Virus record (IMG/VR): IMGVR_UViG_3300025840_000112
Location: 1-34,919 of that record
Direction: 5' to 3' (one strand)
Length of the DNA stretch: 34,919 nucleotides
From: a virus
How positions within the stretch are numbered: position 1 is the stretch's first letter; each line of letters starts with the position of its first letter. The translations under genes and the position numbers were made by a program. A model generated the notes under the pieces. The model saw nothing but the letters and a program-made list of their open reading frames with translations. It had not been told where the DNA came from and ran no database searches. Shown here in pieces: positions 1 to 34,919 of the stretch.

Positions 1-1
1 A

Positions 2-82
2 ACATTAGCTGTAAATAGGTCAGGTGCTACAGGATATTCTGGCTCACCTTCATCAGTAATGTTTTTAGAAATAGCTAAATAG
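2..82 (+). CDS. 3' end of a tail-fibre-like protein (partial)
   Basis: An open frame enters from the left edge and stops at TAG 80-82. Only 26 residues are visible, ending in VMFLEIAK. This matches the C-terminal ending of two of the next tail proteins (TVTEIAG and TVMEIAG), so I infer it is the end of another member of the same tail-fibre or receptor-binding series. A good ribosome binding site (AGGAGA) for the next gene overlaps its stop. Function cannot be judged further because most of the gene lies outside the window. Confidence 0.55.
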   Translation, partial: TLAVNRSGATGYSGSPSSVMFLEIAK

Positions 83-92
83 GAGATAATCA

Positions 93-611
93 ATGGCAAG
101 TATATTAGGCGTTGAAACGCTCCAACATACCAACGGCACTACAGCCGCTACGATTGATAGCAGTGGTAACATTACTGCTAGTGGAAATGTAATAGCAACA
201 AACAGACCAGCCTTTCATCATAAAGCGGTTGGAAGTTCTTCTATGACAGGCGATTTAGTCTTTAACACAGAATTATTTGATGTAGGTAATGTGTTTGACA
301 ATACAGTTTTTACTGCTCCTGTAACTGGATTATACCAATTTAGTGCAATTATTTTTGCCACTAACTCATCAGGCGGTACTGTATCAGGTGGTGTCGGTGT
401 TGATTTACAAAAGTCAACAGATGGCGGCTCTTCATATTCAACATATCTTAAAACTTATAATAATGTTGGTAGTGGTGGATATGTTATTTTGAATTTTACC
501 AGCGTAGTACAGTTAAACTCAAATGATAAAATAAAGTTAAACACTGGCGATTATATTTATGTAGATAACAACGGTGTCTATACTCACTTTATGGGCTACT
601 TAATAGGATAG
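93..611 (+). CDS. C1q-like tail fibre / receptor-binding protein
   Basis: A 172-aa protein. The N-terminus (MASILGVETLQHTNGTT) is the kind of conserved start seen in marine phage tail-fibre fragments and may be an adaptor to the tail. Residues about 50-172 look like a C1q/TNF-type jelly-roll: VFTAPVTGLYQFSA is the characteristic C1q motif, followed by Gly-rich beta-strand sequence. Such domains form trimers and are used by phages to bind cell-surface receptors; binding here is inferred. The start is set by AGGAGA eight bases upstream. It is followed after nine bases by another tail protein and is probably co-transcribed with it. The target ligand cannot be read from the sequence. Confidence 0.75.
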   Translation: MASILGVETLQHTNGTTAATIDSSGNITASGNVIATNRPAFHHKAVGSSSMTGDLVFNTELFDVGNVFDNTVFTAPVTGLYQFSAIIFATNSSGGTVSGGVGVDLQKSTDGGSSYSTYLKTYNNVGSGGYVILNFTSVVQLNSNDKIKLNTGDYIYVDNNGVYTHFMGYLIG

Positions 612-620
612 GAGAACAGG

Positions 621-1175
621 ATGACTTCAGTATTAAAAGTAGACAACATCCAGAACTCCTCTGGTGGCTTTGTCATTCCCCCTGCTGGTGGTATTATTCA
701 GATACAGTATGACCAATTAACTACAGGCACTTCACAGTCTGTAACTACACAAACATGGAACAAGCTTACTAACTTTCCAAGTGTAACAATTACGCCTACT
801 TCTACTACATCAAAGTTAAAGATTGATGTTATGTGGAATGGGGAGTTTAGTGGTCAATCAGATGCATTTAACTCTTTGTTTGCTTTATATAAAGACAATA
901 CTTTAATTGTAGGTAACACAGATACTGGATATACAATGACTGGGATGTGGTGTCCCAGCATGAGTTATACAGGAACAGACAATGACAGTACTCCTGAGAC
1001 AATGACAGGTACATATTATGATGAGCCAAACACCACAAGTGCAATTACTTATTACTTAGCTTTTTGGCCAACTAACAGTAGTACTATTTATATTAACCGT
1101 GTTGTTAATAGTAATACAGGCGATGGCTATGAGCGAATGATTAGCAACATGACTGTAACAGAAATAGCAGGATAG
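621..1175 (+). CDS. small tail-fibre-like protein
   Basis: A 184-aa protein beginning MTSVLKVDNIQNSSGG, an N-terminal pattern common in marine phage tail-fibre pieces. The middle is Thr/Ser-rich beta-strand sequence (SVTITPTSTTSKLKIDV) that closely parallels SVSITPSSTSSKILVLV in the next gene, so the two are paralogues. It ends in MTVTEIAG. The ribosome binding site is AGGAGA. There is no enzymatic motif. I infer an exposed, exchangeable receptor-binding subunit. Its exact place on the virion is unknown. Confidence 0.65.
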   Translation: MTSVLKVDNIQNSSGGFVIPPAGGIIQIQYDQLTTGTSQSVTTQTWNKLTNFPSVTITPTSTTSKLKIDVMWNGEFSGQSDAFNSLFALYKDNTLIVGNTDTGYTMTGMWCPSMSYTGTDNDSTPETMTGTYYDEPNTTSAITYYLAFWPTNSSTIYINRVVNSNTGDGYERMISNMTVTEIAG

Positions 1176-1185
1176 GGAGGCTGAC

Positions 1186-1677
1186 ATGGCACTAACTCGC
1201 ATAAACAATCATGCTCTTCCTAGCGGCTCTGTGTTGCAGGTTCAAAGCACAACTTTGACAACCACCACAACAATGTCAACTTCTAGCTACGCAGATGTAA
1301 GCGGTATGTCTGTTTCAATTACACCATCTTCTACATCAAGCAAAATACTTGTTCTCGTAGATGTACATATTAACCCTGCAAATTCTATGGGTGTTGTTTG
1401 GAAAGTAGTTAGAGATACTACAGACCTTGCTGTAAGTAACACAACCGCCGCTTCTTCAACAGGTGGTGCTTATTCTGAATCTGGGGCAAATGCAGGAAAT
1501 ACATGGAATGGTAATTCTATATCACACCTAGACAGCCCTAGCACTACATCAGCAATAACTTATAAAGTACAAGCACACGGAACTAGCACTACAAGTTTTG
1601 GTATTAACAGAAGAAGTAATTATTCTGGTGACTATGGTGGCGCATCATCAATCACAGTTATGGAGATTGCAGGGTGA
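1186..1677 (+). CDS. small tail-fibre-like protein
   Basis: A 163-aa Ser/Thr/Gly-rich protein starting MALTRINNHALPSGSVLQVQ, a pattern often seen at the start of small marine phage tail proteins. It shares the SxxITPSSTSSKI core and the EIAG ending with the preceding gene. The ribosome binding site is GGGAGG, and the stop codon overlaps the GTG start of the holin-like gene that follows. It is probably the last gene of the tail module before lysis. The assignment rests on context and repeated sequence patterns rather than on a defined catalytic domain. Confidence 0.65.
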   Translation: MALTRINNHALPSGSVLQVQSTTLTTTTTMSTSSYADVSGMSVSITPSSTSSKILVLVDVHINPANSMGVVWKVVRDTTDLAVSNTTAASSTGGAYSESGANAGNTWNGNSISHLDSPSTTSAITYKVQAHGTSTTSFGINRRSNYSGDYGGASSITVMEIAG

Positions 1678-1823
1678 ACCAGAACGACTTAGCTATAGCC
1701 GTTGGGGGTGTATCCGCCCCTCTCTGGCTGCATGAACTGAACGAGTGGGTTGCTCTGGTAGTTGGGATTATGTCCATCATTTATCTTGGGTTCAAAATAT
1801 ACCAGATTTATAGGGACAAATAA
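1674..1823 (+). CDS. 49-aa holin-like membrane protein
   Basis: Starts with GTG overlapping the preceding TGA (GTGA), preceded by a weak GGAG (1663-1666). The 49-residue product has a short polar N-terminus, a hydrophobic stretch at about residues 9-19 interrupted by Pro16, a strong membrane segment at residues 26-41 (VALVVGIMSIIYLGFK) and a basic tail (YQIYRDK). Size, topology and position just before the other lysis genes fit a small class II or III holin that would permeabilise the inner membrane for the endolysin. I infer this from topology and context; no sequence signature proves it. Confidence 0.6.
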   Translation: MNQNDLAIAVGGVSAPLWLHELNEWVALVVGIMSIIYLGFKIYQIYRDK

Positions 1824-1858
1824 TTACATATCCAAGGCACACTTATAAAGGTAATTAG

Positions 1859-1993
1859 ATGAGTGATAAACAGAAAAAGAAAGATAACAAGGGGCTTCTT
1901 ACAGGTGTCCTGAAAGCACTAGGGATAGGCGCAAAGCAGAAACGCTACTTCCCTAGCCAACAGCCTCTAATTAAATACCCCAAGAAAAACTAG
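1859..1993 (+). CDS. 44-aa basic hypothetical protein
   Basis: A very small frame, MSDKQKKKDNKGLL to YPKKN, rich in lysine with a short hydrophobic centre (LLTGVLKALGIG). The upstream AAAGG is a possible but not ideal ribosome binding site. Nine bases separate it from the next gene. I do not recognise a function. Small Lys-rich proteins of this sort are frequent next to lysis genes in marine podophages. Its reality rests on start, spacing and lack of overlap. Confidence 0.45.
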   Translation: MSDKQKKKDNKGLLTGVLKALGIGAKQKRYFPSQQPLIKYPKKN

Positions 1994-2002
1994 GAGAAGG
2001 CG

Positions 2003-2461
2003 ATGCTGGCTGAGTTAGCTGCTGCCAATGCCGCTTTTGGAATTTTGAAACAAACCATAGCCAACGGCAAAGAACTCATGTCGGCTGGTCACGCCATCTC
2101 TGATTTTATTAACGCTGAAGAAGACCTAAGAAAAAAGGGTGAGAAAAAGAAGAAATCCTTTTGGAAAACCATAGGCGGTAATGAGGGCGAAGTACTAGAA
2201 GAATTCATGGCACTCGAGGCACTCAAGGCTAAACGAGCCGAGCTAGAGCAAGCCATGATTTACTATGGTCGCCCTGGTTTATACGGGGACTGGGTAAAGT
2301 TTCAAGCAGAAGCCAGAAAAAGGCGTCAGGCAGAAATACAAAGAATAAAGAAAAAAAGGCAAGAACTAATGGAAATAGGAGCGATAGCACTCCTCACAAT
2401 ACTAGGAGGAGCAGTAGTTATCTACGTTGCTGGTCTCTTTTATTTAACCTTCAGGAGATAA
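2003..2461 (+). CDS. conserved marine phage protein, helical, C-terminal membrane segment
   Basis: A 152-aa protein with AGGAGAAGG before the ATG. It begins MLAELAAANAAFGILKQTI and contains YYGRPGLYGDWVKFQAEARK at about residues 87-106; I recognise this combination as a widespread marine podophage protein of unknown function. Residues 40-120 are highly charged and helical, probably coiled coil. Residues about 123-148 (IGAIALLTILGGAVVIYVAGLF) form one membrane-spanning helix, followed by a short basic tail. It lies between the holin-like gene and the endolysin, so a role in lysis or membrane association is reasonable but inferred. Confidence 0.7.
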   Translation: MLAELAAANAAFGILKQTIANGKELMSAGHAISDFINAEEDLRKKGEKKKKSFWKTIGGNEGEVLEEFMALEALKAKRAELEQAMIYYGRPGLYGDWVKFQAEARKRRQAEIQRIKKKRQELMEIGAIALLTILGGAVVIYVAGLFYLTFRR

Positions 2462-2464
2462 CTA

Positions 2465-2662
2465 ATGTTTAAAGCAATCGTATTCGCTTGCCTAATGAAC
2501 AGCTCAGACCAGTGTTTAGAACTCTCAGACCTATGGGGACTTAGAGCCACCAAGGCAGAATGTGAGGTTCGCATATCTGAGATGAAGGTATCCGTAGAAC
2601 AGGTGATGCCTCAATACACAATAGTAGGCACTAAGTGCGAGAAAATCGGAGACCTAATATGA
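2465..2662 (+). CDS. 65-aa cysteine-containing small protein
   Basis: A 65-residue protein starting four bases after the previous stop, with AGGAGA as ribosome binding site. It has four cysteines (C9, C17, C33, C58) and a mildly hydrophobic N-terminus (MFKAIVFACLM) that could act as a short signal or anchor, suggesting a periplasmic, disulfide-bonded product. The stop overlaps the ATG of the next gene (ATGA). Similar small Cys proteins occur in lysis regions of marine phages, where a spanin-like role has been suspected. I cannot establish a function. Confidence 0.55.
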   Translation: MFKAIVFACLMNSSDQCLELSDLWGLRATKAECEVRISEMKVSVEQVMPQYTIVGTKCEKIGDLI

Positions 2663-3039
2663 TTGGAGTAATCCTACAAGGCATCATGGGCGTCGCTAGT
2701 GAAGCTGTAGGTGGCTACATAGAGACCAAGAAAGCTAAGGCCAAGCAGAAGCTAGTACAGATAGAAGCTGAGACCACACTGATGGAGAAGCAGATATCTG
2801 GAGAGATAGACTGGGACATTGCAGCCCAGAAGAACTCTAGTGGCTCATGGAAAGACGAGTACCTTACCATTTTGTTCAGCATCCCCCTGTTGCTCTGCTT
2901 CTTGCCCTTCACTGTAGAATACGTCGAGCGAGGCTTTGAGGCTCTTGCTATGACCCCTGATTGGTACAAGTACACCCTCGGAGTAATCGTAAGCGCATCC
3001 TTCGGGATCAAAGGCGCAACTAAGATGTTTGGTAAGTAA
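2659..3039 (+). CDS. holin-like protein with two membrane segments
   Basis: A 126-aa protein. I choose ATG 2659, which overlaps the preceding TGA (ATGA), rather than an in-frame start 24 bases upstream that lacks good spacing. The N-terminal half is a charged helix (ETKKAKAKQKLVQIEAETT). After SGSWKDEYLTI come two hydrophobic segments at about residues 72-90 (LFSIPLLLCFLPF) and 107-120 (YTLGVIVSASFGIKG). This layout, a soluble helix plus C-terminal hairpin with W-K-D-E-x-L-T before the first helix, recurs in marine podophages and is often annotated as holin. It sits two genes before the endolysin. The holin role is inferred. Confidence 0.6.
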   Translation: MIGVILQGIMGVASEAVGGYIETKKAKAKQKLVQIEAETTLMEKQISGEIDWDIAAQKNSSGSWKDEYLTILFSIPLLLCFLPFTVEYVERGFEALAMTPDWYKYTLGVIVSASFGIKGATKMFGK

Positions 3040-3140
3040 TGGAAGTAGCTCACATAGAAATGATTATCCATATCCTTGTCCTAATAGGGGTATGGATCAA
3101 CACAGCAATCAACATTGTTCACAGGATAAACACTAAATGA
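3039..3140 (+). CDS. 33-aa single-pass membrane peptide
   Basis: Starts in TAATG with the previous stop and ends in ATGA with the endolysin start, so it is translationally linked on both sides. The 33 residues contain one hydrophobic helix (MIIHILVLIGVWINTAINIV, about residues 8-27) and a short basic end. Tiny single-helix peptides at this position could be pinholins, antiholins or spanin components. No conserved motif is visible. Tight coupling to the endolysin is the main evidence that it is a real gene. Confidence 0.5.
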   Translation: MEVAHIEMIIHILVLIGVWINTAINIVHRINTK

Positions 3141-3550
3141 ATAAACTGGTCGAACAACTCAAACGCCATGAGGGCATGAAACTTAAACCTTATTTTTGCA
3201 CACAGGGTAAATGTACTATCGGAATTGGAAGAAATCTGGACGACGTAGGTATAACCGAACAGGAAGCGGAGATGCTTCTGGAGAACGACATCAAAGAAGC
3301 AATACAACAGCTCAAGCGTCGCTTTCCGTGGACACTGGATTTAGACGAGGTACGTTTCGCAGCCCTTATCAACTTCACATTCAACGTAGGAATAGGAACA
3401 GTCTCCAAGTTCGTAAACGCAATGGGTCTGCTAAAGGACGGAAAGTACGATATGGCAGCCGATGAGTTCCTACGGTCTACCTGGGCTAAACAAGTAGGCC
3501 AGAGAGCAACCGAAGTAACAAATCAAATCCGAACAGGAGAATGGCAATGA
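3137..3550 (+). CDS. endolysin, T4-type lysozyme (GH24)
   Basis: A 137-aa muramidase that cleaves the MurNAc-GlcNAc bond of peptidoglycan. The sequence shows KRHEG (catalytic Glu12) and TIGIGRN (Thr27), aligned with E11 and T26 of T4 lysozyme. The residue aligned with T4 Asp20 is Cys21 (PYFCTQG), giving an E-C-T rather than E-D-T active site. The C-terminal lobe has the usual FAALINFTFNVG and STWAKQVGQRA segments. There is no signal peptide, so it needs a holin for export, in line with the small membrane proteins just upstream. Its ATG overlaps the upstream stop and its own stop overlaps the terminase small subunit start. Confidence 0.9.
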   Translation: MNKLVEQLKRHEGMKLKPYFCTQGKCTIGIGRNLDDVGITEQEAEMLLENDIKEAIQQLKRRFPWTLDLDEVRFAALINFTFNVGIGTVSKFVNAMGLLKDGKYDMAADEFLRSTWAKQVGQRATEVTNQIRTGEWQ

Positions 3551-3780
3551 CCAAGAGAGCGTCGGAAGACCTCCTGTCTACCCTGCATGATGCAGTAGCT
3601 CAGGAGTTGCTAGGCCGAGTAAGGTCAGGGGAAGCATCCCCAGCAGAACTAAGCGCAGCCATCAAGTTCCTCAAGGACAACGGTATAGAAGCCTTACCTA
3701 CCATAGATAATAACATCGGTAAGCTTATGGCATCACTACCAGACTTCGAGGAGGATACTGATGACCACCCTATCAATTAG
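3547..3780 (+). CDS. putative terminase small subunit (T7 gp18-like DNA maturase A)
   Basis: A 77-aa helical, acidic-tailed protein lying two small genes before the large terminase. ATG 3547 overlaps the endolysin TGA (ATGA) and sits seven bases after AGGAG, so I prefer it to ATG 3541, which is too close to that site. The segments KRASEDLLSTLHDAVAQELL and SGEASPAELSAAIKFLKDNG resemble the short small-terminase proteins of marine T7-like phages. It would recognise the concatemer junction and stimulate the large subunit. Identification rests on pattern and gene order. Confidence 0.65.
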   Translation: MTKRASEDLLSTLHDAVAQELLGRVRSGEASPAELSAAIKFLKDNGIEALPTIDNNIGKLMASLPDFEEDTDDHPIN

Positions 3781-4006
3781 AAAAGGTGAGAAGCTATCCA
3801 CTGCTGCCGGAGCTGGTCTCACTGAAAAAGGCAGACGGAAGTACAACCGTGAGACCGGAAGTAACCTAAAGCCCCCTGCCCCTAATCCTAAGACTAAGAA
3901 GGATGCAGGGCGTAAGAAATCATTCTGCGCTCGAATGGGTGGAGTTGTTAAACGCTCTAAGAATGCTGAAAGAGCTAGAGCATCAATGCGAAGGTGGAAT
4001 TGCTAA
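3761..4006 (+). CDS. DUF6321-type basic protein
   Basis: An 81-aa, strongly basic protein overlapping the small terminase by 20 bases. The central stretch GLTEKGRRKYNRETGSNLKP followed by PAPNPKTKKDAGRKKSFCAR is the hallmark of the DUF6321 family, common in marine podophages and myophages near packaging or structural genes. It ends RRWNC. The family function is unknown. The charge suggests nucleic acid binding, and the place between small and large terminase suggests a link to packaging, but this is inference. Its stop overlaps the next ATG (TAATG). Confidence 0.75.
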   Translation: MTTLSIRKGEKLSTAAGAGLTEKGRRKYNRETGSNLKPPAPNPKTKKDAGRKKSFCARMGGVVKRSKNAERARASMRRWNC

Positions 4007-4152
4007 TGTCACTATATGAACACATGAACAAACGTAAGAAGGCTGGCACTAGTCGGTCTAAGAAGAACTCAACAGTCGACCCTAAGACCTACGCTAAGAT
4101 GAGAGCTAAGAAGGGTGGCTTTGCTATTAAGAAGAAGTCAGAGACAGCATAA
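4006..4152 (+). CDS. 48-aa lysine-rich protein
   Basis: Starts in TAATG with the upstream gene and ends in TAATG with the large terminase, so it is flanked by translational overlaps. The product begins MSLYEHMNKRKKAGTSRSKK and contains KKGGFAIKKK. I recognise this as a recurring small basic protein found next to terminase genes in marine phages. Function is unknown; DNA or RNA binding is possible given about one third Lys/Arg. Confidence 0.65.
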   Translation: MSLYEHMNKRKKAGTSRSKKNSTVDPKTYAKMRAKKGGFAIKKKSETA

Positions 4153-5915
4153 TGTCCAAGAAACGCTCTAGGAAGCCCATAGAGAGTCAAGAGGGTCTTT
4201 CTGGTGTAATCATACCCCAGACCCCTGAGATGACTCTCAGCGATCCTCTGAGGCCGATTAAACAGGACTTCAGGAAGTTTCTCTACCTAGTATGGAAAGA
4301 AATCAAGTTACCTGACCCTACCCCTGTCCAGTATGACATTGCACAGTTCCTACAGGACGGTCAGACAAAGATATGTATCCAAGCGTTCCGAGGTGTAGGT
4401 AAGTCGTTCATTACGTCTGCCTATGTCCTCTGGGAGCTGCTTAGAGACCCTCAGAAGAAGATACTGGTGGTATCAGCGTCAAAGAACAGAGCTGACAACT
4501 TCACCACCTTTACCCTGAACCTGGTCAATCAGATGGAGGTTCTGAAACATCTTATACCTAAAGATAACCAGAGGCAGTCTAAGATTGAATTTGACGTAGC
4601 CCCAGCAGAACCCGACCAGTCTCCCTCAGTTAAGTCTGTGGGTATCACTGGTCAGATCACTGGTACTCGTGCAGACATCGTTATTGCAGACGACGTAGAG
4701 GTGCTGAATAACTCAGCTACCTCAGATATGCGAGAGAAGCTCTTAGAGCGTACTAAAGAGTTCTCAGCTATCCTGAAGCCCAAGAGAGATGCTCGGGTTA
4801 TATATCTGGGTACACCTCAGACAGAAGACAGTATCTATAATAAGCTGCCGGAAACCTTTACTACTAAAATCTGGCCAGCTCTGATGCCTACGTCTGAAGA
4901 GATGGACAAGTACGGCAACGACCTAGCCCCATACATAAAGAAGCTTGCAGTTGACGAAGGTACATCTACAGACCCCCTACGGTTCTCTGACATGGATTTG
5001 GCAGAGCGTAAGGCTGAATATGGGAAGGCTGGCTTCTCCCTACAGTTTATGCTGAACACCCAGCTCAGTGACCTTGAGAGATACCCCCTGAAGATACGAG
5101 ACCTGATTGTCATGCATACACAGGCAGACAAAGCCCCTATGGATGTACACTGGATGCCTGACCCTGAGAAGCAGTGGAAAGACCTACCGAACCTAGCGAT
5201 GGCTGGAGACCGCTTCTACCACCCTAGGAGTACCTCTAGTGACTTTGGGGAGTACACAGGCTCAGTCATGGCTATTGACCCTGCTGGGCGTGGTAAAGAC
5301 GAAACAGGCTATGCTGTAGTCAAGATGATTAACGGCTTCCTATATGTCAGACGCTGCGGTGGCTTTCAGGGAGGGTACGACAACAATACCCTTACCAAGC
5401 TTGCAGAGATAGCTAAGAGCGAGAAGGTCAACGCTATTATCACTGAGGCTAACTTTGGTGACGGTATGTTTACCCAGCTCCTCAAGCCTGTCCTGAACAA
5501 GATACATCCCTGCCTCATAGAAGAGGTCAAGCATAGTACCCAGAAGGAACGTCGCATCATCGATACCATAGAACCTGTGATGGCTCGTCATAAGCTCATA
5601 GTGGACTCTAGTGTCATTGAGGATGACTATAAGACAGCTCAGGGATATGACGCTGACAATAAGTACACCAAGACGCTGGTCTGGCAGATGACTAGAGTGA
5701 CAACCGACAGAGGTAGTCTGAAGCATGACGATAGGTTGGACGCCCTGGCTATTGCAGTGAACTATTGGACAGAACAGATGGCTCAGGATGAACTGAGAGG
5801 TATGGCTGATGTTCGCTCAAGGAAGCTGGATGACGAACTGGACAAGTTCATGAAGGCGGCTGTGGGGAAATCTAAGTGGACTAAGGGGAACAGTTGGATC
5901 GGTAGTTACACTTAG
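4152..5915 (+). CDS. terminase large subunit (T7 gp19-like DNA maturase B)
   Basis: A 587-aa packaging motor and nuclease. The N-terminal ATPase has Walker A FRGVGKS (residues 79-85) and Walker B IVIADDVE (176-183). The RNase H-like nuclease follows with AIDPAGRGKDE (D376 region), AIITEANFGDG (E432 region) and HDDRLDALAIAVNYW (about 525-539) supplying the acidic metal ligands. Length and order match T7 gp19 (586 aa). It cuts concatemers and drives DNA into the prohead through the portal. In T7-like genomes it is the last late gene, and here it is followed by about 400 bases without genes, fitting a genome end. Confidence 0.95.
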   Translation: MSKKRSRKPIESQEGLSGVIIPQTPEMTLSDPLRPIKQDFRKFLYLVWKEIKLPDPTPVQYDIAQFLQDGQTKICIQAFRGVGKSFITSAYVLWELLRDPQKKILVVSASKNRADNFTTFTLNLVNQMEVLKHLIPKDNQRQSKIEFDVAPAEPDQSPSVKSVGITGQITGTRADIVIADDVEVLNNSATSDMREKLLERTKEFSAILKPKRDARVIYLGTPQTEDSIYNKLPETFTTKIWPALMPTSEEMDKYGNDLAPYIKKLAVDEGTSTDPLRFSDMDLAERKAEYGKAGFSLQFMLNTQLSDLERYPLKIRDLIVMHTQADKAPMDVHWMPDPEKQWKDLPNLAMAGDRFYHPRSTSSDFGEYTGSVMAIDPAGRGKDETGYAVVKMINGFLYVRRCGGFQGGYDNNTLTKLAEIAKSEKVNAIITEANFGDGMFTQLLKPVLNKIHPCLIEEVKHSTQKERRIIDTIEPVMARHKLIVDSSVIEDDYKTAQGYDADNKYTKTLVWQMTRVTTDRGSLKHDDRLDALAIAVNYWTEQMAQDELRGMADVRSRKLDDELDKFMKAAVGKSKWTKGNSWIGSYT

Positions 5916-5974
5916 GTAAGCCTAAAAATTGCACAAAAATCTGAAACCCCTATATCGAGTGGGATGACAGACGA

Positions 5975-5992
5975 ACCCCCCTCATGGGGGGT
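5975..5992 (+). terminator. GC-rich hairpin after terminase, possible terminator
   Basis: A 7-bp perfect stem (ACCCCCC / GGGGGGT) closed by a TCAT loop, about 60 bases after the large terminase stop. It lacks the T-run of a classical intrinsic terminator (the following bases are CTGGGGG), so it may instead be a pause, processing or packaging structure. Confidence 0.35.
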
Positions 5993-6036
5993 CTGGGGGC
6001 GTATTTGGCCGGCAAGCCCTGCCCCCTGTCTGCCCA

Positions 6037-6060
6037 GCTATGGCACAGGCTATGGCACGG
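6037..6060 (+). repeat. two tandem copies of a 12-bp unit
   Basis: GCTATGGCACAG is followed directly by GCTATGGCACGG (11 of 12 identical). The repeat lies in the GC-rich half of the intergenic region and abuts the inverted repeat at 6059-6081. It may be a protein-binding iteron or a packaging-site element; function is unknown. Confidence 0.6.
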
Positions 6061-6081
6061 GCAAGCCGGAAGCCCTTGCCC
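6059..6081 (+). repeat. inverted repeat GGGCAAG / CTTGCCC
   Basis: A 7-bp perfect inverted repeat with a 9-base loop. Related words (GGCAAGCCCTGCC) occur 50 bases upstream, so this stretch is internally repetitive. No T-run follows, so it is not an obvious terminator. Confidence 0.5.
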
Positions 6082-6242
6082 TGCCTAGAATTACAAGGGA
6101 CTATGCATCCCTAGCCAATAGCCTGACCTGAAGGCAGCCGTTTGTATTCTGTCTGTCTGTTTTTTGTTCGGTATTTTTTTCTGGTTCAATAATCCATCCG
6201 AAAAACTGAATGAATAATATCTGCATTTATGTAAGTTTAAGC

Positions 6243-6272
6243 TTTATCGTAAATACTTTTTTATGGTATAAA
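6243..6272 (+). promoter_or_regulatory. possible sigma70-type promoter for the accessory cassette
   Basis: TTTATC (6243-6248), an 18-base spacer and TATAAA (6267-6272) lie in an AT-rich stretch about 50 bases before the first cassette gene. The -35 match is weak. An alternative is TTGTTC-18-AATAAT about 80 bases upstream. The cassette needs a promoter of its own if the terminase transcript stops at the upstream hairpin. Confidence 0.35.
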
Positions 6273-6320
6273 TAAGTATGGGGGTAATAGTACCGCCTGG
6301 AACAGAAAGGGAACAAAACC

Positions 6321-6515
6321 ATGTTCAATTTTTTACTAAAAGCTTCGGCAATCCTGACTTATATGCTGGTCGGGTCTCATTTATTCTTTACAGAATGGGA
6401 GCAGCCTCGGTTCATCTTCGGGGGTCTTATGAATATTCCTGAAGCTATCGGTTTTCTTTTTATCCTGTCAGCTTGTTTCATGCTGGTTTTCTTTAGCACT
6501 CGGAAAGGGGCTTAA
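6321..6515 (+). CDS. 64-aa protein with two membrane segments
   Basis: First gene of the accessory cassette, preceded by AAAGGGA. Hydrophobic helices cover about residues 4-23 (FLLKASAILTYMLVGSHLFF) and 41-60 (EAIGFLFILSACFMLVFF), joined by a loop containing WEQPRF, with a short basic C-terminus. I do not recognise the family. A small inner-membrane protein encoded in the early region could act in host takeover or superinfection exclusion, but that is a guess from position. Its end (AAAGGGGCTTAA) serves as ribosome binding site for the next gene. Confidence 0.6.
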   Translation: MFNFLLKASAILTYMLVGSHLFFTEWEQPRFIFGGLMNIPEAIGFLFILSACFMLVFFSTRKGA

Positions 6516-6517
6516 TC

Positions 6518-6712
6518 ATGAAGAAATCTGAATTCATAGAACAGTTAAATCTAGTCACCTCTTATCTATCCCATGCAATAGAAACCCTCGAAGTGCTAAG
6601 CGATGATTTATCTGAGGGCTTTCATGATGAAGAAATTATGGATGAAGTCGACCACCTAGCTAATGAGCTTCACAATTGCGAATACATAGCCGGAAAACTA
6701 ATCAGAAAATGA
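6518..6712 (+). CDS. 64-aa acidic helical protein
   Basis: Starts two bases after the previous stop, using AAAGGGG as ribosome binding site. The product is acidic and almost wholly helical (VTSYLSHAIETLEVLSDDLS, then EEIMDEVDHLANELHNCEYI) with no membrane segment. It has no recognisable domain. Small acidic proteins of early phage regions are often inhibitors of host enzymes or DNA mimics, but nothing here proves that. Confidence 0.55.
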   Translation: MKKSEFIEQLNLVTSYLSHAIETLEVLSDDLSEGFHDEEIMDEVDHLANELHNCEYIAGKLIRK

Positions 6713-6726
6713 AGGGACTGTTTACC

Positions 6727-6825
6727 ATGACTAGATTTGATTTAGTACTTGAATGCATAGCAGGGGTTTTATTTATGATAACCCTGTTCGGGTCAGGCTG
6801 GTTTATTCTGGTCGCCTTTAGTTAA
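6727..6825 (+). CDS. 32-aa single-pass membrane peptide
   Basis: ATG preceded by AAGGGA at suitable spacing. The 32 residues (MTRFDLVLECIAGVLFMITL onwards) are mostly one hydrophobic helix ending at a stop before the methyltransferase. I do not know its function. Evidence is the ribosome binding site, the clear membrane helix and the lack of conflict with neighbours. Confidence 0.45.
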   Translation: MTRFDLVLECIAGVLFMITLFGSGWFILVAFS

Positions 6826-6853
6826 CTATTACATATAGAAGGGAATTAAACAG

Positions 6854-7813
6854 ATGAATGTTTTATCTTTATTCGACGGTATGTCATGCGGTCAGCTTGC
6901 CTTGCAAAGGTCAGGCCTGAAGGTCACTAAATACTTTGCTAGTGAAATAGACAAGTATGCGGTCAGTATCACCCAGAAGAATTTTCCGGATACTGTCCAG
7001 CTCGGGGATGTTCGGGGGGTATATGCAGAACAGGGTCAGCTATTAACTACAGGCGATAATCGCGCCTATAAAATTGACCTACTCATTGGGGGGTCGCCTT
7101 GTCAGGATTTGTCTATCGCATCCAGAAATAGAAAGGGGCTAGAGGGTGAAAGGTCTGGTCTGTTTTATGAATGGGTCAGGCTATGGAAAGCATTGCAGCC
7201 CCGTTATTTTTTGCTGGAAAACGTACAGATGAAGGCAGAAGACCAGCAGATAATCACTGACCTTCTAGGGGTCGAGCCTGTCTTTATAAATAGCAATCTA
7301 GTATCAGCCCAGAATAGGCCTAGATTGTACTGGACAAATATTCCTGTTGATGGATTACCAGAAGACAAAGGAATAAAGCTTGCCGATATCTTGGAAGACG
7401 GGGCGACCGATAGGGACAAAGCCCATTGCATCGACGCCAATTATTTTAAGGGTGGCAATCTTAAATCCTACTTTCAGAAGAATAGAAGACAGCTGGTCTT
7501 TTCACCCGACGGCCTTTGCCATGTAGCAGATGCAGACCTGAAGGGTCATGACCTATTGCGTCGGGTCTATCATCCAGCAGGGAAAGCCCCTTGCCTTAAC
7601 ACTATGAACGGGGGCAATCGCGAACCAAAAACCCTTTGGGGTGATAAGGCATGGCGCAAGCTTACCCCTTTAGAATGTGAAAGATTGCAGACAGTCCCCG
7701 ATAATTATTCAGCAGGGGTTAGCAATACCCAGCGATATAGAATGCTGGGCAATGGCTGGACTGTCGACGTTATCTGTCACTTGTTCAAAAACTTACAAAT
7801 AGAAGGGGCTTAA
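6854..7813 (+). CDS. DNA cytosine-5 methyltransferase (Dcm/DNMT-like)
   Basis: A 319-aa S-adenosylmethionine-dependent enzyme that methylates C5 of cytosine in a specific DNA site. Conserved motifs are in the standard order: motif I LSLFDGMSCGQ (residues 4-14), motif IV GGSPCQDLS with catalytic Cys83, motif VI LENVQ (121-125), motif VIII QNRPRLYW (153-160), motif IX KLTPLECERLQ and motif X RYRMLGNGW. The start MNVLSLFDGMSCGQLAL resembles the short phage-type methyltransferases. The target-recognition region between motifs VIII and IX is about 110 residues. No restriction endonuclease is adjacent, so it is likely a solitary phage enzyme that protects against restriction or marks DNA. The ribosome binding site is AGAAGGG. 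Glycine codons are often GGG, unlike the phage core. Confidence 0.93.
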   Translation: MNVLSLFDGMSCGQLALQRSGLKVTKYFASEIDKYAVSITQKNFPDTVQLGDVRGVYAEQGQLLTTGDNRAYKIDLLIGGSPCQDLSIASRNRKGLEGERSGLFYEWVRLWKALQPRYFLLENVQMKAEDQQIITDLLGVEPVFINSNLVSAQNRPRLYWTNIPVDGLPEDKGIKLADILEDGATDRDKAHCIDANYFKGGNLKSYFQKNRRQLVFSPDGLCHVADADLKGHDLLRRVYHPAGKAPCLNTMNGGNREPKTLWGDKAWRKLTPLECERLQTVPDNYSAGVSNTQRYRMLGNGWTVDVICHLFKNLQIEGA

Positions 7814-7817
7814 AGAT

Positions 7818-7973
7818 ATGGAATATTCAGCTTACCCAGCACGGGCATATGATGAACAAGAAAGCTTAATGATACAGGGGCTGGAACAGCTTCTGGATTT
7901 ATGGGGGGTCGACCCGACTAAAGACCTAGACCCAGACCAGCCTATTGATGAAGTAATGAAAGGGGACAAATAA
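7818..7973 (+). CDS. 51-aa acidic hypothetical protein
   Basis: Begins four bases after the methyltransferase stop, using AAGGGG as ribosome binding site, and ends in TAATG with the next gene. The sequence (MEYSAYPARAYDEQESLMIQ, then LDLWGVDPTKDLDPDQP) is acidic with a helical middle. No family is recognised. It lies between the methyltransferase and the Cys-cluster protein with coupled translation, so it probably acts in the same setting. Confidence 0.5.
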   Translation: MEYSAYPARAYDEQESLMIQGLEQLLDLWGVDPTKDLDPDQPIDEVMKGDK

Positions 7974-8764
7974 TGTCTAATGGATTTGTTATATATGAAG
8001 GGGCTTCCAGCCTAGACCCTCAAATTGAAATAGCTGTTATTGCAATTCTCAAATCAGCTAATGGAAAAACAGGCAATATGATACAGACCTATATTCTGGT
8101 CAAAGATACCGACCCTAGATATGCCAATAAATCAGGGCTAGACTTTGCCATATGCGGGGACTGTATCCATAGGGGCAGACCGTCAAATAATCCAGATAAA
8201 AAACTGGCTGAGGGTCGTACTTGCTATGTAAACATAGGGCAAGGGGTTTTGATTGTTTGGAAACAATATCAGAAAGGGGCTTATCCCTATCTGTCAGGAC
8301 ATGAAGATATAGCCCAGCTCGGGGCAGGACAAATAGTCAGGCTTGGAACATATGGCGACCCGTCGGCTGCCCCCTCTTTTATTTGGGAAAGCTTACTATC
8401 ATTAGCAAAAGGCCGGACTGGATACACCCATCAGCTCGGGGTATCTGGGGCAGATGTAAGACCAGACCTTTGCATGATATCAGCCGATACATATGAACAG
8501 GCTTTATATGCATGGGGTCAGGGATATAGGACTTTCAGGACTGTTCCAATTTTGGAAAGTAAAGAAAAGACCCTTGCCCAGATAGACCGTAAAAATGAAA
8601 CCCTTTGCCCAGCTAGTGAAGAGGCAGGCTATAGAACGACCTGTAAAGATTGCAAGCTATGTTCAGGGTCAGGGATAAAGGCAAAAAATATTGTGATACC
8701 TATGCATGATACAAAATCTGTATCTGCAAAACGCCGGCAAAACTTACAGATGATGGGGGCTTAA
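7973..8764 (+). CDS. conserved phage protein with two cysteine clusters, function unknown
   Basis: A 263-aa protein. It begins with VIYEGASSLD and has KTGNMIQTYIL at about residues 32-42. The first Cys cluster is C61-x2-C64 with H66 and C84 (CGDCIHRG, later RTCYVNIGQG). The second is C212, C224, C227 and C230 (CPASEEAGYRTTCKDCKLC). The middle has RLGTYGDPSAAP and GRTGYTHQ. I recognise this combination as a family spread through phages and plasmids of proteobacteria and actinobacteria that has no assigned role. The spacing of the Cys residues suggests zinc binding and perhaps contact with nucleic acid. Its start overlaps the upstream stop. It ends MMGA with GGGGGCTTAA before the next ATG. Confidence 0.7.
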   Translation: MSNGFVIYEGASSLDPQIEIAVIAILKSANGKTGNMIQTYILVKDTDPRYANKSGLDFAICGDCIHRGRPSNNPDKKLAEGRTCYVNIGQGVLIVWKQYQKGAYPYLSGHEDIAQLGAGQIVRLGTYGDPSAAPSFIWESLLSLAKGRTGYTHQLGVSGADVRPDLCMISADTYEQALYAWGQGYRTFRTVPILESKEKTLAQIDRKNETLCPASEEAGYRTTCKDCKLCSGSGIKAKNIVIPMHDTKSVSAKRRQNLQMMGA

Positions 8765-8941
8765 ATGTCTAAAACTACCTTTCAAATTACTTTCAAAATG
8801 ACCCGAGATAATGACCATAAGCTAGAAGATTATAGCTGGTTCGACCCTGAACATATAGAAACGGAAATTAAAAACTGGCTGGAAGATTTAGAATATAAAA
8901 TTCCAGAGGGTATAAAAATCCAGATAGATGAAGGGGCTTAA
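8765..8941 (+). CDS. 58-aa acidic hypothetical protein
   Basis: Starts directly after the previous TAA, with GGGGGC upstream. The sequence begins MSKTTFQITFKMTRDNDHKL and ends PEGIKIQIDEGA, so the two ends look like beta strands around an acidic helix (EIKNWLEDLEYK). It has no recognised domain. Its stop forms the AAGGGGCTTAATCATG junction that also occurs after the first cassette gene. Confidence 0.5.
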   Translation: MSKTTFQITFKMTRDNDHKLEDYSWFDPEHIETEIKNWLEDLEYKIPEGIKIQIDEGA

Positions 8942-8943
8942 TC

Positions 8944-9156
8944 ATGGGCGATATTGTTGAATTAAACCGCGACTATATAAAGGGAATTCATAGCGCAAAA
9001 ATGCAAATTGCAATGGGTGATATTTATGACCTAGAGGGGGCTTTATATATGTTCCAACTAGACCCAGCAGATACAGAATTCCAGAGGGGTTTTCATGCTG
9101 GACTAATTCAGGTCTATAGGCAGAAGGGGGGTCTGAATGCGCGACCTTCTGAATGA
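8944..9156 (+). CDS. 70-aa hypothetical protein
   Basis: ATG follows AAGGGGCTTAATC. The product starts MGDIVELNRDYIKGIHSAKM and contains QRGFHAGLIQVYRQK. It is helical and soluble with balanced charge. I do not recognise it. It overlaps the next small membrane gene by 20 bases. Confidence 0.5.
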   Translation: MGDIVELNRDYIKGIHSAKMQIAMGDIYDLEGALYMFQLDPADTEFQRGFHAGLIQVYRQKGGLNARPSE

Positions 9157-9226
9157 TATCATTACTTGGATTATCCTGATTATAATATATCTAATAATCT
9201 GGGCATCCAGACAGACCCAACAATAA
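9137..9226 (+). CDS. 29-aa membrane peptide, last cassette gene
   Basis: ATG is preceded by AGAAGGGGGG and lies within the end of the previous gene. The 29-residue product is mainly one very hydrophobic helix (ITWIILIIIYLIIWA) flanked by MRDLLND and SRQTQQ. Its stop is only seven bases from the start of a strong intrinsic terminator, so it closes the transcription unit. Function is unknown; it resembles single-helix regulators or toxins in form only. Confidence 0.5.
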   Translation: MRDLLNDIITWIILIIIYLIIWASRQTQQ

Positions 9227-9232
9227 AATCAG

Positions 9233-9264
9233 AAAGCCCCCGAGATTTTCGGGGGTTTTCTTTT
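9233..9264 (+). terminator. strong intrinsic terminator ending the accessory cassette
   Basis: Stem CCCCCGA / TCGGGGG (9237-9243 and 9249-9255) with a 5-base loop, extended by AAAG / TTTT pairing and followed by TTTTCTTTT. This is a textbook Rho-independent terminator and separates the cassette from the lysogeny module. Confidence 0.85.
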
Positions 9265-9403
9265 GCCCCCAATTCCTGGTTTTTGCGAATGATTATCAAT
9301 TTCATCTGGAAAATTTTTTGATTTTTTTCCGGGGCCCAGGCTATTTCACTATCATTGTTACCGCTACGTTTTATATGGATTTTACTTTCTTTTCCGTAAG
9401 CCC
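9265..9403. other. non-coding gap, AT-rich with A- and T-tracts
   Basis: No gene seen. The stretch contains a GGAAAA ... TTTTCC dyad with long T-tracts (about 9308-9332), which would bend DNA, then GGGGCCC. It lies between the cassette terminator and the promoter of the integrase unit. A Fur-box-like sequence at 9285-9303 is listed separately. Confidence 0.4.
9285..9303. promoter_or_regulatory. Fur-box-like palindrome (weak call)
   Basis: GCGAATGATTATCAATTTC matches the 19-bp Fur consensus at 14 positions (15 if the central A/T is treated as either). It is about 100 bases upstream of the candidate promoter at 9404. AT-rich DNA gives such matches by chance, so regulation by iron is only a possibility. 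Confidence 0.2.
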
Positions 9404-9432
9404 TTGACATTTACACCCTCCGTCCCCATATT
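9404..9432 (+). promoter_or_regulatory. sigma70-like promoter of the integrase unit
   Basis: A perfect -35 TTGACA (9404-9409), a 17-base spacer and CATATT (9427-9432) as -10. It is the best host-type promoter seen in the window and points toward the small ORF, the winged-helix regulator and the integrase. It would allow transcription by host RNA polymerase right after entry or in the prophage. Confidence 0.6.
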
Positions 9433-9492
9433 GACTAAGTAGAGTGAACGCATTACGTTCTTGCTTTGTTCTAGCTTAATAGGAGTGCATTA

Positions 9493-9612
9493 ATGAACGA
9501 AGAAGTCTTTGTACTTAGAGTGGGCAGCTCTTTCTGCCTTGAGGTTCTTACATATGGTATATATATTCGTATAGGGAAGTATGATAAAATGTTACCATAC
9601 AGTAAAGAATAG
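9493..9612 (+). CDS. 39-aa leader ORF of the integrase unit
   Basis: ATG 9493 lies seven bases after AGGAG. The product (MNEEVFVLRVGSSFCLEVLT, then YGIYIRIGKYDKMLPYSKE) is short, with no recognisable domain. The coding sequence contains an inverted repeat TATGGTA / TACCATA (9553-9559, 9593-9599) and TATAGGGA, so the stretch may act as an operator or leader rather than through the peptide. The call as a gene depends on the ribosome binding site. Confidence 0.4.
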   Translation: MNEEVFVLRVGSSFCLEVLTYGIYIRIGKYDKMLPYSKE

Positions 9613-9651
9613 CTAGTCGCCTACCTGACTATAAACGAGGGAAAAAAAAGT

Positions 9652-9978
9652 ATGACAAAATCCGCCGAACTTAAGGGGGTTCTTGAGCAGTTTTATACAC
9701 TATACCCTGCGATGCCACTGACATACATTTTAAGCTTCATCTGGGTAGCAGAAAACGAGGGACGACACCAATACGACCTCGAGCAATACTTAGGACTATC
9801 CAATGCAACAGCGTCAAGATGTATAAAATGGTGGGGCAGATGGAAGGACAAGAAAAAGCAAAATGCTGGCTTGGAATTCATCGAGTCCTACCCTGACCCA
9901 GTCGATGAGCGTTACAGGGTTGTTAAGTTAACTAAATCAGGAAAGGCTTTCTATGAGAGAGTATTCAAAAGCGAATAA
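9652..9978 (+). CDS. winged-helix (MarR-like) DNA-binding regulator
   Basis: A 108-aa protein preceded by GAGGG. Residues about 42-62 (YDLEQYLGLSNATASRCIKWW) form a helix-turn-helix with the recognition helix NATASRCIKWW. The later ERYRVVKLTKSGKAFYERV (about 87-105) is the beta-wing and final helix typical of MarR-type winged helices. Such proteins bind palindromic operators as dimers. Lying just before the integrase, it could control the lysis-lysogeny choice or an early promoter, for example the dyad before the RNA polymerase gene. That role is inferred. It ends 26 bases inside the next gene. Confidence 0.7.
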   Translation: MTKSAELKGVLEQFYTLYPAMPLTYILSFIWVAENEGRHQYDLEQYLGLSNATASRCIKWWGRWKDKKKQNAGLEFIESYPDPVDERYRVVKLTKSGKAFYERVFKSE

Positions 9979-10279
9979 GTATGGTCTGAATTACCCAGAA
10001 GCGAGGAGCTTCCTGCTCTTCGCAGCAGGGGAGGCAGAGTGGGAAGGTGATGATTTGTTGGCTGAACGCTTACGGATACAAGCGGCTCACTATGTTGCAA
10101 CCTATCCGGAAGCGGATGGAGAATATGCAGTGCAATGCACATCACCTCATTTTGATAATAAGTATTGGCAAGAGTGGAGACACAAGAATGGCGAGACAGC
10201 GTGGGAATACATGGCAAGGCGACGTAAAAACATCAACAAAGCGTTACAGAAAGAGTTTTACCAGCAAGCAGGATGCTGA
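9953..10279 (+). CDS. 108-aa hypothetical protein overlapping the integrase start
   Basis: Overlaps the winged-helix gene by 26 bases and the integrase by 92 bases in different frames. The product begins MREYSKANKYGLNYPEARSF, is acidic and helical in its first half and ends with a basic helix (MARRRKNINKALQKEF). I recognise no domain. The position directly before an integrase is where excisionases are often found, but it lacks a visible helix-turn-helix and is not especially basic overall. The long overlap makes it unusual; it may be partly non-functional. Confidence 0.5.
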   Translation: MREYSKANKYGLNYPEARSFLLFAAGEAEWEGDDLLAERLRIQAAHYVATYPEADGEYAVQCTSPHFDNKYWQEWRHKNGETAWEYMARRRKNINKALQKEFYQQAGC

Positions 10280-11159
10280 ACTCTGGGAAGCTTCAGTTAA
10301 GCTTGCAATCGCCCGTGGTGAGCCTATCAGCTCCGAGGGTGTATTACCTGGTACTGAGACCTTCACACAGTACTACAGGAGAGTACACAGCGTTCTATGG
10401 GGCGATACCCAGCACGGCATGAAGGTTATCAGTCAGCTCGACGAGATTGCCTCTATCATCAAGGACTGTCCTGTATCTCAGATTACAGACCAGCATATAG
10501 AGGACATTGTTACCGCCCTAAAACAGCGTCGTAATGCTGATGCCACCATCAATCGTAAAATGGCGTCCTTGTCCAAAGTACTGTCACAAGCCAAGAAGAC
10601 AAAGGTGCTGGCAGATAAGCCTGACATCCCTCGTCTGAAGGAAGGTCGGGGACGACTTCGCTTCTTATCTAAAGAGGAAGAGACCCGACTGCTGGACAAG
10701 CTTGGATACCTGAGACCGGAGTTTGCAGACTTTACTGCATTCCTAATTGATACAGGCTTCCGGTTTGGCGAGGCACTCAAGTTCACTTGGAGTGACTACC
10801 ACGATGGCAAGGTGACCCTCTGGCACACCAAGAGCAACACACCTCGCACCGTACCGCTTACCCAGCGTTGCCGTGAGATACTTGAGCGTTGCCCTAGGGA
10901 TAACCAGCAGCCCTTCAGCCACATCAATCGGAACACCTACCGCACAGTCTTTGAGAAGGCCAGAGCAATGGCTGGGCTGGGTGAGGATGTCATACCCCAT
11001 GTGATGCGTCATACCTGTGCATCAAGGCTGGTTCAGTCGGGGGTAGACATCAGGCGTGTCCAGGTTTGGCTTGGACACAGCACTATCGCAATGACCATGA
11101 GATATAGCCATCTAGCACCTGATGATCTGGATGTATGTCTTGAAGCTTTAGAAGGTTAA
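10188..11159 (+). CDS. int: tyrosine recombinase integrase
   Basis: I set the start at ATG 10188 (GGAGA seven bases upstream; MARQRGNTWQGDVK resembles the usual beginning of this integrase type), giving 323 aa. The AP2-like arm-binding N-terminus is residues 1-45, the core-binding domain about 60-150, and the catalytic domain 155-323. All catalytic residues are visible: R192 (GFRFGEALKF), K215 (HTKSNTPRT), H271 and R274 (HVMRH), H297 (WLGHST) and nucleophile Y306 (RYSHL). It would recombine attP with a host tRNA-Leu. The complete tRNA-Leu starts 53 bases after its stop. It overlaps the upstream ORF by 92 bases. Confidence 0.95.
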   Translation: MARQRGNTWQGDVKTSTKRYRKSFTSKQDAELWEASVKLAIARGEPISSEGVLPGTETFTQYYRRVHSVLWGDTQHGMKVISQLDEIASIIKDCPVSQITDQHIEDIVTALKQRRNADATINRKMASLSKVLSQAKKTKVLADKPDIPRLKEGRGRLRFLSKEEETRLLDKLGYLRPEFADFTAFLIDTGFRFGEALKFTWSDYHDGKVTLWHTKSNTPRTVPLTQRCREILERCPRDNQQPFSHINRNTYRTVFEKARAMAGLGEDVIPHVMRHTCASRLVQSGVDIRRVQVWLGHSTIAMTMRYSHLAPDDLDVCLEALEG

Positions 11160-11165
11160 TGATAC

Positions 11166-11204
11166 TGTGACACAACGTGTGACATCTTGTGCCATATGTG
11201 GCAC
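11166..11204 (+). repeat. four TGTGNCA heptamers between integrase and tRNA; candidate arm-type sites
   Basis: TGTGACA (11166), TGTGACA (11178), TGTGCCA (11188) and TGTGGCA (11197) are spaced 12, 10 and 9 bases apart, about one helical turn. The last two also form an inverted repeat (TGTGCCA-TATG-TGGCACA). The place between int and the likely core site suits integrase arm-binding sites or an accessory-protein site. Confidence 0.45.
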
Positions 11205-11212
11205 AGCTCGTC

Positions 11213-11300
11213 GGGGGCATGGTGAAATTGGTAAACACACAAGACTTAAAATCTTGCGGCTGAACAAGCCTTCCCGGTTCAAGTCCGGGTGTCCCCACCA
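11213..11300 (+). tRNA. tRNA-Leu (anticodon UAA), probable attP core
   Basis: A complete 88-base class II tRNA with encoded CCA. Acceptor GGGGGCA (11213-11219) pairs with TGTCCCC (11290-11296) with one G-T. The D stem is GTG/CAC, the anticodon stem CAAGA/TCTTG with loop CTTAAAA (anticodon TAA at 11247-11249). The variable arm is GGCT/AGCC and the T arm CCCGG-TTCAAGT-CCGGG, followed by A and CCA. It is flanked by phage genes on both sides, which fits an unintegrated attP that carries a whole tRNA or restores the host gene on integration. P-SSP7 and pelagiphages carry tRNA-Leu matches in the same place. It may also be expressed. Confidence 0.92.
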
Positions 11301-11304
11301 TTTT

Positions 11305-11323
11305 ACACAAGAGTCTTAAAATC
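11305..11323 (+). repeat. degenerate copy of the tRNA-Leu anticodon arm
   Basis: ACACAAGAGTCTTAAAATC repeats the tRNA segment at 11237-11253 (ACACAAGACTTAAAATC) with only a two-base insertion. It starts five bases after the tRNA end. The 3' half of the stem is not restored, so it is not a second tRNA. It could be a remnant of an earlier recombination or an alternative core-like site. Confidence 0.5.
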
Positions 11324-11359
11324 CCTATAGACTCCCTTACATATCCAAAAACAACCTCT

Positions 11360-11384
11360 AGCCCTTGTATATTCTACAGGGGCT
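11360..11384 (+). promoter_or_regulatory. 25-base dyad upstream of the RNA polymerase gene
   Basis: AGCCCTTGTA-TATTC-TACAGGGGCT forms a 10-bp stem with one G-T pair. No T-run follows. Seven bases downstream is TATACT (11391-11396), a good -10 hexamer, so the dyad covers the place where a -35 element would lie. It could be an operator, for instance for the winged-helix regulator, or an RNA processing hairpin in the transcript entering the RNA polymerase gene. Confidence 0.4.
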
Positions 11385-11445
11385 GGACGATATACTATTA
11401 CTTACACATACACAGGAGACTTGTATGAAGAGGCACACTGTATCG

Positions 11446-11468
11446 AAACTTATCACACGTACTAGAAG
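11446..11468 (+). promoter_or_regulatory. predicted phage RNA polymerase promoter (copy 1)
   Basis: First copy of a 23-bp perfect direct repeat, whose second copy is at 13991-14013. Its end, CACACGTACTAGAAG, resembles the last part of the SP6 promoter (ACACTATAGAAG). The predicted start is G11465, 23 bases before ATG 11488. It lies inside the longer possible reading frame of the RNA polymerase. Identity is inferred from repetition, position and similarity to T7-group promoters. Confidence 0.65.
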
Positions 11469-11487
11469 AGAAGAGGAGTATCCAAAG

Positions 11488-13968
11488 ATGAACCAAGAGT
11501 ATAACTATAAGTTAAACTGTAGTGATGACTTTAGTAATAGCGTCTTACAGGATAAATTAGAAGAAGATATCTATACTAGTGCTAATACTAGAATGACTAA
11601 AGATAACTTAGAGTCTAACTCTAGGGGGGCTTGGTCTGAAAGTAAGATAGGCAGTAGGTATGTCTCTTCAGCCCAGCGAAAGTTCACTGAAGCTTTAATC
11701 TCGTTCCTGTCTAGGAAGAGTGGTGGTAGGGGTGCTAGAGCTGCTGAGTATCTAAGACAGACTGGTCTCAATCCAGAGGTTATCTCATACCTCTATGTCA
11801 AACAGGTATTTAATTTAATACCCTTGTTTTCGTCTAAACCAATCAAGCGTACCAGCTTCTGTATTAAATCTGTTGATGCTATCCATACAGAGTGGCGTTT
11901 AGATTTCTTTGGGTCTGTCAAGGAACGTAAGAACCTATTGGATAAGATTACGAAAGACATGGACAAGCGTACCTACCCTACGTCTTGGCGTATGCGTACC
12001 TACCGGATGTACTTCGATGCTGAACAGGTAGAGTGGCGTGGATGGTCTCAAAGAGAGTGTCTGTTGATTGGATATGCTCTGATGAACCTCTTCAGGGAAG
12101 CTACAGCCTTAATTCAGTATGACCACACGGAGACCTACATAATACCTACCCCTGAACTGGTAGACCATGTAGAGGAAACCTGTAAGCGGTCTGTATTAGA
12201 CTTTACGCTGTACCTACCGATGGTCGTTAAGCCTCGCCCGTGGTCTGCTGAATATAATCTGTTCAAGGGTGGATACCTTAACAAAGGCCGTGTGAAAAAA
12301 TACAGCATCATCAAAGGTGCTGGTAAAAGAGATGTCGAGCGTATGCTACGGATGGACTGGGAGCGTATCCTGCCACCCATCAATGCCATACAGGAGACAC
12401 CTTGGAGAGTAAAGCGTCGCATGGTTGACGCACTAGATTACGTCTTCAATGAGCTGGGCGGTAACCGTGGGGGTTTACCAACTGTAGATGCCCGTGAGTT
12501 ACCACCCAAACCACCAGCCTACGATACAGACGAACAAGTACGCAAAGCCCACAACAGGGAAGTATTTCTTGTTCGTGACCAGAACCGTCAGGATATCTCA
12601 AAGAGACTGTCAGTTGTCTTTACGTTGTCCATAGCTCGTAAGTTTCAGCAGTTCCATCAGATATTCTTTCCGCACAATCTGGATGTACGGGGTCGGGCAT
12701 ATCCACTACCAGCCTTCCTGAACCCACAGGCAGCCGACTTCGGTAAATCAATGCTGGAGTTTGCTGAGGGTCAACCTATCCAGAACATGGAGCAAGCTGC
12801 ATGGCTTGCGGTGGCTGGAGCTAATGCTTGGGGTAACGATAAAGTATCCCTGCAAGACCGAGCTGACTGGGTGATTGCCAATGAGGACTGGATTGTAGAG
12901 TGTGGCAAAGACTGGCGTAATAACCAGCAGTGGCTGGACGCTGACGAACCTTTCATGTTCTTGTCCTTCTGTATGGAATGGGCAGACCTGTTGGAGACAG
13001 ATAAGCGTGGCGAGGTATTCTATTCGCACTTCCCGTGCCATGTAGATGCCACCTGTTCCGGCTTACAGCACTACTCAGCGATGCTCAGAGATGAGGTCGG
13101 GGGTAAATCAGTAAACCTAATTCCAGGATTAGACCGTCAGGACATCTATGCTGATGTGGCAGAGGTGACCAAACGTATGCTGATTGCCGAGGGTTCACCG
13201 GAGGCCATGTTATGGGTCAACTTTGGAATAGACCGTAAGATGACCAAGCGTCAGACAATGGTGATACCTTATGCTGGTAAGTTCTCGAGCTGTATGGAGT
13301 ACACCCGAGAGGCTTACATGGACAAGCTGAAGGCTGGACATAAGCGGATGTGGGATGACAAGCAGGATCAAGCGATGGTCGTACTACTTGCCAAGCACAT
13401 TTGGGCAGCTATAAATGAGGTGGTTGTGAAGGGTAAGGTGGCTATGGACTGGCTGTCTTCAGTAGCCAGAGAGTGGACTAAATACCAAAACAAGCTGGAA
13501 TGTTCAGGGTACGATAAACGTATGACATGGACAACACCCGATGGTTTTCAGGTGGTACAGTACAGAGCAGCACAAAAACAAATGCGACATGATACTTACA
13601 TGAACGGAAGGGTTAGCCTTACATATTATGAAGATGCACCAAAACTTGATGGAAAAGATATGGCACTATCTGTTGCGCCTAACTTTGTTCACAGCCTCGA
13701 TGCTACTCATTTGCGTATGGCTGTCCTTGATGGTCTCAGAGTTGGGATTGGTAGCTTTGCCATGATCCATGACAGCTTCGGGGTTCATGCTGCACATATG
13801 CCTGTGTTTATCGAGCAGTGTGTAAAGCCTAGCTTTATACAAATGTATGTACACTCAGACCCTTTGGCTGAATTACATAATTCTTTGCCTTTTGAACATG
13901 ACCTTCCCCCGTCTAAAGGTAACTTGGACATTCAAGGTGTCTCTGAAAGTGAGTTTTTCTTTTCTTAA
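11488..13968 (+). CDS. T7-like single-subunit DNA-directed RNA polymerase
   Basis: Transcribes the phage genes from phage-specific promoters. With ATG 11488 (AGAGGAG nine bases upstream) it has 826 aa; ATG 11425, also with a good AGGAG, would give 847 aa. T7 RNA polymerase has 883. Catalytic features are intact: LDVRGRAYPLP (about 398-408), motif A HVDATCSGLQH with D520 (T7 D537), motif B MTKRQTMVIPYAG with K587 and Y595 (T7 K631 and Y639), motif C MIHDSFG with D762 (T7 D812), and a hydrophobic C-terminus EFFFS like the T7 FAFA foot. A predicted phage promoter lies just before the shorter start. The integrase and tRNA precede it, as in temperate marine podophages. Confidence 0.95.
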   Translation: MNQEYNYKLNCSDDFSNSVLQDKLEEDIYTSANTRMTKDNLESNSRGAWSESKIGSRYVSSAQRKFTEALISFLSRKSGGRGARAAEYLRQTGLNPEVISYLYVKQVFNLIPLFSSKPIKRTSFCIKSVDAIHTEWRLDFFGSVKERKNLLDKITKDMDKRTYPTSWRMRTYRMYFDAEQVEWRGWSQRECLLIGYALMNLFREATALIQYDHTETYIIPTPELVDHVEETCKRSVLDFTLYLPMVVKPRPWSAEYNLFKGGYLNKGRVKKYSIIKGAGKRDVERMLRMDWERILPPINAIQETPWRVKRRMVDALDYVFNELGGNRGGLPTVDARELPPKPPAYDTDEQVRKAHNREVFLVRDQNRQDISKRLSVVFTLSIARKFQQFHQIFFPHNLDVRGRAYPLPAFLNPQAADFGKSMLEFAEGQPIQNMEQAAWLAVAGANAWGNDKVSLQDRADWVIANEDWIVECGKDWRNNQQWLDADEPFMFLSFCMEWADLLETDKRGEVFYSHFPCHVDATCSGLQHYSAMLRDEVGGKSVNLIPGLDRQDIYADVAEVTKRMLIAEGSPEAMLWVNFGIDRKMTKRQTMVIPYAGKFSSCMEYTREAYMDKLKAGHKRMWDDKQDQAMVVLLAKHIWAAINEVVVKGKVAMDWLSSVAREWTKYQNKLECSGYDKRMTWTTPDGFQVVQYRAAQKQMRHDTYMNGRVSLTYYEDAPKLDGKDMALSVAPNFVHSLDATHLRMAVLDGLRVGIGSFAMIHDSFGVHAAHMPVFIEQCVKPSFIQMYVHSDPLAELHNSLPFEHDLPPSKGNLDIQGVSESEFFFS

Positions 13969-13990
13969 CCCTTACATATACGAGACTCTT

Positions 13991-14013
13991 AAACTTATCA
14001 CACGTACTAGAAG
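13991..14013 (+). promoter_or_regulatory. predicted phage RNA polymerase promoter (copy 2)
   Basis: Second copy of the 23-bp direct repeat, in the short gap after the RNA polymerase gene. The predicted start is G14010, 17 bases before the ATG of the first middle gene. A shared CCCTTACATAT lies upstream of both copies (11334-11344 and 13969-13979). This would drive the replication operon by the phage polymerase. Confidence 0.65.
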
Positions 14014-14026
14014 GAAACCTTCGGAA

Positions 14027-14206
14027 ATGACTCAAATGTTTGACCAACTACATCCCGTCGTTGAGATTATACGCACTGCGTACAACTCACGAGAAACTTT
14101 GAACGGTATCAAACGGGATACCTTCGAGCGTCTGTACTTAGCACTAGCAATGTCAGACCCCTACGGTTGTGAAAACTTCCTACAGAGATTGTATGATGAC
14201 ATCTAA
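14027..14206 (+). CDS. 59-aa hypothetical protein, first middle gene
   Basis: The frame is open further upstream into the RNA polymerase gene, but ATG 14027 lies 17 bases after the predicted phage promoter start and after AAGGA, so I choose it. The product (MTQMFDQLHPVVEIIRTAYN onwards) is helical with no recognised domain. By position it corresponds to the small genes between RNA polymerase and ssDNA-binding protein in T7 (1.1 to 2). The next gene begins 11 bases before its stop. Confidence 0.55.
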   Translation: MTQMFDQLHPVVEIIRTAYNSRETLNGIKRDTFERLYLALAMSDPYGCENFLQRLYDDI

Positions 14207-14522
14207 TGTAATTGACCTAAAGGACTACTGCAAAAAGCAAGTAGACGAAGCAGATATCACTATCGCAAATCTGTATGAAGTTCACGATGACACCCATGAC
14301 GACTGCATCCCAACAATGATGGGTTACATGATTGAGGATGACAAGTTCATGCTCATGCAAATCAGAGAGGCAACTAAAGAGGACATCGATGCAGGAGAAG
14401 TTCCTGATGAAGATGGACATATTGCTCAAACAGTCGTCCTAACCCAGCGTCAGCTACATTTTATCTCTAGCTACGCTACAACTTTCTTTTTAATTGAGGA
14501 TTTAGATGAAATATCTGAATGA
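14196..14522 (+). CDS. 108-aa acidic hypothetical protein
   Basis: ATGATG at 14193-14198 offers two adjacent starts; both overlap the previous stop. The product is acidic (EVHDDTHDDCIPTMMG, IEDDKFMLMQIREATKEDID) and ends LIEDLDEISE. It has no recognised domain. It overlaps the start of the ssDNA-binding protein gene by 17 bases, so it belongs to the replication operon. Position resembles T7 genes 1.x to 2, but a role such as host RNA polymerase inhibition cannot be claimed. Confidence 0.55.
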   Translation: MTSNVIDLKDYCKKQVDEADITIANLYEVHDDTHDDCIPTMMGYMIEDDKFMLMQIREATKEDIDAGEVPDEDGHIAQTVVLTQRQLHFISSYATTFFLIEDLDEISE

Positions 14523-15114
14523 GAAATCAGGAAAGTATTCAGGCGTTACAATGCTTGGAAAAGCTTTCTACCCACGCCTTGTAAGACCAGATGTTAAATA
14601 TAACAAACTAGGTCAATACAAAGCTGATTTACGTGTTCCTGTTGAGGAAGCGAAAGAGCTAATGGAGGAGCTGGCTACAGTCTACAAAGAGTGGACAGGT
14701 AAAGCTCCTAGCAAAAACGAAAACACCATGTGGAAAATGGATGAAGATAAAGATGGCACTCCAACAGGGGATGTTATCTTTAAAATTCGAGTTGCCAACA
14801 AAATGAATAAAGAAGGTCAACTTTGGAATCGTCGTCCCAGAGTTTTCTTCCGAAATGCTGATGAGCAAACCGATAGAATAGGTGGTGGCTCAACCATGAA
14901 AGTAGAGTTTGATGTCTACTTTTGGCAGTCGGAGAAAAAAGGCGTATCGCTCCAGCCTCTCAGCGTATTGATTGAGGAAGTAAAGGAACTAGAAAACGAT
15001 AAAGTTAATCCTTTCGGAGTAGGCGAAGAAGCTGTCTTTGAGACAGAAGAAATAAAAGTAAACGAGGAAACTGATGCCAACACTACGCAGGAAGAAGCGT
15101 CTGACTTCTTCTAA
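14506..15114 (+). CDS. single-stranded DNA-binding protein (T7 gp2.5-like)
   Basis: A 202-aa protein that would coat single-stranded DNA at the replication fork and interact with the polymerase and helicase. The N-terminal two thirds have OB-fold-like beta sequence (VTMLGKAFYPRLVRPD, GDVIFKIRVANKM, TMKVEFDVYFW). The tail from about residue 155 is very acidic and ends ASDFF, like the acidic tail with terminal Phe of T7 gp2.5. Size is close to T7 gp2.5 (232 aa). It lies directly before endonuclease I, as in T7, and overlaps it by 41 bases. Confidence 0.85.
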   Translation: MKYLNEKSGKYSGVTMLGKAFYPRLVRPDVKYNKLGQYKADLRVPVEEAKELMEELATVYKEWTGKAPSKNENTMWKMDEDKDGTPTGDVIFKIRVANKMNKEGQLWNRRPRVFFRNADEQTDRIGGGSTMKVEFDVYFWQSEKKGVSLQPLSVLIEEVKELENDKVNPFGVGEEAVFETEEIKVNEETDANTTQEEASDFF

Positions 15115-15505
15115 TGCTGGTGGATGGGCAAATAAAACAGGTAACGGGTATCGTTCAGGTCTTGAGGAACGTATAGCTCAAGAACTGCTCGAGCGTGGTA
15201 TCGAGTTTGAATATGAGCAGATGAAGATTGATTATCTTCGTCCTGCAAAAAAGGCTCGATACACCCCCGACTTTGTTTTGCCCAATGGCATCATCATAGA
15301 GACCAAAGGCCGTTTCCTAACGGCTGACCGTCAAAAGATGCTGTTAGTCAAAGACCAGCACCCTGATTTAGACATCAGGTTTATCTTTTCAAACGCTAAT
15401 CAAAAAATATCCAAGCAAAGCAAGACCACCTACGGGATGTGGGCAGAGCGTAATGGCTTCCCATACTCGAACAGTGACTTGCCTTTGGACTGGCTAAAGG
15501 AGTGA
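15074..15505 (+). CDS. endonuclease I, Holliday-junction resolvase (T7 gp3-like)
   Basis: A 143-aa nuclease that resolves branched DNA and helps degrade host DNA. Catalytic residues match T7 endonuclease I: E31 in RSGLEE (T7 E20), D66 in YTPDFVLPNG (D55), E76 and K78 in IETKGR (E65, K67). The C-terminal HPDLDIRFIFSNANQKI and YGMWAERNGFPY also parallel T7. The start follows GAGG and lies inside the end of the ssDNA-binding gene. Confidence 0.93.
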   Translation: MPTLRRKKRLTSSNAGGWANKTGNGYRSGLEERIAQELLERGIEFEYEQMKIDYLRPAKKARYTPDFVLPNGIIIETKGRFLTADRQKMLLVKDQHPDLDIRFIFSNANQKISKQSKTTYGMWAERNGFPYSNSDLPLDWLKE

Positions 15506-15506
15506 T

Positions 15507-17126
15507 ATGGAAGAGTCTCAGTTTCTTCAACATGAACCGTGTCCGAGCTGTGGCTCTAAAGACAACCTAGCCAGATATGACGATGGACACGGATATTGTT
15601 TTGGGTGTGACTACTATGAGCAAAAAGAATCCAATGGCGAAACGTCTTGGGTCGCCCCTTTATCGACAACGGGTAGTTCAGAACAAAAAGAAGTACTCAA
15701 GGTCGAAGGCGAAACAAGAGCTATATCATCAAGGCGTATCACGGAAGAAACCTCTTCTAAATGGGGATACCGCCTTGGTGAATATAATGGTAGTCCAGCC
15801 CACCTAGCCTATTACTACGACAAGAACCGAAGACCTATCGCTGCAAAGGTTCGCTATCCAGATAAGACATTCCACTGGATTGGTGACCATAAGAATGTAG
15901 GATTATATGGCGACTGGCTCTGGCGTGACTCAGGTAAAATGATAGTGGTTACCGAGGGTGAGATTGATGCACTCTCTGTATCCCAATTACAAAACAATAA
16001 ATATCCTGTGGTGTCTGTGCCAAATGGCGCACAAGGGGCATCACGGGCTATACGCAAGAGCATTACCTTCTTAGAGAAGTTTGAGAAGGTTGTGTTCCTC
16101 TTCGATATGGATGATGTAGGTAAGGATGCAGCACTAGAATGTGCAAAGCTTATCTCGCCAGGCAAAGCCCATATCGCACACATTGACCTCAAAGACCCTA
16201 ACGAAATGCTAGTAGCAGGGCGTGGGGCTGATGTCATTGATGCTATCTGGGGTGCTAAACAGTATCGTCCCGATGGCATCATTAACGCTGCCGACCTCTG
16301 GGATACAGTAAGAGGCAGCAACGATAGCTTTCGTGTTCCTTATCCCTTCTCAGGTCTTAACACACCTACCTATGGAGTAGGGCTTCGGGAGCTAACAACT
16401 ATAACTGCTGGGACGGGCGTTGGTAAATCAGCGTTTGTCCGAGAGATAGCCTACGACCTACTGATGAATAAAGACATGACTGTGGGCATGATGATGCTCG
16501 AGGAAGGTCTGCGTCGCACGATGCAGGGTATGCTCGGTATCCATATGAACAAAGTCCTTCATGTTGACTCAACGGTAGACGAAGGCGAACTGCGTAAATC
16601 GTTTGATGCGGTGACTAAAGGTAACAGGTTGCACCTATACGACAGCTTTGGGTCTACTGACCCCGATGTGCTTATAGAGAAGCTCAGATATATGGCTGTG
16701 GGTTTAGGATGTGACTTTATTATCTTTGACCACATCTCGATTGCTATCGCAGGACTAGATGTCGATGACCGGAAGGCACTCGATATCATGGTCACAAAAC
16801 TACGCTCACTTGTCGAAGAGACAGGCGTAGGTCTTCTCATGGTAGCGCATCTGCGTCGCCTTGAGGGTAACAAAGGCCACGAGAATGGAGTTACGACTAG
16901 CCTTAGTCATCTCCGTGGCTCTCAATCAATAGCTCAAACTTCTGATGTGGTCATTGGTCTTGAAAGAGACCAGCAAGGTGAGAACCGTAACATAACTACA
17001 GTTCGCATTTTGAAGAACCGCTTCAGTGGTATCACTGGTGAGTGCTGTCAGCTCAGATATGACGAGCAAACAGGCAGATTGACAGAAGTGACAACGGAGG
17101 CATTCCAAGATGGAGATATCTACTGA
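15507..17126 (+). CDS. primase-helicase (T7 gp4-like)
   Basis: A 539-aa bifunctional protein that unwinds DNA 5'-3' as a ring and primes the lagging strand. The zinc-binding domain has C12, C15, C31 and C34 (CPSCGS and CFGC). The TOPRIM primase core has VVTEGEIDAL (E150) and LFDMDDVGKD (200-207). The RecA-type helicase begins with Walker A ITAGTGVGKSAF (299-310); FIIFDHISIAI (about 409-419) is Walker B, and LRGSQSIAQTSD carries later helicase motifs. T7 gp4A has 566 aa, so this is full length. AGGAG precedes the start. It overlaps the next small gene by 17 bases. Confidence 0.95.
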   Translation: MEESQFLQHEPCPSCGSKDNLARYDDGHGYCFGCDYYEQKESNGETSWVAPLSTTGSSEQKEVLKVEGETRAISSRRITEETSSKWGYRLGEYNGSPAHLAYYYDKNRRPIAAKVRYPDKTFHWIGDHKNVGLYGDWLWRDSGKMIVVTEGEIDALSVSQLQNNKYPVVSVPNGAQGASRAIRKSITFLEKFEKVVFLFDMDDVGKDAALECAKLISPGKAHIAHIDLKDPNEMLVAGRGADVIDAIWGAKQYRPDGIINAADLWDTVRGSNDSFRVPYPFSGLNTPTYGVGLRELTTITAGTGVGKSAFVREIAYDLLMNKDMTVGMMMLEEGLRRTMQGMLGIHMNKVLHVDSTVDEGELRKSFDAVTKGNRLHLYDSFGSTDPDVLIEKLRYMAVGLGCDFIIFDHISIAIAGLDVDDRKALDIMVTKLRSLVEETGVGLLMVAHLRRLEGNKGHENGVTTSLSHLRGSQSIAQTSDVVIGLERDQQGENRNITTVRILKNRFSGITGECCQLRYDEQTGRLTEVTTEAFQDGDIY

Positions 17127-17460
17127 TGATGAAATCTTTGAGATGGCTGAAATGACAGCCTTGATAGCAGTAAAAAATCCAGCTTGGGAAGAGCTTCACC
17201 ACTTCTTCAATACACAAGCCCAGTCACTAGAGCATAACGGATGGAAGAAAAGGAACGGTATGACACAACACGATAAAATCCTAAAACATATGCGTACAGC
17301 AGGGTCAATTTCAGTACGGGAAGCTATGAACGATTATAGCATCCATAAGCTTGCTACTCGCATTTCAGAGCTTCGCAGTGCTGGTCATAATATTGAGCAT
17401 AAGGTTCAGTACCACCCAGTAACTGGTCAGAAATATTACCGTTACAACCTTGCAAGCTAA
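17110..17460 (+). CDS. small helix-turn-helix protein
   Basis: A 116-aa protein. Residues about 50-100 (MTQHDKILKHMRTAGSISVR, then IHKLATRISELRSAGHNIEH) form the small helix-turn-helix domain of the HTH_39 type, common in phages. The N-terminal half is acidic and contains no other domain. It is placed between helicase and DNA polymerase, within the replication operon. It may regulate transcription or assist replication; the target is unknown. Confidence 0.65.
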   Translation: MEISTDDEIFEMAEMTALIAVKNPAWEELHHFFNTQAQSLEHNGWKKRNGMTQHDKILKHMRTAGSISVREAMNDYSIHKLATRISELRSAGHNIEHKVQYHPVTGQKYYRYNLAS

Positions 17461-17478
17461 TTGACGTAGGAGAAGTGG

Positions 17479-19251
17479 ATGCGATTAGTATTCGACCTTG
17501 AAAGCAATGGACTACTGGACGAGCTGGATCGTATCCACTGCCTCTGCCTAAAAGATATAGACACCGAACAGACTTATAGTTTTGCACCTTCTGAGGTGGA
17601 AACTGGTGTCAAGATGCTGATGGAAGCTGACCTTATTGTAGGCCACAACGTCATCAGCTTTGATATACCAGCAATCAAGAAGGTGTATCCGTGGTTTCGA
17701 ATCCGAAAATCACAGGTTAGAGACACTCTAGTTATGTCCCTGTTACTCTACCCTGATCTCAGTGACCGAGATTATCGTTTAGTAGCCACTGATGAGAGCT
17801 TTCCAAAAAAGTTGATTGGTAAGCACCGTCTAGAGGCATGGGGGCATAGGCTCAAGTGTTTCAAAGGTGACTATGATGGCGGTTGGTCAGAATGGTCTCA
17901 GGTTATGCAGGATTACTGCGAACAGGATGTGGAGGTCACCGACAGGCTGTGGAAGCTTATCGAGTCTAAAGATGTATCTCCTGTCGCTACCGAACTTGAA
18001 CATCAGGTCAAGTGGGTTATTGCAGAGCAGGAGCGTTGTGGTTTTCCTTTCGACGAGGACGCAGCGTTACATCTCAAGAAGACGTTGGATAAACGTCGTG
18101 CAGAACTCGAGGCAGAACTACAGGACACATTCCCTCCGTGGGAAGAAGAGCTGGGTCTCTTTACACCCAAGGTAAACAATAAGTCCCGTGGTTACGTCAA
18201 AGGCGTACCCATCATGAAGAAGAAGACTGTGGTGTTCAATCCTGGTTCTAGGATGCACATCGAGTCTAGGCTCAAGGCTATCCACGGATGGAAGCCCAAG
18301 GAGTTCACTGAAGACGGACGAGCAAAGGTAGATGAACGTGTATTGTCTAGCTTACCTTATCCTGAAGCGAAGCTCCTGAGCGAATACCTAATGGTGCAAA
18401 AGCGTATCGGTCAAGTGGCTGAGGGTGCTAACGGCTGGCTCAAGAGAGTTAAGTCCGGACGTATCTACGGTCAGGTCATCACCAATGGTGCTGTCACAGG
18501 TCGAGCTACGCATCGGTCACCCAATGTAGCCCAGACCCCTGCTGTCTATGTCCCTTATGGCAAAGAGTGTAGGTCATGCTGGACTGCATCCAAACACCGT
18601 GTACTCATCGGTGCTGACGTATCTGGCCTCGAGCTGCGAATGTTGGCAAACGAGATGTGGCGGTTTGACAATGGTGCATATGCAAAGGAGGTAGTGGATG
18701 GAGATATTCACACCGCTAACCAGACCGCAGCCGAACTGCCAACAAGGAATGATGCAAAGACTTTTATCTATGCGTTTCTCTACGGTGCTGGCGACGCTAA
18801 GATTGGCTCTATTATCGGCAAGGGTGCGACGGCTGGCCGCGAAATCAAGAAGAAGTTCTTCGAGAAAGTCCCAGCGTTAGAGCGTCTGGTAAAACAAGTA
18901 AAGGCACAAGCTGGTGATAAAGGTTATCTGCTTGGTCTCGATGGTAGACAGTTACACATACGGTCTACTCACGCTGCTCTCAACACTTTATTACAGTCGG
19001 CTGGTGCGCTGGTCTGTAAGCAGTGGCTTGTGGAGGTAGACAAAGAACTACGCTCCAGAGGGTGGCAAGACAGATGTCAGCAAGTGGCATGGATACATGA
19101 TGAATTACAATTCGACTGTGATGCAATGATTGCAGAAGAATGTGGTCAGCTCATCGTGGACTGCATTGCCAAAGCTGGTCAACACTTCAACGTCCAAGTC
19201 CCATTAACTGGTGAATATAACATCGGTGCTAACTGGGCTGAGACACACTAG
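17479..19251 (+). CDS. DNA polymerase, family A with 3'-5' exonuclease (T7 gp5-like)
   Basis: A 590-aa replicative polymerase, shorter than T7 gp5 (704). The proofreading domain is intact: D6 and E8 (FDLESNG), N57 and D62 (VGHNVISFD), Y146 and D150 (DYCEQD). Polymerase motif A is IGADVSGLELR with D380, motif B RNDAKTFIYAFLYG with R423, K427 and Y431, and motif C WIHDELQ with D541 and E542. Y431 corresponds to T7 Y526 and to E. coli Pol I position 762, the tyrosine form usual in T7-like phages. AGGAGA precedes the ATG. The missing length relative to T7 is probably in the thioredoxin-binding thumb insertion. Confidence 0.95.
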   Translation: MRLVFDLESNGLLDELDRIHCLCLKDIDTEQTYSFAPSEVETGVKMLMEADLIVGHNVISFDIPAIKKVYPWFRIRKSQVRDTLVMSLLLYPDLSDRDYRLVATDESFPKKLIGKHRLEAWGHRLKCFKGDYDGGWSEWSQVMQDYCEQDVEVTDRLWKLIESKDVSPVATELEHQVKWVIAEQERCGFPFDEDAALHLKKTLDKRRAELEAELQDTFPPWEEELGLFTPKVNNKSRGYVKGVPIMKKKTVVFNPGSRMHIESRLKAIHGWKPKEFTEDGRAKVDERVLSSLPYPEAKLLSEYLMVQKRIGQVAEGANGWLKRVKSGRIYGQVITNGAVTGRATHRSPNVAQTPAVYVPYGKECRSCWTASKHRVLIGADVSGLELRMLANEMWRFDNGAYAKEVVDGDIHTANQTAAELPTRNDAKTFIYAFLYGAGDAKIGSIIGKGATAGREIKKKFFEKVPALERLVKQVKAQAGDKGYLLGLDGRQLHIRSTHAALNTLLQSAGALVCKQWLVEVDKELRSRGWQDRCQQVAWIHDELQFDCDAMIAEECGQLIVDCIAKAGQHFNVQVPLTGEYNIGANWAETH

Positions 19252-19259
19252 GAGAAGAT

Positions 19260-19997
19260 ATGGCTAAAAATACGCTCCTGATTGATGGAGATATTGTAGC
19301 CTTTCAAGCATCTGCTTCTCTGGAACACCCTACAAAGTACGACGAAGACACTTGGATACTCTGGGCGTCTGAGTCAGACACTAAAGCTAAATTCAATGAC
19401 ATGATGTCTACCCTGCATGAGAAGTCAGGGTGTGCAGATGTCGTTGTAGCTTTCTCTGATAAGGTGAACTTCCGTAAAGAGCTAGATGCTAATTATAAGG
19501 CTAATAGAGCTAAGACCAGAAAGCCTATGCTTCTGCCTTTGCTCAAAGACTACTGCCAACAGAAATACAGGACACTTATCTACCCTCGGCTAGAGGCTGA
19601 TGATGTACTGGGTCTGTGTGGTACATACGAACCTCTTTTTGAAGAGTGTGTCATCTATAGTATCGACAAGGATTTAATGCAAATTCCAGGTCGGCATCTT
19701 ATTGATGATGAAATCGTCGAAGTAACGCCTGAAGAGGCTGACTACTTCTTTCTTAAACAAGTCCTCACTGGCGACCAAGCCGATAACTACCCTGGTTGTA
19801 AGGGTATCGGTGAGAAGAGAGCTACTGCTATTCTTGACGAAGACCCTACATGGGAAGCTGTCGTCAAGACTTACGAAAAAGCAGGGCTGTCAGAAGGGGA
19901 TGCCGTACACCAAGCGCAACTTGCCCGTATCCTTAGATATGGTGAGTACGACTTGGAGGCACAAAAGGTAAAACTCTGGAGACCCAATGGAAGATAA
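19260..19997 (+). CDS. 5'-3' exonuclease (T7 gp6-like, FEN/PIN fold)
   Basis: A 245-aa nuclease for primer removal and host DNA breakdown. Acidic metal-binding residues are visible in LLIDGDIVAF (residues 6-15), RLEADDVLGL and YSIDKDLMQI, followed by the helix-hairpin-helix region GDQADNYPGCKGIGEKRA. This is the same pattern as T7 gp6 and FEN-1-like 5' nucleases. AGGAGA precedes the start and the gene directly follows DNA polymerase. It overlaps the next gene by 11 bases. Confidence 0.9.
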   Translation: MAKNTLLIDGDIVAFQASASLEHPTKYDEDTWILWASESDTKAKFNDMMSTLHEKSGCADVVVAFSDKVNFRKELDANYKANRAKTRKPMLLPLLKDYCQQKYRTLIYPRLEADDVLGLCGTYEPLFEECVIYSIDKDLMQIPGRHLIDDEIVEVTPEEADYFFLKQVLTGDQADNYPGCKGIGEKRATAILDEDPTWEAVVKTYEKAGLSEGDAVHQAQLARILRYGEYDLEAQKVKLWRPNGR

Positions 19998-20226
19998 AGT
20001 AAACAGCCCTAGTCATTACACAAACGGCTCAATCGAAACATGGGACTATATACTCGATGTGCAAGGCGATTTTATAGCTATGCACACTGCCCATGCTCAA
20101 ATTCTGAAATACACAGGCTCACGGCTTTGGAACAAGAATAACCCCATTGAAGACGCTGAAAAAGCGCAATGGTATCTGGCAGAGATGATACGTCTGATGA
20201 AAAAGACTAAGGGGGTTAATTGGTAA
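19987..20226 (+). CDS. DUF3310 protein
   Basis: A 79-aa protein. The start VNSPSHYTNGSIETWDYI and the end ILKYTGSRLW ... EDAEKAQWYLAEMIRLMK are the two conserved blocks of the DUF3310 family, spread through many phages. A related domain is, as far as I recall, present in T7 gp1.7, a nucleotide kinase, so a role in nucleotide metabolism is possible. It lies between the exonuclease and a MazG-like gene, which fits that. It ends in TAATG with the next gene. Confidence 0.75.
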   Translation: MEDKVNSPSHYTNGSIETWDYILDVQGDFIAMHTAHAQILKYTGSRLWNKNNPIEDAEKAQWYLAEMIRLMKKTKGVNW

Positions 20227-20660
20227 TGAGAGATGTTAGCCGTGAAAATAAAGTAGCCTCGTTTCATAAGGCTATGGAAATGAAACGTCAGGTAAGCTTC
20301 AACACCAAGGAGCTTACCGCAAAAGAACTAATCGATTTCATTCATATGCGAATGACATTGATACAAGAGGAAGTACTCGAATTAAAAGAGGCATCCGATC
20401 ATATATGTATGCGACTAAATAATAATGAGACAGTCGCTACATCTGAGAAAGCCCACTTACTGAAAGAACTAGCTGATGTGCAGTACGTTGTTTCGGGCTT
20501 TGCTGATGCCTTTGACCTTCCTATACAGCCAGCATTCAACCGAGTCCATGACAGTAATATGTCCAAACTTGAGGATGGGAAACCAGTGAAGCGTGAGGAT
20601 GGCAAAGTCCTCAAAGGCAAGAACTATAAACCCCCATACTTAGAAGACTTGGTAGAATAA
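20226..20660 (+). CDS. MazG-like / PRA-PH-type nucleotide pyrophosphohydrolase
   Basis: A 144-aa all-alpha NTP pyrophosphohydrolase. ATG 20226 overlaps the previous stop (TAATG) and follows GGGGG, so I prefer it to a TTG six bases earlier. The metal-binding motifs are visible as QEEVLELKEA and LLKELADVQYVV, and the C-terminal RVHDSNMSKLEDGKPVKRED followed by GKVLKGKNYKPP is characteristic of phage members of the family. It hydrolyses nucleoside triphosphates or related nucleotides and may adjust host nucleotide or alarmone pools. It is directly followed by ribonucleotide reductase. Confidence 0.8.
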   Translation: MRDVSRENKVASFHKAMEMKRQVSFNTKELTAKELIDFIHMRMTLIQEEVLELKEASDHICMRLNNNETVATSEKAHLLKELADVQYVVSGFADAFDLPIQPAFNRVHDSNMSKLEDGKPVKREDGKVLKGKNYKPPYLEDLVE

Positions 20661-22342
20661 TGGCATTCAAATCTAATAACAATCCGATGTTCCGATCTAA
20701 ATTCAGTGAGGACATCTTCAATCACAAATACGCACACGACGGTTGTGAGACATGGGCAGACCTAGCTAAGACGCTAGTGAAGGACGTATGTTCCGATCAT
20801 ATGTCTGTGACCGATATGTCGCAACTTCAACAATACATCACAGAACTCAAGTTCATACCTGGTGGTAGATATCTATATTACGCTGGGCGTCCTAACAAGT
20901 TCTTCAATAACTGCTATCTATTGAAAGCAGAAGAGGATACCCGTGAGGACTGGGCTAACCTGTCATGGAAAGCTGAAAGCTGCCTTATGACTGGTGGTGG
21001 CATTGGTGTCGATTACAGTGTGTACCGTCCGGCAGGAGCAACCATCAGTAGGACTGGTGGGCAAGCTTCTGGCTCTGTTACCAAGATGAACATGATCAAT
21101 GAGATTGGTCGTCGGGTAATGCAGGGCGGTAGCCGTCGGTCAGCTATCTATGCATCCCTTAATTGGAAGCATGGTGACATTCAGGACTTCCTGAAAGCAA
21201 AAGACTGGCAATCAATGCCTGTGGGTAGCACAGGTAAATCCCTATGGGATATTAAGCAAGAAGACTTCAACTTCCCTGCCCCGTTGGATATGACCAACAT
21301 CAGTGTAAACTATGACACTGACTGGTTATTGGGCTATTGGGAAACTGGTGATGTTGGTGACGTATTCAAAGAAAACGTGCGTCAAGCCTTAAAATCAGCA
21401 GAGCCAGGTTTCAGTTTCAACTTCTTTGATAAAGAAAACGAAACTCTCAGGAACGCCTGTACAGAGGTTACTTCAGCCGATGACTCAGATGTATGTAATC
21501 TTGGAAGCATCAACTTAGGTCGCGTCGATGATATTAAAGAATTTAGAAGTATCGTAGACCTTGCAACCAAGTTTCTGATTTGTGGGACACTGCAAGCTAA
21601 ACTCCCGTACCGTGCTGTCTATGAGACAAGGGAAAAGAACCGTCGTCTAGGCTTAGGCTTGATGGGTATGCATGAATGGTTAATCAAGAAAGGTTACAGA
21701 TATGAAGTTACCCCCGAGCTTCACCAATGGCTATCTATATATAAAGGACAGTCTGATAAAACTAGTAGACAATTTGCAGATCATCTATCTGTATCCCGTC
21801 CAGTTGCAAACAGGGCGATTGCTCCTACTGGTTCTATTGGTATTCTTGCTGGGACTTCTACAGGCGTAGAACCTATCTTTGCTGTCGCCTATAAACGTAG
21901 ATATCTAAAAGGGCAAAATCGCTGGCACTACCAGTATGTTGTAGACTCGGCTGCTCAGGAGCTGATTGATATGTATGGAGCTGACCCACATAAGATTGAG
22001 TCATCTCTAGACTTAGCTGAGGATTACGAGCGTCGTATGATGTTCCAAGCTGACGTACAAGACTATGTCGATATGTCTATCTCTTCAACAATCAATCTCC
22101 CCTCTTGGGGCAGTAAACTAAACAACGAGGATACAGTAGATGATTTTGCTAACACTCTGGCATCCTATGCCCACAGGCTCAGAGGCTTCACAGTCTATCC
22201 CGATGGTGCGAGAGGAGGCCAACCCTTGGTCTCTGTCCCGTACAGCGAAGCAGTGGATAAGCTTGGTACTGAGTTTGAAGAAGGTATTGAGACCCACGAC
22301 ATCTGTGACATAAGTGGCACAGGAGGCTCATGTGGTGTCTAA
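20660..22342 (+). CDS. nrdJ: ribonucleotide reductase, probably class II (NrdJ-like)
   Basis: A 560-aa enzyme that makes deoxyribonucleotides for phage replication. Visible features are FIPGGRYLYYAGRP and NNCYLLKAEED (first active-site Cys), TGGGIGVDYSVYRPAGA, NACTEV with the radical-bearing Cys and Glu (N-x-C-x-E), CNLGSINL (second redox Cys), APTGSIGILAGTSTGVEP, and a C-terminus ending GTGGSCGV with redox Cys. Lack of a small-subunit gene and the short monomeric layout resemble the B12-dependent NrdJ of cyanophages and pelagiphages; the class assignment is inferred. The start overlaps the MazG stop (TAATG). Confidence 0.88.
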   Translation: MAFKSNNNPMFRSKFSEDIFNHKYAHDGCETWADLAKTLVKDVCSDHMSVTDMSQLQQYITELKFIPGGRYLYYAGRPNKFFNNCYLLKAEEDTREDWANLSWKAESCLMTGGGIGVDYSVYRPAGATISRTGGQASGSVTKMNMINEIGRRVMQGGSRRSAIYASLNWKHGDIQDFLKAKDWQSMPVGSTGKSLWDIKQEDFNFPAPLDMTNISVNYDTDWLLGYWETGDVGDVFKENVRQALKSAEPGFSFNFFDKENETLRNACTEVTSADDSDVCNLGSINLGRVDDIKEFRSIVDLATKFLICGTLQAKLPYRAVYETREKNRRLGLGLMGMHEWLIKKGYRYEVTPELHQWLSIYKGQSDKTSRQFADHLSVSRPVANRAIAPTGSIGILAGTSTGVEPIFAVAYKRRYLKGQNRWHYQYVVDSAAQELIDMYGADPHKIESSLDLAEDYERRMMFQADVQDYVDMSISSTINLPSWGSKLNNEDTVDDFANTLASYAHRLRGFTVYPDGARGGQPLVSVPYSEAVDKLGTEFEEGIETHDICDISGTGGSCGV

Positions 22343-22520
22343 GTTACCAGTAGTAGACGAACCTCTGCTCGATTATGTCGAACGGATGTTTCCAGACCGC
22401 TGCCCAACACTTGAAGATGATGAAAAGACAGTTTGGTTCAAAGCTGGGGCTGCTTCGGTAGCCCGTCATCTCAGGGCGGTTCACAATCAACAAAATGAAA
22501 ATATTCTGGAGAATATGTGA
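22332..22520 (+). CDS. 62-aa hypothetical protein
   Basis: GTG 22332 or 22335 lies 5 or 8 bases after a perfect AGGAGG, overlapping the RNR stop; a GTG further upstream (22314) is less likely. The product (VVSKLPVVDEPLLDYVERMF onwards) contains WFKAGAASVARHLRAVHN and is helical. No domain is recognised. It is coupled to the next gene (TGATG), so it sits at the border between nucleotide metabolism and head genes. Confidence 0.55.
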   Translation: MVSKLPVVDEPLLDYVERMFPDRCPTLEDDEKTVWFKAGAASVARHLRAVHNQQNENILENM

Positions 22521-22747
22521 TGTGTATGTCTAACAAAGCACCAGCTCCTCCACCACCTCCACCTCCTCCACCACCTCCTCCTCCAGTATTGGATCAGGGC
22601 GCACCCACAGAGGCAGTTACTGCTGATGAGGAACGGGCAAAGCGTAATAAGAGTGGTAAAAAAGGTGGCACTAAACCTTATCGCAGTTCTGGCTTGTCAA
22701 TCACTGGCGGTCAAAGCGGTAGCTCAACAGGTGGCGTAGGAGTCTAA
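22520..22747 (+). CDS. poly-proline protein at the T7 gp7.3 position
   Basis: A 75-aa protein starting MCMSNKAPAP and carrying 13 consecutive prolines (22547-22585), then a basic Gly/Ser-rich end (NKSGKKGGTKPYRSSGLSIT). GGAGA lies seven bases before ATG 22520, which overlaps the upstream stop. The C-terminal SGKKxG ... RSSGxxI pattern and the place directly before the portal gene recall T7 gp7.3, a small virion protein for tail assembly and host range. Poly-proline versions occur in marine T7-like phages. The role is inferred from synteny. Confidence 0.55.
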   Translation: MCMSNKAPAPPPPPPPPPPPPPVLDQGAPTEAVTADEERAKRNKSGKKGGTKPYRSSGLSITGGQSGSSTGGVGV

Positions 22748-22751
22748 AATT

Positions 22752-24329
22752 ATGCACAACGGTAAGACCTGTGCAGGACGGTACGAGCAGCTTGCCGTTG
22801 AGCGAGAAATGTTTCTTAACCGAGCTAGAGATTGCTCTGAGGTAACTATACCAACTTTAGTTCCTCCTAGCGGTCATAGCTCGGCTACAGAATACAGAAC
22901 TCCTTATCAAGGTATTGGGGCTAGGGGTGTAAATAACCTAGCCTCAAAACTTCTGCTCTCCCTCCTGCCCCCGAATTCCCCTTTCTTTCGTCTTCAAGTA
23001 GACGACCAGACACTAGTAGAACTTACTGGGCAAGATAATGCCCGTGCTAAAGTTGAAGAAGCACTGAACCAGATTGAACGGTCAGTAATGACTGAGATTG
23101 AAACATCAGGTCTACGCTCTCCCATCTTTGAGGCACTGAAGCACCTTATTGTTGCTGGTAATGTCCTAGTTTATCTCCCTAAGTCTGGTGGCATCCGTGT
23201 ATTCCGACTAGATAGCTATGTCGTGAAACGTGATCCCTACGGTAATGTTCTAGAAATCATTACCAAAGAAGAAATCTCCCCTGCTGTATTAGAAGAAAAA
23301 GAACTAGAGCTTTTAGGTAGTGACCTGAATAGCGATGTTAAAGAAAGCTACAAAGACAAAGTAGCTCTCTATACCCATTTTTATCTAGATGGTAATAGAT
23401 GGCGTCTGTACCAAGAACTCAAGGGACAAGTAATTCCAGGTTCTGCTGGTAGCTGGCCTCTTGATAAGTCACCTATGTTACCCCTCCGGTGGACTAGGAT
23501 CGACGGTGAGGACTACGGACGTTCCTATGTTGAAGAGTACCTCGGAGACCTTATCAGCCTTGAGGGGCTTTCTAAGGCGATTGTAGAGGCATCTGCCGCA
23601 TCAGCTAAAGTACTATTCATGGTTAACCCTAATGGTACTACTAGGATGCGTGACATTGCTCAGGCCGAGAACTGCGCTATTGTTGCTGGTAACTCTAATG
23701 AGGTGTCTGTACTACAAACTCAGAAGTATGCAGACATGAGGGTAGCCTACGATACTGTACGCTCAATCACTGAGCGTCTATCTTATGCCTTCCTAATGAA
23801 TAGTGCTGTCCAGCGTTCAGGTGAACGTGTGACTGCCGAAGAAGTACGCTTCATGGCTAAGGAACTAGAAGATGCCCTTGGTGGTGTCTATTCTATTTTA
23901 TCGCAAGAGTTTCAGCTCCCATTAGTAAACCGTCTAATGGACAGGATGACAAAGGCCAAGAGATTACCTGAATTACCGAAGGGTATCGTAAGGCCAGCTA
24001 TTGTTACTGGATTGGAAGCTCTAGGTCGTGGTCATGACCTCAACAAATATAATGCATTTTTACAGGCTCTACAGCCCATCGGGGCAGAGGCCGTAGCACA
24101 ATATATGAATGTTGGGGATTACATCACCCGTATTGGTACAGCCTTGGGCATTGATATGGATGGTCTGGTCAAGACAGAAGAAGATATCATGGCAGAGCAA
24201 CAGGCACAGGCCGAAGCTCAACAGCAAATGATGATGAATGAAACGATGGGACGTATGGCTGAGAAAGCCACTCCCGAAGCTATGAAAATGGCACAACAAG
24301 GATTAAATGATGGCAACGGAAACGGTTAA
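22752..24329 (+). CDS. portal protein, head-tail connector (T7 gp8-like)
   Basis: A 525-aa protein that forms the dodecameric ring at the head vertex through which DNA passes. Recognised features are NRARDCSEVTIPTLVPPSGH, GARGVNNLASKLLLSLLPPN, SPFFRLQVDD and ERVTAEEVRFMAKELEDALG, all typical of podophage connectors. Its length matches T7 gp8 (536 aa). The C-terminus is Gln/Met-rich helical. AGGAG precedes the ATG. It overlaps the scaffold gene by 23 bases. Confidence 0.93.
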   Translation: MHNGKTCAGRYEQLAVEREMFLNRARDCSEVTIPTLVPPSGHSSATEYRTPYQGIGARGVNNLASKLLLSLLPPNSPFFRLQVDDQTLVELTGQDNARAKVEEALNQIERSVMTEIETSGLRSPIFEALKHLIVAGNVLVYLPKSGGIRVFRLDSYVVKRDPYGNVLEIITKEEISPAVLEEKELELLGSDLNSDVKESYKDKVALYTHFYLDGNRWRLYQELKGQVIPGSAGSWPLDKSPMLPLRWTRIDGEDYGRSYVEEYLGDLISLEGLSKAIVEASAASAKVLFMVNPNGTTRMRDIAQAENCAIVAGNSNEVSVLQTQKYADMRVAYDTVRSITERLSYAFLMNSAVQRSGERVTAEEVRFMAKELEDALGGVYSILSQEFQLPLVNRLMDRMTKAKRLPELPKGIVRPAIVTGLEALGRGHDLNKYNAFLQALQPIGAEAVAQYMNVGDYITRIGTALGIDMDGLVKTEEDIMAEQQAQAEAQQQMMMNETMGRMAEKATPEAMKMAQQGLNDGNGNG

Positions 24330-25068
24330 TATTGACCCCCAAGAAAATAATCCATCATTGGAAGAACAGGCTGCGCTTCAAGACGAGGCGCAGTCACCTT
24401 CTTCTGGTGAAGAAAAAATATTAGGTAAATTTGATTCATACGAGGAACTAGAAAAAGCCTATGCTGAATTACAGTCAGAATACACAAAATCACGCCAATC
24501 AACTGAGAGCGAGAGTGTTCCGGATAGTAATGCAGAGGCATCTGAAGAGGTCGCTCGTGAAGCTGTGGAACAAGCTGGCTTAGATTTTGAAGCACTCAGT
24601 CAAGAGTTTTGGAATAATGACGGACTGGCTGATGCATCTTATGAACAGCTCGAGAAAGCTGGTATCCCAAGAAATTTAGTAGATAGCTATATTGAGGGAC
24701 AGCAAGCTTTATTATCCACAACTACAAATCAAGTTTATGACTCTGTTGGCGGTCAGGATAGCTATGAAGCTATGACTGGTTGGGCTGGCGATAATCTATC
24801 CGAAGGACAGATTGATGCCTTTAACAGAGCAGTAAATAGCGGTGACATGGAAGAAACCATGTTTGCCGTTCAGGGTCTCAGATCAATGTATGAGGCTCAA
24901 AGAGGTGTTGAACCAGCACGAAACTTAGCTGGTCAATCACGCCCATCTGCCGATGCTTACTCGAGCCTAGCTCAAATGAAAGCAGATATGGCAGACCCAC
25001 GATACAGTTCTGATCCTGCGTTCCGTGATCAAGTCGCAGCCAAACTGTCTCGCTCAAACATTATGTAA
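24307..25068 (+). CDS. capsid assembly scaffold (T7 gp9-like)
   Basis: A 253-aa, very acidic, mostly helical protein between portal and capsid, as T7 gp9 (307 aa). The N-terminus (EEQAALQDEAQSPSSGEEKI) and LGKFDSYEELEKAYAELQSE are typical of scaffolds. Low aromatic content and many Glu and Gln fit a transient internal protein that guides prohead formation and then leaves. The C-terminal SSLAQMKADMADPRYSSDPA followed by FRDQVAAKLSRS should be the capsid-binding helical end. ATG 24307 and 24310 are both possible. Confidence 0.88.
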   Translation: MMATETVNIDPQENNPSLEEQAALQDEAQSPSSGEEKILGKFDSYEELEKAYAELQSEYTKSRQSTESESVPDSNAEASEEVAREAVEQAGLDFEALSQEFWNNDGLADASYEQLEKAGIPRNLVDSYIEGQQALLSTTTNQVYDSVGGQDSYEAMTGWAGDNLSEGQIDAFNRAVNSGDMEETMFAVQGLRSMYEAQRGVEPARNLAGQSRPSADAYSSLAQMKADMADPRYSSDPAFRDQVAAKLSRSNIM

Positions 25069-25079
25069 AGGATATTAGA

Positions 25080-25304
25080 ATGGCTAGGGATTATGAAGCA
25101 GAATACGCTGATTATCATTCCAAGCCCGAGCAGAAGAAGCGACGGGCAGGACGAAATGCAGCTCGTCGTTTAATGATTAGGAAGGGACTGGCTCGGAAGG
25201 GTGACGGCAAAGACGTACACCACAAAGACCGTAACACTCTTAATAATGCATCTAGTAATCTTTCAGTCATGTCTCGGAGTGAAAACCGAGGCATGAAGAC
25301 CTAA
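25080..25304 (+). CDS. small HNH endonuclease-like protein
   Basis: A 74-aa basic protein with GKDVHHKDRNTLNNASSNLS (residues about 42-61), the core of a phage HNH motif (HH ... N ... N). The N-terminus MARDYEAEYADYHSKPEQKK and RRAGRNAARRLMIRKG are conserved in marine podophage copies located between scaffold and capsid. It is too short for a full homing endonuclease, but HNH nickases of similar size exist and often sit beside packaging genes. Its place in front of the capsid may reflect homing history. Activity is unproven. Confidence 0.75.
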   Translation: MARDYEAEYADYHSKPEQKKRRAGRNAARRLMIRKGLARKGDGKDVHHKDRNTLNNASSNLSVMSRSENRGMKT

Positions 25305-25422
25305 AGAAAACAGACCATTTGTACTTTTTGGCTCTCTGCGGAGAACAACCTCGAAGGAAAGGTGGCGAGTAATCTGAGGTTAACCCCTTAATTTTAACTC
25401 GTACAATAGAGGTACAACAAAA
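25305..25422 (+). other. non-coding capsid leader region
   Basis: 118 bases between the HNH gene and the capsid, one of the few gaps in the right half. It contains overlapping dyads AACCTC (25347-25352) / GAGGTT (25376-25381) and CTCG (25350-25353) / CGAG (25366-25369), which cannot form together, a GGTTAACC palindrome and the promoter-like element. No ORF with a start is seen. Confidence 0.5.
25388..25412 (+). promoter_or_regulatory. possible phage RNA polymerase promoter before the capsid (degenerate)
   Basis: From CTTAA to TAGA this element has the same length (20 bases before TAGA) as the copy at 13988-14011 and matches it at 14 of 24 positions (CTTAA..TTA.C.C....A.TAGA). It also resembles T7 promoters in its last part (ACAATAGAGG). 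The predicted start G25409 is 14 bases before the ATG. GAGG there also serves as ribosome binding site, so part of the match has another explanation. Confidence 0.45.
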
Positions 25423-26379
25423 ATGGCTAATGCTACTCCTTCGCGCTTAGGCGCAAATAATGGCGGTTCAGATAAGGACGCCTTGTTTCTCAAGGTATTC
25501 TCAGGCGAAGTCCTGACCGCTTTCGAACAGCAGACCATCATGATGGACAAACATCAGGTTCGCACTATCGCTAACGGTAAGTCTGCTCAATTCCCAGTGA
25601 TGGGTCGTACATCTGCTGATTACCATACTCCTGGTGATGAAATCACTGGTGACAGCATCAACCACTCAGAGAAGGTTATCACTATTAACGACCTCCTGCT
25701 GGCTTCTACCTTCATTGCTAACATCGATGAAGCTAAGAACCACTACGATGTTCGTTCAGTGTACTCTCGTGAGATGGGTATTGCGCTGGCTAACCAGATG
25801 GACAAGCACATCTTGCAGACCATCATTCAGGCAGCTAACGAAACCACTGCTACAGTGACTGGTGAAGCTGACATGGTTGGTGAGGTTATCACTTCAGCCA
25901 ACTCTGGTACAGACGGTGATACCTTGATTGCCGCTATCTTCGATGCCGCACAGGCTCTCGATGAGAAGAACGTACCTGAAGATAACCGTTATGTTGTTGT
26001 GAAGCCTGAGCAGTACTATCTGCTGGCTAACAGCTCAAAGGTTATCAATGTTGACTTCGGCAACGCAGGAAACGGCTCAACCGCTACTGGTAAGGTCATG
26101 CAAGTTGCTGGCATCAATGTCCTGAAGTCAAACAACCTACCTACTACCAACATCACAACTGGTGTTGACGCTGGTACTTCAACCCGTCAGGCCGTTGACG
26201 CTTCTAACACCACAGCATTGGTATTCCACCCATCTGCTGCTGGTACTGTGAAGCTGATGGACTTGGCTACAGAGTCTGAGTACGACATCCGTCGTCAGGG
26301 TACTCTGATGGTTGCTAAGTATGCAGTAGGTCATGGCGTACTGCGTAACGAAGCTGCTGTGCAGATTCAGTCTGCCTAA
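25423..26379 (+). CDS. major capsid protein (T7 gp10-like)
   Basis: A 318-aa protein that forms the icosahedral head, HK97-type fold. Typical T7-group segments are LFLKVFSGEVLTAFEQQTIM, SAQFPVMGRTSADYHTPG, DEKNVPEDNRYVVVKPEQYY and QVAGINVLKSNNLP. It is followed at once by a strong terminator, like T7 gene 10. Codon use is biased toward GGT, AAC and CTG, as expected of the most expressed phage gene. I see no slippery sequence or second open frame that would give a gp10B-type product. Confidence 0.95.
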   Translation: MANATPSRLGANNGGSDKDALFLKVFSGEVLTAFEQQTIMMDKHQVRTIANGKSAQFPVMGRTSADYHTPGDEITGDSINHSEKVITINDLLLASTFIANIDEAKNHYDVRSVYSREMGIALANQMDKHILQTIIQAANETTATVTGEADMVGEVITSANSGTDGDTLIAAIFDAAQALDEKNVPEDNRYVVVKPEQYYLLANSSKVINVDFGNAGNGSTATGKVMQVAGINVLKSNNLPTTNITTGVDAGTSTRQAVDASNTTALVFHPSAAGTVKLMDLATESEYDIRRQGTLMVAKYAVGHGVLRNEAAVQIQSA

Positions 26380-26389
26380 GCTAACAATT

Positions 26390-26420
26390 AGAGAGGCACT
26401 TTCGGGTGTCTCTCTTTTTT
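26390..26420 (+). terminator. intrinsic terminator after the capsid gene (T-phi equivalent)
   Basis: A 10-bp stem AGAGAGGCAC / GTGTCTCTCT (one G-T) with a TTTCGG loop, followed by TTTTT. It lies 11 bases after the capsid stop. T7 T-phi has the same position and gives partial termination so that the capsid is made in excess over tail genes. Confidence 0.88.
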
Positions 26421-26434
26421 ACTAAGAGGTTAAT

Positions 26435-27031
26435 ATGGCACTTGTCCCAACTACTAAGCTGGAAGCTGTGAATGCCTGTCTATCTAATATAGGCGAAGCT
26501 CCAGTGGCATCTCTAACAGGACTTCAGGTTGACGCTCAGGTTGCCTCCTCGATTATCGATGAGGTGTCCCGTGAGGTACAGACCCACGGCTGGCACTGGA
26601 ACTCCGAAGTTCATACATTAAAACCAGATATCAATAGTGAAATTAAGCTCCCAGCTAATGCATTCCGTGTAGACACTGTACAAGAAGATGTATCTACCGA
26701 TGTTATTCAGCGTGGTATGAAGCTGTATGACCGTAAGGAAAACAGTTATAAATTCACTAAAGCCTTAAAACTAAGACTTACTGTAGGTCTCGACTTTGAT
26801 GACCTACCGGAAGCAGCCCGTAGGTATATCACTGTTCGCTCTATTCGGGTATTCCAAGAGCGTACTCTAGGGTCTGACTCTCTGTCTAAATTTAACAGAG
26901 CAGACGAGCAACAGGCTTGGGGTCTCCTTCAGCATGAAGAAGCAGAGACAGCAGACTACAATGTACTTACAGATAGCTACTCCACATATTCTATGGTGGG
27001 CAGATATGCCCCAGTCAGGAGGACTTACTAA
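26435..27031 (+). CDS. tail tubular protein A (T7 gp11-like)
   Basis: A 198-aa protein forming the ring below the portal. The start TKLEAVNACLSNIGEAPV and the central EVQTHGWHWNSE plus ELPEAARRYIT-type segment (DDLPEAARRYITVRSIRVFQ) are typical of gp11 homologues. T7 gp11 has 196 aa. AGAGGT precedes the ATG. The gene lies between the capsid terminator and tail tube B, whose ATG overlaps its stop (TAATG). Confidence 0.93.
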   Translation: MALVPTTKLEAVNACLSNIGEAPVASLTGLQVDAQVASSIIDEVSREVQTHGWHWNSEVHTLKPDINSEIKLPANAFRVDTVQEDVSTDVIQRGMKLYDRKENSYKFTKALKLRLTVGLDFDDLPEAARRYITVRSIRVFQERTLGSDSLSKFNRADEQQAWGLLQHEEAETADYNVLTDSYSTYSMVGRYAPVRRTY

Positions 27032-29385
27032 TGGCTCTCGTTGCTGGCACAATGCCTAATATGTTCAACGGTGTCAGTCAGCAGCCCCCAGCACTCCGAT
27101 TGCAAAACTCTTGTACTGAGATGGAGAACGGTTGGGCTTCGCTTGTTGCTGGCCTACAAAAACGTCCAGGTTCTGAGATTGTTGCAAGACTAGGTAACAA
27201 TATCTCAGGTAACATCAAAGGACACTTCTTCCAGAGATTTGATGGCAAGAAGTTCTTTATTAACGTACAAGATAATGACATCAAGGTATATGATGAGACT
27301 GGTAGCTCTAAGACAGTCAATGGTACACTTTCTGGCTCATACCTAGATTTTAATTCGAACCCCCGTGAAAACTGTAAGATGATTACGGTGGGTGATACTA
27401 CATTTATTCTAAACAGAACGGTTAATGCTGCCGCCTCTACAATAGCAGAGTCCAGTATTACGCCAGCTCGTCTAGACCCAGACCGCTACTGGTCTATCTT
27501 TATTAAAGGGTCATTGAGCAACTCTAATTATGCTATCTATGTAAATAATGTCCTAAAGGCTAACTTTACCACAGGGGCTAACACAGAGGCTTCTAATGCT
27601 GTCGAGCGTACAGAAGAGATTGCACAAGAGCTGGTAAACGATTTATCTGCTGCTGGTTACACTGTAGCTAGATACAACTCAACAATCTCTCTATATCTCG
27701 CATCTACAGATGTAGTGACAATCGATGAAGGCAATGGCGGTAATGCCATGACAGCTTTCAAAGATGAACTAACAAGCTTTGAAGACCTCCCTGCACAGGA
27801 TAAAGATGGTCGTCTGGTTCGCATTATTGGTGAACCTGGGTTTGATGGTGATGACTACTATGTTGTTTATCAGGATGGATTATGGATAGAGACACATGGC
27901 TACGGTAAGAAGAGACAGCTAACTGCCTCAACCCTGCCTCATACATTATCCTACGATGCCTCTACAGACTCGTTCACATTCGATGAGCATACTTGGGCTA
28001 AGATGCTTGTAGGTGATGATACAACAAATGCTGACCCTACCTTTGTAGGCAAGCCTATTAACGATATCTTTATCCATCAAGGACGCATGGGCTTTCTCGC
28101 TGATGAGAACGTGATTATGTCTGAAGCTGATTACTTTGAGAATTTCTTCAGAACCACTGTCGCCCAACTAGTAGATGCTGATCCAATCGATATCGCTGCG
28201 GTAACTGGTCAAGTTACACTGCTAAACTTTGCTGTCCCGTTTAACAAGAAACTGCTCGTCTTCTCAGACAGAACGCAATACATTCTTGAAACGCTGGACT
28301 TACTCTCCCCAAAAACTGCACAACTGAACTTTGCTTCAGCTTTTAACTGCTCCAAGACACAGACCCCTGTACAAGTCGGTGCTTACATTTACTTTGCCGA
28401 TGACACTGGGACAAACTCTAAGCTCATGGAGTACTTCGTAGATAACGACTTAAACACAGAGAACGCTGATGAGGTATCAGCACAGATACCAGAATATATC
28501 AAATCTCCTGTACAATACATCGGGGGTTCTAGTCGTCTTTCTAGCGTATTTCTACTAGGCAGCAATCCAAACGAACTCTACTGCTATAAATACTTCCAAG
28601 GGACTCAAGGTAAAATCCAGTCATCTTGGGGTAAGTGGGTATTCGAGGGTGATGTCAAATACTTTACGCTAGTCGATAATGATATGTTCCTGCTGGTGGA
28701 TTATGATAGTGACGGGCTGTATATGGAGAAGATAAACATCGAGGAAGACTCGGTGCGCTCCAGTACATCCTTTCCTATTCACCTAGACCACAGCTTTAAG
28801 TTCTCGGACACTACAAGGACGTATGATGCCGCTACAGGCCTAACTACGTTCACACTGCCCCATCCTACCCCAGCAACCGCTGTGTTCGTTCAGAGCGACG
28901 CTGACGCCCCTAGAGGGATAACTATAGGCACTACTAGAACCAACAGCACAACATTTACTGCTATCGGTGATTATACTGGATCAGATTACGATAATGCGAT
29001 TATCGGAAGAAACTATACCTTCCGCTATGAGTATTCTCCATTCTTCCTAAAAGAAGACAAGGGTCAGGGTCAGGTAGCCATACAGGATGGTAGGCTGTCG
29101 GTCAGGTATGTGTCAGTACAATACGAAGATACAGCTCAGTTCACTGCTAGAGTAACCAACCGTGGTCGAACCCCTTATGAATATACTTTCTCAGGGCGCA
29201 ACCTCGGGTCTGGTAATAATACACTAGGCGGTCTGTCGTTGGACGATGGTGAATTCAAGTTCCCAGTTATGGGTGAAAATCTTTACACAAAGATTGAACT
29301 CCTAAACGACACTCCGTTCCATTGTACGTTTACTGGTACAGAATGGAACGCACAGTGGACAGCGAAGGCTGTAAGAAGGGTCTAA
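27031..29385 (+). CDS. tail tubular protein B, nozzle (T7 gp12-like)
   Basis: A 784-aa tail nozzle protein, the same size as T7 gp12 (794). The beginning (AGTMPNMFNGVSQQPPALRL, then QNSCTEMENGWASLVAGLQK) is the conserved gp12 start. NDIFIHQGRMGFLADENVIM and LLVFSDRTQYILE are further family segments in its beta-propeller part. It carries DNA out of the connector and bears tail fibres. The stop overlaps the next ATG (TAATG). Confidence 0.93.
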   Translation: MALVAGTMPNMFNGVSQQPPALRLQNSCTEMENGWASLVAGLQKRPGSEIVARLGNNISGNIKGHFFQRFDGKKFFINVQDNDIKVYDETGSSKTVNGTLSGSYLDFNSNPRENCKMITVGDTTFILNRTVNAAASTIAESSITPARLDPDRYWSIFIKGSLSNSNYAIYVNNVLKANFTTGANTEASNAVERTEEIAQELVNDLSAAGYTVARYNSTISLYLASTDVVTIDEGNGGNAMTAFKDELTSFEDLPAQDKDGRLVRIIGEPGFDGDDYYVVYQDGLWIETHGYGKKRQLTASTLPHTLSYDASTDSFTFDEHTWAKMLVGDDTTNADPTFVGKPINDIFIHQGRMGFLADENVIMSEADYFENFFRTTVAQLVDADPIDIAAVTGQVTLLNFAVPFNKKLLVFSDRTQYILETLDLLSPKTAQLNFASAFNCSKTQTPVQVGAYIYFADDTGTNSKLMEYFVDNDLNTENADEVSAQIPEYIKSPVQYIGGSSRLSSVFLLGSNPNELYCYKYFQGTQGKIQSSWGKWVFEGDVKYFTLVDNDMFLLVDYDSDGLYMEKINIEEDSVRSSTSFPIHLDHSFKFSDTTRTYDAATGLTTFTLPHPTPATAVFVQSDADAPRGITIGTTRTNSTTFTAIGDYTGSDYDNAIIGRNYTFRYEYSPFFLKEDKGQGQVAIQDGRLSVRYVSVQYEDTAQFTARVTNRGRTPYEYTFSGRNLGSGNNTLGGLSLDDGEFKFPVMGENLYTKIELLNDTPFHCTFTGTEWNAQWTAKAVRRV

Positions 29386-29846
29386 TGTTACATACAGAAG
29401 TTACTGAGGCTTGGCACATCTCGTCGCTGGCCTCACGGCTTCGGGACGCTGACAAGCAAGAAATAAAAGCCTCCTCCGATCTTGAAGCCCTAGAGGGTCT
29501 CTCGAGGTCGGTGGAGTATTCCCCCATATGCTACACAATCATGGAAGACGAACTACCAGTCGGTATCTTTGGTACTGCTCCAGACGACGCTAACTCAGCT
29601 CTAGTATGGATGCTTGCCAGTGAAGACTTGAAGCGTCATTCCAGGCAGTTCCTACGAGAAAGTAGGGATTATATAAAACAACTCCACGAGGAATCTAAAG
29701 CAGACCTTCTGTGGAACTTAACAGATAAAAGAAACACAGTTCACCATAAGTGGCTGAAGTGGTGTGGGTTCTCATTCATCCGTGAGGTGAACTGGGGCGC
29801 ACATAATTTGCCGTTTTACGAATTTGGAAGGTTTGAAAATGTGTGA
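29385..29846 (+). CDS. internal virion protein gp13-like (GNAT-fold related)
   Basis: A 153-aa protein. ATG 29385 overlaps the tail tube B stop (TAATG) and follows AAGAAGGG; an in-frame start 63 bases upstream is inside the previous gene and less likely. The sequence has the acetyltransferase-like arrangement seen in T7 gp13: LPVGIFGTAPDD, ALVWMLASEDLKRHSRQFLR and VHHKWLKWCGFSFI, then a final Tyr/Phe-rich strand. T7 gp13 is needed for virion assembly and has no shown transferase activity. Size and place (between gp12 and gp14 equivalents) agree. Confidence 0.8.
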   Translation: MLHTEVTEAWHISSLASRLRDADKQEIKASSDLEALEGLSRSVEYSPICYTIMEDELPVGIFGTAPDDANSALVWMLASEDLKRHSRQFLRESRDYIKQLHEESKADLLWNLTDKRNTVHHKWLKWCGFSFIREVNWGAHNLPFYEFGRFENV

Positions 29847-30378
29847 CGTTACAGCAGCCGTCCAAGGCGGTCAGGCGGTAATGCAGTATCAGGCAGAGCG
29901 TGAGAAAGTTAATGCCGCCAATGCTGCCGCCAACGCCAGTATTACAAGTGGACGAAAAGATTATAATTATAAGTCTGGTGTTGCCCAAGGTAATTATCAA
30001 TTAGACGCTAGGGCGCAAAACCAAACAGAATTTGACACAATATTAGCAAACAGAGCCGCACGGTCTACAGCCATTGCGTCTGCCGCATCCCAAGGTGTCA
30101 CAGGTAAATCTGTTGATGCCACCATCAACGCTATTATTCAGCAGGGTGCAAGAAACACAACCAGAGTTAAAGACCAAGAGATTGTTCTGGATAGAGCATA
30201 TGAGGCTGAGGCCTACGGTATGCAGAAGAACATGGAACAGGTTATTGCCAGTAATCCGCTACAAGCCGCCCCCAATCCATTGGGTGTTGCCTTGGGTATT
30301 GGTGGAGCAACTGCTGGTGCAAACGATAGAGCTATAGACGCTGGAGGTAAGGGTTTCCTACCTTCCATGTTTGGATAA
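29839..30378 (+). CDS. internal virion protein B (T7 gp14-like)
   Basis: A 179-aa protein starting MCDVTAAVQGGQ, with GGAAGG seven bases before ATG 29839. T7 gp14 likewise begins MC and is 196 aa. The sequence is Ala/Gln/Asn-rich and helical (AEREKVNAANAAANAS, ANRAARSTAIASAASQG), with Gly-rich end (LGIGGATAGANDR). By analogy it is ejected first and forms the outer-membrane pore for DNA entry. It overlaps the previous stop by eight bases. Confidence 0.8.
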   Translation: MCDVTAAVQGGQAVMQYQAEREKVNAANAAANASITSGRKDYNYKSGVAQGNYQLDARAQNQTEFDTILANRAARSTAIASAASQGVTGKSVDATINAIIQQGARNTTRVKDQEIVLDRAYEAEAYGMQKNMEQVIASNPLQAAPNPLGVALGIGGATAGANDRAIDAGGKGFLPSMFG

Positions 30379-30389
30379 GGAATTAAGAA

Positions 30390-32159
30390 ATGGCACGGAC
30401 TACAGTTGATTTAACACCTGTGTCTCCCACTGCGAGGGGAATAGGACGACAGGGGTCAGGTGCAGTACAATATAGAGCTAACCCAAACGCTGGCAGTTCT
30501 GCGGAACTTCTGGCAAATAGCTTGAATGTTGTATTGGACGCATCTCAACGCAATGACCGAAGAAAGATTGATGAGGCTAACAAGAAGTTTGAGCTAGAGT
30601 TTGATGGGTATGTATCTAAGGCACTGCAAGGTGACAATACTACAGGCATCGAAGAGCTAGACACACTGTATCCAGACATGAGTATGACAAGGAAGCTCAT
30701 GATCCTGAAGGCGGCTGGTAAGGCCACTATGGAACGGGACGATGACTTTCAGAGCTTAGTGGCATCTATTGGTGCGCCTAGCACTGACGAGTTTGGTAAC
30801 TCTACAGGCTTTGCAAATACCCTAGACGGTATCAATTCCGGCTATGCATCGGCAGAGCAATACATCCGTGATAAGTACGGTGAATCAAATGGTGCATATG
30901 TATCAGGGATGCTCGGCTACCTAGATGGTCAGCGTTCAGCTCAGGTACAGCAGTATGTCGCTGGAAAACGAGCAGACGAGCTACAGGCCACTGCTAATGA
31001 CTTTTCAACTACAGATAAAGCTTTAGCGGCATCTGGTGACTGGAAAACTCTACAGCAACGGGACGATATCTGGCGTTCTGCCGGAGGAAACGATTTTATT
31101 CAAGGTAAGACCCGTAACGCTGAAATTTTGAACGCAGCCCGTGACCAAGCTTTATTAAATAGAGACATAGGTGTCTTAAAGGATGCTCCAGAAGTTTACA
31201 AAGGCATCATGAAAGATAAGCCCCAGCTATGGGACACTTATATGTCTAATGTACAGCGTGAGATTGACAGACTGAATGCTGTCGATGCTGCGGCTACGCT
31301 CAAGAAAAAAGAAGATGAACAAAAGCTTCGTAAGGACACCCTACTAGATAAGATGATCAAAGGTGACCCACCCCTTACTGAATCTGAAGTCCGTGAAGTA
31401 GAAGGCTACTCAGACCTCAGCTCTGCTCGTGAGCGACTACGGGCTAACACTGGTGTCGATAAGACAGTCTCTAAGAACAACCTAGTAACACTACAAGGTC
31501 AGTTAAAAGAAGCTGATACTGTAGAGGAACTAGAGGAACTAGGGCTTACTGAGGCAGCATTAGGTAACCCAGAAGCAATCATCAGGTGGGCATCTACACA
31601 GCCTGATATTCATCCTGACGATGTCCCTGCTCTTATCGAGGCTACACAGTCAGCTTACTATATTACTGATGTTAAAAACTCTAATGAACATAAGCGGTTC
31701 GAAACCCAAGTAGAAGGTGCGCTTGCTGAAATTAGAAACGTAGCTTTACTGGACGGTCAATATGGTATGGCTGGTGGGCTATTAAACCAAGATAGCACAT
31801 TCTATGCACGAGGTAAGACATTAGCAAAAGACGAGTTTTCTGAGCTTGTAGAGATTTACAGGGAAGAAAACGGAAATGAAAAGCTTACTAAAAGACAGCT
31901 AAAGGAAATCCGTGAGCTTGTTGTTGCAAAAGTCGAAAAATATGTCGAGAGCTTTAGAAACCAGACTACAGCATCTGCTGCTTACCAACTGAAAGAGCAA
32001 ACAGAAAAACTACGAAACACTAGTAATGAGTATAGAGACCCTGAATCAGGGGTTATCTACCCTGTCATTAGCCCTGCTGAAGCGGCTGAAGTCGAGGCTA
32101 TCAATCCTGATGCAGAGTTCAAGGAAATCACTCCAAATAGACTTATTCAAACGAGGTAA
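30390..32159 (+). CDS. internal virion protein C (T7 gp15-like)
   Basis: A 589-aa, largely helical, charged protein in the gp15 place. The N-terminus (TVDLTPVSPTARGIGRQGSG) is low in structure, then long helices follow with no catalytic motif. T7 gp15 (747 aa) is part of the internal core and the periplasmic channel during DNA ejection. The assignment is from synteny, size and composition. AAGGAATTAAGAAATG gives the start. Confidence 0.75.
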   Translation: MARTTVDLTPVSPTARGIGRQGSGAVQYRANPNAGSSAELLANSLNVVLDASQRNDRRKIDEANKKFELEFDGYVSKALQGDNTTGIEELDTLYPDMSMTRKLMILKAAGKATMERDDDFQSLVASIGAPSTDEFGNSTGFANTLDGINSGYASAEQYIRDKYGESNGAYVSGMLGYLDGQRSAQVQQYVAGKRADELQATANDFSTTDKALAASGDWKTLQQRDDIWRSAGGNDFIQGKTRNAEILNAARDQALLNRDIGVLKDAPEVYKGIMKDKPQLWDTYMSNVQREIDRLNAVDAAATLKKKEDEQKLRKDTLLDKMIKGDPPLTESEVREVEGYSDLSSARERLRANTGVDKTVSKNNLVTLQGQLKEADTVEELEELGLTEAALGNPEAIIRWASTQPDIHPDDVPALIEATQSAYYITDVKNSNEHKRFETQVEGALAEIRNVALLDGQYGMAGGLLNQDSTFYARGKTLAKDEFSELVEIYREENGNEKLTKRQLKEIRELVVAKVEKYVESFRNQTTASAAYQLKEQTEKLRNTSNEYRDPESGVIYPVISPAEAAEVEAINPDAEFKEITPNRLIQTR

Positions 32160-32162
32160 AAC

Positions 32163-34919
32163 ATGGGCGTCGATGATCTACCCACTTGGAATCCGTCTAG
32201 TGATGAGCTGGAGGAGATTCGTAAGAAGCAAGAAAAGATAAAGGCTGACCGAGAAGCTGCACAAAGGTTAAACGCTCCTCAGTCTACCACTTCTCCAACA
32301 ACACCGAACACAACAGCATCTTCCACAACCCCAGCCCCAACCAATGTCTCTCAAGCGATTGCTGGAGGACAAGAAGCATTCACTGCACGGTTTGAGGCTG
32401 GCGAAGAAGATACCACCGAGGATACCCTTGTAGAAGACGATGACTTCTTGATGGCAGCTCGTAACGTATATCGGTTCAATCACAATGGTCGAGACTTTGA
32501 TGGGTCAGATCAAGAGCTGGCAGACTACGCCTTAGATACTATGGGCTGGTTTAACTACAACCTACCTAAGATGACTGTAGATGCCTCTATTATCTCTCGA
32601 GCAGACGATAATACAAGAGCATCCTTCCTATACCTAATGGAAGCCTATGATGATAAAAATATCTCATGGGACGGGACTTGGCGTTTTGTGAAAGGCGTAG
32701 CTACCGATCCTACAACTTACGCTGGACTAGCGTCTTTTGGTATTGGTACTGGAGCAAGCTTTGCTGGTAAACAGCTTGGTAAGGAAGGTCTCAAAGCTCT
32801 ACTGAAGGGCGGTATGCGTAACACTGTTATTGCCGCCACTGAGGGGGCTATCTATGGTGCTGTTGATGATATCAACCGTCAGGTCATTGAGACCTCTGTA
32901 ACAGGTGAGGATATCGACTTAGGACGTACACTGAAGTCTTCTGCCCTTAGCGCAGCGACTGCTGGTACGATTGGTCTAGCCGCTACCCCTGCTATAAATC
33001 AGGCACAAAAGCTTCTAGGAGCTAAACCTAAGAAACGTAAGACTTCTAAAGGTGCAGCTAAGACAGCAGACGACGCTACACCAGCCGACGGGGCAACTAA
33101 AGATATCAACGAGGCTGGCGCAAAGCTAGTAACTCGGGTTGAGCAGGAAGGTGCATCAGAGCCTAAGCTAGGTGTCACTTCAGCTATCCTAAAAATCCGT
33201 GAGGCTGTAGAAAAGACAACTAAGGATGGATTTGTTGCTGTAGACCCTGAGACTGGCGTACAGAAGCGTAAGTTAATCAAAGACGCTACAGATATGCTAA
33301 CAAGTGTCTTAGGTAAGGTAGTCCATAATACTGATGGTAGTCTGGATACAAACTCACTGACTCAACAGATACTGGGTATGCAACTTACTCAGGCTGAGTT
33401 TAATGCTCTAGGTATTTCTGTACAGCGTACCATGTCAGACCTTGTAGAAGAGCTGGATGATGTTATACGTCGCCAAGAGGGTGACCTGTCAGAGGACGCT
33501 GCGGTTGAACTAGGTGCAGCCCGAGAGGAGCTTGAAGACCTCTTCCGTAAGCTTAATATACTCGATGAGGGCTTTCGTTCTACTAACGCCCGATCACAAG
33601 GTGCAAGACGGGAAAACATCTATCGTGGTGAACTGCTAAACCTGTTACCTGAAGATATCAAAGTAAGGGATAATGTCACACAGGAAGTAGCTGACCGTGA
33701 ATGGCTGGCTATGGTTGATAAGCAACGTGAACTGTTGTCAAAGGATACAGACATCAAACGTCTGAACGGTGAAATTGAACGGGCTTTGAAAAAGAACCGT
33801 ATCGAGAAAGCCGCTAAGTTGTCAGCAGAACGTCGTGAACTGTTGAAGCAGAAGATGGACGCACAAAACCCAGGTATTGGGTACAAGGCAAAAGCATCAT
33901 TCCGTCGCACTGTCGAAGGTGTGAATGAGTTTGTTATTGGCACTGTGTTTACGACTTCTACGATTGTGGTTAACACACTTCCCTCTCTTGTTAAGACTGC
34001 ATATAAGCCATTCTTGAATTTCGTAGTTGAGGGCGATTACGCCAGTTCAGGTTTTCGTAAGATGACTGGTACATACTCGGCTATGTGGAGGATGCGTGAG
34101 GGTGCGGCAAAAGCTGCCATTGCTGCTTATAAATATGAGCGTGGGATGCTAACAGGCGACTACAGTAGGTTTATGGAAAACCACAATGTTATCCCTCAGC
34201 GTTTCAAAAAGTATGTACCAGTAGGGTCAGTCATTCGCCTTTTTCCTAATATTCTCAATATGACCGATGAGTTTTTCCAACAGATTAACTATCGTGGATA
34301 TGTAGAAGGCCAAGCGATTGCTAACGCTATTCTACATAATAAAAGCCTAAAACGTCCTAAGAAAGGAAAAGCCTTAGAAGATTACATCCAAGAGGAAGTA
34401 GATAAGGTTATCCTAAACGCCTACGAAAATCTTGATGAAGTTCAGATCAAGCAAAACCTTTTAGAACAGGCCGAAGCTCGGGGGATGAACCCTAAGCAAG
34501 CTAAGAAGTTTGTAGCTGATGAGTTCAAGAAGGATAAGGACAGACAAGCTAAGGGTAAGGATAGCATCTTCAGGAACGCTAAGAACAAAGAAGGAAGGTC
34601 ATACACAGAAGACCTCCTGTTCAAGCGTCAGTTCTCTGGAGACGGTACAGCATCACAGACAGCTCAGAAGTATGAGCAGTTTGTCCGTGATAACCCGTGG
34701 ATGAAGATTATAGGTCAGCTCTTCTTCCGTACACCAGTCCGTGTATTTGAAGAAGGTATCAGGATGACACCTGGTATTCAGTTGATTGCTCCTAAGTATA
34801 TCCAAGACTTGCGTGGTGCAAACGGTACAGCTCGTCAGGTACGGGCGCAAGGTGAGGCCTTGCTGTCATATGGTATCGCTGGGTACGTCATGATGCAGTA
34901 TGCTCAGGGTAGCATTACT
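32163..34919 (+). CDS. internal virion protein D (T7 gp16-like), partial
   Basis: An open frame of at least 919 codons from ATG 32163 (GAGGT upstream) to the right edge. The N-terminal 70 residues are Thr/Pro/Ser-rich (QSTTSPTTPNTTASSTTPAP). A hydrophobic or Gly/Ala-rich stretch (about residues 191-209) and another at about 584-604 (FVIGTVFTTSTIVVNTLPSL) could insert in membrane. The end visible here, TPVRVFEEGIRMTPGIQ, is typical of marine podophage internal proteins. Position and size suit T7 gp16 (1318 aa), which spans the inner membrane during ejection. I see no clear lytic transglycosylase motif at the N-terminus. Confidence 0.8.
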   Translation, partial: MGVDDLPTWNPSSDELEEIRKKQEKIKADREAAQRLNAPQSTTSPTTPNTTASSTTPAPTNVSQAIAGGQEAFTARFEAGEEDTTEDTLVEDDDFLMAARNVYRFNHNGRDFDGSDQELADYALDTMGWFNYNLPKMTVDASIISRADDNTRASFLYLMEAYDDKNISWDGTWRFVKGVATDPTTYAGLASFGIGTGASFAGKQLGKEGLKALLKGGMRNTVIAATEGAIYGAVDDINRQVIETSVTGEDIDLGRTLKSSALSAATAGTIGLAATPAINQAQKLLGAKPKKRKTSKGAAKTADDATPADGATKDINEAGAKLVTRVEQEGASEPKLGVTSAILKIREAVEKTTKDGFVAVDPETGVQKRKLIKDATDMLTSVLGKVVHNTDGSLDTNSLTQQILGMQLTQAEFNALGISVQRTMSDLVEELDDVIRRQEGDLSEDAAVELGAAREELEDLFRKLNILDEGFRSTNARSQGARRENIYRGELLNLLPEDIKVRDNVTQEVADREWLAMVDKQRELLSKDTDIKRLNGEIERALKKNRIEKAAKLSAERRELLKQKMDAQNPGIGYKAKASFRRTVEGVNEFVIGTVFTTSTIVVNTLPSLVKTAYKPFLNFVVEGDYASSGFRKMTGTYSAMWRMREGAAKAAIAAYKYERGMLTGDYSRFMENHNVIPQRFKKYVPVGSVIRLFPNILNMTDEFFQQINYRGYVEGQAIANAILHNKSLKRPKKGKALEDYIQEEVDKVILNAYENLDEVQIKQNLLEQAEARGMNPKQAKKFVADEFKKDKDRQAKGKDSIFRNAKNKEGRSYTEDLLFKRQFSGDGTASQTAQKYEQFVRDNPWMKIIGQLFFRTPVRVFEEGIRMTPGIQLIAPKYIQDLRGANGTARQVRAQGEALLSYGIAGYVMMQYAQGSIT

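Follow-up and report, generated by a model that had tools for sequence, protein, structure and literature searches.

Tyrosine integrases are used in tRNA-dependent lysogeny to recombine a short phage core with a tRNA gene of the host, which is lost in the process and whose product is replaced by an isotype-matched phage tRNA (PMC10865867). The genetic proof came from mycobacteriophages, Fionnbharth and its relatives, and its authors left open how prevalent the strategy is beyond actinobacterial phages (PMC10865867). For T7-like phages, related proposals have been made. The Rhizobium prophages vTRX32-1 and RHEph01 have a 12-bp tRNA-Leu core, CAGATTTAGGTT, together with a separate whole tRNA-Leu that was proposed to replace the host gene (PMC8631192), and the tRNA-Leu of Fonsiphage, a freshwater SAR11 phage, was proposed to replace that of its host (PMC6811365). 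Integration of the T7-like cyanophages P-SSP7 and S-TIP37 has been shown experimentally, and stable lysogens were not obtained in those tested (PMC8776855).

The window analysed here is the whole 34,919-base IMG/VR virus record IMGVR_UViG_3300025840_000112 and belongs to a T7-like marine phage. It is close to the proposal made for the Rhizobium prophages (PMC8631192), and the kind of system is thus one already known. Both are Autographiviridae with an integrase, a tRNA-Leu core after the integrase and a separate whole tRNA-Leu; the Rhizobium prophages, however, carry a tRNA-Leu(UAG) on the minus strand before the integrase, whereas the window has a tRNA-Leu(UAA) on the plus strand between integrase and core, and its predicted host is SAR116 instead of Rhizobium. 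On the reading proposed here, the tyrosine integrase, the short host-tRNA core without rebuilding and a phage tRNA that matches the target in isotype are common to the window and the mycobacteriophages, although the latter are actinobacteriophages using tRNA-Lys(UUU) and the former is a T7-like phage using tRNA-Leu, with a core that corresponds to the anticodon loop. That the tRNA is needed is proven in the mycobacteriophages (PMC10865867) and inferred for the window phage. HTVC200P, HTVC119P, Fonsiphage and LUZ100 are, like the window phage, integrase-bearing T7-like phages with a whole tRNA-Leu. The pelagiphages HTVC200P and HTVC119P, as well as LUZ100, also have the order MarR-like gene, integrase and RNA polymerase and an extra loop copy after the integrase, but their tRNA is on the minus strand before the integrase and their hosts are others; the window integrase is only about 35% identical to those of HTVC200P and LUZ100. 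In P-SSP7 and S-TIP37 the integrase likewise lies upstream of attP and the target is likewise a tRNA-Leu, but their attP matches one tRNA half over roughly 39 bp and no whole replacement tRNA has been described.

Gene content of the window

The identification as a T7-like phage with an integrase, made in an earlier note from the sequence, was right, as the RNA polymerase (PF00940), terminase (T7 terminase domain PF22530) and integrase calls indicate. There is in addition a weak match to the T7 SSB, other T7-like genes are present and the gene order matches that of T7-like relatives. The phage belongs to the Autographiviridae, as it encodes a single-subunit RNA polymerase of its own and its genes for replication and packaging are of T7 type. 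A C5 cytosine DNA methyltransferase (6854-7813, PF00145) lies in the early region. The start codon of the integrase was set from the alignment, and the tyrosine recombinase residues R, H-x-x-R, H and Y are conserved (A1), so that the phage-encoded tyrosine integrase of tRNA-dependent lysogeny (PF00589) is in place with its catalytic residues. A MarR-type annotation occupies the place equivalent to that of the small regulator in HTVC200P, HTVC119P, CRP-403 and LUZ100.

Features of the integrase locus in the window (coordinates of the window; strand as +, or. for none)
Feature	Position	Strand	Basis or remark
Small transcriptional regulator, counterpart of the MarR-like integrase partner in relatives	9652..9978	+	phrog_9665 transcriptional regulator, E 2.7e-22
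Tyrosine integrase, 323 aa	10188..11159	+	Pfam PF00589, E 1.4e-27; phrog_1 integrase, E 3e-57
Complete tRNA-Leu(UAA) with CCA, proposed replacement tRNA	11213..11300	+	ARAGORN, Rfam, fold
Invariant block CAAGAGTCTTAAAATC (16 bp) around the proposed attP core	11308..11323	+	identical in all 7 aligned relatives
Inverted repeat GAGTCT (11311-11316) / AGACTC (11329-11334) spanning the core	11311..11334	.	read from sequence
CTTAAAATC, proposed attP crossover core	11315..11323	+	equals the host tRNA-Leu(UAA) anticodon loop + 2 nt
T7-like single-subunit RNA polymerase (start codon inferred)	11425..13968	+	PF00940, E 4e-86; phrog_414, E 1.3e-208

Just upstream of the RNA polymerase gene there is a strong hairpin (11357-11386; flanks 11337-11413; z-score -5.45), and paired changes are visible in its counterparts in relatives, where direct repeats CTTACACAT, 65 nt apart, flank the corresponding hairpin. 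The hairpin may act as an operator or promoter, perhaps for the MarR-like regulator.

The tRNA-Leu(UAA) gene and its host type

ARAGORN, the Rfam model and the predicted fold all confirmed that a complete, fully paired tRNA-Leu(UAA) with an encoded CCA lies 53 nt past the integrase stop. It is the sole tRNA that ARAGORN called in the window, and phage genes flank it on both sides, with that of the RNA polymerase downstream. The Rfam tRNA model matched at 11213-11297 with 60.2 bits (E 8.7e-11). The minimum-energy fold (-30.5 kcal/mol) is a cloverleaf with a long variable arm, in which the acceptor, D, anticodon, variable and T stems have 7, 3, 5, 4 and 5 bp, and the gene encodes the discriminator A before the CCA. 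A promoter scan around the tRNA gave sites no more numerous than in shuffled sequences.

The structure is kept in the related phage genes that were compared. Comparison of the 18 phage tRNA-Leu(UAA) genes found near this integrase family (17 of them distinct) showed standard pairs in 340 of 340 pair cells, with two-sided changes in 17 of the 20 stem pairs. When partner columns were slid as a control, 33-52% of the cells were paired, and none of 500 shuffles reached the observed pairing and covariation, a test that overstates independence because the loci counted are related. This pattern indicates that the phage tRNAs are under selection to fold and that their perfect pairing is held by compensatory changes. 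The longest exact run shared with a host tRNA, on the other hand, drifts: locus L002 has 48 nt and the window 38 nt, whereas L003 and L122 have 28-30 nt and L123 has 17 nt. Conserved folding combined with drifting host identity appears to suit a working tRNA better than an attachment site. The SAR116-type tRNA-Leu(UAA) of L123 (2796-2882) has the anticodon stem ACGGG/CCCGT, in which even the loop-adjacent pair is altered, and more paired changes in the D and T stems. At the equivalent place in the same phage group, L004 (2318-2405) and L005 (3320-3407) carry a tRNA-Leu(UAA) of another body type, similar in its variable and T arms to the tRNA-Leu(UAA) of G118-type genomes from the host order; the search for its host gave a best match of 85% and no close host.

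Exact matches to the 3′-terminal 31 nt of the window tRNA were found in 19 genome contigs, all labelled SAR116 or Alphaproteobacteria, and 18 of these contain a complete tRNA-Leu(UAA) at the match, the remaining one being interrupted by the contig end. Among 136 genomes of the host order the best match to the tRNA was 95% identical, and the GC content of the window (45.3%) falls within that of the closest hosts (45-48%). A search of IMG/VR with the 51-nt 3′ part of the tRNA gave no match. The earlier note had asked for an identical 3′ part of at least 40 nt in a bacterial tRNA; the 38 nt that the window shares with SAR116 3′ ends come close to that length. On these matches the body of the window tRNA is of SAR116 type, and the host of the phage is very likely SAR116. 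The anticodon stem is CAAGA/TCTTG in the window and ACAGA/TCTGT or GCAGA/TCTGC in SAR116 hosts, a difference that reads as a compensatory change. Partial matches in G118, G119, G122 and G020 were considered as split tRNAs and turned out to be whole tRNA-Leu(UAA) genes of another body type; since these genes, from genomes of the host order, have the CAAGA/TCTTG stem, the stem seen in the window is not unique to phages. In each SAR116 genome searched, only one close tRNA-Leu(UAA) match was seen. Second matches score far lower and presumably represent another isoacceptor.

Whole and half tRNA-Leu genes beside related integrases

Relatives of the integrase were collected from IMG/VR and from phage isolates. 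A whole tRNA-Leu was present in 33 of the 95 loci of this family that were examined, including those of HTVC200P, HTVC119P, S28-C10, LUZ100, Pasto, RHEph01, Lo5R7ANS and many uncultured contigs, so that the earlier statement that most such phages carry a partial tRNA match does not hold in general. The strand of the whole gene varies, and so does the side of the integrase on which it lies. Eleven loci without a whole tRNA-Leu, HTVC109P among them, have instead a 5′ half tRNA-Leu that ends at the loop, and no such half was found at the loci with a whole tRNA. The two arrangements look like alternatives. Within about 3.5 kb of the integrase, the tRNAs found were tRNA-Leu at 33 loci, tRNA-Ser at 2 and tRNA-Cys at 1. 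The complete tRNA-Cys (L143, 3878-3951) starts 2 bp past the integrase stop and implies that the family is not tied to tRNA-Leu in every member. The tRNA-Leu(UAG) of RHEph01 (L117, 1509-1593) is absent from the annotation of record NC_047738.

For LUZ100, the authors proposed that the tRNA was left behind by imprecise excision (PMC10134795). Extended to the window, this would make the gene a functionless leftover, as might be supposed of a host-type tRNA that adjoins an integrase. Decay would then be expected, yet the 18 phage tRNAs retain every stem pair despite numerous two-sided changes, and a whole tRNA-Leu is found repeatedly on either side of the integrase and on either strand. We consider this origin highly improbable, the least probable of the explanations weighed here.

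A separate copy of the anticodon loop after the integrase

A second feature of these loci is an additional 7-nt copy of the anticodon loop, outside the tRNA and within 200 bp 3′ of the integrase, which was found at 26 of 30 loci with a whole tRNA-Leu, where dinucleotide shuffles gave an expectation of 0.86; several of the 30 loci are closely related, so that the 26 are not independent events, and the isolates alone span alpha- and gammaproteobacterial hosts. The copy is always on the integrase (plus) strand, never on the minus strand, and its place and orientation are the same at loci whose tRNA precedes the integrase or has the opposite orientation. The extra copy of RHEph01 is the published 12-bp attachment core.

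In the window the copy is part of the block CAAGAGTCTTAAAATC, which is unchanged in the seven aligned relatives whose tRNAs differ strongly; more copies of the block are present in L256 and L258. Comparison predicts a 9-bp core at 11315-11323, with junctions seen in relatives only. Its match to the SAR116 tRNA is limited to these 9 bp, the left flank being AGAGT as against ACAGA in the host stem. This separate loop copy is most likely the attP core of the window phage. The inverted repeat that spans it pairs in the predicted fold, is found in L003 and L123 and is not kept in L004 and L005; it possibly represents the core-binding arms of the integrase. The gap between integrase and tRNA is larger in L005 (with an 82-aa ORF, 3026-3274) and in L002 (340 bp, 7114-7452), and the spacing from tRNA to core is steady at 13-15 bp in both despite the enlarged gap.

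The loop copies also bear on a possible role of the tRNA in lytic growth, which would make its position next to the integrase incidental. Phage tRNAs are known elsewhere both to aid codon decoding and to replace host tRNAs cut by anticodon nucleases. Both uses are discussed in the work on tRNA-dependent lysogeny (PMC10865867). The structural conservation of the tRNA does indicate a working molecule, and in the Mesorhizobium phage Lo5R7ANS two annotated tRNA splicing ligase genes (L118, 6374-7569) adjoin the whole tRNA-Leu(UAG), which would fit the repair of a cut tRNA. UUA, though, is not enriched in the window phage: it makes up 16% of leucine codons, inside the range of 6-36% in SAR116 fragments, which speaks against the supply of UUA decoding. 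Codon supply also predicts neither the near-exclusive occurrence of tRNA-Leu nor the loop copies at 26 of 30 loci. A lytic role is compatible with tRNA-dependent lysogeny; as the sole explanation of the locus we regard it as very unlikely.

Junctions in integrated relatives

An integrated T7-like prophage of about 42.7 kb was found in G522:C7. Its attL is the host 5′ half and its attR the host 3′ half of a tRNA-Leu(UAG), both broken at the anticodon loop and sharing the 13-bp core CTGGATTTAGGTT. The prophage itself has a whole tRNA-Leu(UAG), encoded on the minus strand ahead of the integrase, which integration left untouched; its anticodon stem is CAGGA/TCCTG, whereas that of the host is CTGGA/TCCAG. 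The arrangement of whole tRNA and separate loop copy is thus present in an integrated relative, in which phage tRNA and split host tRNA are both tRNA-Leu(UAG). The prophage copy is the only intact tRNA-Leu(UAG) found in the G522 assembly, the other leucine tRNAs matched having the anticodons CAG and GAG. In three further contigs (L192, L136 and L161) the integrase is followed by a 3′ half of a tRNA-Leu of host type, and each also has a whole phage tRNA-Leu with the same anticodon.

For the clade of the window, no integrated copy was found in the 136 host-order genomes or in IMG/VR, and a pattern search for its expected attR junction gave none. A search for the core block with one mismatch allowed returned scattered matches in the 136 genomes, none of them exact. 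SAR116 genomes contained only distant integrases (25-36%), and many of the loci inspected adjoin tRNA-Arg and none tRNA-Leu; the integrases of G210, G333 and similar genomes had good scores and no tRNA-Leu junction. The prophage junctions suggested as a check thus came to light in a relative, split at the anticodon loop, and not in the window's own clade.

These junctions bear on the earlier note's proposal of the tRNA gene itself as attachment site, in which case a whole gene would once have been taken up and an inner crossover would leave a rebuilt tRNA at one junction. The tRNA directly follows the integrase, the 38 nt (window) or 48 nt (L002) identical to SAR116 3′ ends are enough for a canonical attP, and related T7-like cyanophages use a long tRNA-Leu match as attP (PMC8776855). 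Among the relatives, however, the strand and position of the tRNA vary and the loop copy is constant, and L003, L122 and L123 share only 17-30 nt with the host, with no change in the core block. Integration of the G522 relative made no use of the phage tRNA. Unless the stem of the real host differs, a crossover in the loop of the window tRNA would disrupt the anticodon stem by joining host ACAGA to phage TCTTG. With the loop copy fixed, the tRNA moving and diverging, and the G522 crossover located elsewhere, the proposal is probably wrong; we think it improbable, if somewhat less so than the leftover and lytic explanations. The note's choice of tRNA-Leu as the host target, by comparison, is very likely correct.

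Proposed mechanism

We infer, with considerable though not full confidence, that the locus works by tRNA-dependent lysogeny, the separate loop core acting as attP and the phage tRNA replacing that of the host. The integrase would recombine the core CTTAAAATC (11315-11323) with its identical counterpart at the anticodon loop of the SAR116 tRNA-Leu(UAA), and the insertion would split this gene, which is probably the only one of its kind in the host. No tRNA half is part of attP, so neither junction would rebuild the host gene. The predicted attL consists of the host 5′ half ending in CAGACTTAAAATC, followed by CCTATAGACTC, and the predicted attR of CACAAGAGTCTTAAAATC, followed by the host 3′ half beginning TGTCGGC. 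The phage tRNA-Leu(UAA) at 11213-11300 would remain intact beside the integrase and, once transcribed and charged, supply the lost tRNA, and the lysogen could therefore live. On the premise of a tRNA-Leu(UAA) target, phage tRNA and target are of the same isotype. That the crossover in G522 lies at a separate core, and that the phage tRNAs diverge freely, argues that the tRNA replaces the host gene and is not rebuilt from it. The idea that a whole tRNA can stand in for the disrupted gene is probably sound. That the G522 prophage has the sole intact tRNA-Leu(UAG) found in that assembly supports the view that viable lysogens would need the phage tRNA.

Implications for integrase-bearing T7-like phages

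Taken across the family, the loci suggest that tRNA-dependent lysogeny may be frequent among integrase-bearing T7-like phages of Proteobacteria. It is also possible, and we put it forward tentatively, that these phages have two interchangeable ways to use one target: either a half tRNA-Leu serves as attP and rebuilds the host gene, or a bare loop core is combined with a whole tRNA-Leu whose changed stem evades the phage's own integrase. Compensatory stem changes are suggested to hide the phage tRNA in this manner, bearing in mind that few hosts are known and that a random stem would usually differ from the host's too. If the two-way reading is true, tRNA-dependent lysogeny would be common in the group, marine SAR116 phages included, and the integrase would select for change in the tRNA sequence.

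The locus also advises caution, as attachment does not always occur at a tRNA that adjoins an integrase. Such phages and their attP can be sought by looking for a whole tRNA together with another copy of its anticodon loop downstream of the integrase, and the tRNA links an uncultured phage to SAR116 hosts. The proposed mechanism would explain why phages that are often thought lytic keep a single whole tRNA.

Follow-up and report, generated by a model that had tools for sequence, protein, structure and literature searches.

The window, a virus record of 34,919 bases analysed over its whole length, belongs to a T7-like phage with temperate features, as judged from its gene content, and two identical 23-base sites flanking its RNA polymerase (RNAP) gene are very probably promoters read by the phage's own T7-type RNAP, the first of which (P1) would be autogenous. 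P1, AAACTTATCACACGTACTAGAAG, lies in the leader of the RNAP gene (11446–11468, +) and spans −19 to +4 relative to a predicted +1 at G11465, with a recognition segment (−12 to −5) at 11453–11460. P2, the second copy of AAACTTATCACACGTACTAGAAG (13991–14013, +; predicted +1 at G14010), lies between the RNAP stop codon and the first middle gene, a 59-residue hypothetical gene identified from sequence in a region conserved in the alignment (14027–14206, +). The perfect direct repeat described in the initial annotation is borne out, since the 23 bases occur exactly twice, and its judgement that chance is a negligible explanation holds as well: the 20-base core is found at only these two places in the record with up to three mismatches and is absent from each of 100 dinucleotide shuffles. 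The spacing to the start codons was also as annotated, P1 ending 19 bases short of ATG 11488 and P2 13 bases short of ATG 14027. Scoring the window less strictly added four weaker matches to the two sites, with 3–10 in each of five simple shuffles, and a sigma-70-like scan of 9400–14200 returned fewer sites than were found in shuffles. The proposed likeness to the SP6 promoter end is partial; the Pseudomonas phage LUZ100 is closer in the +1 register (TTACCACAC vs. TTATCACAC here).

The record carries genes for the large terminase, a MarR-like regulator, a tyrosine integrase, tRNA-Leu, the RNAP, a Gp2.5-like single-stranded DNA-binding protein (SSB), a primase/helicase, DNA polymerase, ribonucleotide reductase, portal and capsid. 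The T7-type single-subunit RNAP gene (11488–13968, +) is assigned by its match to phrog_414 (E 1.2e-208), a profile match to T7 RNAP chains of the PDB (E ∼1e-96) and conservation of its start, and residues D520, K587, Y595 and D762, which we take to be the catalytic Asp, Lys, Tyr and Asp, align within motifs DxxCSG, TKR, Y and HDS. Its ATG at 11488, preceded by AGGAG, is present in 8/8 aligned sequences (the window and seven relatives), and the alternative in-frame ATG at 11425, a start that would place P1 within the coding sequence, is present in 4/8. The specificity-loop region covers residues 683–714 (codons 13534–13629, +), including residues 698, 700 and 710 (codons 13579–13581, 13585–13587 and 13615–13617, +). 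Upstream lie the MarR-like transcriptional regulator (9652–9978, +; phrog_9665 E 2.7e-22, with Pfam MarR_2 at E 0.015, under the cut-off), the tyrosine integrase (10047–11159, +; start codon uncertain; phrog_1 E 4.3e-57, PF00589 E 2.1e-27) and tRNA-Leu with anticodon TAA (11213–11300, +). A C-5 cytosine DNA methyltransferase gene is located at 6854–7813 (PF00145 E 4.3e-39), ahead of the regulator and integrase. Invariant in 8/8 aligned sequences, CAAGAGTCTTAAAATC at 11308–11323, right after the tRNA-Leu gene, mimics the anticodon arm of that tRNA (CAAGA-CTTAAAATC) and is a candidate attP core; if a lysogen formed through this segment, the host tRNA promoter would face P1 and the RNAP gene. One scan of bacterial genome contigs revealed no close prophage relative, and in a second genome-contig scan, bacterial contigs yielded seven RNAP relatives, all of them more distant.

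At 13 IMG/VR loci, the encoded RNAP is 80–100% identical to that of the record over its best segment, and a motif search in these relatives, a check named beforehand in the initial annotation, found the site at the same places wherever the flank was present. Seven distinct genomes carry both sites. When the two copies are compared within each of these genomes, agreement is 7/7 throughout −17 to +3 apart from −8 and −3 (6/7 each), 5/7 at +4 and 6/7 at +5, and then falls away, a footprint (−17 to about +5) that fits a T7-type promoter. Between genomes, CTTA (−16 to −13) and ACTAGAA (−4 to +3) are nearly constant and the −12 to −5 segment varies, being TCACACGT in the record and CCGCCACC, CCGCCCAT, CAACACCC or CCGCCCAC elsewhere; over this segment the true pairs show one base difference in total, a value equalled by 4 of 5040 pairing permutations. 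Agreement within a genome combined with change between genomes is the pattern that promoters read by one polymerase should display.

Exactly two copies with up to three mismatches are present in this record, L005 (37,988 bases), L003 (31,554 bases) and L012 (28,942 bases), and similar patterns found two in the L094 record, three each in the L098 and L103 records, two, three and five in the Roseobacter phages CRP-403, CRP-118 and CRP-804, and seven in LUZ100, all of these being counts from virus records of unstated completeness that more diverged copies would escape; the CRP pattern, for example, misses the upstream copy of CRP-403. A degenerate DNA pattern matched 37 contig stretches, 16 of which encode an RNAP, with L038 giving a weak 25% match; 10 of the other 20 were looked at (six inside an open frame reading ...LEGN and four elsewhere), and as none of the 10 had an RNAP match, they were treated as chance.

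Within the −12 to −5 segment, variation at −8, −7 and −6 tracks the promoter-specificity loop of the polymerase. The covariation scan comprised 10 distinct RNAPs and 463 aligned columns (138 variable); L007, L010, L012, L014, L021, L026 and L046 were omitted, each having the loop and promoter of a kept row, and L011 was entered by its downstream copy (G at −8). Across the 463 columns, the best column for −8 is residue 710 (partial r 0.90, next 0.55), for −7 residue 700 (0.88, next 0.33) and for −6 residue 698 (0.71, next 0.50), all three of which are among the nine variable columns of the loop (693–712). In 20,000 label permutations, three distinct loop columns come out on top 494 times if r is ignored, and four times at the observed summed r. 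Promoter distance and distance over the aligned RNAP are uncorrelated (r −0.02), and shared ancestry alone is therefore insufficient to explain the covariation. On a tree built without the loop, parsimony assigns four changes each to −8 and 710 (joint 4), three each to −7 and 700 (joint 3), and four to −6 and three to 698 (joint 4), counts that fit joint change. The best columns for −12, −11 and −5 among the 463 fall outside the loop, which leaves those bases unexplained, −10 is tracked by residue 710 at an r of just 0.51, and in a sliding 20-residue window the loop ranks barely first (partial r 0.42 vs. 0.40 for the best non-loop window).

The pairings are as follows: at −8, C accompanies Arg710, A (once G) accompanies Ser or Asn710, and T accompanies Gln710; at −7, Arg700 occurs with C and His, Leu or Gln700 with A; and at −6, Lys698 occurs with C and Gln or Leu698 with A or G. 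A T7-type promoter of ∼23 bp consists of a recognition segment (−17 to −5) and a start region (−4 to +6), and the T7 specificity loop reads −12 to −5 (PMC13029058). In T7 RNAP, where the loop is defined as 739–770 and contacts −11 to −7, N748 contacts −10/−11, R756 contacts −9 and Q758 contacts −8 (PMC5937735). The HMMER alignment sets residues 698, 700 and 710 opposite T7 Q744, R746 and R756; a two-residue shift within the loop is favoured, as it would pair 710 with Q758 and bring the invariant R708 opposite R756, in keeping with the invariant C at −9. The proposal of the initial annotation that both sites are promoters of the phage's own RNAP is supported by the agreement of the sites within genomes, the confinement of change to −12 to −5 and the covariation of −8, −7 and −6 with the loop.

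A natural switch of both partners is seen in the pair L009 and L011, which differ at 127 of 2,721 aligned bases. Their RNAPs differ at 9 of 825 residues, three of which are loop residues (695, 700 and 710), and both promoters have changed at −11, −10, −8 and −7, with no difference in the leader from P1 to the start codon. The two L011 copies disagree at −8 (A upstream, G downstream), which perhaps represents an intermediate. An alternative is that only P2 works and that P1 is weak or has another role, such as priming replication, with no real positive feedback. P1 is slightly more deviant at +4/+5 in some relatives (A for G), and phage promoters are annotated only behind the RNAP gene in T7, T3 and K11, both of which would suit a weak P1; against this, P1 follows all P2 changes in −12 to −5 bar the one base in L011, and phage promoter phi1 of LUZ100 has been mapped directly before its RNAP gene (PMC10134795), so that a P1 of little consequence appears very unlikely.

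Further repeated words around the promoters may point to a repressor. The second shared word of the initial annotation, CCCTTACATAT, is present exactly at 11334 and 13969, and it fits a candidate repressor box better than a part of the promoter; with two mismatches allowed it is just mildly enriched (20 vs. 10.1 expected, with 3 of 100 shuffles reaching 20). Its exact core, CTTACATAT, occurs four times in the record vs. 0.35 expected: upstream of P1 (11336–11344, +), upstream of P2 (13971–13979, +), 105 bp before the MarR-like gene (9547–9555, +) and within RNAP codons. A second box, CTTACACAT, lies upstream of P1 at 65 bp from the first (11401–11409, +), and a second box reading CTTACACAT or CTTACATAT at this distance is found in all nine loci with both boxes exact; L005 has the first P1 box only, and the P2 box is changed by one base in L005 and L013. 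The presence of CTTACATAT before both promoters and the MarR-like gene makes it a candidate repressor box. An exact CTTACAYAT box precedes the MarR-like gene in just 5/9 loci with that gene (the window, L003, L009, L010 and L015), so autoregulation is a tentative possibility. All six regulators tested (those of LUZ100, the three CRP phages and two pelagiphages) belong to phrog_9665. Between the two CTTACAYAT boxes, a 13-pair hairpin at 11357–11387 shows both-sided changes in six pairs across eight sequences and is followed by no T-run; it may be a terminator, an attachment-site arm or an element with another role. A very unlikely reading is that the 23-mers are themselves binding sites of the MarR-like protein or the integrase, for which speak the regulator and integrase genes nearby and the other repeated word, CTTACATAT, beside both sites, but their bases track the specificity-loop residues of the RNAP, no copy with up to three mismatches stands ahead of the regulator gene in the whole record, and the mapped promoters of LUZ100 share the layout.

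Under the preferred reading of the 23-mers as promoters of the phage RNAP, host RNAP would first make a little phage RNAP, which would then fire P1 and transcribe its own gene in a positive feedback, and would fire P2 to express the genes for replication and the virion that follow it on that strand. In lysogeny, this loop would be kept off by a MarR-like repressor working through the CTTACAYAT boxes, after the model proposed for LUZ100.

The wider RNAP lineage provides a larger sample. Related RNAPs were found at 110 loci, 80 with both flanks (30 lack a flank), and the removal of four same-contig duplicates (L081–L084) left 76 records. The two flanks share a word scoring at least 14 in 34 of the 76 records, the null of 948 mismatched flank pairs having a 99th percentile of 13.5 and a maximum of 23.5, which is taken to come from mismatched pairs inside the record's own clade; the count of independent cases is lower, since the 34 include several near-identical pairs and a few palindromic top words. 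Palindromes or low-complexity words rank highest in L063, L114 and L142, and L053 has an A-rich word; these are not promoters. The shared flank words differ from genome to genome. At 10 of 12 loci with 39–52% RNAP identity, Arg700 occurs with C at −7 in 6/6 and Gln700 with T or G in 4/4, a test softer than the scan because the registers were placed by visual inspection of conserved flanks; L085 and L105, whose register is ambiguous, are not among the 10. The Arg with C pairing is also present in T7, T3, K11, SP6 and LUZ100, and the exceptions to the −7 rule are eight loci of the CRP-403/118/804 type (L062, L063, L064, L109, L110, L111, L113 and L120), which lack Arg at 700 yet have C at −7 in both copies (five loci) or one copy (three loci). 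In the 53 records that extend 1.4 kb or more upstream, integrase detection was 23/26 with a word of at least 13.5 vs. 12/27 without (Fisher p 0.001, uncorrected for relatedness). Pasto, HTVC019P and HTVC200P have no clear word shared between the flanks. In L077, a Paraburkholderia chromosome contig with a related RNAP gene, the same 18-base word stands on both sides of that gene, at 5665–5682 and 8365–8382, and no integrase was detected near the RNAP gene with the queries used. In Roseobacter-type phages, the near-palindrome AATAGTTACGCTACCGTAACAG or a variant stands ahead of both promoters (L063 at 2828–2849 and 5403–5424; L114; L142), where these near-palindromes are possible repressor operators.

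For this RNAP lineage, the 34 of 76 records suggest a rule that the cognate promoter can often be recognised as the word common to the flanks of the RNAP gene; in one screen from the literature, the 100 bp ahead of the capsid gene sufficed for only 1 of 12 soluble new RNAPs (PMC13029058). What appears to be new here, as far as sequence comparison can indicate, is a regulon with only two detectable promoters together with natural co-switching of the polymerase and its promoters; neither a two-site regulon nor natural loop/promoter covariation was found in the literature searched, which included few subscription papers and some articles in partial text. How a polymerase and all its promoters shift specificity together is a standing question, which laboratory work has approached using T7 and an RNAP modified to read a foreign promoter (PMC6171733), and this clade makes it directly testable, as just two sites have to change and pairs such as L009 and L011 occur in nature. 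A more speculative proposal, which we consider doubtful, is that a minimal two-promoter regulon permits fast switching of a private code, possibly selected as insulation, and that promoter type defines compatibility groups. If so, a few loop changes and the same base changes at two sites would create a new RNAP–promoter pair that close relatives may not read, whereas without insulation the RNAP of a relative entering a lysogen would fire the self-amplifying P1 of the resident prophage; promoter type would then set compatibility groups much like repressor immunity.

Several known systems resemble the record in part. T7, T3, K11 and SP6 have a single-subunit RNAP and a promoter architecture with a −12 to −5 recognition segment as in the record. 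The contrast with T7 drawn in the initial annotation was right, as phage promoters are annotated immediately behind the RNAP gene, but not ahead of it, in the regions retrieved for T7, T3 and K11. T7, to our knowledge, also lacks an integrase. The Roseobacter phages CRP-403, CRP-118 and CRP-804 have the same order of a MarR-like regulator or MarR annotation, integrase, RNAP and SSB, and they share the word TAATnACCCTTACTAGA or a close one before and after the RNAP gene; they differ in their RNAPs, which are 35–37% identical and lack Arg at 700, and in their promoter bases, and the word "promoter" is absent from the text of their source paper. LUZ100 (OP329100), a Pseudomonas phage with temperate features, shares with the record an integrase, a phrog_9665 MarR-like regulator and a T7-type RNAP, and the record, where the integrase and regulator likewise lie upstream of the RNAP gene, has by its sequence a cognate promoter directly before that gene as LUZ100 does. 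In both phages further promoter sequence directly follows the RNAP gene and TTAyCACAC occupies −15 to −7. LUZ100 differs in its RNAP, which is about 33% identical to that of the record, in a promoter start region that ends in TATG or CTTG rather than ACTAG, and in its larger number of promoters, eight according to the available text of the paper (PMC10134795) and seven by the pattern used here. In that text, the LUZ100 authors propose a MarR-like repressor acting on the promoter before the RNAP gene and self-amplification of the RNAP, and they credit the idea of flanking sites to Boeckman et al. 2022 (PMC10134795). As the mapped promoters of LUZ100 have the same layout, self-transcription of an RNAP gene is already known.
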